44,291 bases of DNA from Bacteroidaceae bacterium (GTDB lineage: Bacteria; Bacteroidota; Bacteroidia; Bacteroidales; Bacteroidaceae), in the NCBI GenBank assembly GCA_024398495.1, contig JAKSJA010000015.1, positions 1 to 44,291 on the forward strand, in the 5' to 3' direction. Below, piece after piece: positions 1 to 44,291 of this stretch. Positions within the stretch are counted from its first letter, which is position 1. The number at the start of each line of letters is the position of its first letter. The notes below the pieces were generated by a model that did no database searches, was not told the DNA's origin, and saw nothing but the letters and a program-made list of their open reading frames with translations. The position numbers were made by a program, and so were the translations under genes.

Positions 1-49
1 TGTCGGTCTCCAAAACCGAAGGTCGGGGGTTCGAGCCCCTCTTCCCGTG
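1..49 (+). tRNA. tRNA-Trp (CCA), 3' part
   Basis: This is the 3' part of a tRNA cut by the left edge of the window. The anticodon loop reads CTCCAAAAC, giving anticodon CCA. The T arm (GGGGG, loop TTCGAGC, CCCTC) and the 3' acceptor strand TTCCCGT with discriminator G follow. The terminal CCA is not encoded. A tRNA-Trp gene directly before secE is the common bacterial order, normally preceded by tuf, which would lie outside the window. Confidence 0.93.
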
Positions 50-72
50 CAAAAATGAATTTTTGAAATTCT

Positions 73-264
73 ATGATTAAAAAAGTTGTAAATAATTGTA
101 AAGCTTGTTTTGACGAACTTGCGCATAAGACCTCTTGGCCTACTCGCAAAGAGCTTACAAACAGTGCAGTGCTTGTATTATCTGCTTCCCTTATCATTGC
201 ACTAATAGTGTTTGTAATGGACCAATGTTTCGGTTTTATTATGGGTATGGTTTATCCGGGCTAA
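73..264 (+). CDS. secE: Preprotein translocase subunit SecE
   Basis: SecE is the small clamp subunit of the SecYEG protein-conducting channel in the inner membrane. The 63-residue product has the short single-helix form common outside the enterobacteria. An amphipathic stretch with the conserved TSWPTRKEL-type motif (about residues 20-28) is followed by one hydrophobic transmembrane helix (about 32-55). It begins 23 bases after the tRNA and is followed 12 bases later by nusG, the near-universal secE-nusG arrangement. Confidence 0.95.
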   Translation: MIKKVVNNCKACFDELAHKTSWPTRKELTNSAVLVLSASLIIALIVFVMDQCFGFIMGMVYPG

Positions 265-276
265 AAACATTGAGAT

Positions 277-816
277 ATGGCTGATTTCAAATGGTATGTG
301 CTTCGCGCAATAACAGGTCAGGAACTCAAGGTCAAAGAATACATAGAGGCTGAGATGAAACATGACGCAGACTTTGCTGCTCATGTGAATCAGATTCTTA
401 TTCCTATGGAAAAACGTGTATCGCTGAGAAACGGTAAACGTGTGGAATCTTCTAAGACCTATCTGCCCGGTTATATGCTTGTAGAGGCCAAACTTGAGGG
501 CGAAATTGCGCATAGATTGCGCTTCATGCCTAATGTAATGGGCTTTCTCGGTGGACTGGATAATCCGTCTCCTGTAAAACAATCAGAACTGAACCGTATG
601 CTTGGTAATCAGGAAGAGGCCGAAATCAGAGGCGAAGAAGTTAACCTTCCTTTCTGTGTCGGTGAAACTGTAAAAGTAACGGATGGTCCTTTCAATGGTT
701 TCTTGGGTGTAATCGAAGAGGTGAATAACGAGAAACATAAATTGAAAGTAATGGTCAAGATCTTTGGACGTAAAACTCCATTGGAACTCGGTTTTATGCA
801 AGTTGATAAGGAATGA
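277..816 (+). CDS. nusG: Transcription termination/antitermination factor NusG
   Basis: NusG binds the clamp of RNA polymerase, modulates pausing and links transcription to Rho or the ribosome. The 179-residue protein has an N-terminal NGN domain beginning [12 protein letters not shown] and containing the LPGYMLVEA segment. A C-terminal KOW domain follows (about residues 125-179), with [14 protein letters not shown] and a final [11 protein letters not shown]. Length and order match the family. It lies between secE and rplK as part of the ribosomal/RNA polymerase operon. Confidence 0.97.
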
Positions 817-873
817 TGTTGCAGTGTTACGATGTGCGCATTCCGATAAAGTAAATTTTAAAAACTAATAGAA

Positions 874-1314
874 ATGGCTAAAGAAGTTGCTGGACAAATC
901 AAATTACAGATAAAAGGTGGTGCAGCTAATCCTTCTCCTCCAGTGGGTCCTGCCCTTGGTGCGAAAGGTATCAACATCATGGGATTCTGTAAGGAGTTTA
1001 ATGCAAGAACACAGGATAAGGCTGGTAAGGTCTTGCCTGTTGTCATTACTTATTATGCAGACAAGTCATTCTCATTCGAAATCAAGACACCTCCTGCAGC
1101 TGTGCAGTTGGTAGAGGCGGCCAAGATTAAGGGCGGCTCTGCAGAACCAAACCGTACAAAAGTGGCTTCTGTTACTTGGGATCAGGTAAGAGTTATAGCA
1201 GAAGATAAGATGAAGGATCTGAATTGCTTTACTGTAGAATCAGCAATGAAAATGGTAGCTGGAACAGCGAGAAGTATGGGTATTACCGTAACTGGTGAGT
1301 TCCCTGGTAAATAA
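874..1314 (+). CDS. rplK: 50S ribosomal protein L11
   Basis: L11 binds the GTPase-associated centre of 23S rRNA and takes part in translation factor binding and RelA activation. The 146-residue length is typical. The N-terminal proline-rich motif [18 protein letters not shown] and the C-terminal RNA-binding part ending RSMGITVTG are clear. It is spaced 57 bases from nusG and 21 bases from rplA, consistent with one transcript. Confidence 0.97.
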
Positions 1315-1335
1315 TTTATTTAATCAATTGAAAAG

Positions 1336-2031
1336 ATGAGTAAACTGACAAAAAATCAGAAATCAGCAGTTGAGAAAATTGAAGCAGGGAAAGCATACTC
1401 TCTCAAAGAAGCATCATCTCTTGTAAAGGATATTACATTTACAAAGTTTGAGGCCTCTTTGGATATTGATGTACGTCTGGGCGTAGATCCGCGTAAGGCA
1501 AACCAGATGGTTCGTGGCGTGGTAACATTACCTCACGGAACAGGTAAGACAACGCGTGTGCTCTGTATCTGTACACCAGATGCTGAAGCTGCTGCCAAAG
1601 AAGCAGGTGCTGATTATGTAGGTCTCGATGAGTATATCGAGAAGATCAAGGGAGGTTGGACTGATATTGATGTCATTATTACAATGCCATCGTGTATGGG
1701 AAAACTGGGTCCTCTTGGTCGCGTGCTCGGTCCGCGTGGTTTGATGCCAAACCCAAAAAGCGGTACTGTAACTATGGATGTTGCTAAGGCAGTTAAGGAA
1801 GTAAAGGCTGGTAAGATTGACTTTAAGGTTGACAAGGGTGGTATAGTACACACTTCAATCGGTAAGATTACTTTTACTCCGGAGCAGATATATGAAAATG
1901 CCAAGGAGTTTATACAAACTCTTATCAAATTGAAACCTGCAGCTGCAAAAGGTACGTATATGAAGAGTATCTTTATTTCAAGCACTATGAGTAAGGGTAT
2001 CAAAGTTGATCCTAAGTCTGTTGTGGATTAA
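1336..2031 (+). CDS. rplA: 50S ribosomal protein L1
   Basis: L1 forms the mobile L1 stalk of the large subunit and in many bacteria also represses its own operon by binding the mRNA. The 231-residue protein has the family hallmarks: the [17 protein letters not shown] segment near residue 45 and the highly conserved [20 protein letters not shown] segment around residues 120-140. It sits in the usual rplK-rplA-rplJ-rplL order. Confidence 0.97.
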
Positions 2032-2050
2032 TCCTCTAAACTGAAGAACT

Positions 2051-2569
2051 ATGAAAAAAGAAACTAAAGATACCATAATCGTAGAGATTGGTGAGAAGTT
2101 AAAGGAGTATTCTCATTTTTACCTTGTCAATATAGAAGGTTTGAATGCAGAAAAAACTTCAGAACTTCGCCGTAAGTGCTTTAAGAGTGATATAAAGTTA
2201 CTGCTGGTTAAAAATACTCTTTTGCAAAAAGCATTGGAAAAGTCAGAAACAGATTATTCTGAACTTTATACTGCTTTGAAGGGTAATACAGCAATAATGT
2301 TCTGTAATACGGCTAATGCTCCAGCTAAGTTGTTAAAGGAATATAAGAAGGAAGAAATTCCTGCCTTGAAAGCAGCTTATGCAGAGGAGATGACTTTCGT
2401 AGGTGCAGACCAGTTGGATGCTCTTGCTGCTATCAAGAGTAAGAACGAAGTTATTGCAGAGATTGTTGCTTTGCTGCAATCGCCTGCCAAGAATGTTGTT
2501 TCTGCTTTACAGTCAGGACAGAATACCATTCATGGTGTCCTGAAGACTTTAGGCGAGCGTCCAGAATAA
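2051..2569 (+). CDS. rplJ: 50S ribosomal protein L10
   Basis: L10 is the base of the ribosomal stalk. Its C-terminal helix carries the L7/L12 dimers. The 172-residue product has the N-terminal domain with SELRRKCF and the LLVKNTLLQKALE segment, and a C-terminal helical region with SPAKNVVSALQS. Only 19 bases separate it from rplA, so there is no room here for the long structured L10 leader that controls rplJ in some other bacteria. Confidence 0.96.
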   Translation: MKKETKDTIIVEIGEKLKEYSHFYLVNIEGLNAEKTSELRRKCFKSDIKLLLVKNTLLQKALEKSETDYSELYTALKGNTAIMFCNTANAPAKLLKEYKKEEIPALKAAYAEEMTFVGADQLDALAAIKSKNEVIAEIVALLQSPAKNVVSALQSGQNTIHGVLKTLGERPE

Positions 2570-2610
2570 TAATCAATTAAGTAAAACAAACAAATTAAAT
2601 TTTTAATAAA

Positions 2611-2991
2611 ATGGCAGATATTAAAGCTATTGCTGAAGAGTTGGTAAACTTGACAGTGAAAGAAGTAAATGAGTTGGCAACAGTCCTTAAGGATGAGTAT
2701 GGAATTGAGCCTGCTGCTGCAGCTGTTGCTGTTGCTGCTGGTCCTGCAGCTGCTGGTGCAGCTGATGCTGCTGAGGAAAAGACATCTTTCGATGTTGTTC
2801 TTACAGAAGTTGGTGATGCAAAACTTCAAGTTGTAAAGGCTGTTAAGGAAGCTTGTGGTCTTGGACTTAAGGAAGCTAAGGACCTTGTAGACGGTGCTCC
2901 TTCAACATTGAAGGAAGGCATGTCTAAGGACGAGGCTGAAAACCTTAAGAAGGCTATTGAGGAAGCTGGCGCAAAGGTAGAATTGAAGTAA
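2611..2991 (+). CDS. rplL: 50S ribosomal protein L7/L12
   Basis: L7/L12 is the multicopy acidic stalk protein that recruits translational GTPases. The 126-residue product has an N-terminal dimerisation domain, an alanine/glycine-rich hinge at about residues 35-52, and the conserved C-terminal domain with [20 protein letters not shown] and LVDGAPS. A hairpin with a T-run follows before rpoB, which may lower transcription of the polymerase genes relative to the ribosomal genes. Confidence 0.97.
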
Positions 2992-3020
2992 TTCATACAT
3001 TTTCGCTTTACATAAATAAA

Positions 3021-3068
3021 GAGGTGTTGAGGGTCTCCAAATAGGAGATTCTCCACCTTTTATTTTTT
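3021..3068 (+). terminator. Hairpin with T-run between rplL and rpoB (attenuator-like)
   Basis: A long imperfect stem is formed by GAGGTG-TTGAG-GGTCTCC, loop AAATA, and GGAGATT-CTC-CACCTTT, followed by a run of T residues. It has the shape of an intrinsic terminator. Because rpoB and rpoC follow on the same strand with no strong promoter visible between them, partial read-through (attenuation) is the more likely role. This role is inferred. Confidence 0.7.
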
Positions 3069-3131
3069 TGTGGTAATCAACAACCACATACATTAATGTT
3101 GAAACTGAAAATCTGAAAAAAGAAAAAGATA

Positions 3132-6100
3132 ATGTTGAAGAAAGTTGATAACAGAATAAATTTTGCAACGATTCAAAGTCAGATGCCGTTTCCTGATTTT
3201 CTTGATGTGCAATTGAAGTCATTCCGGGATTTCCTGCAGTTGGATACTCCGCCTGAAAAACGCAAGAATGACGGCCTTTATAGGGTGTTTGCAGAGAACT
3301 TCCCTATTTCCGATACAAGAAATAATTTCGTTCTTGAGTTTTTGGATTACTATATTGATCCTCCACGTTACTCAATAGAAGAATGTTTGGAACGTGGTTT
3401 GACTTATAGTGTACCTTTGAAGGCAAAATTAAAACTTTATTGTACTGATCCTGATCATGAAGATTTTGGGACAGTAATTCAGGACGTCTTTTTGGGCCCT
3501 ATCCCTTATATGACTGATAATGGTACTTTCGTGATCAATGGTGCTGAGCGTGTTGTTGTATCACAACTTCACCGTTCTCCAGGTGTATTCTTCGGTCAGA
3601 CTGTTCATGCCAATGGTGTCCTACTCTATTCAGCACGTATTATTCCTTTCAAGGGTAGTTGGATAGAGTTTGCAACGGACATCAATGATGTGATGTATGC
3701 TTATATTGACAGAAAGAAGAAATTGCCGGTTACAACTTTGCTTCGTGCCATAGGTTATGAAACCGATAAGGATATTTTACAGATTTTCGATTTAGCAGAA
3801 GAAATAAAAGTCAACAAGACTACTCTCAAGAAATATATAGGTAAAAAACTCGCAGGACAAGTGCTTAGAACATGGACAGAAGATTTTGTTGATGAAGAAA
3901 CGGGCGAAGTAAGTTCTATTGAAAGAAATGAAATCCTCTTTGATCGTGAAACGATGATTACTGATGAAAATATAAATGAAATCATCGAGAGCGGTGCTCA
4001 TACAATACTTGTTCATAGGGATGATACTGTTGCACAGGAGTATTCTATTATCTTTAATACACTGCACAAAGATCCGACAAGAACAAGCTTAGAGGCAGTT
4101 AAATATATATATCGTCTCTTACGAAACACAGAGCCTGCAGACGATGCAACGGCAAAAGAGGTCATCACAAATCTGTTCTTCTCAGATAAACGTTATGATT
4201 TGGGAGATGTAGGACGTTATCGTATTAACAAGAAGCTTCATCTGGATACGGATATGGATATCCGTGTTCTTACAAATGAAGATATTGTTGAAATTATTAA
4301 ATATCTAATCCAATTAGTTAATTCAAAGGCTACTGTTGATGATATTGATCATTTGAGCAATCGCCGCGTCCGTACTGTTGGAGAGCAACTGAGTAATCAG
4401 TTCGCGATAGGTCTTGTAAGAATGAGCCGTACTATTCGAGAACGTATGAATGTACGCGACAATGAAGTGTTTACTCCTACAGATTTGATTAATGCCAAGA
4501 CAATCTCTGGTGTGATAAATACATTTTTTGGAACGAATCCTTTATCTCAGTTTATGGATCAGACGAATCCATTGGCAGAGATTACTCATAAACGTCGTTT
4601 GTCTGCACTTGGACCTGGTGGTCTGTCTCGTGAACGTGCAGGTTTTGAGGTTCGTGACGTACATTATACGCATTATGGACGTTTGTGCCCTATTGAGTCT
4701 CCAGAAGGTCCTAATATCGGCTTGATATCATCTCTTTGTGTTTATGCAAAGATTAATAGTCTTGGATTTATTGAAACTCCTTATCGTCCTGTGGCAAATG
4801 CAAAAGTAGATTTGGATAATTCAAAGGTTGAATATCTTACAGCAGAACAGGAAGAAGGAAAGATTATTGGCCAGGGAAATGCTCCTCTTAAGCCATCTGG
4901 TGATTTCATTCGAACTTATGTTAAATGCCGTCAGGATGCGGATTATCCTGTTGTGTCTCCAGATAAGGTGGAATATATGGATGTTGCTCCACAGCAGATA
5001 GCTTCCATTGCAGCAGCATTGATTCCGTTCCTTGAGCACGATGATGCTCACCGTTCTCTTATGGGTTCTAATATGATGCGTCAGGCAGTGCCATTACTTC
5101 ACAATGATAGTCCTATCGTAGGCACGGGCATTGAAAAGCAGGTATGTGAAGATTCTCGTACGATGATTACCGCAGAAGCGGATGGTATTGTGGAATATGT
5201 TGATGCAACAACAATACGTATCTTATATGATCGTACAGAGGAAGAAGATTTCATTAGTTTTGAACCTGCATTGAAAGAATATAGAATTCAGAAATTCCGT
5301 AGAACAAATCAAAATATGACAATAGACCTTCGTCCACTTTGTAAAAAAGGCGAAAAGGTTCATAAGGGACAGATTCTGACTGAAGGTTATGCAACGGAAA
5401 ATGGTGAACTTGCACTTGGACGTAACCTACTTGTTGCATATATGCCTTGGAAGGGGTATAACTATGAGGATGCCATCGTGCTGAATGAACGAATGGTTCG
5501 TGAAGATGTCTTGACTTCTGTACACGTGGATGAATATGCATTGGAAGTACGTGAGACAAAACGTGGTATGGAAGAATTGACTGCTGATATTCCTAATGTC
5601 AGTGAAGAGGCAACTAAGGATCTGGACGAAAATGGAATTATCCGTATTGGTGCAAATGTCGTACCAGGAGATATTCTTATTGGTAAAATATCCCCTAAGG
5701 GAGAAAGTGATCCTTCACCAGAAGAAAAACTTCTCCGTGCTATTTTCGGTGATAAGGCTGGTGATGTGAAGGATTCTTCTCTCAAGGCAAATCCTTCATT
5801 GTCTGGAACTATTATAGATAAGAAATTGTTCTCAAGAGCTATCAAAACTCGTGCATCTAAACAGCAGGATAAGATAGCAATGAAAAAGATAGACGAGGAA
5901 TACGATGCAAAGGTTGAAGATCTTAAATCTCTTCTCGTAGAGAAATTGCTTGTCCTTACTAAAGGTAAAACATCAAAGGGTGTAAAGGATTATGCTGGTG
6001 CAGAAATGATTGCGAAAGGCAGTAAGTTTACAGCAACGAATTTGAAAAATCTTGAATTCTCTGATGTTCAGATTAGTGAATGGACAAATGATGGACACAC

Positions 6101-6941
6101 TAATGAATTAATATCTCAGTTAATTACTAACTTCATGAAGAAGTACAAACTTCTTGATGCTGAGGTCAAACGTCGTAAGTATGCTATCACTATAGGTGAT
6201 GAACTTCCTGTAGGTATTATGCAAATGGCAAAAGTTTATGTTGCCAAAAAACGTAAGATTAGTGTAGGTGATAAACTTGCAGGACGTCATGGTAATAAAG
6301 GTATTGTATCCAAGATAGTCCGTCAAGAAGATATGCCATTCTTGGAAGATGGAACTCCTGTCGATTTGGTACTTAACCCATTGGGCGTGCCATCTCGAAT
6401 GAATCTTGGACAAATCTTTGAGGCTATTCTTGGTGCTGCAGGTCAAAAGATGGGCGTTAAATTTGCAACTCCAATCTTTGATGGTGCACATATAGAAGAT
6501 CTTTGTGAATGGACAGATAAGGCTGGTCTGCCGCGTCTTTGCTCTACATATCTGTATGATGGTGAGACGGGTGAGCGTTTTGATCAGCCAGCAACGGTAG
6601 GTATTACTTATTTCTTGAAGTTAGGCCATATGGTAGAGGATAAGATGCATGCTCGTTCAATAGGTCCTTACTCTCTTATTACTCAGCAACCACTTGGTGG
6701 TAAGGCACAGTTTGGTGGTCAGAGATTCGGTGAGATGGAAGTTTGGGCATTGGAAGCATTTGGTGCTTCTCATGTCCTTCAGGAGATTTTAACGATAAAA
6801 TCGGATGATGTTGTAGGCCGTTCAAAGGCTTATGAGGCAATAGTGAAAGGCGAACAGATGCCAACTCCAGGAATCCCAGAATCATTGAATGTATTGCTAC
6901 ATGAACTGAAAGGGCTTGGTCTGAGTGTTACTTTGGATTAA
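3132..6941 (+). CDS. rpoB: DNA-directed RNA polymerase subunit beta
   Basis: This is the second largest subunit of RNA polymerase, which forms one pincer of the clamp and the rifampicin pocket. The 1269-residue length fits Bacteroidetes RpoB. Visible landmarks are the fork/rifampicin region [20 protein letters not shown] followed by [14 protein letters not shown], the segment [31 protein letters not shown], and the C-terminal [20 protein letters not shown] clamp segment. The rifampicin-pocket residues look like the sensitive form. It is followed 38 bases later by rpoC. Confidence 0.98.
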
Positions 6942-6979
6942 AAAACTGTAAAATGTAAATTGTCAAAATTGTTACTATT

Positions 6980-9900
6980 ATGGCATTCAAAAAAGAATCA
7001 AAGGTAAAGAGTAATTTTACAAAGATAACAATCGGTTTGGCTTCTCCTGAAGATATCTTGAAAGAGTCTTTCGGTGAAGTTACGAAACCAGAAACAATAA
7101 ACTACCGGACATATAAACCCGAGCGTGACGGTCTGTTTTGTGAACGAATCTTTGGCCCTACCAAAGATTATGAGTGTGCTTGTGGTAAGTATAAGCGTAT
7201 CAAATATAAAGGAATTGTATGTGATCGTTGTGGTGTAGAAGTCACTGAAAAGAAAGTTCGTCGTGAGCGATCTGGACATATTGAACTAGTCGTTCCTGTT
7301 GCCCACATATGGTATTTCCGTTCATTACCGAATAAGATTGGATATCTTTTGGGACTTCCTACTAAAAAATTGGATTCTGTAATATACTATGAGCGTTATA
7401 TCGTTATCAATCCGGGACCAATGGCAAATAAAGAAGACGCAGACGGAAATCCTTATAATGGTTCGCAAAAATTAGATCTTTTGACGGAAGAGGAATATAA
7501 CGATATTTTGGATAAGTTTTGTTCCGAAGAAAATGAATATCTAGATGATAAAGATCCAAATAAGTTCGTTGCTAAGATGGGTGCTGAAGCAATCGGAGAT
7601 TTATTGGCAGAATTGGATTTGGATACATTATCATATGAATTACGTAACAGTGCGAATAGTGATGCATCTGCTCAACGTAAGAATGAAGCACTGAAACGTC
7701 TTCAGGTTGTGGAAGCATTCCGACAGAGCGCTGAGATAAATCGTCCAGAATGGATGATATTGAAGATTCTTCCTGTAATACCACCAGAATTACGTCCTCT
7801 CGTACCACTGGATGGTGGACGTTTTGCAACCTCAGATCTCAACGATTTGTATCGTCGTGTGATTATACGTAATAATCGTTTGAAGAGATTGGTAGATATC
7901 AAGGCTCCTGAAGTTATTCTGCGTAATGAGAAGCGTATGCTTCAGGAAGCAGTAGATTCATTGCTGGATAATTCGCGCAAGGCTAATGCTGTTAAGACAG
8001 ATTCTAATCGTGCGTTAAAGTCTCTTAGCGATTCTCTCAAAGGAAAACAAGGACGTTTCCGTCAGAATTTGCTGGGTAAGCGTGTTGACTATTCTGCACG
8101 TTCAGTCATCGTTGTAGGTCCTGAATTGAAGATGGGTGAATGTGGTTTACCAAAACTGATGGCAGCGGAATTGTATAAACCATTCATCATTCGTAAGCTT
8201 ATAGAGCGTGGTGTTGTTAAGACTGTCAAAAGTGCAAAACGAATTGTTGACCGTCGCGAACCAATTATCTGGGATATATTGGAAAATGTAATGAAGGGAC
8301 ATCCGGTATTGTTGAACCGTGCTCCAACTCTTCACCGTTTGGGTATTCAAGCATTCCAGCCGAAGATGATTGAAGGTAAAGCAATACAGTTGCACCCTTT
8401 GGCATGTACAGCATTTAATGCCGATTTTGATGGTGACCAGATGGCTGTTCATCTTCCGTTGTCAAATGAGGCAATTCTTGAAGCACAAATATTAATGTTG
8501 CAAAGTCATAATATTCTTAATCCTGCAAACGGTGCACCTATTACAGTTCCATCACAGGATATGGTATTGGGACTTTATTATATAACAAAGATAAGACCAG
8601 GAGCAAAGGGAGAAGGACTTACTTTTTACGGGCCTGAAGAGGCAATAATAGCATATAACGAAAAGAAATGTGATGTCCATGCCCCTGTAAAAGTGTTGGT
8701 AAATGATATTGATGACACTGGAAAGCCTATAAAGCATATTGTTGATACATCTATAGGAAGAATTATTGTAAATGAGATGATTCCTAATGAGATGGGATAT
8801 ATTAATGAGATTATATCAAAAAAATCATTACGTGACATTATCAATAAGGTCATCAAGACTGTTGGAACAGCACGTGCATGTGAATTCCTTGACGGAATCA
8901 AAAACCTTGGATATAAGATGGCATATCAGGGCGGTCTTTCTTTCAATTTGGATGATATCATCATTCCAAAGGAAAAAGAAGAACTGGTAAACAAGGGGAA
9001 TGCTGAAATTCAGCAGATCACTGATAACTATAACATGGGTTTCATTACTGACAATGAACGCTATAACCAGGTCATAGATACGTGGACACATGTTAATAAT
9101 GAGTTAGGTAATGTATTGATGAATACGATGACGGAGGCTGATCAGGGCTTCAACTCTGTATTTATGATGCTTGATTCAGGCGCACGTGGTTCTAAGGAGC
9201 AGATTAAACAGCTTTCTGGTATGCGTGGTTTGATGGCAAAACCTCAGAAGGCAGGTGCAGAAGGACGTATGACAATTGAAAATCCTATATTGTCCAACTT
9301 CAAGGAAGGTATGTCTGTATTGGAATACTTTATCTCTACTCATGGTGCCCGTAAGGGTCTTGCCGATACTGCTATGAAGACCGCCGATGCAGGTTATCTT
9401 ACACGTCGTCTTGTTGACGTTTCACATGATGTCATCATTACAGAAGAAGACTGTGGTACTTTGCGCGGACTAGAGTGTACAGCAATCAAGAATGGTGATG
9501 AGGTTATCTCAACTCTTGGTGATAGAATCCTCGGTCGTGTGTCTGTTCATGATGTAATCAATCCTAAGACTGGCGAAGTTATTGTACATGCTGGTGAGGA
9601 GATAACAGAAGCAGCTGCAAAGGCAATAGAAGGTAGTCCTATTGAAATGGTAGAGATACGTTCTGTTTTGACTTGTGAAAGTAAGCATGGTGTTTGCCAG
9701 AAATGTTATGGCCGAAATCTTGCTACACAGAAAATGGTACAAAAAGGTGAGGCTGTAGGAGTCATTGCCGCACAAGCTATTGGTGAACCAGGAACACAGT
9801 TGACACTTCGTACATTCCACGCAGGTGGTATTGCTGGTGGTGCGGCTGCTAATGCAAGAGTTGTTGCAAAGTACGATTCCATAGTAGAGTTTGATGAATT

Positions 9901-11293
9901 GCGTACCGTTGATGCTGTTGATGAGAATAAAAATAAGGTAAAGATTGTAGTAGGCCGTCTTGCTGAGGCTCGTTTTGTTGATGAGAAGACAGGTATCGTT
10001 CTTACTACTCAACCAGTACCTTATGGTGCAACACTGTTTGTGGAGAACAAGACGAATGTCAAACAAGGAGATATCATTGCTCAGTGGGATCCATTCAATG
10101 CGGTTATTATATCAGAAGTTACTGGTAAACTGAAGTTTTCAGATGTCATAGAAGGTGTTACCTATATGTCTGAAACAGATGATACAACTGGCTTGACGGA
10201 AAAGATTATCATTGAGTCGCGTGACCGTACGAAAGTCCCTACTTGTGATGTCCTTGATTCTAAAGGTGAAGTGTTGCGTACTTATAACTTCCCTGTTGGA
10301 GCACATGTTATGGTGGAGAATAATAAGAAGATAGGAACTGGTGATATCCTTGTCAAAATACCTCGTGTTGTTGGTAAGGTGGGCGATATCACTGGTGGTC
10401 TGCCACGTGTTACCGAACTCTTTGAGGCACGTAATCCGTCTAACCCTGCTGTCGTTTCAGAAATAGATGGTGAGGTTACTATGGGTAAGCTAAAACGTGG
10501 AAACCGTGAGATAATCATTACAAGTAAGTCAGGTGAACAGAGGAAGTATCTTGTTAATTTGAGTAAGCAAATTCTTGTTCAGGAGAATGATTATGTGCGT
10601 GCTGGAACTCCTTTGTCAGATGGTAGCATAACTCCTGCCGATATTCTTGCTATAAAGGGCCCTACTGCCGTTCAAGAATATATCGTAAATGAGGTACAGG
10701 ATGTATATCGTTTGCAGGGTGTGAAAATCAATGATAAGCACTTTGAGATTATCGTGCGTCAGATGATGCGCAAGGTAATGATAAGTGATCCAGGTGATAC
10801 AGGATTCCTTGAGCAACAAATTGTTGACAAGCTGGACTTTATCGACGAGAATGATCATATCTGGGGTAAAAAGGTTGTCATTGATGAAGGTGACAGCGAA
10901 ACCTTCCACAAAGGGCAGATTGTCACTGCTCGTAAGTTGCGTGACGAAAATTCTTCATTGAAACGTCGTGATTTGAAACCTGTTGAGGTACGTGATACTA
11001 TTCCTGCAACCGCAACTCAGATATTGCAGGGTATTACTCGTGCTGCCCTTCAGACGAAGAGCTTTATGTCAGCGGCATCATTCCAGGAAACAACAAAGGT
11101 GCTCAATGAGGCTGCTATCCGTGGTAAAGTTGACCGTTTGGAAGGAATGAAAGAAAATGTCATCTCTGGACATCTGATACCAGCAGGAACAGGACTTCGT
11201 GAATTTGACAAGATTGTCGTGGGGTCCCGTGAAGAGTATGAACGTATTCTTGCAAATAAGAAGAATATACTTGATTTTCCCAGTGTAGATTAA
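6980..11293 (+). CDS. rpoC: DNA-directed RNA polymerase subunit beta'
   Basis: This is the catalytic largest subunit of RNA polymerase, 1437 residues. The N-terminal zinc ribbon [19 protein letters not shown], the [14 protein letters not shown] segment, the absolutely conserved catalytic NADFDGDQM Mg-binding loop, the trigger-loop region and the second zinc site ([13 protein letters not shown]) are all present. No interruption or unusual domain stands out beyond Bacteroidetes-typical length. A small DUF3467 gene follows 11 bases after the stop. Confidence 0.98.
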
Positions 11294-11304
11294 TATATAA
11301 GTAA

Positions 11305-11622
11305 ATGTCAAAGGAAAATTTTGATCAGAATTATCAGCTGGAACTTGACGAAGATGTGGTTTTTGGTAACTATTCCAATATAGCACTTATCTCACATTCT
11401 TCGTCGGAGTTCGTGCTGGATTTTGCGAGGATGGCTCCAGGTTTGATGAAGCCATCAGTATGTGACCGCATCATTTTGGCGCCAGAACATGCAAAACGTC
11501 TGCTGTTGGCTTTACAGGACAACATCGCGAAATACGAGCATGTATATGGGCAGATACAATTGGCAAAAAATCAATCTTCAAAACCAATTGCACCGTTTGA
11601 TATAAATAAAGGTGAAGCCTAA
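11305..11622 (+). CDS. DUF3467 family protein
   Basis: This 105-residue soluble protein follows rpoC directly, a position commonly seen for DUF3467 proteins in Bacteroidetes. The sequence has an ELDEDVVFGNYSNIALISHSS-type strand region and a helical C-terminal half with PEHAKRLLLALQDNIAKYE. No catalytic motif is visible and the function is unknown. Co-transcription with rpoBC suggests a link to transcription or growth, but this is inference. Its end overlaps the start of the MFS gene. Confidence 0.85.
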   Translation: MSKENFDQNYQLELDEDVVFGNYSNIALISHSSSEFVLDFARMAPGLMKPSVCDRIILAPEHAKRLLLALQDNIAKYEHVYGQIQLAKNQSSKPIAPFDINKGEA

Positions 11623-12787
11623 ACTTTGGAATGCGAACTATATAAAGGTACTAGTAGCAAACTTTCTCATCTACATGTCGTTCATGCTACTAGTACCTTT
11701 GTTACCATTGTATATGAGTGAGACTTTTGGTGCCGATAAGCATACTATCGGTATCGTTTTGGCTGGATATACGTTGGCGGCACTTCTAATACGTCCTTTC
11801 AGTGGCTTCTTGGTTGATACAATGCCACGGAAGGCTGTACTACTGATAAGCCATTTCCTATTCTTTGCCTTATTTGCAGGTTATCTGGTTGCAGGTAGCA
11901 TCACGCTGTTCGCTATAGTGCGTACGTTGCATGGGGCACCATTCGGAACACTGTCTGTTGCTCAAAATACAGCAGCCATAGATGTCCTTGACTCTTCGCG
12001 TAGGGCAGAGGGTATAGGTTATTTTGGATTGAGTAATAATTTGGGATTGGCATTATCTCCGTCATTCGCCATCTTTATGATGCAACTCACAAATTGTTAT
12101 GACATTTTGTTTTGCATATCCATGTTGTTCTCGTTTATGGCATTAGTAATAAATGCAAGTATTAAAATGCCTGTTCGAAATATAGTAAAAGAGAAACCAG
12201 TTCTCTCTCTTGATCGTTTCATACTCCTCAAGGGATGGAGTGAAGGTTTCTGTATAGTATGCTTTTCCTTCGCTTATGGAGTGCTATCTACCTATCTTGC
12301 TATCTACGGTAAAGAAAAATTAGGCATCACGCAAGGTACAGGAGTATTCTTTTCTCTTGTCGCCATAGGATTGATAATATCACGTCTTACAGGTGTCCCC
12401 AATTTAAGAAAGGGGAAGATATTGGGAAATGCAGCCATTGGAGTCATTACCTCAATGATTGCATACTTCCTCTTTGCTGCTATACATCAAAGCTGGGCAT
12501 ATTATTGTTCTGCTCTCATCATAGGTTTGGGAAATGGACACTTCTATCCAGCATTCCAAACGATGTTCATCAATTTAGCAGAACACTCACAACGAGGAAC
12601 GGCTAATTCTACCATTCTTACATCTTGGGATTTAGGATTGGGACTTGGCATCCTGCTAGGAGGTATGATAGCTGAGGCGACTACGTACGACACCGCTTTC
12701 TGGATGGGTGCAATAGTCAACTCCTTTGGGGTTCTGATGTTTTTCTTTTATGTACGCAGTCACTTTCTCCACAAGAGATTGAGATAG
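11612..12787 (+). CDS. MFS transporter (drug/metabolite efflux type)
   Basis: This 391-residue inner-membrane protein has about 12 hydrophobic helices and the major facilitator motif-A-like loop between helices 2 and 3 (RPFSGFLVDTMPRKAVL, about residues 61-77). The substrate cannot be read from the sequence. The start used is GTG at 11612, overlapping the DUF3467 gene by 11 bases. It is the only start that keeps the first transmembrane helix whole. A perfect 16-bp inverted repeat lies in codons 11-30. The gene ends 4 bases before the convergent STAS gene. Confidence 0.9.
   Translation: MKPKLWNANYIKVLVANFLIYMSFMLLVPLLPLYMSETFGADKHTIGIVLAGYTLAALLIRPFSGFLVDTMPRKAVLLISHFLFFALFAGYLVAGSITLFAIVRTLHGAPFGTLSVAQNTAAIDVLDSSRRAEGIGYFGLSNNLGLALSPSFAIFMMQLTNCYDILFCISMLFSFMALVINASIKMPVRNIVKEKPVLSLDRFILLKGWSEGFCIVCFSFAYGVLSTYLAIYGKEKLGITQGTGVFFSLVAIGLIISRLTGVPNLRKGKILGNAAIGVITSMIAYFLFAAIHQSWAYYCSALIIGLGNGHFYPAFQTMFINLAEHSQRGTANSTILTSWDLGLGLGILLGGMIAEATTYDTAFWMGAIVNSFGVLMFFFYVRSHFLHKRLR
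11644..11700. repeat. Perfect 16-bp inverted repeat with 25-nt spacer inside the MFS gene
   Basis: The arm AAAGGTACTAGTAGCA (11644-11659) and its exact reverse complement (11685-11700) flank a 25-base spacer at codons 11-30 of the MFS gene. Each arm contains the palindrome ACTAGT. The arms could form a stable mRNA stem just after the start codon, or could be recombination half-sites. The stem is seen directly; a role is not established. Confidence 0.85.
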
Positions 12788-12791
12788 ATTC

Positions 12792-13094
12792 TCAAAGTAT
12801 ATTTATTATGGAAGAAAATCCAGTAATATCAAATACTTCCTTAACCTGTGATTTCATATTCTTCATTACCATCTTACCTTTATGCTGATTGACACTCTTC
12901 TGTAGCATTAAGAAAATTCTCAAACCTTGTGAACTGGTATATTCCATATTTGTACAGTCAAGTTCAATGTCAGGATTTTCATCATTCAGCAGCGACTGGA
13001 TGTCAGCTTGAAATTGATTGGCATTTGTTGTGTCGAGCCTTCCTGTGAGTTCTACAATGGTCTTTGCACCATCTTTGTTGATTTTTACTTCCAT
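12792..13094 (-). CDS. STAS-domain anti-sigma factor antagonist
   Basis: This 100-residue protein has the SpoIIAA/RsbV fold pattern: VELTGRLDTTNANQFQADI at the N-terminus, then the phosphorylation segment LDCTNMEYTSSQGLRIF with a conserved serine (about 60) in the SSQG motif. Such proteins bind RsbW-type kinases when unphosphorylated and release the kinase's target. The start lies 6 bases after the RsbW-like gene, a classic antagonist/kinase pair. No sigma factor or PP2C phosphatase lies in the window. Confidence 0.9.
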   Translation of the reverse strand: MEVKINKDGAKTIVELTGRLDTTNANQFQADIQSLLNDENPDIELDCTNMEYTSSQGLRIFLMLQKSVNQHKGKMVMKNMKSQVKEVFDITGFSSIINIL

Positions 13095-13100
13095 GATTAT

Positions 13101-13508
13101 TTATTTTTCTGGTAATTTCTTTTCCATTTGTAATACGTTGCAGTGGTTTTCATAGACATACGAAACTTTATCCATAAGTTGTTTACAGAGAAAGATTCCT
13201 AATCCACCGATTTCACGATCCTCTGCCGATAAAGTTATGTCAGGATCTTCTTTCTTAAGAGGGTCAAAAGGTACACCTTCATCGCGAAGTGTGAGTTTTA
13301 AAATATCGTTTTCTATTTCTGTTTTTACAATAATCCAACCCATACCCTCAGTATAAGCATAGCGAACGACATTTTCTACAGCCTCCTCTACCGCCAAACG
13401 AATCTTAAACTGAAAACTTTCATCGTTGGGAATATCTGGAGACTGCATAATGGCTTCGATAATCTCCGCACTTTTATTTTTTATAGGATCAAATCTTTTT
13501 TCCATCAT
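13101..13508 (-). CDS. RsbW/SpoIIAB-like ATP-binding anti-sigma regulatory kinase
   Basis: This 135-residue HATPase_c protein has the N box AVEEAVENVVRYAY (about residues 38-51, including the Mg-binding Asn), the G1 box LRDEGVPFDP and the G2 box REIGGLGIFLCKQLMD. It should phosphorylate the neighbouring STAS protein and, by family analogy, bind a regulatory partner. Whether that partner is a sigma factor is unknown in Bacteroidetes. It has its own TAnnTTTG promoter and is set 73 bases from the phosphatase gene. Confidence 0.88.
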   Translation of the reverse strand: MMEKRFDPIKNKSAEIIEAIMQSPDIPNDESFQFKIRLAVEEAVENVVRYAYTEGMGWIIVKTEIENDILKLTLRDEGVPFDPLKKEDPDITLSAEDREIGGLGIFLCKQLMDKVSYVYENHCNVLQMEKKLPEK

Positions 13509-13534
13509 AAATGCATGATATTTATATCCAAAAG

Positions 13535-13542
13535 CAAAGTTA
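13535..13542 (-). promoter_or_regulatory. Bacteroidetes -7 element upstream of the RsbW-like gene
   Basis: TAACTTTG on the minus strand matches the TAnnTTTG consensus and would start transcription about 20 bases upstream of the kinase start. No clear TTTG is seen at the -33 position, so the call rests on the -7 box and its location. Confidence 0.5.
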
Positions 13543-13581
13543 CGATTTTTTTTCTTATCAGATAATATTTTATGAAATATC

Positions 13582-14376
13582 TTATTCCAAGTATTTGTTT
13601 CGTAAAGTTGTTATATCGTCATCCGATAGCAATAATTGGTTGTGTAAATAATCTTCCATGCTGCCGTATTCGCTGTCTATGAGTTTCATTGCATTGATAA
13701 AGTTTTCTACGCTGACTCCTATGAAAGCTTGAATGACTTTCATTTCTTCTTCTCCGCCACCGATGGCTTCTATCCGTTCTTTAACAATGTCGATACGTTT
13801 CTGATAATAGTCATTAGACTTGTCAAAGTCTTCTATGATAATGTCCATATCTGCACCGAGTGCTGCGAGGAGGAAGGCGGCGCCGAGACCTGTCCTGTCC
13901 TTTCCTTCAGAACAATGCCAGTAGCATGCTCCTTCATTTGTGTTCAGGACATTCATAATGAAGACAGAATATTGTAACTGAGTATATTCGTTCACAACCA
14001 TTGATGGGTATAGTGTTCTTGCTGTTTCCTTGCCTTTGTCCGTAAATGCTGCCGTCATAAGATAGTCTGGTAGGTTACGGTATGCTTCTGCAGGAAATTG
14101 TTCTATCTTTTGATCAGTATGCATGTCCAATGTGGGCAACCATAAATTATCTGCTCCAGGTATGTCACAATCTGGTTTATATGACACTTCGCCTTCTGTG
14201 CGAAAGTCAAAGATATGTCGTAAGTGTATCTTTTGAAAATAAAGTATGTCTTCTTCGGATGCGTCTTTTAGGAATCCTCCACGCAATAGTCGATTGTGCT
14301 TGATTGTTCTTCCGTCATGCATCTTGTATCCACCTATGTCACGTACATTAGGTATGCTTTTAAATTCCCAATTCAT
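13582..14376 (-). CDS. Tyrosine/dual-specificity phosphatase family protein
   Basis: This 264-residue protein has the cysteine phosphatase signature HCSEGKDRTG at about residues 154-163, giving catalytic Cys155 and Arg161, and the N-terminal IPNVRDIGGY motif shared by Siw14/LipA-like phosphatases. Substrates of this group include phosphotyrosine, phosphoinositides and inositol pyrophosphates, so the real substrate is open. ATG at 14376 was chosen because it overlaps the upstream stop as ATGA. An upstream TTG would add two residues. It is coupled to the HD/phosphotransferase gene. Confidence 0.88.
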   Translation of the reverse strand: MNWEFKSIPNVRDIGGYKMHDGRTIKHNRLLRGGFLKDASEEDILYFQKIHLRHIFDFRTEGEVSYKPDCDIPGADNLWLPTLDMHTDQKIEQFPAEAYRNLPDYLMTAAFTDKGKETARTLYPSMVVNEYTQLQYSVFIMNVLNTNEGACYWHCSEGKDRTGLGAAFLLAALGADMDIIIEDFDKSNDYYQKRIDIVKERIEAIGGGEEEMKVIQAFIGVSVENFINAMKLIDSEYGSMEDYLHNQLLLSDDDITTLRNKYLE

Positions 14377-15788
14377 CGGCAAATGTTTTCTTTGACAAAA
14401 TCTCTCATGAATGGTTCTTCTGTCCCCCTTTGAATAAAAAGCAGAAAATAAAACGCAGCATAAGGTTTTATAATCTTGTCTATTTCATGTATCTCAGCTT
14501 CATTATGTGCTCCATAGTATTCCATAACAAATATTTCCCAAACTCTTAACATCTGTGCGCATGAGATGTGATATAGTTTCTGAGTCAATTTTTCATCATC
14601 AATATGTGTGACAAACCAAAACATACCGAGATCGAATTTAGGGTCCCCATAAGCAAAATCTGCCAAGTCTATCCAATAGTTCTTTTTTCCATCGGTAATG
14701 ATGTTGCCAATATGTATGTCACCGTGACAGCATGTGATGGCATCTGGAGTGGAAAGGATAAAGTTATGTGCTTTGGATTTTTCTTCTTTTGTCAGGAAGG
14801 TTGCATCAGTTACCAAATGATGAAATTTCTTTTTTATACTTGGGAAATTCTGCTTTCTGCAAGGCGTGTTATGCAGTTTCTTGCATTCCTTGGCAAATTC
14901 TCTGGCATAAAATTCCAGCTTCTCTGGATTGTTGCTTATTGCTCTGGCAAAAGACTGTTTTGGTGTGATGCGTTCAAATTCCACACCGATACGTGTTCCG
15001 TCTGTGACTAGACTATATGCTTTAGGAATGTTAAGTCCTAAATCCATTATGTTCCATGATGTGTATAACTCTGTAATAGGTGTTTCCTGTGGGATATATT
15101 CTGCATATAGTTTAATCATGGATTTACCATCCTTATGATTGTAACTAAGTGCAGTAAACCCGTCTCCGCTTTGTTCGTAGTTGTTAAGGTCTATTTTCTC
15201 AGGTTTTGGTTCTCCAAACACTTGCATTAGCAAGTGTGTGAACTCTGAGAAGGCAAATGTACCTGCCAATTCGCACAGGGCTCTAGCTAGTCCTCTATAA
15301 TGCCATTCGTGGTCTGGTTTTCCGCCAGGGGCATGAAATCTATCCCATAACTTGTCTCCGAGTTCCATATAATCATGATAAATGGCACGCATGTTAGATA
15401 GTTTATCCCCCATGGCAATAATCTTTGCATCGCGACTGGAGTTTTCAAGTCTATTTATGGCTGCCAGTTTTCTTTCTCTCCAACTGTCAGTTTCACTTTT
15501 GTCAGTTATTGGTTCTTCGCTTTCAGAGGCAACAAGTGATGCAACTCTCTTTCCAAACTCTTTTTTTATGTCATCAATGCTGATGTCGGTGTCTTCGACT
15601 ACGTCATGAAGAGCCGCTGCTGCTAGCATCTCCTGGTCGGATGTAATAGTGGCAACGATTTCTATTGCCTCTAGTGGATGCACAATATAAGGAAACCCTT
15701 TGCCTCTACGCTCAGTATTTGCATGAGCATTTACTGCAAAGATTATTGCTTTATCCAATAATGTACTGTCCATATACCTATTTGCCAT
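14373..15788 (-). CDS. RelA/SpoT-type HD hydrolase domain fused to an aminoglycoside-phosphotransferase-like domain
   Basis: The 471-residue protein has two parts. Residues 1-180 form an HD domain with H37 (VHPLE), H61-D62 and the alarmone-hydrolase-type E65-D66 (HDVVED), and D128 (MGDKLSNMR). This is the full metal and catalytic pattern of SpoT/Mesh1 hydrolases. Residues about 205-471 resemble APH/choline kinase fold enzymes, with the catalytic HGDIHIGN loop (355-362) and IDLAD (373-377). The HD part probably cleaves a pyrophosphorylated nucleotide. The kinase substrate is unknown. It lies 18 bases after the synthetase gene and overlaps the phosphatase gene by 4. Confidence 0.85.
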   Translation of the reverse strand: MANRYMDSTLLDKAIIFAVNAHANTERRGKGFPYIVHPLEAIEIVATITSDQEMLAAAALHDVVEDTDISIDDIKKEFGKRVASLVASESEEPITDKSETDSWRERKLAAINRLENSSRDAKIIAMGDKLSNMRAIYHDYMELGDKLWDRFHAPGGKPDHEWHYRGLARALCELAGTFAFSEFTHLLMQVFGEPKPEKIDLNNYEQSGDGFTALSYNHKDGKSMIKLYAEYIPQETPITELYTSWNIMDLGLNIPKAYSLVTDGTRIGVEFERITPKQSFARAISNNPEKLEFYAREFAKECKKLHNTPCRKQNFPSIKKKFHHLVTDATFLTKEEKSKAHNFILSTPDAITCCHGDIHIGNIITDGKKNYWIDLADFAYGDPKFDLGMFWFVTHIDDEKLTQKLYHISCAQMLRVWEIFVMEYYGAHNEAEIHEIDKIIKPYAAFYFLLFIQRGTEEPFMRDFVKENICR

Positions 15789-15806
15789 AGTAAAAACTTT
15801 ATTTGA

Positions 15807-16907
15807 TTATTTCTTTAGGAATGGTAGATCTTTTGTTGATTCTATGAGTCGTTTGGCTCTCTCTTGATTATATGGTGTCTCACCGTTCAGGGTGTCGAAA
15901 AATTTTGTTAATCCATGTATGCCAACATTATTTTTTAATTGATAGACAATACATAAATTTTGTAGTCCTATTGTTGATGTGACAATGTCAAGATCAGTTC
16001 CTCCGATCTGGTGTAATGCAAGTTGGTATGCATCTTCCCAATAATTATTCTTTAGCGTTTCAATATCTCCAAGAGTCTTGAACCCTAATTTCTGTAGTAT
16101 CTTGAGATAAGGTAGGGTTGTGGTCGGATGTATCTCTGCTTGGTTTATTGCCGCAATCTTATCTGTGAGACGTTTGAATGGGTTCAGCTCAAGGTATCGT
16201 GCAAAAGAGTCACCATCAAGTTTTATCTCCGCAAACTTTCCATCACGAAGTAGATTTTGAATTTTATAACGATATTCATTCAGTGCAGTCCTGATGCGAC
16301 TGAATTCATCATCAGCCAGTTCTAACATGCCCGCTAGACGGTTGAGAGTTCTTATATATTCTTGTGGAACTTCAACATCGGTTTTGTATCCATTGTCATG
16401 GTATATGCTTGCCCACGCATGCTGAAGAGTTGTTCGCATTTGTATTTCAAAACGATATTCGTTGATTTCAGGCATCTTATCATCATGATAGACGGATTTT
16501 GGTATTCTGCATATATAATGAAGCGACATATATCCAAAACTATTCAATTCGTGCATCTTCCGCTTATCAACAGACTCATTCCAGTCAATGTCAAAATTAT
16601 TTTCTATCAATGCCGCAATTTTGTCAACCTCATCGGAATAAAAAGTTATTACACGTGCTCCGAATATGTCTGTCAGATCAGATAGAAAACGGTATTTGGC
16701 ACCTTTTAACTCAAGTTTTCCCGCTAAAGACTTTTCTGTCTTGACACGTCCGTCAACGGCAGTCACCAAGATGTTATTTTCTTTGAGCAGGGTTCTGAGT
16801 TTTTCTAATACAATCTCTTTCATTTTCTTGAAGACAGGAAGCATCTGCTCATATTCTTCAAGAATCATTGTACAATGCAGGTCAAGTCCGTATTCCTCTG
16901 GTTCCAT
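15807..16907 (-). CDS. RelA/SpoT-domain alarmone synthetase-like protein
   Basis: The 366-residue protein has an N-terminal RelA/SpoT nucleotidyl (pyrophosphoryl) transferase domain (about 35-180). Visible are KSLAGKL (59-65) for ATP binding, LTDIFGARVI (78-87) with the metal-binding Asp, GYMSLHY (125-131), and EIQMRTTLQHAW (154-165). All key synthetase residues appear intact, and there is no HD, TGS or ACT domain, as in small alarmone synthetases. The C-terminal half (about 190-366) is helical and not recognised. It could make (p)ppGpp, (pp)pApp, or act on tRNA like toxSAS enzymes. Confidence 0.85.
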   Translation of the reverse strand: MEPEEYGLDLHCTMILEEYEQMLPVFKKMKEIVLEKLRTLLKENNILVTAVDGRVKTEKSLAGKLELKGAKYRFLSDLTDIFGARVITFYSDEVDKIAALIENNFDIDWNESVDKRKMHELNSFGYMSLHYICRIPKSVYHDDKMPEINEYRFEIQMRTTLQHAWASIYHDNGYKTDVEVPQEYIRTLNRLAGMLELADDEFSRIRTALNEYRYKIQNLLRDGKFAEIKLDGDSFARYLELNPFKRLTDKIAAINQAEIHPTTTLPYLKILQKLGFKTLGDIETLKNNYWEDAYQLALHQIGGTDLDIVTSTIGLQNLCIVYQLKNNVGIHGLTKFFDTLNGETPYNQERAKRLIESTKDLPFLKK

Positions 16908-16916
16908 GGGATTTGA

Positions 16917-18665
16917 TTAAAAGTTAATGGAGAATGATGCACCAAATGTCCAAAGGTTTAATCTCTTGGATGTCTTAAACTCGTCATCTTCTGTTAAAAC
17001 CTTTAATTCAGGATGTTCTTCTATTGGGTACTTCTCCTTCACTTCGTCTGATACATAATGATAATTTGCTGTATAGTTATTTTTCGCACTATCAAAATCA
17101 GCAAAAATTTTCCAGGAGAAATTATTTTTGTATTTATATGTAAGGCTTAATCCAAAAACATAGTTGAATACATTGTCACCTTCGACTTTCATAATGTCAT
17201 ATTCGTCTGAAATAAATTTTTCTTCATCCAAGACATAATTGTATTCTGTACTTACACCAGGCATCGTCACTTCGTTAGCGGCAAATTGTGTTCCGTCAGG
17301 ACGTTCAAACATATACATGGGAGTTTGGGAGGTTCCATCAAATGTGTAGATTTGATTCCCTTTTTCATCGCGGAAAGTTTTACGATAACCATTACGTGCC
17401 TGATATGAGATACCTCCTGAAAGACGTGAACCAACAAGAAATTTTCCACCAACAGCAAAGTGTTTTGATAATGGCAGATTACCATATATGCCGGCATCAA
17501 GTGATACATCCATAAAATTATTGTTCTCAATGCTCAAATTGTAAACACCAGGAATGTTGAATTCTTCTAACGCCTCGTTAAGTTCATTCCATACACTTTT
17601 GTCGTTAGATGTTAATGAGGTGTTTTTTGTTGGTGTTGTTGTGACGCGTGCCATACCACCAAAACCGAGATATTTATTGATGAAATAAGCTCCTTCAATA
17701 CCAACTACAGAACTTGTTCCTAAATCAATAACACTTTCTCCATAATAATCATCGGAGAAGGTTATGGAGTTGCTGTGTGAAGCAATACCCATCTGGATGT
17801 CGAAGAATGAAGGATGGTTAGGGTTGATAAGGAAATCTTGTTCAAGACGGCATATGCCCTTGTCTTTATAAATGAGGTCACCGAGCCAGTAGCCGAGTTC
17901 TGTTGACATTATACCTAAACCTGCACCAGCAATGACATCGCTTATCCAGTGACGGTTGTTAAGAACGCGCATAATGCCTGTTCCTGTGGCGACTGCATAG
18001 CCTCCAACCGAAAACCAAGGTGAACGAGTTAAACCATATTCCTTATGTAATACTGTTGCTGCTACGAAGGCTGTTGCTGTATGACCAGACGGGAAAGAAT
18101 TCTCTGATGAATTGTCAGGACGCATTTCCTTTACGGAATATTTTGTTGCATTCACTGCCAATGCCATGACAGCATTAGAAGCCAATGTACTAACAAGGAA
18201 TCTGTCCCAGCTGGAACGCCCCTGATATCCAAATGCTTTCAAGCCTAAGATAAGAGCGTACGGCGCGAATTGTGTATAATTATCAATTTCAGTCTTGAAA
18301 TTCTCATCAAATGTGAAACGTGCAGAGCGGAAGGCCTTTTTTTGACTTTTAATTAGGAAAGAACTAAGAAAAATAGGAATGCCAACATAGGTGATATCAC
18401 GTTTCCATGTATAGTACGGGTGTGCCTTTGTGTTTCCAGGTTGTTCAGCGATACAGACTTCATGCGCCCAGTTAGTGTATGTTTCTAACTGTTGTGTACT
18501 GCTGAGTGTGGGTGCCTCTAATGGCGCGATGCCTAATGCTTCCGCTGATTCTGCGTCTGTTAGTGGCTCATCTGTCTGTGCAAGCAATAATGAGTCTGTA
18601 TCTATACTTGCAGATGCAACCGAAGATACAAATATTGATAAAATGAGAATAACGAAATTTTTCAT
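16917..18665 (-). CDS. PAP2 phosphatase with C-terminal outer-membrane beta-barrel-like region
   Basis: The 582-residue exported protein has a signal peptide (1-19), then a PAP2 phosphatase domain with all three motifs: K175-x6-R182-P183, PSGH (192-195) and R233-x5-H239-xxx-D243. These hydrolyse lipid or polyprenyl pyrophosphates or lipid A phosphates. Residues about 280-582 are rich in alternating strands and end in an aromatic residue (FSINF), the pattern of outer-membrane barrels. The fusion would place the phosphatase in the outer membrane or periplasm. It is 45 bases after gcvH and 9 bases before the synthetase gene. Confidence 0.82.
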   Translation of the reverse strand: MKNFVILILSIFVSSVASASIDTDSLLLAQTDEPLTDAESAEALGIAPLEAPTLSSTQQLETYTNWAHEVCIAEQPGNTKAHPYYTWKRDITYVGIPIFLSSFLIKSQKKAFRSARFTFDENFKTEIDNYTQFAPYALILGLKAFGYQGRSSWDRFLVSTLASNAVMALAVNATKYSVKEMRPDNSSENSFPSGHTATAFVAATVLHKEYGLTRSPWFSVGGYAVATGTGIMRVLNNRHWISDVIAGAGLGIMSTELGYWLGDLIYKDKGICRLEQDFLINPNHPSFFDIQMGIASHSNSITFSDDYYGESVIDLGTSSVVGIEGAYFINKYLGFGGMARVTTTPTKNTSLTSNDKSVWNELNEALEEFNIPGVYNLSIENNNFMDVSLDAGIYGNLPLSKHFAVGGKFLVGSRLSGGISYQARNGYRKTFRDEKGNQIYTFDGTSQTPMYMFERPDGTQFAANEVTMPGVSTEYNYVLDEEKFISDEYDIMKVEGDNVFNYVFGLSLTYKYKNNFSWKIFADFDSAKNNYTANYHYVSDEVKEKYPIEEHPELKVLTEDDEFKTSKRLNLWTFGASFSINF

Positions 18666-18710
18666 AAATAATAATTACGTGATAAAAATTGTTGAAACAC
18701 CGATAGCAAA

Positions 18711-19091
18711 TTAGCCATTTGTATGCTTTGCATACTCTTCTGCATTCATAAGTGAATCGAGTTCGGACATATTGTTCATCTTGATTCTGATAATCCAGTT
18801 TGTATATGCGTCTTGATTTATTAGTTCTGGTGCATTTTCCAGCTCTTCATTTATTTCGGTAACAATTCCTGATACAGGTGCAAATAGATCGCTGGATGCC
18901 TTTACGCTCTCTAGTGCCCCGAATTCTTCACCAACTTGAAATTCATCATCTACATCGGGAAGATCAACATATGTGATATCTCCCATTTCTGCTTGAGCAT
19001 AATCTGAAACTCCGATAGTGGCAATGTCACCATCAACTTTTACCCATTCGTGTGACTCACTGTATTTGAGCCCTTCTTTAATGTTTGCCAT
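18711..19091 (-). CDS. gcvH: Glycine cleavage system H protein
   Basis: The H protein carries the lipoyl arm that shuttles the aminomethyl group between the P, T and L proteins. The 126-residue product starts MANIKEGLKYSESHEW, and the lipoylated lysine lies in the ALESVKASSDL segment. A longer reading frame begins 90 bases upstream but lacks similarity there, so ATG at 19091 is preferred, 11 bases after the gcvT stop. No gcvP gene is present in the window. Confidence 0.96.
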   Translation of the reverse strand: MANIKEGLKYSESHEWVKVDGDIATIGVSDYAQAEMGDITYVDLPDVDDEFQVGEEFGALESVKASSDLFAPVSGIVTEINEELENAPELINQDAYTNWIIRIKMNNMSELDSLMNAEEYAKHTNG

Positions 19092-19102
19092 AGCTTTGTA
19101 TG

Positions 19103-20200
19103 TTATTTTTTGTAATTTGTCTGATAGAAACGTTTCTTTACTACTTTTCCTGCAAAAGTCTTTTTGCGGATGTGTATCCATAGAGGTGTCTCAAGTTTGC
19201 TGTGTTCTGTGTTAACTAGCGCAAAACAAATGCTTTTGTCAAGTGATATGGAATGATAACCTGTTGTAACAACTCCAACTTCGGTGCCATCTTCTAGTTC
19301 TACGGGATATCCCGCACGTGGTATTGCGCGGTCTGCCAATTCTATTCCAATCAGTTTCTGTCTTACTCCGTTGTTTTTTTGTTCTGTCAAAGCATCTTTT
19401 CCTATGAACTCATATTTGTCCAATTTGCAGAACATGCTTAATCCAGCCATTATAGGAGAGATGTCTTTTGATAACTCGTCTCCGTATAATGGAAGTCCGG
19501 CTTCAAAGCGTAGCGTGTCGCGGCAACCAAGCCCGCAAGGTCTCACTCCTGCATGAAGGAAATCATTCCACAGTGATTGTGTTTTTTCTGGTGTAGCGTA
19601 TATTTCAAAACCATCTTCACCTGTGTATCCTGTTCTGGAGATAATCATTCCTTCTATGTCTGTAAATGTGTAGAATGATAAATCCTTTAATGTTTCAAGG
19701 CTTTCGTTGCTTATATTCAGGATCTTTAAAAAATCTTCAGATGCAGGACCTTGAAGTGCGATTTGTCCCCATTTGTCAGAATCATTGGTTATGACAACAT
19801 CATACTCTGTCGCATTCTGCAGTATCCATGCGTGATCTTTTTCAATGTTTGCTGCGTTGACGACTAACAAGAATTTGTCTTGGTATTTGTACACCAATAG
19901 ATCATCAACCACGCCACCGTCAGGGTAACACATCATGCCGTAGAGAATTTTTCCGGCTTCTAAGTCTTTTACATCATTAGTGAAAATGTGATTGATAAAC
20001 TTGACCGCATCTTCACCGGAGATGAATATCTCGCCCATGTGTGACACATCAAACATTCCAACTTGTTGTCTGACAGCCATGTGTTCTTCTGTTATACCTT
20101 CATATTGTATTGGCATGTCAAAACCAGCAAAAGGACTCATCTTTGCCCCAAGTTTTACGTGATCTTCCCAAAGACATGTTTTTTTGATGTTTTCTTCCAT
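19103..20200 (-). CDS. gcvT: Glycine cleavage system T protein (aminomethyltransferase)
   Basis: GcvT transfers the methylene group from the aminomethyl-lipoyl H protein to tetrahydrofolate and releases ammonia. The 365-residue product has MSPFAGFDMPIQYEGI, the conserved VGMFDVSHMGE segment, SRTGYTGEDGFEI and the C-terminal VVTTGYHSISLDKSICFALV. ATG at 20200 is chosen because the promoter -7 box lies just upstream and within the longer frame. It is followed by gcvH. Confidence 0.96.
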   Translation of the reverse strand: MEENIKKTCLWEDHVKLGAKMSPFAGFDMPIQYEGITEEHMAVRQQVGMFDVSHMGEIFISGEDAVKFINHIFTNDVKDLEAGKILYGMMCYPDGGVVDDLLVYKYQDKFLLVVNAANIEKDHAWILQNATEYDVVITNDSDKWGQIALQGPASEDFLKILNISNESLETLKDLSFYTFTDIEGMIISRTGYTGEDGFEIYATPEKTQSLWNDFLHAGVRPCGLGCRDTLRFEAGLPLYGDELSKDISPIMAGLSMFCKLDKYEFIGKDALTEQKNNGVRQKLIGIELADRAIPRAGYPVELEDGTEVGVVTTGYHSISLDKSICFALVNTEHSKLETPLWIHIRKKTFAGKVVKKRFYQTNYKK

Positions 20201-20214
20201 ATTATATTTTTTTG

Positions 20215-20222
20215 CAAAGATA
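20215..20222 (-). promoter_or_regulatory. -7 promoter element for gcvT
   Basis: TATCTTTG on the minus strand fits TAnnTTTG and would give a very short leader of about 5-10 bases before the gcvT ATG at 20200. It is divergent from the kinase promoter about 50 bases away. Confidence 0.65.
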
Positions 20223-20266
20223 GGAAAATATTTAGAAATCATAAATGCTAAATACTAAATTATTTC

Positions 20267-20274
20267 TATCTTTG
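20267..20274 (+). promoter_or_regulatory. -7 promoter element for the deoxynucleoside kinase pair (leaderless)
   Basis: TATCTTTG ends only 4 bases before the ATG of the first kinase gene. With the usual spacing to the start site, transcription would begin at or within a base or two of the ATG, predicting a leaderless mRNA. The -33 region is AT-rich without a perfect TTTG. Confidence 0.6.
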
Positions 20275-20278
20275 CACT

Positions 20279-20899
20279 ATGCATATAGCAATCGCTGGGA
20301 ATATAGGTAGTGGTAAGACAACACTTACAAATATGTTGGCAAAACATTATGGATGGATACCAAGGTTTGAAAGTGTTACTTTTAACCCATATCTGGAAGA
20401 TTATTATAAAGACATGAAACGCTGGAGTTTCTGTCTGGAGGTTTATTTCTTGAAAGAACGTTTTAAGGATTCCTTGGAGATAGCTGGTAGTAACGATGTT
20501 ATAGTGCAGGATAGGAGTATATTTGAGGGGGTGTATGTTTTTGCGGCTAATAATATGTCACAAGGCAATCTTTCTAAACAGGATTTTGAAACGTATATGA
20601 ATCTTTTCAGTGCGATGATGTCTGTTACTCCTGAGCCAGATTTGATGATATATCTAAAATCTTCGCTACAACATCTCGTGGCACAGATACAGAAACGTGG
20701 TCGTGAGTATGAACAGAGTATGCCTATTGAATATCTGCAGGGATTAAATGAGAGGTACGATGATTTTATTTACAATAGGTATAAGGGGCGTGTGCTTGTG
20801 GTTGAAGCGGATGGTATGAATTTTAAAGAAAATCCAAAAGATTTTGCTGCTATCACAGATAGGATAGACTCGTTGCTTTACGGTCTTTTCCCCGAATGA
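20279..20899 (+). CDS. Deoxynucleoside kinase (first of tandem pair)
   Basis: This 206-residue protein is of the dNK/dCK/dGK family, which phosphorylates deoxynucleosides at the 5' position for nucleotide salvage. It has the P-loop GNIGSGKTT (7-15), the substrate-binding ERS-like VQDRSIFEG, and the lid with RGREYEQSM. It resembles the tandem dAK/dGK subunits known from lactobacilli, which act as a heterodimer. Which base it prefers cannot be read from the sequence. The second copy lies 32 bases downstream. Confidence 0.92.
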   Translation: MHIAIAGNIGSGKTTLTNMLAKHYGWIPRFESVTFNPYLEDYYKDMKRWSFCLEVYFLKERFKDSLEIAGSNDVIVQDRSIFEGVYVFAANNMSQGNLSKQDFETYMNLFSAMMSVTPEPDLMIYLKSSLQHLVAQIQKRGREYEQSMPIEYLQGLNERYDDFIYNRYKGRVLVVEADGMNFKENPKDFAAITDRIDSLLYGLFPE

Positions 20900-20931
20900 A
20901 ATAATATAAAACTAATATAAAATAAAACATT

Positions 20932-21549
20932 ATGCATATAGCAATCGCAGGAAATATTGGCAGTGGCAAAACTACTTTGACAAAAATGCTGGCAAAGAGA
21001 TATGGCTGGGAACCTCGTTTTGAATCTGTAGAGTATAATCCTTATCTTCAGGATTTCTACAATGATATGAAACGTTGGAGTTTCAATTTGCAGATATATT
21101 TTCTTAATACTAGATTCAAAGATGTTGTGGAACTTTCAAAGACATCAAAGACAATAGTCCAGGATAGGACGATATATGAGGATGCAAAAATCTTTGCACC
21201 AAATATTCATGCTATGGGAAATATGACCGATAGGGATTTTCAAACATATTCTGATTTGTTTGAGCTTATGATGTCGTTGGTGAAGAAACCTGATTTGATG
21301 ATTTATCTTCGTTCTTCTATTCCGAATCTTGTAGCACAGATACAGAAACGTGGTCGTGAATATGAACAGAGTATGCAACTTGATTATCTGAAAGGACTGA
21401 ATGACCGCTATGAAGAGTGGATCGGTTCTTATGATGGCCGTCTTCTTGTGCTTGATGTGGATACATTGAAGTTCGAAGAAAATCCAAAGGACTTTGAGAC
21501 AATAACAGAAAAGATTGATTCATTGCTCTTTGGACTTTTCCCTATGTAG
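20932..21549 (+). CDS. Deoxynucleoside kinase (second of tandem pair)
   Basis: This is a 205-residue paralogue of the preceding gene, with the same P-loop GNIGSGKTT, VQDRTIYED in place of VQDRSIFEG, and an identical lid motif RGREYEQSM. The two proteins align end to end without gaps of note, so they arose by tandem duplication. The differences around the DR(S/T) segment suggest different deoxynucleoside preference, or the two halves of a heterodimer. A strong terminator follows. Confidence 0.92.
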   Translation: MHIAIAGNIGSGKTTLTKMLAKRYGWEPRFESVEYNPYLQDFYNDMKRWSFNLQIYFLNTRFKDVVELSKTSKTIVQDRTIYEDAKIFAPNIHAMGNMTDRDFQTYSDLFELMMSLVKKPDLMIYLRSSIPNLVAQIQKRGREYEQSMQLDYLKGLNDRYEEWIGSYDGRLLVLDVDTLKFEENPKDFETITEKIDSLLFGLFPM

Positions 21550-21585
21550 GGTGTTTGCTGTTTGTCGTACTGAAATGGTGGAAAT

Positions 21586-21617
21586 GAAAAGCGGCTGATT
21601 CACATCGGCCGCTTTTC
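21586..21617 (+). terminator. Intrinsic terminator after the kinase pair
   Basis: A perfect 10-bp stem GAAAAGCGGC / GCCGCTTTTC with a 12-base loop lies 37 bases after the second kinase stop. The four T residues within the 3' arm and following TTC give a short T-tract. It can also act on convergent transcription of the secreted-protein gene. Confidence 0.8.
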
Positions 21618-21661
21618 TCGTAATAACTTAAAAACTAAAACTTATACTATGAAAACAATTA

Positions 21662-22009
21662 TTATTTTATCAACTTTTTGTTAACCAAAGTCGCATTTAA
21701 AGCCCTAAGGTATTTTTTGTACTGGTCTTGCCCAAGGTACATCTTCATGTATTTTATATTCTTTTTTATTGCAATGTCCATCTTTTCGTCACGCTTGTCG
21801 TTTGTTGTTCCAATTTCTTTTATTTCTGCACAAAATGTTTTATGCGTATTTGAAACTCCTTGCAATTGTTCGTTAGATAGATTGAGATATTTGCTAAGAC
21901 TATTCATGTTTGTACTCATGTCAAATGTGTCAACACTATTAACATTTTCGACTGCCTGTGTTGTTGTGCCTATCAGGGCCATAGCAACGGTAATAAAAAT
22001 CTTTTTCAT
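21662..22009 (-). CDS. Small secreted protein, function unknown
   Basis: This 115-residue protein has a signal peptide (MKKIFITVAMALIGTTTQA) followed by a helical charged domain. The pattern of a conserved LNLSNEQLQGV segment and a later YLGQDQYKKYLRALN segment faintly recalls the Spy/CpxP-type periplasmic LTxxQ repeats. This similarity is weak and by eye only. It stands alone between a convergent terminator and the aroC end, with its own promoter upstream. Confidence 0.65.
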   Translation of the reverse strand: MKKIFITVAMALIGTTTQAVENVNSVDTFDMSTNMNSLSKYLNLSNEQLQGVSNTHKTFCAEIKEIGTTNDKRDEKMDIAIKKNIKYMKMYLGQDQYKKYLRALNATLVNKKLIK

Positions 22010-22086
22010 AAATCCTCCATTTTTTAAAATTCTTTTTCTTCAAGTCATCTATTCTTAATACTTGTGATGCCTCTCGGATTCAGATG

Positions 22087-22117
22087 CAAATGTAGGTCTT
22101 GAGGAGCTGATTGTCAA
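22087..22117 (-). promoter_or_regulatory. Promoter of the small secreted protein gene
   Basis: On the minus strand a TTGA element is followed after 19 bases by TACATTTG, matching the Bacteroidetes -33/-7 consensus. The predicted leader before the ATG at 22009 is about 70 bases. The rest of the 22.01-22.22 kb gap holds no other clear signal. Confidence 0.6.
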
Positions 22118-22221
22118 TATAATTATGACTGTTTTCGCACACAACATGACTTTTCTTGATAGAAATCAAATAATACAATGATTTATATCAATTATTTGTG
22201 TTCCTTCTTCAAAATATGTAT

Positions 22222-23118
22222 CTATACTTTATGTGCAAGTAACATAAAGTCAAGGATAGTAAGTGCAGCCATTGCTTCTACTATTGGTAGTGCACGTGGT
22301 ACTGCACACACGTCATGTCTCCCTTCGTGTTCTTTTCCTAATGTGGGGATGGGCTTAAATGCTATTCTGAAATTGATGTCCTCTCCGTTGCTTATCCCTC
22401 CAAGAATACCACCTTGTTTTGCTTCATTATGTTCGCTCCCTTTCATTGCTGCTGCTGCAAAGCCTTCTCCATATTCAAATCCCTTTACAGCGTTGATGCT
22501 GAGCATTGCCATTCCAAGGGTAGCGTGTAGTTTGTCATATATCGGTTCTCCGAGGCCTATGGGGCATCCTTTTATTGTGCAAGAAATTATACCACCGCAT
22601 GTGTCGCCTTGAAGCCATGCCTCATGGATTCTTTCATATAAATCATCTTCGTTTTCTATTTCAGCTTTAATTGTTATCCCTTTGCTGTTGAGAATTATTT
22701 TTGCAAAGGCCCCTGCCACGACGCGTACTACCGTCTCTCGAGCCGAAGCACGCCCACCGCCACGATAATCTCGGAGACCATATTTTTTTTGGTAAGTGAA
22801 ATCTGCATGTCCCTTGCGGAATACATCGCGCAGATTGTCATAATCTTGTGGTTGCTGATCGTTGTTATGTATTATGAACGCAATAGGAGTGCCTGTGCTT
22901 TTCCCTTCGAAAACTCCGCTGAGGATCTCCACCTTGTCGTCTTCTCTGCGCGCAGAGTCAAAGGGGTTCTTTGCGGATTTTCTTTTATCCACCTCCTGTT
23001 GTATAAAGTCTGTGTCAATGAGTATGTTTGATGGAAAACCATCAAGAACTCCACCGATACATATACCGTGGCTTTCGCCGAAAGTGGTAAGTCTTAATAT
23101 GTTTCCAAAGGTATTCAT
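22222..23118 (-). CDS. aroC: Chorismate synthase, compact form
   Basis: AroC converts EPSP to chorismate with reduced FMN, the last step of the shikimate pathway. The family signatures are present: TTFGESHG (His-containing), [13 protein letters not shown] with the second catalytic His, [29 protein letters not shown], and [18 protein letters not shown]. At 298 residues it is about 55-60 shorter than usual (about 350-360). The deletions fall between GITIKAE and GDTCGG, in the SEHN...GGISNG loop, and before GRHD. The frame is open throughout. The gene starts 3 bases after the slyD stop. Confidence 0.93.
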
Positions 23119-23121
23119 CTA

Positions 23122-23706
23122 TTAATGGTTTTTGCACTCACAATGATGGTCGTGCCCTCCACATTCTCCGTGCCCGCACCCATCATGGTGGCAGTGTCCG
23201 CAACTGCATCCATCCTCATCACTACCTGACAGGAATGCGATAAATTTGTCAATTTCTTCCGTAGTAGCATCACGGTTTTCTAAAACTTTGCCTTTGTATT
23301 CAATTATCTCGCCAGCCAACGGATGATTAAAATCCATAATTACTTTTTCTTCAGTAATGTCAACGACGTGTCCAAAAAGTTTCATGCCGTCTTCATTCTG
23401 CATAGGTACGTCAGCGCCTTTGTAAATGTGATCATGGTCGAAATGGCCGTTGATAGAAAAGATGTTGTGGTCAAGTTCTAGTATGCGCTTTTCGTCTATT
23501 TGCCCGTATGCTTCATCAGCGGTTAGCGTAAAATCGAATTCTTCTCCTTGTGGTACATCTATGATGTGTTTTTCAAAGGCCTCAAGGGTATATCCCATGC
23601 CACTGATGAAAGTAAATGGTTGGTTTTCTCGTGTGCGTTCTCTCAAATGTTTTCCGTTCTCGTCTTCTGTGTAGAGGTTGTACTCAACTGCAATGTATCT
23701 GTTCAT
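23122..23706 (-). CDS. slyD: SlyD-like FKBP peptidyl-prolyl isomerase with His/Cys-rich tail
   Basis: This 194-residue protein catalyses cis-trans proline isomerisation and acts as a chaperone. It has the SlyD FKBP core (FTFISGMGYTLEAFEKHI and the insert-in-flap region with HVVDITEEKVIMDFNHPLAGE) and a C-terminal tail of about 30 residues dense in His and Cys (for example CSCGHCHHDGCGHG), suited to nickel or zinc binding. ATG at 23706 is chosen. The longer frame runs into the neighbouring RNA gene. It is co-transcribed with aroC. Confidence 0.92.
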   Translation of the reverse strand: MNRYIAVEYNLYTEDENGKHLRERTRENQPFTFISGMGYTLEAFEKHIIDVPQGEEFDFTLTADEAYGQIDEKRILELDHNIFSINGHFDHDHIYKGADVPMQNEDGMKLFGHVVDITEEKVIMDFNHPLAGEIIEYKGKVLENRDATTEEIDKFIAFLSGSDEDGCSCGHCHHDGCGHGECGGHDHHCECKNH

Positions 23707-23733
23707 AATCGTTATGGTTGTTTTAGAAAAGAA

Positions 23734-23829
23734 GGGTAAGCTACTCACATCGCACCGCTACAACCTAATACCCTTGCTCCGGTCAAGGCCTGGGGGATTC
23801 AAAGGGAGCTGGTCGTATAAGACTTACCC
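23734..23829 (-). ncRNA. ffs: Signal recognition particle RNA (4.5S type)
   Basis: On the minus strand an approximately 96-base RNA is bounded by complementary ends GGGTAAG and CTTACCC. In its centre, AATCCC pairs with GGGTATT, enclosing the SRP helix-8 internal loop strands CCAGG and AGCAA and a short CC/GG stem with a six-base loop. That is the conserved Ffh-binding core layout (CAGG...AGCA). The promoter -7 box lies just upstream with the predicted start at the first G. The call rests on this core and the hairpin shape; no covariance search was possible. Confidence 0.75.
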
Positions 23830-23835
23830 AATGCG

Positions 23836-23867
23836 CAAAGGTACTATAATTTTCTGTTTTGCCAAAA
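23836..23867 (-). promoter_or_regulatory. Promoter of the SRP RNA
   Basis: TACCTTTG (minus strand, 23836-23843) matches the -7 consensus and lies 6 bases before the start of the RNA. A TTTTGG segment about 18 bases further upstream fits a -33 element. The match supports the mapped 5' end of the RNA. Confidence 0.7.
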
Positions 23868-23917
23868 TTTTTCTTTTAAAGATTAGTTTTTAATTAATAT
23901 AGTTGTTACTTTTTTTG

Positions 23918-23925
23918 TACCTTTG
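23918..23925 (+). promoter_or_regulatory. -7 promoter element for the glycosyltransferase operon
   Basis: TACCTTTG lies 21 bases before the ATG of the glycosyltransferase gene, giving a leader of about 15 bases. The -33 region is AT-rich without a perfect TTTG. Confidence 0.6.
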
Positions 23926-23946
23926 TCGCAAATACAATGAAACAGT

Positions 23947-24903
23947 ATGGATATATCGGTTGTTGTCCCTTTGTTTAATGAGGCTGAATCCCTGCCAGAA
24001 CTTTATGCGTGGATAGAGAGGGTAATGAAAGAAAATGGCTTTTCCTATGAAGTGATATTCGTCAATGACGGAAGTACGGATAATTCATGGGAGGTGATTC
24101 GTAATTTGAGCATTCATCCGGAAGTTCATGGCATTAAATTCCGCAGAAATTATGGTAAGAGCCCTGCTTTGTATTGTGGTTTTAGGGTGGCACAGGGGGA
24201 TGTCGTCATTACTATGGATGCTGATTTGCAGGATTCTCCAGATGAGATACCGGAATTGTTCCGTATGATAAAAGAAGATGGTTACGACCTTGTGTCTGGT
24301 TTTAAGATGAACCGCAAGAAAGGCGACCCGTTGTCAAAGACAATTCCTACGAAACTTTTTAATGCAACTGCTCGCAAGGTCAGTGGCATCCATAATCTTC
24401 ATGATTTCAACTGTGGACTGAAGGCTTATCGTAAGGAGGTGATAAAGAATATAGAGGTGTATGGCGAGATGCATCGTTATATACCATACCTTGCAAAAAA
24501 TGCTGGTTTTGATAAGATTGGCGAAAAACATGTTCGTCATCAGGCTCGTCAGTATGGAAAGTCAAAATTTATGGGATGGAATCGTTTTGTCAATGGCTAT
24601 CTTGATTTGATTACGCTGTGGTTCTTGAGTACATTCGGTAAAAAACCGATGCACGTTTTTGGTTTCTTGGGTTCGATAATGTTTTTTATCGGTTTCATTG
24701 CAGTTATTGTTATAGGTACTGTAAAAATATGTGCTCTGATGAATGGTACACCGGCTCGTCTTATTACGGATATGCCTTATTTCTACATTGCTCTGACTAT
24801 GATGTTGCTCGGAACACAGTTCTTCCTTGCTGGTTTTGTTGCCGATTTGGTAAGTCGCAGTTCTTCTAGCAGGAATGACTATCAAATAGAAGATACATTA
24901 TAG
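23947..24903 (+). CDS. GT2 family glycosyltransferase, DPM1/ArnC-like membrane type
   Basis: This 318-residue enzyme transfers a sugar from a nucleotide donor to a polyprenyl phosphate or similar lipid on the inner face of the inner membrane. It has the GT-A start VVVPLFNEAESLPEL, the DXD-type DADLQDSPDEIP (about 95-106), the acceptor-loop motif ARQYGKSKF, and two C-terminal transmembrane helices (about 237-260 and 278-300) typical of the ArnC/YkoT group. The stop is followed at once by the next ATG. Confidence 0.88.
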   Translation: MDISVVVPLFNEAESLPELYAWIERVMKENGFSYEVIFVNDGSTDNSWEVIRNLSIHPEVHGIKFRRNYGKSPALYCGFRVAQGDVVITMDADLQDSPDEIPELFRMIKEDGYDLVSGFKMNRKKGDPLSKTIPTKLFNATARKVSGIHNLHDFNCGLKAYRKEVIKNIEVYGEMHRYIPYLAKNAGFDKIGEKHVRHQARQYGKSKFMGWNRFVNGYLDLITLWFLSTFGKKPMHVFGFLGSIMFFIGFIAVIVIGTVKICALMNGTPARLITDMPYFYIALTMMLLGTQFFLAGFVADLVSRSSSSRNDYQIEDTL

Positions 24904-25419
24904 ATGACAATGAATAGGCGTACATTTCTCTCTATTGGATTGTTTGTAGTTCTTCTGATCCAGATGGTAGCATGTTCTTCCATCGACTGTCCGTTTATGA
25001 ATACGGTATATACTACGTATCAACTGAAACAGGGAGAAGAACAGGCGGATACTCTTAGAGATACTCTTTCTGTATGGATCCATCGTTTTGATGCAACAGA
25101 TTCCGTGGTACTTAATAAAGCCGTTAATGTGACTTCTTTCAATTTGCTTATGAGTTACACTAATCCGGAAGACTCATTGTTTTTCTGTATTGTGCATAAA
25201 GGGTCAAAAGAATCACAAGTCTTTTCAATGATTTTGGATACTGTTGTGGTAAGGAAAACAAATATACCGCATTTTGAATCCGTAGACTGTAGCCCTAAGT
25301 ATTTTCATGAGATAACAGATGTCAATTATACACACAATGGTATTAACCTTATAGAAATAAAGAATACATCGGTAACGTATGAACCGAAGAATCATTTTTA
25401 TATTTATTTTAAGCATTAG
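24904..25419 (+). CDS. DUF6452-like lipoprotein
   Basis: This 171-residue protein has a signal sequence ending in a lipobox-like MVAC|SS, so it is probably a lipoprotein. The body is strand-rich. Its position directly before a DUF6048 gene matches the Bacteroidetes DUF6452/DUF6048 pair, of unknown function. An alternative start at 24910 would remove two residues. The following gene overlaps its last 41 bases in another frame. Confidence 0.72.
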   Translation: MTMNRRTFLSIGLFVVLLIQMVACSSIDCPFMNTVYTTYQLKQGEEQADTLRDTLSVWIHRFDATDSVVLNKAVNVTSFNLLMSYTNPEDSLFFCIVHKGSKESQVFSMILDTVVVRKTNIPHFESVDCSPKYFHEITDVNYTHNGINLIEIKNTSVTYEPKNHFYIYFKH

Positions 25420-26035
25420 TCTTTTGCCATTATCAGCACAGACGCCAATACAGACGGAACAACGAGATACCATATTTCGTTCTGTGGCGGTATGGGCAAA
25501 TCTCGTGGGATTTGGGAAACTTGCTTTTTCCGATTATGGAGAATATGAGGCTGGTGTGAGGGTAAGCATCAAAGATGTATTTTATCCTACTGTTGAAGTT
25601 GGTGTCGGGAAGGCTGACCATGACGATGATGTTACTGGCATACATTACGATTGTTCTGCACCATATTTTAAAATAGGATGCGATTATAACATGTTGAAGA
25701 ATAAGCATGATGATTATAAAGTGTTTGCCGGCATACGTTATGCTTTTACTTCTTTCAAGGCAAATATCTCGCGACCTGGGCTTATTGACCCTGCATGGGG
25801 TGGTACTTGTGATTATAAGATTGATGGTGCTAAGTGTACTCAGCATTGGGCAGAAGTTGTGGGAGGATTGGATGCAAAGGTGTGGGGACCATTGCATCTT
25901 GGTTGGACAGTACGTTATCTGCAGCGGCTTGCTTTTAGTGTCGATGAAATCGGTAATGTGTGGTATGTACCAGGATTTGGTAAGAGTGATACCACGGGGT
26001 GGAATGCCACGTTTAATATAACATTACAGTTGTGA
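25379..26035 (+). CDS. DUF6048-like outer-membrane protein
   Basis: This 218-residue protein has a signal peptide ending near LPLSAQ and a predicted eight-strand-type barrel: alternating strands, the GVRVSIKDVFYPTVEVGVGKAD segment, and a C-terminal ATFNITLQL strand. It resembles the DUF6048 partner of DUF6452 lipoproteins. The function is unknown. Its start lies inside the DUF6452 gene and its stop overlaps the apbE GTG (GTGA), indicating translational coupling. Confidence 0.72.
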   Translation: MNRRIIFIFILSISLLPLSAQTPIQTEQRDTIFRSVAVWANLVGFGKLAFSDYGEYEAGVRVSIKDVFYPTVEVGVGKADHDDDVTGIHYDCSAPYFKIGCDYNMLKNKHDDYKVFAGIRYAFTSFKANISRPGLIDPAWGGTCDYKIDGAKCTQHWAEVVGGLDAKVWGPLHLGWTVRYLQRLAFSVDEIGNVWYVPGFGKSDTTGWNATFNITLQL

Positions 26036-27045
26036 AGAATGTTTGGAGAATATCTTTCTTGCTATTGTTGATAATAGGTTCTGTGTGGGCGATATACAGA
26101 CATAACAATATGCCTTATCAGCATGGGAATGGTTATATCTTTGGTACCGTTTATTCTGTTGCATATCAGTATGATGATACTCTTGATAGCCTTATAATTG
26201 ATAGACTTAATACTGTTGACGCATCATTGTCCTTTTTTAATGATACGTCAGTCATAACAAAAGTTAACAATAATACCCCAGTTAATTTGTCTTATGACTT
26301 TATTCAGGTATTCAAAAAGGCAGAATATGTATCTGATGCAACAAATGGTGCTTTTGACATTACAGTTGCTCCTTTGGTAAATTTATGGGGGTTTGGTTTC
26401 AAGGGTAACTGTCGGCAGGATGTTGATACACATCTTCTGGATTCCATACGTCAGTTCGTGGGGTATAGGAAAGTGCGTATCTCATGTAATCGTATCGTGA
26501 AATCTGATCCTCGTGCTATCCTTGACTGCAGTGGTATTGCTAAAGGCTATGGTGCTGATGCTGTTGCTGCTTTGTTTGATGAAAAGGGAATAAAGAATTA
26601 TATGATTGAGATTGGTGGCGAGATAGTGTCAAAAGGCGTCAATGACAAGAAACAACCATGGAAAATTGGGGTTATCAAACCTGTTGATGACAGTCTTTCT
26701 GTTACAGGAGAACTCCAAACAATGCTTGCTGTAAATGATGTGTGTATGGCTACAAGCGGCAACTATCGCAGGTTTTATTATAAGGATGGAAAGAAATATG
26801 CTCATACCATTGACCCCATAACTGGGTGCCCTGTGCAACATAGTATATTGTCGGCAACAGTTATTGCTCCTTCTTGTGCTACTGCAGATGCTTTCGCTAC
26901 AGCCTTTATGGTTATGGGATTGGAGAGGACAAAGAAACTTTTGGATGAGCATACCGAACTCATGGCATATATTATTTATGCGGGTAAAAATGGTAAAAAT
27001 GAGGTGTGGCTGTCTCCTAAAATGAAGACATTTATCTGTCAATGA
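26032..27045 (+). CDS. apbE: FAD:protein FMN transferase (ApbE)
   Basis: ApbE attaches FMN covalently to threonine residues of redox proteins such as RnfG/NqrC, outside the inner membrane. The 337-residue product has an N-terminal membrane anchor (5-22), SGIAKGYGADAVAALF, NYMIEIGGEIV, YAHTIDPITGCPV and ATADAFATAFMVMG, covering the FAD and metal sites. The start is GTG overlapping the preceding stop. The crp-like gene follows 11 bases later. Confidence 0.92.
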   Translation: MKNVWRISFLLLLIIGSVWAIYRHNNMPYQHGNGYIFGTVYSVAYQYDDTLDSLIIDRLNTVDASLSFFNDTSVITKVNNNTPVNLSYDFIQVFKKAEYVSDATNGAFDITVAPLVNLWGFGFKGNCRQDVDTHLLDSIRQFVGYRKVRISCNRIVKSDPRAILDCSGIAKGYGADAVAALFDEKGIKNYMIEIGGEIVSKGVNDKKQPWKIGVIKPVDDSLSVTGELQTMLAVNDVCMATSGNYRRFYYKDGKKYAHTIDPITGCPVQHSILSATVIAPSCATADAFATAFMVMGLERTKKLLDEHTELMAYIIYAGKNGKNEVWLSPKMKTFICQ

Positions 27046-27056
27046 TATGATACTCA

Positions 27057-27746
27057 ATGGAAGATCTTTCTATCTTTTCAACATTGCTTAATTATCCGAT
27101 CTTTAATGGATTGGGTAGGATAGACCTTGAAGGTGTCGTCAGCCAGACAAGATTTGATTTCCGAAAGGTTGCTGCTGGAAAAACTATTGCTGTTGTAGAT
27201 TCTGTTTGTGACAAGGTGTTTTTCCTTCTCAGTGGAACGGTTGAAATCATACGCAATGCCGCTGATCATGGATATGTTATTACAGAGAAATTGTCGGCAC
27301 CTATGCTCTTCCAAACAGAGTGCCTTTTTGGGTATCAGCGACGTTTTACACATACTTTTATTGCGCATACTCCTGTCAGTATCATGACTATTGACAGAGA
27401 TGAGGTAATGAAGTTTATGGAGACCTATCCGGTTGTGCGTATGAATGTCATCAATCAACTTGCAGAATCTCTTTTGAAAGAGCGTTCTGTAGTATGGAAA
27501 CATCAATATTCGTCACTTACGGACAGGTTGATAGCGTTTATATCAAATCACCTTATTTATAAGGCTGGGGAGAAACAAATAAAAATAAAGATGGTGCGTC
27601 TTGCACATGAACTCAATGCTTCACGATTGGATGTGTCAAAAGCTCTTAATACCCTTAACGACTTACATATGATAAAACTTGGTAGGGGTGGCTTTATTGT
27701 ACCGAAGATGGAATTGTTACTGAACTATAAATCAGTTATTGTCTGA
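27057..27746 (+). CDS. Crp/Fnr family transcriptional regulator
   Basis: This 229-residue protein has an N-terminal cyclic-nucleotide-binding-like barrel (about 20-135; GKTIAVVDSVCDKVFFLLSG) and a C-terminal winged helix with the recognition segment LNASRLDVSKALNTLNDL. There is no Fe-S cysteine cluster of the Fnr type. The ligand and targets are unknown. As the last gene of the apbE operon it may control that operon or redox genes. Its 3' end overlaps the convergent phosphopantetheinyl transferase by 22 bases. Confidence 0.88.
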   Translation: MEDLSIFSTLLNYPIFNGLGRIDLEGVVSQTRFDFRKVAAGKTIAVVDSVCDKVFFLLSGTVEIIRNAADHGYVITEKLSAPMLFQTECLFGYQRRFTHTFIAHTPVSIMTIDRDEVMKFMETYPVVRMNVINQLAESLLKERSVVWKHQYSSLTDRLIAFISNHLIYKAGEKQIKIKMVRLAHELNASRLDVSKALNTLNDLHMIKLGRGGFIVPKMELLLNYKSVIV

Positions 27747-28327
27747 TTTTTATTCGTTGGAGTAGCAACGGAATAAATGTATCTTTTTTCTTTATGACTT
27801 ATTGTCTTTGTTTCTGCGCTTCCATCAAGAGCATTTATTATGTTGTCATTTATGCCCGTACCATGCATTTTCAATACAGCTTCTTTCTTTGTCCATATTG
27901 TTATGAAGGCTTCTTCCCTGTTGCTAGATTCCTCGATCATTTTTTGTTCAGCATTGTTCATTGTCTTTTTTATCAGTTCTTCACTGATATGTCTTACGTT
28001 TTCAATGTCGATGCCTATCGGTGTGTTACTGACAGCAACTGCGATTGCCTCCCTACAATGTGAAATACTGAAGTGAGGGCCATCAATAATATATGGTTTT
28101 CCGTACTTTCCGTAATTGAAATATATGTGGCCTTTCTCGTTGAAACCGAAGAAATTAGTTAAAATATCTTTCAGTATTATGTATGCTTTGAGGCAGGCAA
28201 ACTGGCCAAATAGGTGTTTGAACTGCATTGCCTGTTGTCGTCGCTGTTCAGAAACGAGAGTCAACATTTTTTGTACCGTTTCTTTGGTACATTGTGACAT
28301 GTCATCAAAGATAATGACTTTTTGCAT
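27725..28327 (-). CDS. 4'-phosphopantetheinyl transferase superfamily protein
   Basis: This 200-residue Sfp-like enzyme transfers the phosphopantetheine arm from CoA to carrier proteins. The motifs are HFSISHC (about 82-88), GIDIENV with Mg-binding Asp (about 99-105), and the W-x-KKEAVLKMHG motif (about 146-156). In Bacteroidetes it may modify the acyl carrier proteins of aryl-polyene or other pathways. The carrier protein is not in the window. It adjoins the gldH gene with no gap. Confidence 0.88.
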   Translation of the reverse strand: MQKVIIFDDMSQCTKETVQKMLTLVSEQRRQQAMQFKHLFGQFACLKAYIILKDILTNFFGFNEKGHIYFNYGKYGKPYIIDGPHFSISHCREAIAVAVSNTPIGIDIENVRHISEELIKKTMNNAEQKMIEESSNREEAFITIWTKKEAVLKMHGTGINDNIINALDGSAETKTISHKEKRYIYSVATPTNKNQTITDL

Positions 28328-28783
28328 TTATCTTAGTTTTTTTAAGGCTACACCTATCTCGCTCATACCTTGTATGCTGTCTTTTTTGTGATTATGCCAT
28401 ATTGATATAAGAAGTGAATCGCCATTTACGATACTTATCGTGTCAATATTGCATTCATATTCCAGATAGTCAACTCCCTTGGCAGTAAAATCTCCTTCCT
28501 TATTCGTAAGGTGGCAGGTAACTATCCTCTTTTTTGATTTCCCTCCTGTTTTGTTGTTTACTATGATTTGAATACTCTGATAAGGGTATGTCTTGGTGAA
28601 TCTTAAACGCAAGGTTTGCGCGTAAGTCCCTTCGATGTTCTTTACATTTGGAAGACATATCGTGTCCTTTTTTGTCCACCCGAATGTATCTATATGTGCA
28701 TATTCTAAATATTCGATTCCATCGAAAGTACAGGCGCATAATGCGAGCGCTGTTATTATGACGGAAGTTAGCAGGCGTTTCAT
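28328..28783 (-). CDS. gldH: GldH-like lipoprotein
   Basis: This 151-residue protein has a signal peptide and lipobox LALCAC|TF. It resembles the gliding motility lipoprotein GldH, whose homologues occur widely in non-gliding Bacteroidales next to ricT. The strand-rich body ends with the conserved SIWHNHKKDSIQGMSEIGV segment. The start overlaps the ricT stop as ATGA. The role in a non-gliding bacterium is unknown. Confidence 0.78.
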   Translation of the reverse strand: MKRLLTSVIITALALCACTFDGIEYLEYAHIDTFGWTKKDTICLPNVKNIEGTYAQTLRLRFTKTYPYQSIQIIVNNKTGGKSKKRIVTCHLTNKEGDFTAKGVDYLEYECNIDTISIVNGDSLLISIWHNHKKDSIQGMSEIGVALKKLR

Positions 28784-29904
28784 TGCTTGTCCTTATTCTG
28801 TTCTTTGTTCCGATTCCTGTTTTTCTTTTTCTTCTTTTTTGTTTTGTCAAAACGTGTTAAATCGCCTCCTTCGAGCAAGTCTATATTGCGTGATTTTTCT
28901 ATCTTCTTTGAGTCATGTTGGAGACTTAAAGGTTTTTCACCTTTTTTATTCATCTCAATTATTTCCTTTGCGCGTTCTTTGGATATTGTTTCGAGATTTA
29001 TACCCATCTTCTTGTCAGTAGAATAGGTAATCATACCTGTAAGGATGTCTTGTTTGAATGTAAAGTATTCTGCATCCTGTGTCTCAAGACTTGCATGCCG
29101 TGGTGGCAGTTCTTTGCTTGCTTCAAGATATGTATCTACTTCGTAGTTTATGCAGCATTTCAGTTTTGCACACTGCCCCGCCAGTTTCTGTGGGTTAGTA
29201 CTGATATCTTGAATGCGTGCAGCATTCGTTGAAACAGAACTGAAATTGCGCATCCACGTAGCACAGCATAATTCTCTTCCGCAAGGCCCTGTCCCTCCTA
29301 TGCGCCCTGCCTCTTGTCGCGCACCAATCTGTTTCATCTCAATACGTACATGGAATTCGTTTGCAAGATCTTTTATCAGTTGGCGGAAGTCTACACGCTT
29401 GTCGGCGATGTAGTAGAAGATAGCTTTATTTCCGTCACCTTGATATTCAACGTCACCAATCTTCATATCAAGCCCCAATCCTTTTGCTATCTCGCGACTC
29501 TTTATCATGGTATCATGTTCGCGTGCTTTTGCTTCGCGGTATTTCTCCATGTCAGGTTCTCTGGCGATGCGGTATATGCGTTTTATATCATCGTCACTTT
29601 TCAGGTTTGCCTTCTTCAACTGCAATCTTACCAGCCGCCCGGTTAGTGTTACCACCCCTACGTCATGTCCTGGAGATGCCTCTACAGCCACTATGTCTCC
29701 CTTTTTTAATGAGATGTTGTTTACATTGTGGTAATAACCTTTGCGTGTGTTCTTGAACTGTACCTCCACAAGGTCGGTTTCCTTGCTGTTCCCCGGCACG
29801 TCAGCCAGCCAGTCATAGGTATTCAACTGTTTGTCCTGTCTTCCTATTCCTTTTGCTGACAGTCCTCTGTCGGTTTCATTCGTTATGTTAAAACTGTCTT
29901 TCAT
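28780..29904 (-). CDS. ricT: RicT/YaaT-like PSP1 domain protein
   Basis: This 374-residue cytoplasmic protein has the PSP1 core (FRQLIKDLANEFHVRIEMKQIGARQEA, then GGTGPCGRELCC and CAKLKCCINYE). These cysteine-rich segments match the Fe-S-binding sites of the RicAFT complex in Bacillus, which affects RNA processing and sporulation. The C-terminus is a lysine/asparagine-rich tail (about 345-374). It overlaps the delta' gene before it and the gldH gene after it by 4 bases each. Confidence 0.9.
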   Translation of the reverse strand: MKDSFNITNETDRGLSAKGIGRQDKQLNTYDWLADVPGNSKETDLVEVQFKNTRKGYYHNVNNISLKKGDIVAVEASPGHDVGVVTLTGRLVRLQLKKANLKSDDDIKRIYRIAREPDMEKYREAKAREHDTMIKSREIAKGLGLDMKIGDVEYQGDGNKAIFYYIADKRVDFRQLIKDLANEFHVRIEMKQIGARQEAGRIGGTGPCGRELCCATWMRNFSSVSTNAARIQDISTNPQKLAGQCAKLKCCINYEVDTYLEASKELPPRHASLETQDAEYFTFKQDILTGMITYSTDKKMGINLETISKERAKEIIEMNKKGEKPLSLQHDSKKIEKSRNIDLLEGGDLTRFDKTKKKKKKNRNRNKEQNKDKQ

Positions 29905-30974
29905 TTCTTTAATAGTAATACCGTCATCTTCAAGACAAAGTCAAAGAACAATACTTTTATGTTAGCGTTCCTTGCAACATCTCTCTGACAATTTTCCAAC
30001 AAATTGTTTATTTCCACCACGTTAGTTTCGTTGATGAACCGTGCGAAGTTCTTTGCAAAGTCTTCCTCCGCCTGTGTCATGTAAATCATCTCCTCGTTGT
30101 GGAAGTTGTATATGAAGTTCTCACGAACAAGTCTTTGTATATAGTTCAGCAGACGTTTCTGTCTCTCTCGTCCCATCTTTGCTGCTTCGTCACTCCAAGT
30201 TTTTAATCCTCTAATGTCACGTTTGTAGCACATTCGCATCAGCGAGATGAATAGTTCGAGATACTCTGTATTTTCATTTTCTGTTTCCAACAGTTCCATC
30301 ACCTTCAACCATGAACCATTGGCGATATGTGTAAGTTTCCTTGCATCAGTTTCGTTCACTCCGCATCGTTCCTGTAAGGCTTGCATAATGTCTTTATCAG
30401 CAATCTTCTTCACGTCTATGCGTTGTGTTCTGCTGCGTATTGTCTCGAGCAAAGATTCAGGCTCTTCGCTCACCAGAATGAATATCGTGTTTACTGGTGG
30501 TTCTTCCAGCATCTTAAGCAGTTTGTTGGCACACTCTCCGTTCATCTTTTCTGGCAGCCACATGACACATGCCTTGTAACTCTTTGCGGCCGTACTTAAT
30601 GACAGTTTGTGCAGTATTGCTGTGCTTTCGCCTGTAAATATGATTGCCTGTTGGTTTTCAGCCTTCAATTCCTTCAACCATGAATTAAATGAGAAATAAT
30701 ACCCATTTTTTGTCATCTCTACCCATTCTTGGACAAAGTCAAGCGAGGAAGGAGAGTAACTTGACGACATATCTGCTGTCCTGATTATCGGATAAGTGAA
30801 ATGGATGTTTACCCTTGTATCACACAGCATCTCTGCAAATGCCACCGCCAGAGCCAGTTTGCCGCTGCCTTGAGGACCACACAGCATTATGGCGTGAGGC
30901 ACATGTCCTTCGTCAATCATCTGTGTCAGACGATTCTTAACGTCCTGTTGTCCTATGACATCATCAAATCTCAT
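29901..30974 (-). CDS. holB: DNA polymerase III delta'-like clamp-loader subunit
   Basis: This 357-residue AAA+ protein resembles the delta' subunit. It has MRFDDVIGQQDVKNRL at the N-terminus, the P-loop GPQGSGKLALA (about 34-44), the sensor-1 region NTIFILVSEEPESLLETIRSRTQ and the SRC-like SRTQ. The usual cysteines of the clamp-loader zinc module are not evident. It supports beta clamp loading at the replication fork. The start lies inside the rmuC end by 11 bases. Confidence 0.86.
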   Translation of the reverse strand: MRFDDVIGQQDVKNRLTQMIDEGHVPHAIMLCGPQGSGKLALAVAFAEMLCDTRVNIHFTYPIIRTADMSSSYSPSSLDFVQEWVEMTKNGYYFSFNSWLKELKAENQQAIIFTGESTAILHKLSLSTAAKSYKACVMWLPEKMNGECANKLLKMLEEPPVNTIFILVSEEPESLLETIRSRTQRIDVKKIADKDIMQALQERCGVNETDARKLTHIANGSWLKVMELLETENENTEYLELFISLMRMCYKRDIRGLKTWSDEAAKMGRERQKRLLNYIQRLVRENFIYNFHNEEMIYMTQAEEDFAKNFARFINETNVVEINNLLENCQRDVARNANIKVLFFDFVLKMTVLLLKK

Positions 30975-32160
30975 ATAGCGAGTCCGATATCTTTTTTGTT
31001 GTTGTCAGTCCTTTGTTCTTCATCTCTTCCAGACGATGGATGATGTTTCCTTTACCCTCGCGCAGTTGCCCCATACCCTGTTCGTAAGTCTTCTGCGCTG
31101 TCTGCAGGTTGTTTCCCATTTTCTGAAAGGTGTCTGCAAAGGTAACAAATTTATCGTATAGAGCCGCCGATGTGTTCAGTATTTCCTGTACGTTTCTGTC
31201 ACGGTCTTCATTTTTCCACATCTGATTGACAAGATGAATGGTAAGCATTAGGTTGGTAGGGTTGATGAGAACTATACCCTTGTTGTAAGCCAATTGTCCT
31301 ATGTTCGGTTCTTTGTCGAAGGCCAGAATATAACTGCCCTCATTAGGTATGAACATCAGCACTGTAGGCACGCTGTCCTTTACGAGTTTGTCATAATTCT
31401 TGTTTGCCAACTCTGTGATGTGTTTCTTTATGGAATCCACATTTGCCTTTGCAGCTCTCTCTGCTTCTTCTTCCGTAGTAGCATTCACATAGTCGAAATA
31501 TGCTGTTAATGATACTTTGGAGTCAATGATGATATTCTTCCCGTCAGGGCAATGTACTACTACGTCTGGTCGTAGGTTGTTGCCATCTTCATCCTTCACA
31601 TTCCCTTGTATCTCGAAGTCTGTACCTTCGCGCATGTTCGAACTCTCCAGAATCTGTTCCAGTACTTGTTCTCCCCAGTCGCCTTGCACCTTTCCTTTGT
31701 TCTTGAGAGCATTGGTTAGGTTGCGTGCATCTTCCGACAATTTGTCGCTCTGCTTGACAATCATCTCTATATGCTCCTCTATCGATGTGCGGGTTTTTGT
31801 GGAATGCTCGCGTGTAGAGTCAAGAGCCTTCTTCATGTTTTCTAACTGTTCGCTGATAGGTTTCACAACCTCGTCCATCTGCTCTTTGTTTTTCTTCTTC
31901 AGCGATTCTGCCTGTTCCTCCAGTATCACCATTGCAGTCTCCTTAACGCGGTTGCGTTCATCTTTTAGACGCTCCTCATATTCTTCCTTTGCTGTCTTTA
32001 GTATTTCCTTTTCCTCAAGGATGCGTTTTTCATATTCATTCTTTGTACTCTCCAACTGCGTCTTCAGCATCTGTGCTTCCTTGCGTTTACTGATAGCAAA
32101 GACAACAACTCCAATGAAAGCCAGTACAACGATAACGAGAAGAACAATTATTCCGGTCAT
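30964..32160 (-). CDS. rmuC: RmuC family DNA recombination protein
   Basis: The 398-residue protein has an N-terminal membrane anchor (3-22), a coiled coil (about 25-145, rich in Glu and Lys), and the RmuC nuclease-like domain with GDWGEQVLEQILESSNMREG, RPDVVVHCPDGKNIIIDSKV and VPTVLMFIPNEG. The DSK motif fits a PD-(D/E)xK-like core. RmuC limits inverted-repeat rearrangement in E. coli, and homologues are linked to phage restriction. It overlaps both neighbours. Confidence 0.93.
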   Translation of the reverse strand: MTGIIVLLVIVVLAFIGVVVFAISKRKEAQMLKTQLESTKNEYEKRILEEKEILKTAKEEYEERLKDERNRVKETAMVILEEQAESLKKKNKEQMDEVVKPISEQLENMKKALDSTREHSTKTRTSIEEHIEMIVKQSDKLSEDARNLTNALKNKGKVQGDWGEQVLEQILESSNMREGTDFEIQGNVKDEDGNNLRPDVVVHCPDGKNIIIDSKVSLTAYFDYVNATTEEEAERAAKANVDSIKKHITELANKNYDKLVKDSVPTVLMFIPNEGSYILAFDKEPNIGQLAYNKGIVLINPTNLMLTIHLVNQMWKNEDRDRNVQEILNTSAALYDKFVTFADTFQKMGNNLQTAQKTYEQGMGQLREGKGNIIHRLEEMKNKGLTTTKKISDSLYEI

Positions 32161-32699
32161 AAGCTACGTTTTTTACGTGATATAAGTGCTATAAAAGGAC
32201 TGAATACCATTCCCACAAAGATATTTGTCGTCAGCATATTCATTGCCCAGTCAATAGGGCGCATGATGACAATCTGCTGAAGAATCATATCGCTTAGATT
32301 ACTGCCCTTATCAAGACCTGTCAATATCTTTTTTACCTCCGGTTGCCCAAGAAATTTCGTGTATCCTTCAGATACAAAGCCATGATCGAGGAACGCAAAG
32401 TAGGCGTAAGCCGCTATCGCTGTTAGCAGAGATGCAAATATCACCATCAGTATTGTGTATAGCCATGCCTGTCCGAAGGTAAAACCTTTGTCCTCACGAA
32501 TCTCCCGTGCAAACCGTCTTTCACGTTTTACCGTGAAGATCAGGGAACCTATCATCAGAATCATAGACACCATGCTTAATGATTCGTATTTGAATTGTCC
32601 CACGCTACAAGCCATGGCTGTAATCCATATAAGACCCAGTAGTCCACCGTCCATAGCCGCAAAAGCCTTCAACTGTTTATATTCTATCGGATTCATCAT
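32157..32699 (-). CDS. DUF4199 family membrane protein
   Basis: This 180-residue integral membrane protein has about four hydrophobic helices (residues 15-35, 40-58, 75-100, 150-172). It has the Bacteroidetes DUF4199 pattern with REDKGFTFGQAWLYTILM in the middle. The function is unknown. It heads the operon with rmuC, holB, ricT, gldH and the transferase gene. The stop overlaps the rmuC start as ATGA. Confidence 0.78.
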   Translation of the reverse strand: MMNPIEYKQLKAFAAMDGGLLGLIWITAMACSVGQFKYESLSMVSMILMIGSLIFTVKRERRFAREIREDKGFTFGQAWLYTILMVIFASLLTAIAAYAYFAFLDHGFVSEGYTKFLGQPEVKKILTGLDKGSNLSDMILQQIVIMRPIDWAMNMLTTNIFVGMVFSPFIALISRKKRSL

Positions 32700-32737
32700 C
32701 TTGTGATACGTTGTAAATTCCTATCTAAAAAACAATA

Positions 32738-32745
32738 CAAAAATA
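32738..32745 (-). promoter_or_regulatory. -7 element upstream of the DUF4199-rmuC operon
   Basis: TATTTTTG on the minus strand fits TAnnTTTG about 38 bases upstream of the DUF4199 start. The spacer to nspC is AT-rich, so chance matches are possible. Confidence 0.45.
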
Positions 32746-32790
32746 CAAATAATTCCCGAAAATAAAAATAACGCAATTATTTTTGAATTG

Positions 32791-33954
32791 TCAAAGCCTG
32801 TGCTTGAAGTCCTCGTAACCGAAACTTTTCCACAAAGTGGTGATTGATGGAGACTCCTTGATGTAAATATCCGGAAGTGGCATCCCATTGAAAGTATTTG
32901 TTTTCACCATGGAATATATCGCCATATCTTCAAATGTCAGTTCTTCCCCTTCTTGGAGTGGATGGTCGAATTCGTATAATCCTATTATATCACCAGACAG
33001 GCATGTTGGACCTCCTAAACGATAAACATTTTCTTTATCAGTAAGGCTGTCGTAATCATTCGATTTTAGGGGCTTTGCATGTTGCAGAGGTGGAGTATAA
33101 GGCATTTCTATTACGTCTGGCATGTGGCATGCGGCAGATGTGTCGAGAATGATGTTGCGGATACCTTGTTCGTCTGGCGACTGTATTTCGCGTATGGTTG
33201 AATGCAGTTCTCCGGCGTTTAATGCCACAGCTTCGCCCGGTTCCAGATAGACCTGCAAATGGTAATCGTCTCTCATGCGTATGATGCAATGCTCAAGCAG
33301 GTCGATGTCGTAACCCTCACGAGTTATGTGATGACCACCTCCGAAATTTATCCATTTCATCGATGTGAGGTATTTCCCGAATTTAGCAACAACGACATCC
33401 AAAGTCGTCTTCAGGTCATCGGAGTCCTGTTCGCAGAGTGTGTGAAAATGCAAACCGTCAATGAGTGACAGTAATGAAGGATTGCATCTAATGGCATTTT
33501 CAAAGTCGCACAAACGTGTTCCTAGACGACTCCCCGGAGCGCATGGGTCATAAATGGCGTGCCCCTTTTGTGTGGAACATTCTGGATTTATTCTAAGTCC
33601 TATCTGCACCCCTGCATCTTTTGCTTTGCGCCTGAACCGCTCCAGTTGAGCGGGAGTGTTAAAGACTATATGGTCACAGATGCGGCATATCTCGTCTATC
33701 TGGTCCTCTCGAAAAGATGGGGAGAATATATGGTTTTCTTTTCCTTGCATTTCCTCATGACAGAGACGAGCCTCAAACAATCCCGAGGCGGTAGCACCTG
33801 AAAGATATTGACCAATAAGCGGATAAAGTGCGTAACAACTGAAACATTTCTGTGCCAATAGGATTTTACATCCCGTGTCGTCCATGACATGGCGCAAGAG
33901 TTTCAGATTCTTCTCTATTTGCTCTTTGTCTATGAGGAAATATGGTGTCTGCAT
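32791..33954 (-). CDS. nspC: Carboxynorspermidine/carboxyspermidine decarboxylase (NspC-like)
   Basis: This is a PLP-dependent enzyme of the alanine racemase fold that removes the carboxyl group from carboxynorspermidine or carboxyspermidine. It has 387 residues, the PLP lysine in LLAQKCFSC (K36), WINFGGGHHI, and the acidic-site region CHMPDVIEMPY. In Bacteroidetes the homologue makes spermidine. In cyanobacteria a related enzyme acts on carboxyaminopropylagmatine. It is the last gene of the polyamine operon, 6 bases after the dehydrogenase. Confidence 0.92.
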   Translation of the reverse strand: MQTPYFLIDKEQIEKNLKLLRHVMDDTGCKILLAQKCFSCYALYPLIGQYLSGATASGLFEARLCHEEMQGKENHIFSPSFREDQIDEICRICDHIVFNTPAQLERFRRKAKDAGVQIGLRINPECSTQKGHAIYDPCAPGSRLGTRLCDFENAIRCNPSLLSLIDGLHFHTLCEQDSDDLKTTLDVVVAKFGKYLTSMKWINFGGGHHITREGYDIDLLEHCIIRMRDDYHLQVYLEPGEAVALNAGELHSTIREIQSPDEQGIRNIILDTSAACHMPDVIEMPYTPPLQHAKPLKSNDYDSLTDKENVYRLGGPTCLSGDIIGLYEFDHPLQEGEELTFEDMAIYSMVKTNTFNGMPLPDIYIKESPSITTLWKSFGYEDFKHRL

Positions 33955-33960
33955 CGATGG

Positions 33961-35220
33961 TTAATCTACCAGTGTTGGATTCTCATCTACTTTCCATGGT
34001 AATCCCCATTTGTTGAGGGCTTCCATATATGGATCGGGGTCAAACTCCTCAACCGTGAACACACCTGGTTTTTGCCAGAGACCGTTCATGACGAGTGATG
34101 TCCCAATCATGGCAGGAACACCTGTGGTATATGATATTGCCTGAGACTCCACCTCTTTGTAACACTCCTGATGGTCGCACACGTTATATATGTAGATGTT
34201 TCGCTGTACACCATCCTTTATACCCGTAAAGATGCAACCGATATTGGTTTTCCCTACGGTACGAGGACCGAGCGATGCAGGGTCCGGGAGTAATGTGCGG
34301 AGGAACTGTATCGGCACAATTTGCTGCCCGTTGTATTCTACAGGCTCCGTTCCTAACATTCCCACGTTCTCAAGGCATTTCATATGTGTGAGATAACTTT
34401 GGCCAAAGGTCATAAAGAAACGTATGCGTTTGACACCTGGTATGTTCTGTGCAAGCGACTCTATCTCTTCATGATGTAGCAGATACATGTCTTTTTCCCC
34501 CACTCCGTCAAAGTTGTATGTGCGGTGTATTGCCATCGGCTCTGTCTCAATCCAACGACCGTCTTCCCAGTATGAACCGTTGGCACTCACTTCACGCAAG
34601 TTGATTTCCGGATTGAAGTTTGTGGCAAAAGGGTATCCATGGTCTCCTCCGTTGCAGTCGAGGATATCTATTGTATGGATTTCGTCAAAATAATGTTTTA
34701 GTGCGTATGCAGTGAAGACACTTGTAACTCCTGGGTCAAAACCCGTACCAAGCAATCCTGTAATGCCAGCATCTTCAAAACGCTTCTTGTATGCCCATTG
34801 CCATGAGTAGTCAAAATACGCTGTGAAGCCCTTTTCCTTGCACCGCTTCTCATAGATGGCACGCCATTCGGGATCATTTGTGTCTTCGCATTCGTAGTTT
34901 GCTGTATCCACATAATGAACCTTTGTCTTCAGACAGGCATCCATTATTGTAAGGTCCTGATATGGCAACGCGAGATTGAGTACCACGTCAGGTTTTACTT
35001 CCTGAATCAACGACACTAATTCATCCACGTTATCGGCATTTACCTTGAAGGTGGTAATCACAGAATCAGTTTTTCCTTCCAGCTTTTTCTTTATTGCCTC
35101 GCACTTGCTGACGGTGCGACTGGCAATACATATCTCACTGAATACCTTTGAATTCTGTGCGCATTTCTGAATGGCGACTCCAGCTACACCACCACAACCG
35201 ATAATCAATACTTTTCCCAT
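33961..35220 (-). CDS. Carboxynorspermidine/carboxyspermidine synthase (saccharopine dehydrogenase family)
   Basis: This 419-residue NADPH-dependent reductive-amination enzyme condenses aspartate semialdehyde with an amine (putrescine or diaminopropane, or agmatine in the CAPA route). It has the N-terminal dinucleotide fold GKVLIIGCGGVAGVAIQKCAQ, GLLGTGFDPGVTSVFTAYALKHYF, and a C-terminal family region. The amine used here cannot be decided from the sequence. It lies between speB and nspC. Confidence 0.92.
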   Translation of the reverse strand: MGKVLIIGCGGVAGVAIQKCAQNSKVFSEICIASRTVSKCEAIKKKLEGKTDSVITTFKVNADNVDELVSLIQEVKPDVVLNLALPYQDLTIMDACLKTKVHYVDTANYECEDTNDPEWRAIYEKRCKEKGFTAYFDYSWQWAYKKRFEDAGITGLLGTGFDPGVTSVFTAYALKHYFDEIHTIDILDCNGGDHGYPFATNFNPEINLREVSANGSYWEDGRWIETEPMAIHRTYNFDGVGEKDMYLLHHEEIESLAQNIPGVKRIRFFMTFGQSYLTHMKCLENVGMLGTEPVEYNGQQIVPIQFLRTLLPDPASLGPRTVGKTNIGCIFTGIKDGVQRNIYIYNVCDHQECYKEVESQAISYTTGVPAMIGTSLVMNGLWQKPGVFTVEEFDPDPYMEALNKWGLPWKVDENPTLVD

Positions 35221-35248
35221 ATTATTATTTATATTTCGTCATTTGATA

Positions 35249-36106
35249 TTAACTGTTCAAGGCAAGAAGAAGTTCCCTGATTATTTTACATGCCACTGCG
35301 GTGGATACACCACTGGCATCAAGCGTAGGGGCAAGCTCGGTAACATCACACCCCACCACATTAAGTCTCCTGCACACACATATTAATGCCTTGCGTAACT
35401 CTTCAAAGGTCACCCCTCCGGCTTCAGGTGTCCCTGTCCCGGGAAAGACAGATGGATCGAGAATGTCAAGGTCAACCGTGAGATATACTGGTGTACCTGG
35501 AGCAATGCTCTTAATGACACTGTTCACATCATCAAGTGTAAACGGATGCAGGTTGGTATGCCCTTCACGGGCAAATGTCCATTCGGCTCTTTCTCCTGAA
35601 CGGATTCCGAACTGATGTATCTGTCCATCACCCACGATGTCATGACAGCGGCGCATGACGCAGGCATGCGACAAGCTTACTCCAAGATAATTGTCACGCA
35701 GGTCGGTATGTGCATCAAAATGGAAGATTTGTACTTCCGGATATTTCTTGTAAACCTCACGAAATGTCCCCAATGTCACAAGGTGTTCGCCTCCAAGCAT
35801 GAAAGGCAGTTTCCCATCCTTCAATATCTCTGCAGTACGTTCCGAAATAGCGTCCAATGCCATTTCTGACGATCCCATAGGAAGTTCGATGTCGCCAGAA
35901 TCGAATACGGAAATATCTTCAAGGTCGCGGTCGAGATATGGGGAATACGTTTCAAGTCCGTATGATTCGTGTCTTATGGCAGCACTGCCGAATCTGGCTC
36001 CGGGGCGATAACTCGCTGTGGAGTCAAATGGTGCTCCGAATATCACGATTCGGGAATCATCATAATCGGCGTCACAACCGATGAAAGTCTCTATATTTTT
36101 TCTCAT
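35249..36106 (-). CDS. speB: Agmatinase family ureohydrolase
   Basis: This 285-residue enzyme hydrolyses guanidino compounds to an amine and urea with two Mn ions. The ligand motifs are GGEH (105-108), FDAHTD (130-135) and the DLDILDPSVFPGTGTPE segment with Asp ligands (about 209-225). ATG at 36106 is chosen. The longer frame overlaps speE and lacks family similarity. The substrate may be agmatine (giving putrescine) or N1-aminopropylagmatine (giving spermidine). It lies 5 bases after speE. Confidence 0.9.
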   Translation of the reverse strand: MRKNIETFIGCDADYDDSRIVIFGAPFDSTASYRPGARFGSAAIRHESYGLETYSPYLDRDLEDISVFDSGDIELPMGSSEMALDAISERTAEILKDGKLPFMLGGEHLVTLGTFREVYKKYPEVQIFHFDAHTDLRDNYLGVSLSHACVMRRCHDIVGDGQIHQFGIRSGERAEWTFAREGHTNLHPFTLDDVNSVIKSIAPGTPVYLTVDLDILDPSVFPGTGTPEAGGVTFEELRKALICVCRRLNVVGCDVTELAPTLDASGVSTAVACKIIRELLLALNS

Positions 36107-36111
36107 CCTTA

Positions 36112-36972
36112 TTAATCTTCCAGTTCTACTTTTTCCAACATTTTCTCCACGTATGCAGGAAGGGCAAAGCATCCACAGTGGAGATTTGTCGTATAATAGC
36201 GCGTTTCTATTTTCTTTGCACTCCATCGTGCGACATCAATGTCGTCCACAGGATGATACTTCTTTGAAGCAAAACCGAATAGCCAATACCCAGAAGGGTA
36301 GGTCGGTATGTGTGCCTGATAGACACGGCTTATTGGAAAACTTTCCACTATACGCTTATGGGCTTTCTGCGTCTCAAGACGGTCGTCATCATAGAATGGC
36401 GACTGATGCTGATTGACCATTATGCCATCGTCTTTCAATGCCTTGTAGCACGAGCCATAGAATTCACGGGAGAAGAGGCTTTCACCAGGACCGTAGAAAC
36501 CGGCAGAGTCAACGATGATGACATCGTATTCGCCCACGATGTGCCTGATAAACCGCAATGCATTCTGGGAATATATCGTGACGCGAGGGTCATCAAGTCC
36601 GCTTGCGGAAAACGGAAGAAATTTTTTCGCAGCCTCAACAACTCCGACATTCACTTCCACCATGTCAATACGCTCTACTTCTGGATATTTCAGCAGTTCA
36701 CGCACCACACCACCGTCACCGGCACCGAAGACCAGTACCTTGCGGGGATCAGGGTGTACTGCCATCGGAATGTGAGTCATCATCTCATGATATATGAACT
36801 CATCCCTCTCGGTCATTATGATGTAACCGTCAGCGGTGAGCACACGGCCATATTCGGGCGATTCGAAGATGTCAATACGATTGTGGTCGTTCTCTTCCGA
36901 GAAGATGTGCTTATCCACTTTTATTGAAAATTTTACATTCTCGGTGTGCAATTCAGAAAACCAGAATTCCAT
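36112..36972 (-). CDS. speE: SpeE-like aminopropyltransferase, diverged active site
   Basis: This 286-residue protein has the spermidine synthase fold: DEFIYHEMMTHIP (about 57-69), the nucleotide loop FGAGDGGVV (82-90) with D86, the ribose-binding Glu in VEV (E106), and the gatekeeper IPTYPSGYW. In the catalytic segment, VDSAGFYGPGESLF replaces the usual DSSDPxGPAESLF, so the first Asp (155) is kept but the second is Gly158. The adenine-contacting Asp is Asn137. The aminopropyl donor or acceptor may therefore differ. No speD gene is in the window. Confidence 0.85.
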   Translation of the reverse strand: MEFWFSELHTENVKFSIKVDKHIFSEENDHNRIDIFESPEYGRVLTADGYIIMTERDEFIYHEMMTHIPMAVHPDPRKVLVFGAGDGGVVRELLKYPEVERIDMVEVNVGVVEAAKKFLPFSASGLDDPRVTIYSQNALRFIRHIVGEYDVIIVDSAGFYGPGESLFSREFYGSCYKALKDDGIMVNQHQSPFYDDDRLETQKAHKRIVESFPISRVYQAHIPTYPSGYWLFGFASKKYHPVDDIDVARWSAKKIETRYYTTNLHCGCFALPAYVEKMLEKVELED

Positions 36973-36990
36973 TTCTCAGTATCTTTATTT

Positions 36991-38451
36991 TTAATAAACG
37001 GTTGCTTCCTTTATAACGTTTAGCCTCTCAATCTTAGGATCCTCAGGACCTGTCATAGAACACCCTTTTTCCTTTGCATACATAATGTAGTCAATGATTT
37101 CCTGAGTGATACGCTCCCCGGGGGCAAGGATAGGGATGCCCGGAGGATAACTCATCACGAACTCAGTACAGATTCGTCCCTCTGTCTCACGCAGCGGTAT
37201 CATCTCTTCTTTCGGTGCATAGAATGCCTCCTGCGGACTCATCACTACCGAAGGGTTGATGTATTCATGGTCAAACATACCAGTACGGTCGCGCTTGAAA
37301 CGTCTGCGTATGTCGTAGAGAGCACTTACAAGTCGCTCTATCTCCCTCATGCGGTCACCGATGGAGATGTATGCAAGTGTATTGCCTATGTCACCAAGTT
37401 CCATCTGGATGTCATATTCGTCTCTCAACAGGTCATACACCTCAATACCTGCAAGACCCACGTCAAGTGTGAATACCGTCAGTTTTGTCTTGTCAAAGTC
37501 ATATATGGAATCTCCGTTGATAAGTTCCGAACCGTATGCATAGAAATCGCCTATCTTGTTGATTTCCGTTCTGGCATATTCTGCCATCTCCACCACATTA
37601 CGGAAAGCCTCCTTGCCGTGGAGGGAGAGGTTGCGTCTTGAAATGTCGAGTGAAGCCAGAAGAAGGTAAGACGCGCTAGTGGTCTGGGTAAGGTTTATCA
37701 CCTGGCGAACATAGCCAGCCCCCACAGTTGCGTTTGTCAGCAGAATACTGCTTTGGGTAAGGCTACCTCCCGACTTGTGCATTGACACGCAAGCCATGTC
37801 CGCACCAGCTGCCATGGCAGAGATGGGCATGTCCTCACCGAAATAGAAATGCGTGCCGTGGGCTTCGTCCACAAGCACCATCATCCCATGAGAATGGGCA
37901 AGTTCTACAATCTTTTTTAGGTTGGAACAGATTCCGTAATAAGTAGGATTGTTTACAAGGATTGCTACAGCATCAGGATTCTCCTCAATGGCTTTTTCAA
38001 TCTGGGAAATCTTCATCCCGAGCGCAATACCCAGCCGATTGTCAACGTCAGGATTTACGTAAATCGGAGTTGCACCATTTATTACAAGTGCATTGATAAC
38101 ACTTCGGTGTACGTTTCTTGGGAGAATTATTTTTTCACCTTTCTTGGAAGCAGTGAGAACCATTGACTGTACGGCAGATGTGGTACCGCCTACCATCAGG
38201 AAAGCATGGTCGGCTCCAAAAGCCTCCGCTGCCAGTTCCTCGGATTCCCTTATCACCGAAACAGGGTGACAGAGATTATCCAATGGCTTCATTGAATTTA
38301 CGTCTAACTCAACACACTGTTTCCCAAACAACTTTACCAATTCCGCATTTCCACGGCCACGTTTGTGTCCGGGAACATCAAAAGGAACGATGCGATTCCT
38401 TCTGAACTCAACGAGTGCCTCATAGATAGGCGCGAAAGACTGATTACCCAA
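36991..38451 (-). CDS. speA: Arginine/ornithine/lysine decarboxylase, SpeA-like (fold type I)
   Basis: This 486-residue PLP enzyme is most like Bacillus-type biosynthetic arginine decarboxylase, making agmatine. The motifs are VPGHKRGRGN (26-35), VDEAHGTHF (194-202) with PLP Asp, and the Schiff-base lysine in SMHKSGGS (K226). The only in-frame start near the conserved N-terminus is TTG at 38451, since a stop lies two codons upstream. The substrate among basic amino acids is inferred from the operon. It is the first gene of the polyamine operon. Confidence 0.9.
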   Translation of the reverse strand: MGNQSFAPIYEALVEFRRNRIVPFDVPGHKRGRGNAELVKLFGKQCVELDVNSMKPLDNLCHPVSVIRESEELAAEAFGADHAFLMVGGTTSAVQSMVLTASKKGEKIILPRNVHRSVINALVINGATPIYVNPDVDNRLGIALGMKISQIEKAIEENPDAVAILVNNPTYYGICSNLKKIVELAHSHGMMVLVDEAHGTHFYFGEDMPISAMAAGADMACVSMHKSGGSLTQSSILLTNATVGAGYVRQVINLTQTTSASYLLLASLDISRRNLSLHGKEAFRNVVEMAEYARTEINKIGDFYAYGSELINGDSIYDFDKTKLTVFTLDVGLAGIEVYDLLRDEYDIQMELGDIGNTLAYISIGDRMREIERLVSALYDIRRRFKRDRTGMFDHEYINPSVVMSPQEAFYAPKEEMIPLRETEGRICTEFVMSYPPGIPILAPGERITQEIIDYIMYAKEKGCSMTGPEDPKIERLNVIKEATVY

Positions 38452-38494
38452 TTCCTATATATTACTTATGTTTGTTAGTGAATTTTTAGAGTTG

Positions 38495-38526
38495 CAAAAT
38501 TAGTGCAAATCAAGGACAGAAACAAA
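38495..38526 (-). promoter_or_regulatory. Promoter of the polyamine operon
   Basis: On the minus strand TTTG (38523-38526) and TAATTTTG (38495-38502) are separated by 20 bases, a near-perfect Bacteroidetes promoter. The predicted leader is about 40 bases. The promoter lies inside the left arm of an imperfect inverted repeat. Confidence 0.7.
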
Positions 38527-38645
38527 AAATAATGTAATTATTTTAGGTTTTTATTTTTAGAAAGCATAGAGTTTACTCTGATGATTTCAAAAAAGAAAAA
38601 TCGTTAAAACGTAGTTTTTGTTTCTGTCTTGATGTAGCCTAATTT
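38497..38645. repeat. Imperfect inverted repeat flanking the polyamine operon promoter
   Basis: The left arm (38497-38528) and the reverse complement of the right arm (38615-38645) agree over about 31 bases with a few differences, sharing ACAGAAACAAAAA exactly. The left arm contains the speA promoter. The right arm carries a similar TTTG...TAATTTCG arrangement pointing the other way. About 86 bases of AT-rich DNA lie between. Confidence 0.65.
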
Positions 38646-38693
38646 CGACCGAAGGTCAAAGTTAGTGCAATCTGTCTTGATGTAGCCTAATTT
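38623..38693. repeat. Two identical 23-bp direct repeats
   Basis: A 23-base sequence ending TGTAGCCTAATTT is repeated exactly at 38623-38645 and 38671-38693, a period of 48 bases. Between them lies a small palindrome GACC-GAA-GGTC and a TTAGTGCA motif that recurs near 38500 and 38862. Confidence 0.85.
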
Positions 38694-38846
38694 AAGGATG
38701 TGCATCCTTTTCTTCCTCCTCAATTCGGCAAAGTATAAACGAGTTTATCTCTGCTCTCATTTTGTCGTCAGTTAAGAATTTCATTCTTTTCTTCCTCCTC
38801 GTCTCAGCAAATCAAATAAATTTGTTTGCGTTCCTCTCGTCGTCAG
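38692..38846. repeat. Two tandem about 75-80-bp modules
   Basis: Two diverged units (38692-38771 and 38772-38846) share TTAAG(G/A)AT at the start, CTTTTCTTCCTCCTC in the middle and TCGTCAG at the end. Each begins with a small perfect hairpin (AAGGATG/CATCCTT, AAGAAT/ATTCTT) whose arms differ between units but stay paired. On the minus strand the first unit contains a 22-codon open frame from 38760 to 38692, of doubtful reality. Together with the 23-bp repeats this fills most of the 419-base gap between speA and the DUF4359 gene. Confidence 0.7.
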
Positions 38847-38870
38847 TTCGACGCAGTCAAAATTAGTGCA

Positions 38871-39239
38871 TCATTCATCCATAGAATCACTTATGTCATC
38901 CGCATCGAAGAATGTGAACACATGTCCAAAACAACCTACAGACACTGTTTTCGATTCTCCCTTGACACTTACCTCTCCAGTGCTGAATACGAAATAGTTA
39001 CGTACTCTCAATGTTGACTCCACCACTGTCGTGAGCAATTTTGAGGCAATTGTGCCACCGAGCAGTGATAGCCCAATCTCCAAATTAGAATCCCCAATAT
39101 TTTCTGAAATCTCCTTGCTCATAGACGTGTTTATTTCGTCCATGATCGCATTCTGATGAGCTTCCTTATCTGGACAAGTAACAACCGCAACAAGTGCCAC
39201 CGCCACAACAATCAGTAATAATGTTATCTTGCTATTCAT
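38871..39239 (-). CDS. DUF4359-like small exported protein
   Basis: This 122-residue protein has an N-terminal hydrophobic helix (about 5-21) followed by CPDKEAH, a motif I associate with DUF4359 proteins. The rest is mixed, with a conserved-looking VSVGCFGHVFTF segment near the end. It is either anchored or exported. No function is known. It overlaps the preceding small membrane protein gene by 4 bases. Confidence 0.65.
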   Translation of the reverse strand: MNSKITLLLIVVAVALVAVVTCPDKEAHQNAIMDEINTSMSKEISENIGDSNLEIGLSLLGGTIASKLLTTVVESTLRVRNYFVFSTGEVSVKGESKTVSVGCFGHVFTFFDADDISDSMDE

Positions 39240-39583
39240 TTTGTTTGTTGTTGTTGTTCTTCTTCTATTCCAGATTGATGTTCTAGCACAATAATAGATG
39301 CGGCTTCTGTGATAATGGCAAAAGCACGGAGCACGTACACATAAAAGAACGCAAAGAAACCTTGTAAAAAGCCGAACAATATGAGCACTATTCCTATGGG
39401 TATTAAATCTGCTGAATATTCAGAGACCCCTATACTTGTCAGCTTTAGTCCTAAAATAATAAATATAACAGCACAGATGATTATGAACCACTTGAGTATT
39501 TTTGCCCACATATTGAGCTTCCCTGACGTATTTGCAACTCCGGCAATTTTTACGATAGAGTCTGACGCGATAACTTTTCCCAT
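39236..39583 (-). CDS. Small membrane protein with two hydrophobic helices
   Basis: I do not recognise a family for this 115-residue protein. It has two strong transmembrane helices (about 30-48 and 57-85), a short polar N-terminus and a glutamine-rich tail (EEEQQQQTK). It is coupled by ATGA overlap to the DUF4359 gene, so the two probably act together at the membrane. Confidence 0.65.
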   Translation of the reverse strand: MGKVIASDSIVKIAGVANTSGKLNMWAKILKWFIIICAVIFIILGLKLTSIGVSEYSADLIPIGIVLILFGFLQGFFAFFYVYVLRAFAIITEAASIIVLEHQSGIEEEQQQQTK

Positions 39584-39622
39584 ATTATTTTGTTTTTATA
39601 ATTGCATATATACAATATGATG

Positions 39623-39654
39623 CGAAGATATAACATTATTTTCAATTCTGCAAA
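39623..39654 (-). promoter_or_regulatory. Promoter of the two small envelope protein genes
   Basis: On the minus strand TTTG and TATCTTCG (one mismatch to TAnnTTTG) are separated by 20 bases. The -33 element overlaps the T-tract of the terminator of the upstream operon, so this pair is probably a separate transcript. Confidence 0.55.
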
Positions 39655-39686
39655 AAATAAGCGTACCGTTTATTGTTGGCACGCTT
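39651..39686 (-). terminator. Intrinsic terminator after the endonuclease gene
   Basis: On the minus strand AAGCGTGCC pairs with GGTACGCTT (one mismatch) around a 10-base loop, followed by ATTTTTTG. It ends the AAA+/DUF5763/channel/nuclease operon about 105 bases after the nuclease stop. Confidence 0.75.
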
Positions 39687-39792
39687 GAAGTAATAAGGCT
39701 ATTCTTAAAAGTCAGAAACTGTTTGACTCCTTATGTGTCTTCAATACATTCCGGCATTATTAATTTCGTATTTTTATCAAGCTTGTAACATC

Positions 39793-40575
39793 TTACCTCC
39801 AATCACTCAACTTATTCTGGGCTTCTATTCGATTCTCGATTTCGTTTGGTAGTTCTGCAAAGAAGTTATATCCAGTTAGTTCCTCTAATTGGTCTATGGA
39901 TAATGCGGCACTTCCCATTGTCTGACGTGAATCATCGTTTCTGTAGTAGAAACCTATGCCTTTCTCTTTTCCTTGTCGGATAGAAACAATTACCTTGAAG
40001 AACGCATCTGGAATACGAATCTTGACTTCCTCTCCAATATAGCGTGCTGCATTTTGTTTGTCATAAATTGGACCACAACAAATGTACACACATCCTTCCT
40101 GACTTGCCCATCTTCTACAGGCACTTTCCAAGTGTTCCCACCATTGTTGATTCAGTATAGGAATTTGAGGGCAGATGTTTGACATCAAAAAGCATTCGGA
40201 CATGGCGTCCGCATCCCATTTCATATCGCCAGCAGGACACATGTGCCCTCTATCAAATCCTGTTTGCTTGTAATCGTACCCTTCAGCTCTATGTAACGGC
40301 GGTACCATTGTGTCACCACGAAAATCATTCGAACGCTTGAATTGTGTGGAATACGCTTCTTCTTCCGTCAAATTCCATGCCACCCAATTCGGACAGTTAG
40401 TATCTAAATTGTAGGACAAAGTAAAACCTGTATGTTCAATAATCAAATTGTCTGATGCTGTTGTAGCCGGCAACTCAATCCTATTACGTGATTGTTTTGT
40501 TGGAACTCGTGACAATACTATTGCAGAGCCAAACGCAAGTATTAATAAAGTCAAATTACGTATTCGCCTTCCCAT
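39793..40575 (-). CDS. Exported DNA/RNA non-specific endonuclease (NUC1 family)
   Basis: This 260-residue beta-beta-alpha metal nuclease has the catalytic DRGHM motif (108-112, general base His111), the metal-binding Asn in NQQWWE (about 142) and SNICPQ. The first 22 residues form a hydrophobic signal peptide or anchor, so the enzyme should work outside the cytoplasm, in the periplasm or outside the cell. Its start lies inside the channel gene by 20 bases, indicating coupled translation. Confidence 0.9.
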   Translation of the reverse strand: MGRRIRNLTLLILAFGSAIVLSRVPTKQSRNRIELPATTASDNLIIEHTGFTLSYNLDTNCPNWVAWNLTEEEAYSTQFKRSNDFRGDTMVPPLHRAEGYDYKQTGFDRGHMCPAGDMKWDADAMSECFLMSNICPQIPILNQQWWEHLESACRRWASQEGCVYICCGPIYDKQNAARYIGEEVKIRIPDAFFKVIVSIRQGKEKGIGFYYRNDDSRQTMGSAALSIDQLEELTGYNFFAELPNEIENRIEAQNKLSDWR

Positions 40576-41302
40576 TCTTCCTTTCTTTTACTTCTTCCAT
40601 GTATCCAGCCGTAATTATTCCTGAGGGCAAAGCAATGATTGCAATTCCAACGAAAGCAGAAATCATGCTTACCACTCTGCCAATGTCGGATATCGGATAA
40701 ATATCCCCATATCCAACTGTAGTCAAGGTACAAGTTGACCAATATAGTGCATCAAAGAAATTATCAAAGAATAGTTCGCCCGTTTCTGGGTTTACCGATT
40801 GCTCAATATTGAACATGAACAATGCTGTAATGAATATGTAGAACAACGCAAAACCAACTACTGTCAGCAGTACAGAGGCTTTTTTTCGAAACACTTCAAT
40901 AACTACTTGTAGTGGCTCGTAATATTTGAACACTTTGGCAACTCGGAGTATTCGTAATAGTCTCCATATTCTCAATACTCTAAGTGAACTATTCACATAG
41001 CTAATAGCTGGAAGAATAGTTACGATGTCAATAATTGCAATTATAGTAAAAGGATACACCACGAAAGGCTTTATCCCCTTTCTCTTACTTCTAAAATCAG
41101 CTGTCGCCCAACGTAGCAGGTAATCGACAATAAACAAAAAAGTAACTACATATTCTATTGTTGTGAATATATTGTTATGACTATGAAACATTAGAGGAAT
41201 AATGCTGATAACTATTGCCACTTGCATTAACCTATCATATATCTTTGAGATGAGATTGTCATTCTCATCCAACTCTATTATCTCAAATATCTTTTTCCTC
41301 AT
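40556..41302 (-). CDS. Six-helix voltage-gated-type potassium channel
   Basis: This 248-residue ion channel has six transmembrane helices. S4 carries regularly spaced arginines (SLRVLRIWRLLRILRVAKVF, about 106-125) and the pore has the K+ selectivity filter TVGYGD (195-200). ATG at 41302 is preferred because it overlaps the DUF5763 stop as ATGA and has AGGA-like bases before it. A TTG at 41320 would add six residues. A channel between a AAA+ gene and a nuclease gene is unusual for a plain potassium uptake gene. Confidence 0.9.
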   Translation of the reverse strand: MRKKIFEIIELDENDNLISKIYDRLMQVAIVISIIPLMFHSHNNIFTTIEYVVTFLFIVDYLLRWATADFRSKRKGIKPFVVYPFTIIAIIDIVTILPAISYVNSSLRVLRIWRLLRILRVAKVFKYYEPLQVVIEVFRKKASVLLTVVGFALFYIFITALFMFNIEQSVNPETGELFFDNFFDALYWSTCTLTTVGYGDIYPISDIGRVVSMISAFVGIAIIALPSGIITAGYMEEVKERKNGKANT

Positions 41303-41712
41303 CCTCCGTGTTGCCAACAATATCCGTTACTTTTTGCGTTTCTGGTGCATCTGCTTCCCGATTTAGTTGTTGCTCGACATCTGCCACCTCCTGTTGTACT
41401 TGTGCTCTTTGCTGATGTACTTCTTGTAGTGGTTGTCGTTTGCTGGATTCCGGTCTTACTTGCATGTTGCCAACAATATTCAGAACCATCTTGCGCTTTG
41501 CGAGAACATTGTGTACCCTTAGCTGTTGTCGCTTTACATTGACCACTTGTGGAAACTACTGGCATGCCTTTGTGTGTTGCCGTTACAGTATCATCTATAC
41601 TGATAAGCATTTTAATCGCATGTCCGCACTCAGGACAAGTTATCGTGATTTGCTGTTGAGCATGAACTGCAACTGAGAGAATTAAACTGATTGCTAATAA
41701 TACCTGTTTCAT
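41299..41712 (-). CDS. Secreted DUF5763-like Cys/His-repeat protein
   Basis: This 137-residue protein has a signal peptide (ending about AVHA|QQ), a CPECGHAIKM knuckle, then two copies of a small Cys/His module: CKATTAKGTQCSRKA...YCWQH and CRATTKSGSRCTRNA...YCWQH. A Ser/Thr-rich linker separates them. The C-x7-C...C-x2-H pattern suggests metal or disulfide stabilisation outside the cytoplasm. The modules look like the DUF5763 type seen near nuclease or competence genes, but no function is established. It lies 25 bases after the AAA+ gene. Confidence 0.75.
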   Translation of the reverse strand: MKQVLLAISLILSVAVHAQQQITITCPECGHAIKMLISIDDTVTATHKGMPVVSTSGQCKATTAKGTQCSRKAQDGSEYCWQHASKTGIQQTTTTTRSTSAKSTSTTGGGRCRATTKSGSRCTRNAKSNGYCWQHGG

Positions 41713-41737
41713 AATGATGCGATTATTAAACTAATTC

Positions 41738-43975
41738 TTATTTCTTTAATGATGTCACATCCTCAATGCTAATCTCGCAAAGTATCTCACTTGTCAAATG
41801 CCCGATACTTGCCAGACGCATTGCCTGATTCTCCAAGGTCTTCTCAAAGAGATTGCGAACAAATCGTGCATTGCCGAAGTTCTTATTTTTGTTTGCCACG
41901 GTATTGGCAAGGTGAGCAGAGATAAACGCTTCTGCTTCGGCACTTAGCGTATATTTGTGACGCTTCAGATTGCGTTTGTATATCTCAAGCAATTCTTCTG
42001 CATTGTAATCTGGGAAGTCAATGTATCTGTTGAAGCGTGACTGAAGGCCAGGATTGGAATTTATGAAAGATTGCATCTCATTGCCATAACCAGCGAGAAT
42101 CACAACCAATCGCTTTCGGTCGTCTTCCATTCGTTTCAAGAGTGTGGAGATTGCCTCTGTGCCATAGTCATTGTTACCACCATTGACAAGCGAATATGCT
42201 TCATCAATGAACAAAACACCATCAATAGCAGAATCAATGATTTTGTTCGTCTTTACTGCTGTCTGACCAACGTATTCAGCCACAAGACCAGAACGGTCCG
42301 TTTCTACTAGATGTCCTTTTTTGATAATCCCAAGCTCGCTATAGATGTTGGCAAGGATTCTTGCTACTGTCGTTTTACCAGTTCCTGGATTGCCTGTAAA
42401 TACACAATGGTACGAAATGTCACTAACGGGAAGTCCCTTCTTTTCCCTCGCCTTCATTATCTTTATAAAGTTGGTAAGCTTCTCAACTTCAGCCTTCACT
42501 GACGACAGTCCAATTAGACTTTGCAACTCACTCTGGGAATCCATAACAATACCCTCCTCTGTTGCACTGTCATCTGTATTGCATATAGCCTCTTCTTTTT
42601 CTTCGTAGAAGATTTCTTCCAATTCATCTGTTGTGAGAACCAATACCTCGCGAGGTGTGGTACCTATTTGTTCGCTCACGACACCGAGTTGTTCAAGCTG
42701 TTCCATTATCCTGCCAGCTCTATTGTAACCGATGCTGAATTTCCTCTGTATCATGGACGTACTAACGGCCTGTTCTTTTACAAGGAATTTTGCCGCATCC
42801 TTCATAATGGGGTCATATCCAGACATATCTTTTTGAATGCGTCTTATATTTTTACTTTCAACCATTGTTTTCAAAGGTTTGCCGTCAGTGGTCAGGTCTT
42901 TAGCCTTCATTAGATTTTCCAAAATCTCACTTTCTCTTGCATCGATAGTATCATCTGCCTTTGCTATGGCAGAAGCATAGCGATACAGATGCACCATGTA
43001 TTGCGACATACGCTCCTTGTCAACGTTTTCGAAAACGTGTTGGAAGAAATACTGACCAGCAGGAATCGAACAACGTTCGTTCACTATCTTGACAGTGTCA
43101 TACATGTTTCTTGTGGTAGGAGCAATATTATCTCTATAATTTACTAGCTGAAAATAATCAAGTGTGAAGCCTGAATTCGCAACATTATTAGCCAACAAGA
43201 GTAAGCCCAATTCCTCGTCATCGTCAGCATTTATCTTATATCCAAGGTCTGTATAGCATCTATAGGCATCAAGCATCATTGTGAGATTGATTTTGTTGCT
43301 CAGTGGCCAAGGTGAACCATCATTGTTCGTCAATCCCATCATTCTATCCAGTTCCCTCCTTACCTTAATGCTCCTTGTTGCAGTTTTTAGAAAATTATAA
43401 AGATTCTTTGTCTCAGACTGCATTAGGTCAAAGTTTTCTTTCTTCCATGAAAGGAACAGCTTATTTGACTTGTATTGAACTGGCGTAGTTTCTTTCGCAG
43501 ATGCTTCCGCAGCAGTTTCCTCAGATGAAACACCATCTTTGCTATCTGTAGTAGAGACATTACTTTTCCCCTTCGATGAAATCAAAGCAACAATAATCCA
43601 CAATACAAATGCGATGCTCAACCCAAGCAGACATGTTGGCAAGTCAAATTTACCAGTAATACCATATATTACAAATAACGTGATCCAAGCAATACCAATA
43701 AACCAGAAACACCCGGAACTATTATATCCAATTGTATTTCCTCCTCCCGATGTGCTTTGTGTGGATATCATCGAGGAATGTCTGCTTGTACCGTCACCAA
43801 TCTTTTGTCTGTCGTATATTCCTGTGCCGGGGATGCCTGTGTTAAGGTATGTGCCATTTTTGCTAATATTTACACTCGCTCTCTTTGGACCAATCGTAGT
43901 GCTTACTCCACTTCGGCTAACATTGATAGTGACTCCCGGAGCAATCTTTATGCGTTTTCTGTATTTCCAAGCCAT
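41738..43975 (-). CDS. Multidomain DUF4236/TerB-like/FtsK-gamma/CbbX-type AAA+ protein
   Basis: The 745-residue protein reads in order as follows. A DUF4236 module (1-55; KYRKRIKIAPGVTINVSRSG). Two membrane helices (about 91-108, 112-134). A TerB-like helical region (about 180-360, with YRYASAIAKADDTIDARESEI). A winged helix like the DNA-binding gamma domain of FtsK (about 388-446; STSMIQRKFSIGYNRAGRIM). A CbbX/SpoVK AAA+ ATPase with Walker A GNPGTGKTT (528-536), Walker B VLFIDEA (587-593), the ILAGYG segment and sensor-2 GNARFVRN (701-708). All ATPase residues look intact. It heads the accessory operon. Confidence 0.88.
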   Translation of the reverse strand: MAWKYRKRIKIAPGVTINVSRSGVSTTIGPKRASVNISKNGTYLNTGIPGTGIYDRQKIGDGTSRHSSMISTQSTSGGGNTIGYNSSGCFWFIGIAWITLFVIYGITGKFDLPTCLLGLSIAFVLWIIVALISSKGKSNVSTTDSKDGVSSEETAAEASAKETTPVQYKSNKLFLSWKKENFDLMQSETKNLYNFLKTATRSIKVRRELDRMMGLTNNDGSPWPLSNKINLTMMLDAYRCYTDLGYKINADDDEELGLLLLANNVANSGFTLDYFQLVNYRDNIAPTTRNMYDTVKIVNERCSIPAGQYFFQHVFENVDKERMSQYMVHLYRYASAIAKADDTIDARESEILENLMKAKDLTTDGKPLKTMVESKNIRRIQKDMSGYDPIMKDAAKFLVKEQAVSTSMIQRKFSIGYNRAGRIMEQLEQLGVVSEQIGTTPREVLVLTTDELEEIFYEEKEEAICNTDDSATEEGIVMDSQSELQSLIGLSSVKAEVEKLTNFIKIMKAREKKGLPVSDISYHCVFTGNPGTGKTTVARILANIYSELGIIKKGHLVETDRSGLVAEYVGQTAVKTNKIIDSAIDGVLFIDEAYSLVNGGNNDYGTEAISTLLKRMEDDRKRLVVILAGYGNEMQSFINSNPGLQSRFNRYIDFPDYNAEELLEIYKRNLKRHKYTLSAEAEAFISAHLANTVANKNKNFGNARFVRNLFEKTLENQAMRLASIGHLTSEILCEISIEDVTSLKK

Positions 43976-44056
43976 CAGTTTTGTTATCTACTTTTGTACA
44001 ATAAAATATCGTTTGTGTATTTTTCTAATAGTAGCCTATTATCCAAGTCAATATCG

Positions 44057-44072
44057 TATCTTTGCAAAAGTA
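44057..44072. promoter_or_regulatory. Overlapping divergent -7 elements upstream of the AAA+ gene
   Basis: TATCTTTG on the plus strand (44057-44064) and TACTTTTG on the minus strand (44065-44072) abut each other. The minus box would drive the AAA+ operon with a leader of about 85 bases. The plus box points to the right edge, where no gene is seen before the window ends. A small inverted repeat (TAATAG/CTATTA, 44027-44042) lies in the AAA+ leader. Confidence 0.55.
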
Positions 44073-44092
44073 CAAATTATTTTCTAAAACAA

Positions 44093-44291
44093 AAAAATCT
44101 CTGAAAAAATCAATACAAGAGGATTGAGAGTTCATGGGTTAGAGTTTAATGTTTAGAAGTTAGAGTTACACCTTATTGCTTATTATGGGGTGACCACTTC
44201 CATCACAGACTACAGACAGCAATACTTGAGAATGTCACCGACCATACTTGAAGATGCGACCTACTCTACTTGAAGTTATAAGCAAATGTAC
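44093..44291. other. Right-end intergenic region with 22-bp periodic repeats
   Basis: No gene is supported here. The sequence contains TTAGAG-rich low-complexity DNA (about 44138-44168) and then three TACTTGA motifs at 44223, 44245 and 44267, exactly 22 bases apart, with partly similar following bases. The array may continue beyond the window. Confidence 0.6.

Follow-up and report, generated by a model that had tools for sequence, protein, structure and literature searches.

What would a AAA+ protein, a Cys/His protein, a voltage-gated K+ channel and a nuclease do together in one operon? The question is raised by four minus-strand genes in a 44,291-nucleotide stretch (the window) from a Prevotella-group gut bacterium. 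Some of these parts recur together in related bacteria, and some phages have the channel family next to their control genes, which hints at a candidate antiviral device of an undescribed kind. We give a probability of about 0.35 to a modular, RexAB-like exclusion or abortive-infection-like system, in which a sensor would be paired with an ion channel and accompanied by a nuclease.

Layout of the operon and its products

The preliminary description of this DNA had reported four closely packed genes followed by a terminator, and both points are borne out (Table 1). Open reading frame coordinates give 25 bases between the first two genes and a 20-base overlap between channel and nuclease genes. 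The reported 4-base overlap between gene 2 and the channel gene is obtained with the ATG at 41302. The channel frame (40556-41320) also offers a TTG at 41320, which would yield 254 residues and a 22-base overlap; the ATG is more likely the start, and an 84 % identical channel at another locus (L120) begins at the equivalent methionine. Behind the operon we found a 9 bp hairpin (−13.1 kcal/mol, z −2.1, with 6 of 200 shuffles equally good) and a T-run; a pattern scan missed it because its loop of 10 exceeds the scan maximum of 8. Only 316 bases separate the start of the AAA+ gene from the end of the contig, which keeps upstream genes out of view. The downstream pair P0006/P0005 (39583-38871) was considered as additional members and rejected, as neither has a homologue in 76 named channel loci. 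Foreign base composition was likewise dismissed, the operon having 39-41 % G+C, similar to much of the window.

Table 1. Position of the operon genes, protein domains and terminator in the window
Feature	Coordinates	Strand	Basis
Gene 1, membrane-tethered CbbX/SpoVK-class AAA+ protein, 745 aa	41738..43975	-	ORF, profile matches, motifs
Gene 1, DUF4236 domain, residues 3-56	43808..43969	-	Pfam E 6e-22; same stretch in second search
Gene 1, FtsK-gamma winged helix, residues 387-446, recognition helix GYNRAGRIMEQ	42638..42817	-	Pfam E 1e-24
Gene 1, CbbX/SpoVK-class AAA+ core and lid, residues 482-740	41756..42532	-	Pfam, NCBIfam, PDB, motifs
Gene 2, small protein, two DUF5763 Cys/His units, export-like N-terminus, 137 aa	41299..41712	-	Pfam; export by eye
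Gene 3, Kv-type K+ channel, 248 aa from ATG	40556..41302	-	Pfam Ion_trans, KCNQ PDB matches, motifs
Gene 4, DNA/RNA non-specific endonuclease (Endonuclease_NS), export-like N-terminus, 260 aa	39793..40575	-	Pfam, EndoG/NucA-type matches, DRGH
Hairpin then ATTTTTT, probable intrinsic terminator	39659..39686	-	Fold energy

Gene 1 had been called CbbX-type, and rightly so. It matches SpoVK (6e-92), EccA (1e-79) and CbbX (3e-71) in NCBIfam, AAA (2e-19) and AAA_lid_6 (8e-16) in Pfam, and CbbX structures 3zuh/3syk best in the PDB. Walker A/B, sensor-1 GY and arginine fingers (residues 528, 587, 626, 641) are intact, and the classical AAA core together with the GY signature, a mark of the CbbX/SpoVK/EccA clade in the available part of PMC10659427, places it there. 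It stays below the equivalog cut-offs of all three NCBIfam families (SpoVK 307.5 of 423 bits, EccA 268.3 of 467, CbbX 239.9 of 459), and we saw no Rubisco, sporulation or type VII setting around the gene. According to the same partial source, clade members are narrow chaperones with a single target each and have variable N-terminal domains; gene 1 resembles them in this variability and differs by its DUF4236, transmembrane, middle and FtsK-gamma regions. The membrane helices were read by eye. A TerB middle domain, prompted by an acidic motif, was rejected since PF05099 matches nothing in the genome even at E values as high as 10. The winged helix matches the E. coli FtsK gamma domain (2j5p, E 1.5e-12) with a near-identical recognition helix; in contrast to FtsK, gene 1 joins this domain to a CbbX-class AAA+ module, and Pfam detects no FtsK motor. 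Elsewhere DUF4236 precedes an FtsK-like motor, read by eye, in three proteins (L219, L223, L224) and FtsK-gamma alone in two (L220, L221).

Gene 2 matches DUF5763 over two stretches (Pfam E 1e-15), the unit being GvpO_arch_Nterm in NCBIfam (67 bits against a cut-off of 52). Gene 3 is a voltage-gated K+ channel by its TVGYGD filter and Arg-rich S4, with Ion_trans at E 6e-30 and KCNQ matches in the PDB. Opening such a channel need not depolarise a cell. Gene 4 carries the DRGH motif and downstream N...E of Endonuclease_NS (E 1e-51) and has EndoG/NucA-type matches. By sequence, the operon brings together a membrane-tethered AAA+ protein bearing an FtsK-type winged helix and a K+ channel with a voltage sensor; it adds a nuclease and a Cys/His protein, whose export-like N-termini were read by eye.

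Phage copies of the channel and defence context

K+ channel genes are known from viral genomes, Kcv of an algal virus being one. We found the operon's channel family on 13 viral contigs. At 11 of these loci an HTH regulator and/or an integrase/recombinase gene adjoins the channel or lies one gene beyond; 10 of the 11 exceed the Pfam cut-off and 8 have both kinds of gene. In the annotation that comes with Dulem virus 33, a regulator/integrase likewise lies near the channel, with the integrase 1.5 kb on. Such a neighbourhood may be the spot where phages keep exclusion genes. The presence of the family in phage lysogeny modules hints at a role in conflict and is new support for it, beyond what the preliminary description had argued. 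None of the genes displayed at the viral channel loci encodes the AAA+ protein, the nuclease or DUF5763. Named phages seldom carry the channel: 5 of 50,697 records match, one of them over most of the channel length.

On the bacterial side, the channel of L120 lies 51 bases behind a PDC-S37 protein named by PADLOC. For the four operon proteins themselves, PADLOC 2.0.0 returned weak AAA-fold matches, all to the AAA+ protein (IetA, DolB, TRIP13, mad8; best E 1.5e-8), with none to genes 2, 3 and 4 and no strong match to a core protein of a known defence system. The defence-island setting that had been envisaged was not found: among ten other window proteins PADLOC named one, an RmuC protein, and Pfam shows the visible surroundings to be housekeeping genes, including rpoB and rpoC. 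Titles and abstract beginnings among the literature matches listed describe no such module, which does not prove its absence; the same search gave nothing of related title for DUF4236 and no paper for DUF5763.

Linkage in other genomes and alternative explanations

The linkage of AAA+ protein, channel and nuclease is well supported. The preliminary description had proposed looking for their co-occurrence in other Bacteroidales, and it proved to be far above background. Our AAA+ set was a non-random choice of 34 loci (22 long and 12 short) with strong matches and long frames; the long relatives were retrieved independently of the channel. Within 2.5 kb, 3 of the 22 long loci have a channel (about 0.003 expected, P 4e-9), 2 have a nuclease (P 0.001) and 4 have either. 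Seen from the channel, 8 of 76 named loci carry a nuclease no more than 2 kb away (about 0.1 expected, P 4e-13; inner versus outer flank P 2e-4). These P values assume uniform densities and treat related loci as independent, which they are not, and the nuclease density of 1 per 2.7 Mb is an estimate from the matches listed. AAA+ protein and channel occur together at G090, G583, G912, L129 and L181. The AAA+ protein is found with the nuclease at G904, where the two genes are separated by 12 bases in another family, and at G090, with the nuclease 2.5 kb off.

These parts do not form a fixed set. The exact quartet was found only in the window among the loci read, at odds with a fixed four-gene operon, and L119 has a DUF5763-channel-nuclease trio without the AAA+ gene. 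AAA+ homologues devoid of channel and nuclease, named earlier as evidence against the association if they were the rule, largely are so on that side (18 of 22 long and all 12 short relatives have neither gene in the fetched stretch), with 4 of the 22 long ones linked. Twelve DUF4236 contexts were fetched of the 16 besides the window and G090; the gene is visible in 11, and the genes displayed there include neither a channel nor a nuclease. On a 92-row channel tree, 7 AAA+/DUF4236 linkages require 7 changes and 10 nuclease linkages require 8. By this tree the linkages appear scattered instead of one inherited block; the linked channels are unclustered, 85 of 500 label shuffles being equally low, which fits repeated gain or else loss of an old arrangement.

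Most channels stand by themselves: 65 of the 76 named loci are partnerless within 2.5 kb, as are all 15 further non-duplicate loci among the genes shown. The channel therefore often works alone. This bears on the main rival to exclusion, ion or envelope homeostasis, where the AAA+ protein would be a dedicated chaperone that assembles the K+ channel or resets it during osmotic or envelope stress, and the nuclease and DUF5763 protein would handle extracellular DNA under such stress. We regard it as possible. A solitary channel, kept at one conserved place in each of two sets of nine named loci, is what one expects of a physiological channel, and the one-target chaperones described in the accessible part of PMC10659427 agree with it; patchy occurrence, shuffled N-terminal domains and the finding of this family of channels within lysogeny modules of phages argue against it. 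If homeostasis is right, the chaperone-channel pair is still unexplained.

We also considered that AAA+ protein and channel are the sole unit and that the nuclease and the DUF5763 protein, a pair of their own for scavenging DNA, share the transcript by chance. G583, G912, L129 and L181, which have AAA+ protein and channel with no nuclease in the whole stretch, would agree, as would the presence of P0001-like nucleases in 249 of 301 family genomes. This explanation is unlikely given that the 8 nuclease-linked channels lack the AAA+ gene in their stretch, so that channel and nuclease pair independently, and that G904 joins the AAA+ protein to the nuclease alone. Interbacterial competition, with the exported nuclease as weapon and the other genes aiding release or protecting the producer, draws on the export-like N-terminus and on non-specific nucleases acting as toxins in other systems, and is very improbable for an enzyme whose spread over family genomes is more like that of a general one.

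A candidate exclusion module

The preferred reading, exclusion, has precedents among phages. In the available parts of PMC6426606 and PMC6426596, a sensor plus ion channel is the authors' model for CarolAnn 43/44 and Sbash 30/31, expression of rexAB goes along with that of cI, and expression of CarolAnn 43/44 with that of the CarolAnn repressor. The operon would share with lambda RexAB, CarolAnn gp43/gp44 and Sbash gp30/gp31 the proposed pairing of a sensor with a membrane ion channel that it activates, and the repressor link of rexAB and CarolAnn 43/44 recalls the phage copies of its channel family beside repressor-like genes. The proteins are unrelated: as far as these sources go, those systems have 4-TM membrane partners and DUF4747-type sensors, whereas the operon has a Kv-type channel, a CbbX-class AAA+ protein and a nuclease. 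We found neither a RexA/DUF4747 sensor nor a 4-TM RexB-type protein, Pfam giving no DUF4747 in the four proteins. K+ channels also occur in phage PLE, Vibrio phages and an Oenococcus sicerae prophage (KQT-like); the portions available of PMC6163359 and PMC9867325 muse on a role in DNA injection, give none in exclusion and mention no AAA+ or nuclease partner.

We hypothesize that the AAA+ protein, positioned at the inner membrane, would sense DNA as it comes in or some product of the phage, and remodel the channel, which would thereby be opened or licensed. K+ efflux would then arrest growth of the infected cell, and the exported nuclease may cleave DNA entering via the periplasm. In this scheme the AAA+ protein would control both channel and nuclease, as put forward in the preliminary description, and that interpretation as a whole is partly supported. 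A narrower version seems doubtful, namely a RexAB-like immune circuit assembled from Kv-channel, FtsK and CbbX parts: a membrane-anchored AAA+ chaperone would read DNA through its FtsK-gamma helix and gate the Kv channel on infection, the exported nuclease would be a second line, and temperate phages would have acquired the channel from this circuit, or donated it, as an exclusion gene expressed in lysogeny. In the channel- or nuclease-linked AAA+ proteins of L181, G912 and G904, Pfam detects no FtsK-gamma, and in those of G583 and L129 its helix deviates at residues that we take to read DNA; DNA sensing therefore cannot be general.

Exclusion is suggested by co-localisation above expectation, the repressor and integrase neighbours of viral copies, the PDC-S37 neighbour at L120 and the RexAB-type precedent. 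Against it stand the partnerless channels, an FtsK-gamma domain that is not general, L119 without the AAA+ gene, weak PADLOC matches and housekeeping surroundings. If exclusion is true, bacteria and prophages would be using voltage-gated K+ channels as immune effectors, a role unnamed in the parts of the cited literature available, and a function could be assigned to the long CbbX-class AAA+ proteins of Bacteroidales. The reason why Kv channels are retained by bacteria and phages would then become a question for plaque assays.

The four genes and their surroundings

The four genes named in the preliminary description are all intact and lie in the order proposed, and the motifs of the AAA+ protein, the channel and the nuclease are intact. 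A hairpin with a T run begins 107 bases 3' of the last operon gene. The second gene product has an export-like N-terminus and then two DUF5763 Cys/His units. The FtsK-gamma domain of the AAA+ protein matches E. coli FtsK gamma with an E value of 1.5e-12, its helix residues being GYNRAGRIMEQ compared to GYNRAARIIEQ in E. coli; Asn, Arg and Glu, the KOPS-reading residues of FtsK gamma, are all retained.

The source assembly (1.43 Mb, 63 % complete) contributes the window as a single 44-kb contig, whose end is only 316 bases from the AAA+ gene start. The visible side is not a defence island, and the neighbours there are housekeeping by Pfam: among ten other window proteins scanned are rpoB, rpoC, chorismate synthase, GcvT and an Orn/Lys/Arg decarboxylase, and PADLOC names one of the ten, an RmuC protein (model RTasRmuC) that we take as housekeeping. 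Two small membrane or secreted proteins, P0006 (weak SLATT_1 match, E 0.026, under cut-off) and P0005 (DUF4359), are encoded behind the operon with a 4-base overlap; no homologue of either was found at the 76 channel loci described below.

Features of the AAA+ protein and coordinates of neighbouring genes
Feature	Position	Strand	Remark
AAA+ protein			745 aa
DUF4236	residues 3-56		AAA+ protein
Two hydrophobic stretches	residues about 88-135		AAA+ protein; read by eye
Middle region	residues about 176-385		AAA+ protein; no family name
FtsK-gamma winged helix	residues 387-446		AAA+ protein
CbbX/SpoVK-class AAA+ core	residues 482-740		AAA+ protein
P0006, P0005	window 38871-39583	-	behind operon
171-174 aa protein	L231:4703-5227		
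171-174 aa protein	L232:5044-5565		
171-174 aa protein	L233:4601-5116		
DUF3990 protein	L032:8190-8717	-	genome G090
Genes behind AAA+ and nuclease	L232:8252-10695	+	genome G904

Linkage of channel, AAA+ and nuclease genes

We scanned named genomes with the channel alignment and took the best 80 of 169 relatives, 76 of them with a called channel gene; the closest within these 80 are in Prevotellaceae/Bacteroidales assemblies. A nuclease, DUF5763 or AAA+/DUF4236 homologue lies within 2.5 kb of the channel at 11 loci (L119, L127, L129, L134, L142, L145, L157, L159, L176, L181 and L188), and the other 65 of the 76 have no partner homologue within that distance. Locus L119 keeps DUF5763, channel (86 % identical) and nuclease (E 2e-154) with overlaps of 22 and 20 bases as in the window, but the 1.1 kb ahead of this trio contains no AAA+ match. 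L129 (Prevotella sp. khp7) combines a HIRAN gene and a DUF4236-FtsK-gamma-AAA+ gene with the channel and with a protein that has a DUF5763 tail (under the Pfam cut-off). The channel precedes an AAA+ gene by 3 bases in L181, and a DUF4236 protein without AAA+ stands ahead of the channel in L142, whose stretch starts at that protein, and in L176. In L120 the channel, 84 % identical to the window's, comes after the gene of a 1776-aa DUF4011/AAA_11-12/MTES_1575 protein, PDC-S37 according to PADLOC. In each of two nine-locus sets the channel occupies a conserved position with none of these partners, and partners are likewise absent among the genes shown at 15 of 15 further channel loci (19 less 4 duplicates).

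The AAA+ protein was searched against 201 family, 398 genus and 286 order genomes, in partly overlapping sets. We fetched 34 loci, drawn from the top-scoring hits and the long frames, and checked every called gene: 22 long forms (451-1037 aa, with G387 at 450 aa and the FtsK-gamma form of G012 at 359 aa; that of G375 on a 5.3-kb contig) and 12 short forms (333-369 aa). The long form lies 15 bases from a channel in G090, 2 bases from one in G912 and 0.5 kb from a divergent one in G583; a nuclease lies 12 bases away in G904 and 2.5 kb away in G090. Such a partner is present at 4 of the 22 and absent at 18. No other channel or nuclease occurs in the 34 stretches, the short forms having neither (0/12 each). 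Five of the 22 long forms carry DUF4236, three with a partner (G090, G912, G904) and two without (G292, G835:C9).

Because P0001-like nucleases are so widespread (249 of 301 family genomes), chance neighbours need discounting. At one nuclease per 2.7 Mb, our estimate, chance alone predicts 0.1 nucleases no more than 2 kb from the 76 channels; 8 were observed, and one more in the following 6.5 kb. DUF4236 is present in 18 of 301 genomes and DUF5763 in 5 of 201 (3 above cut-off); channels at least as close as E 3e-52 occupy 20 places besides the window in the 301 genomes. All four AAA+/DUF4236 matches at named channel loci are within 40 bases of the channel. The earlier interpretation is partly supported: co-localisation of AAA+, channel and nuclease is borne out, a fixed four-gene operon is not.

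The 14 linked channels are spread over a 92-channel tree, on which they require 12 changes (85 of 500 shuffles are equally low); the 7 AAA+/DUF4236 linkages take 7 changes and the 10 nuclease linkages 8. Independent association arising several times would fit a functional link; alternatively, an old arrangement was lost many times. At the level of sequence, the repeated pairing and the architecture of the parts are established.

Possible role and the channel in phages

A defence role of the module is plausible, and ion or envelope homeostasis is nearly as likely. The module may act as RexAB does, without being a member of the RexAB family. CarolAnn 43/44 and Sbash 30/31 protect against phages, with the ion-channel step as their authors' model (PMC6426606, PMC6426596), and the characterised CbbX/SpoVK-clade proteins are chaperones, each with a dedicated target (PMC10659427). 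Here the target of the AAA+ protein would be the channel, the trigger incoming DNA or a phage product and the outcome K+ loss, with DNA in the periplasm as the likely substrate of the nuclease. DNA sensing is the weakest step, because among the AAA+ proteins with a linked partner those of L181, G912 and G904 have no FtsK-gamma by Pfam and those of G583 and L129 have an altered helix.

The channel alignment also matches 13 loci on viral contigs at 41-48 % identity (L239/L248 and L243/L244 being near-copies). At 11 of the 13 the channel is adjacent to, or one gene away from, an HTH regulator, an integrase or serine recombinase, or both kinds of gene; 10 of these are above the Pfam cut-off. Eight have both, L238 and L244 HTH only and L249 integrase only, the HTH of L243 and L244 scoring slightly under the cut-off. 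By reading, L246 and L247 have neither beside the channel. No AAA+, nuclease or DUF5763 gene is among those displayed at the 13 loci. The channel gene is rare among named phage records, since only 5 of 50,697 match, Dulem virus 33 alone over most of the length; its own annotation gives an HTH, an ion transport protein and an integrase 1.5 kb further. As a parallel to the viral channels beside an HTH regulator, lambda rexAB and CarolAnn 43/44 are coexpressed with their repressors (PMC6426606). K+ channels were noticed earlier in an Oenococcus sicerae prophage (PMC9867325) and in Lactobacillus phage PLE (PMC6163359), the passages concerned giving no exclusion role. Independently of the operon, the Kv-type channel genes of phage lysogeny modules are candidates for a role in lysogenic conversion or exclusion.

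Further neighbours of the AAA+ and DUF4236 genes

A 171-174 aa protein with no Pfam family above cut-off is encoded ahead of the channel or DUF4236-AAA+ gene in G912, G904 and G835:C9, from other families of the same order, and is possibly a further component of the module. Between the G090 nuclease and channel lies a DUF3990 gene (E 3e-42), possibly ADP-ribosyltransferase-like, with a weak ART-PolyVal match under cut-off. The AAA+ and nuclease genes of G904 are followed by a gene for a protein that has His-Ser repeats and a peptidoglycan-binding domain, then by a small gene and a radical SAM gene; this group resembles a His-Xaa-Ser cluster. DUF4236 also stands ahead of an FtsK-like motor (assigned by eye) or FtsK-gamma alone in L219, L220, L221, L223 and L224; its neighbour in L223 and L224 is another FtsK-like gene, read by eye. 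Short CbbX-like AAA+ genes of the genus and family recurrently pair with a small membrane protein, VanZ-like from reading of its sequence (L041-L044, L085, L088).
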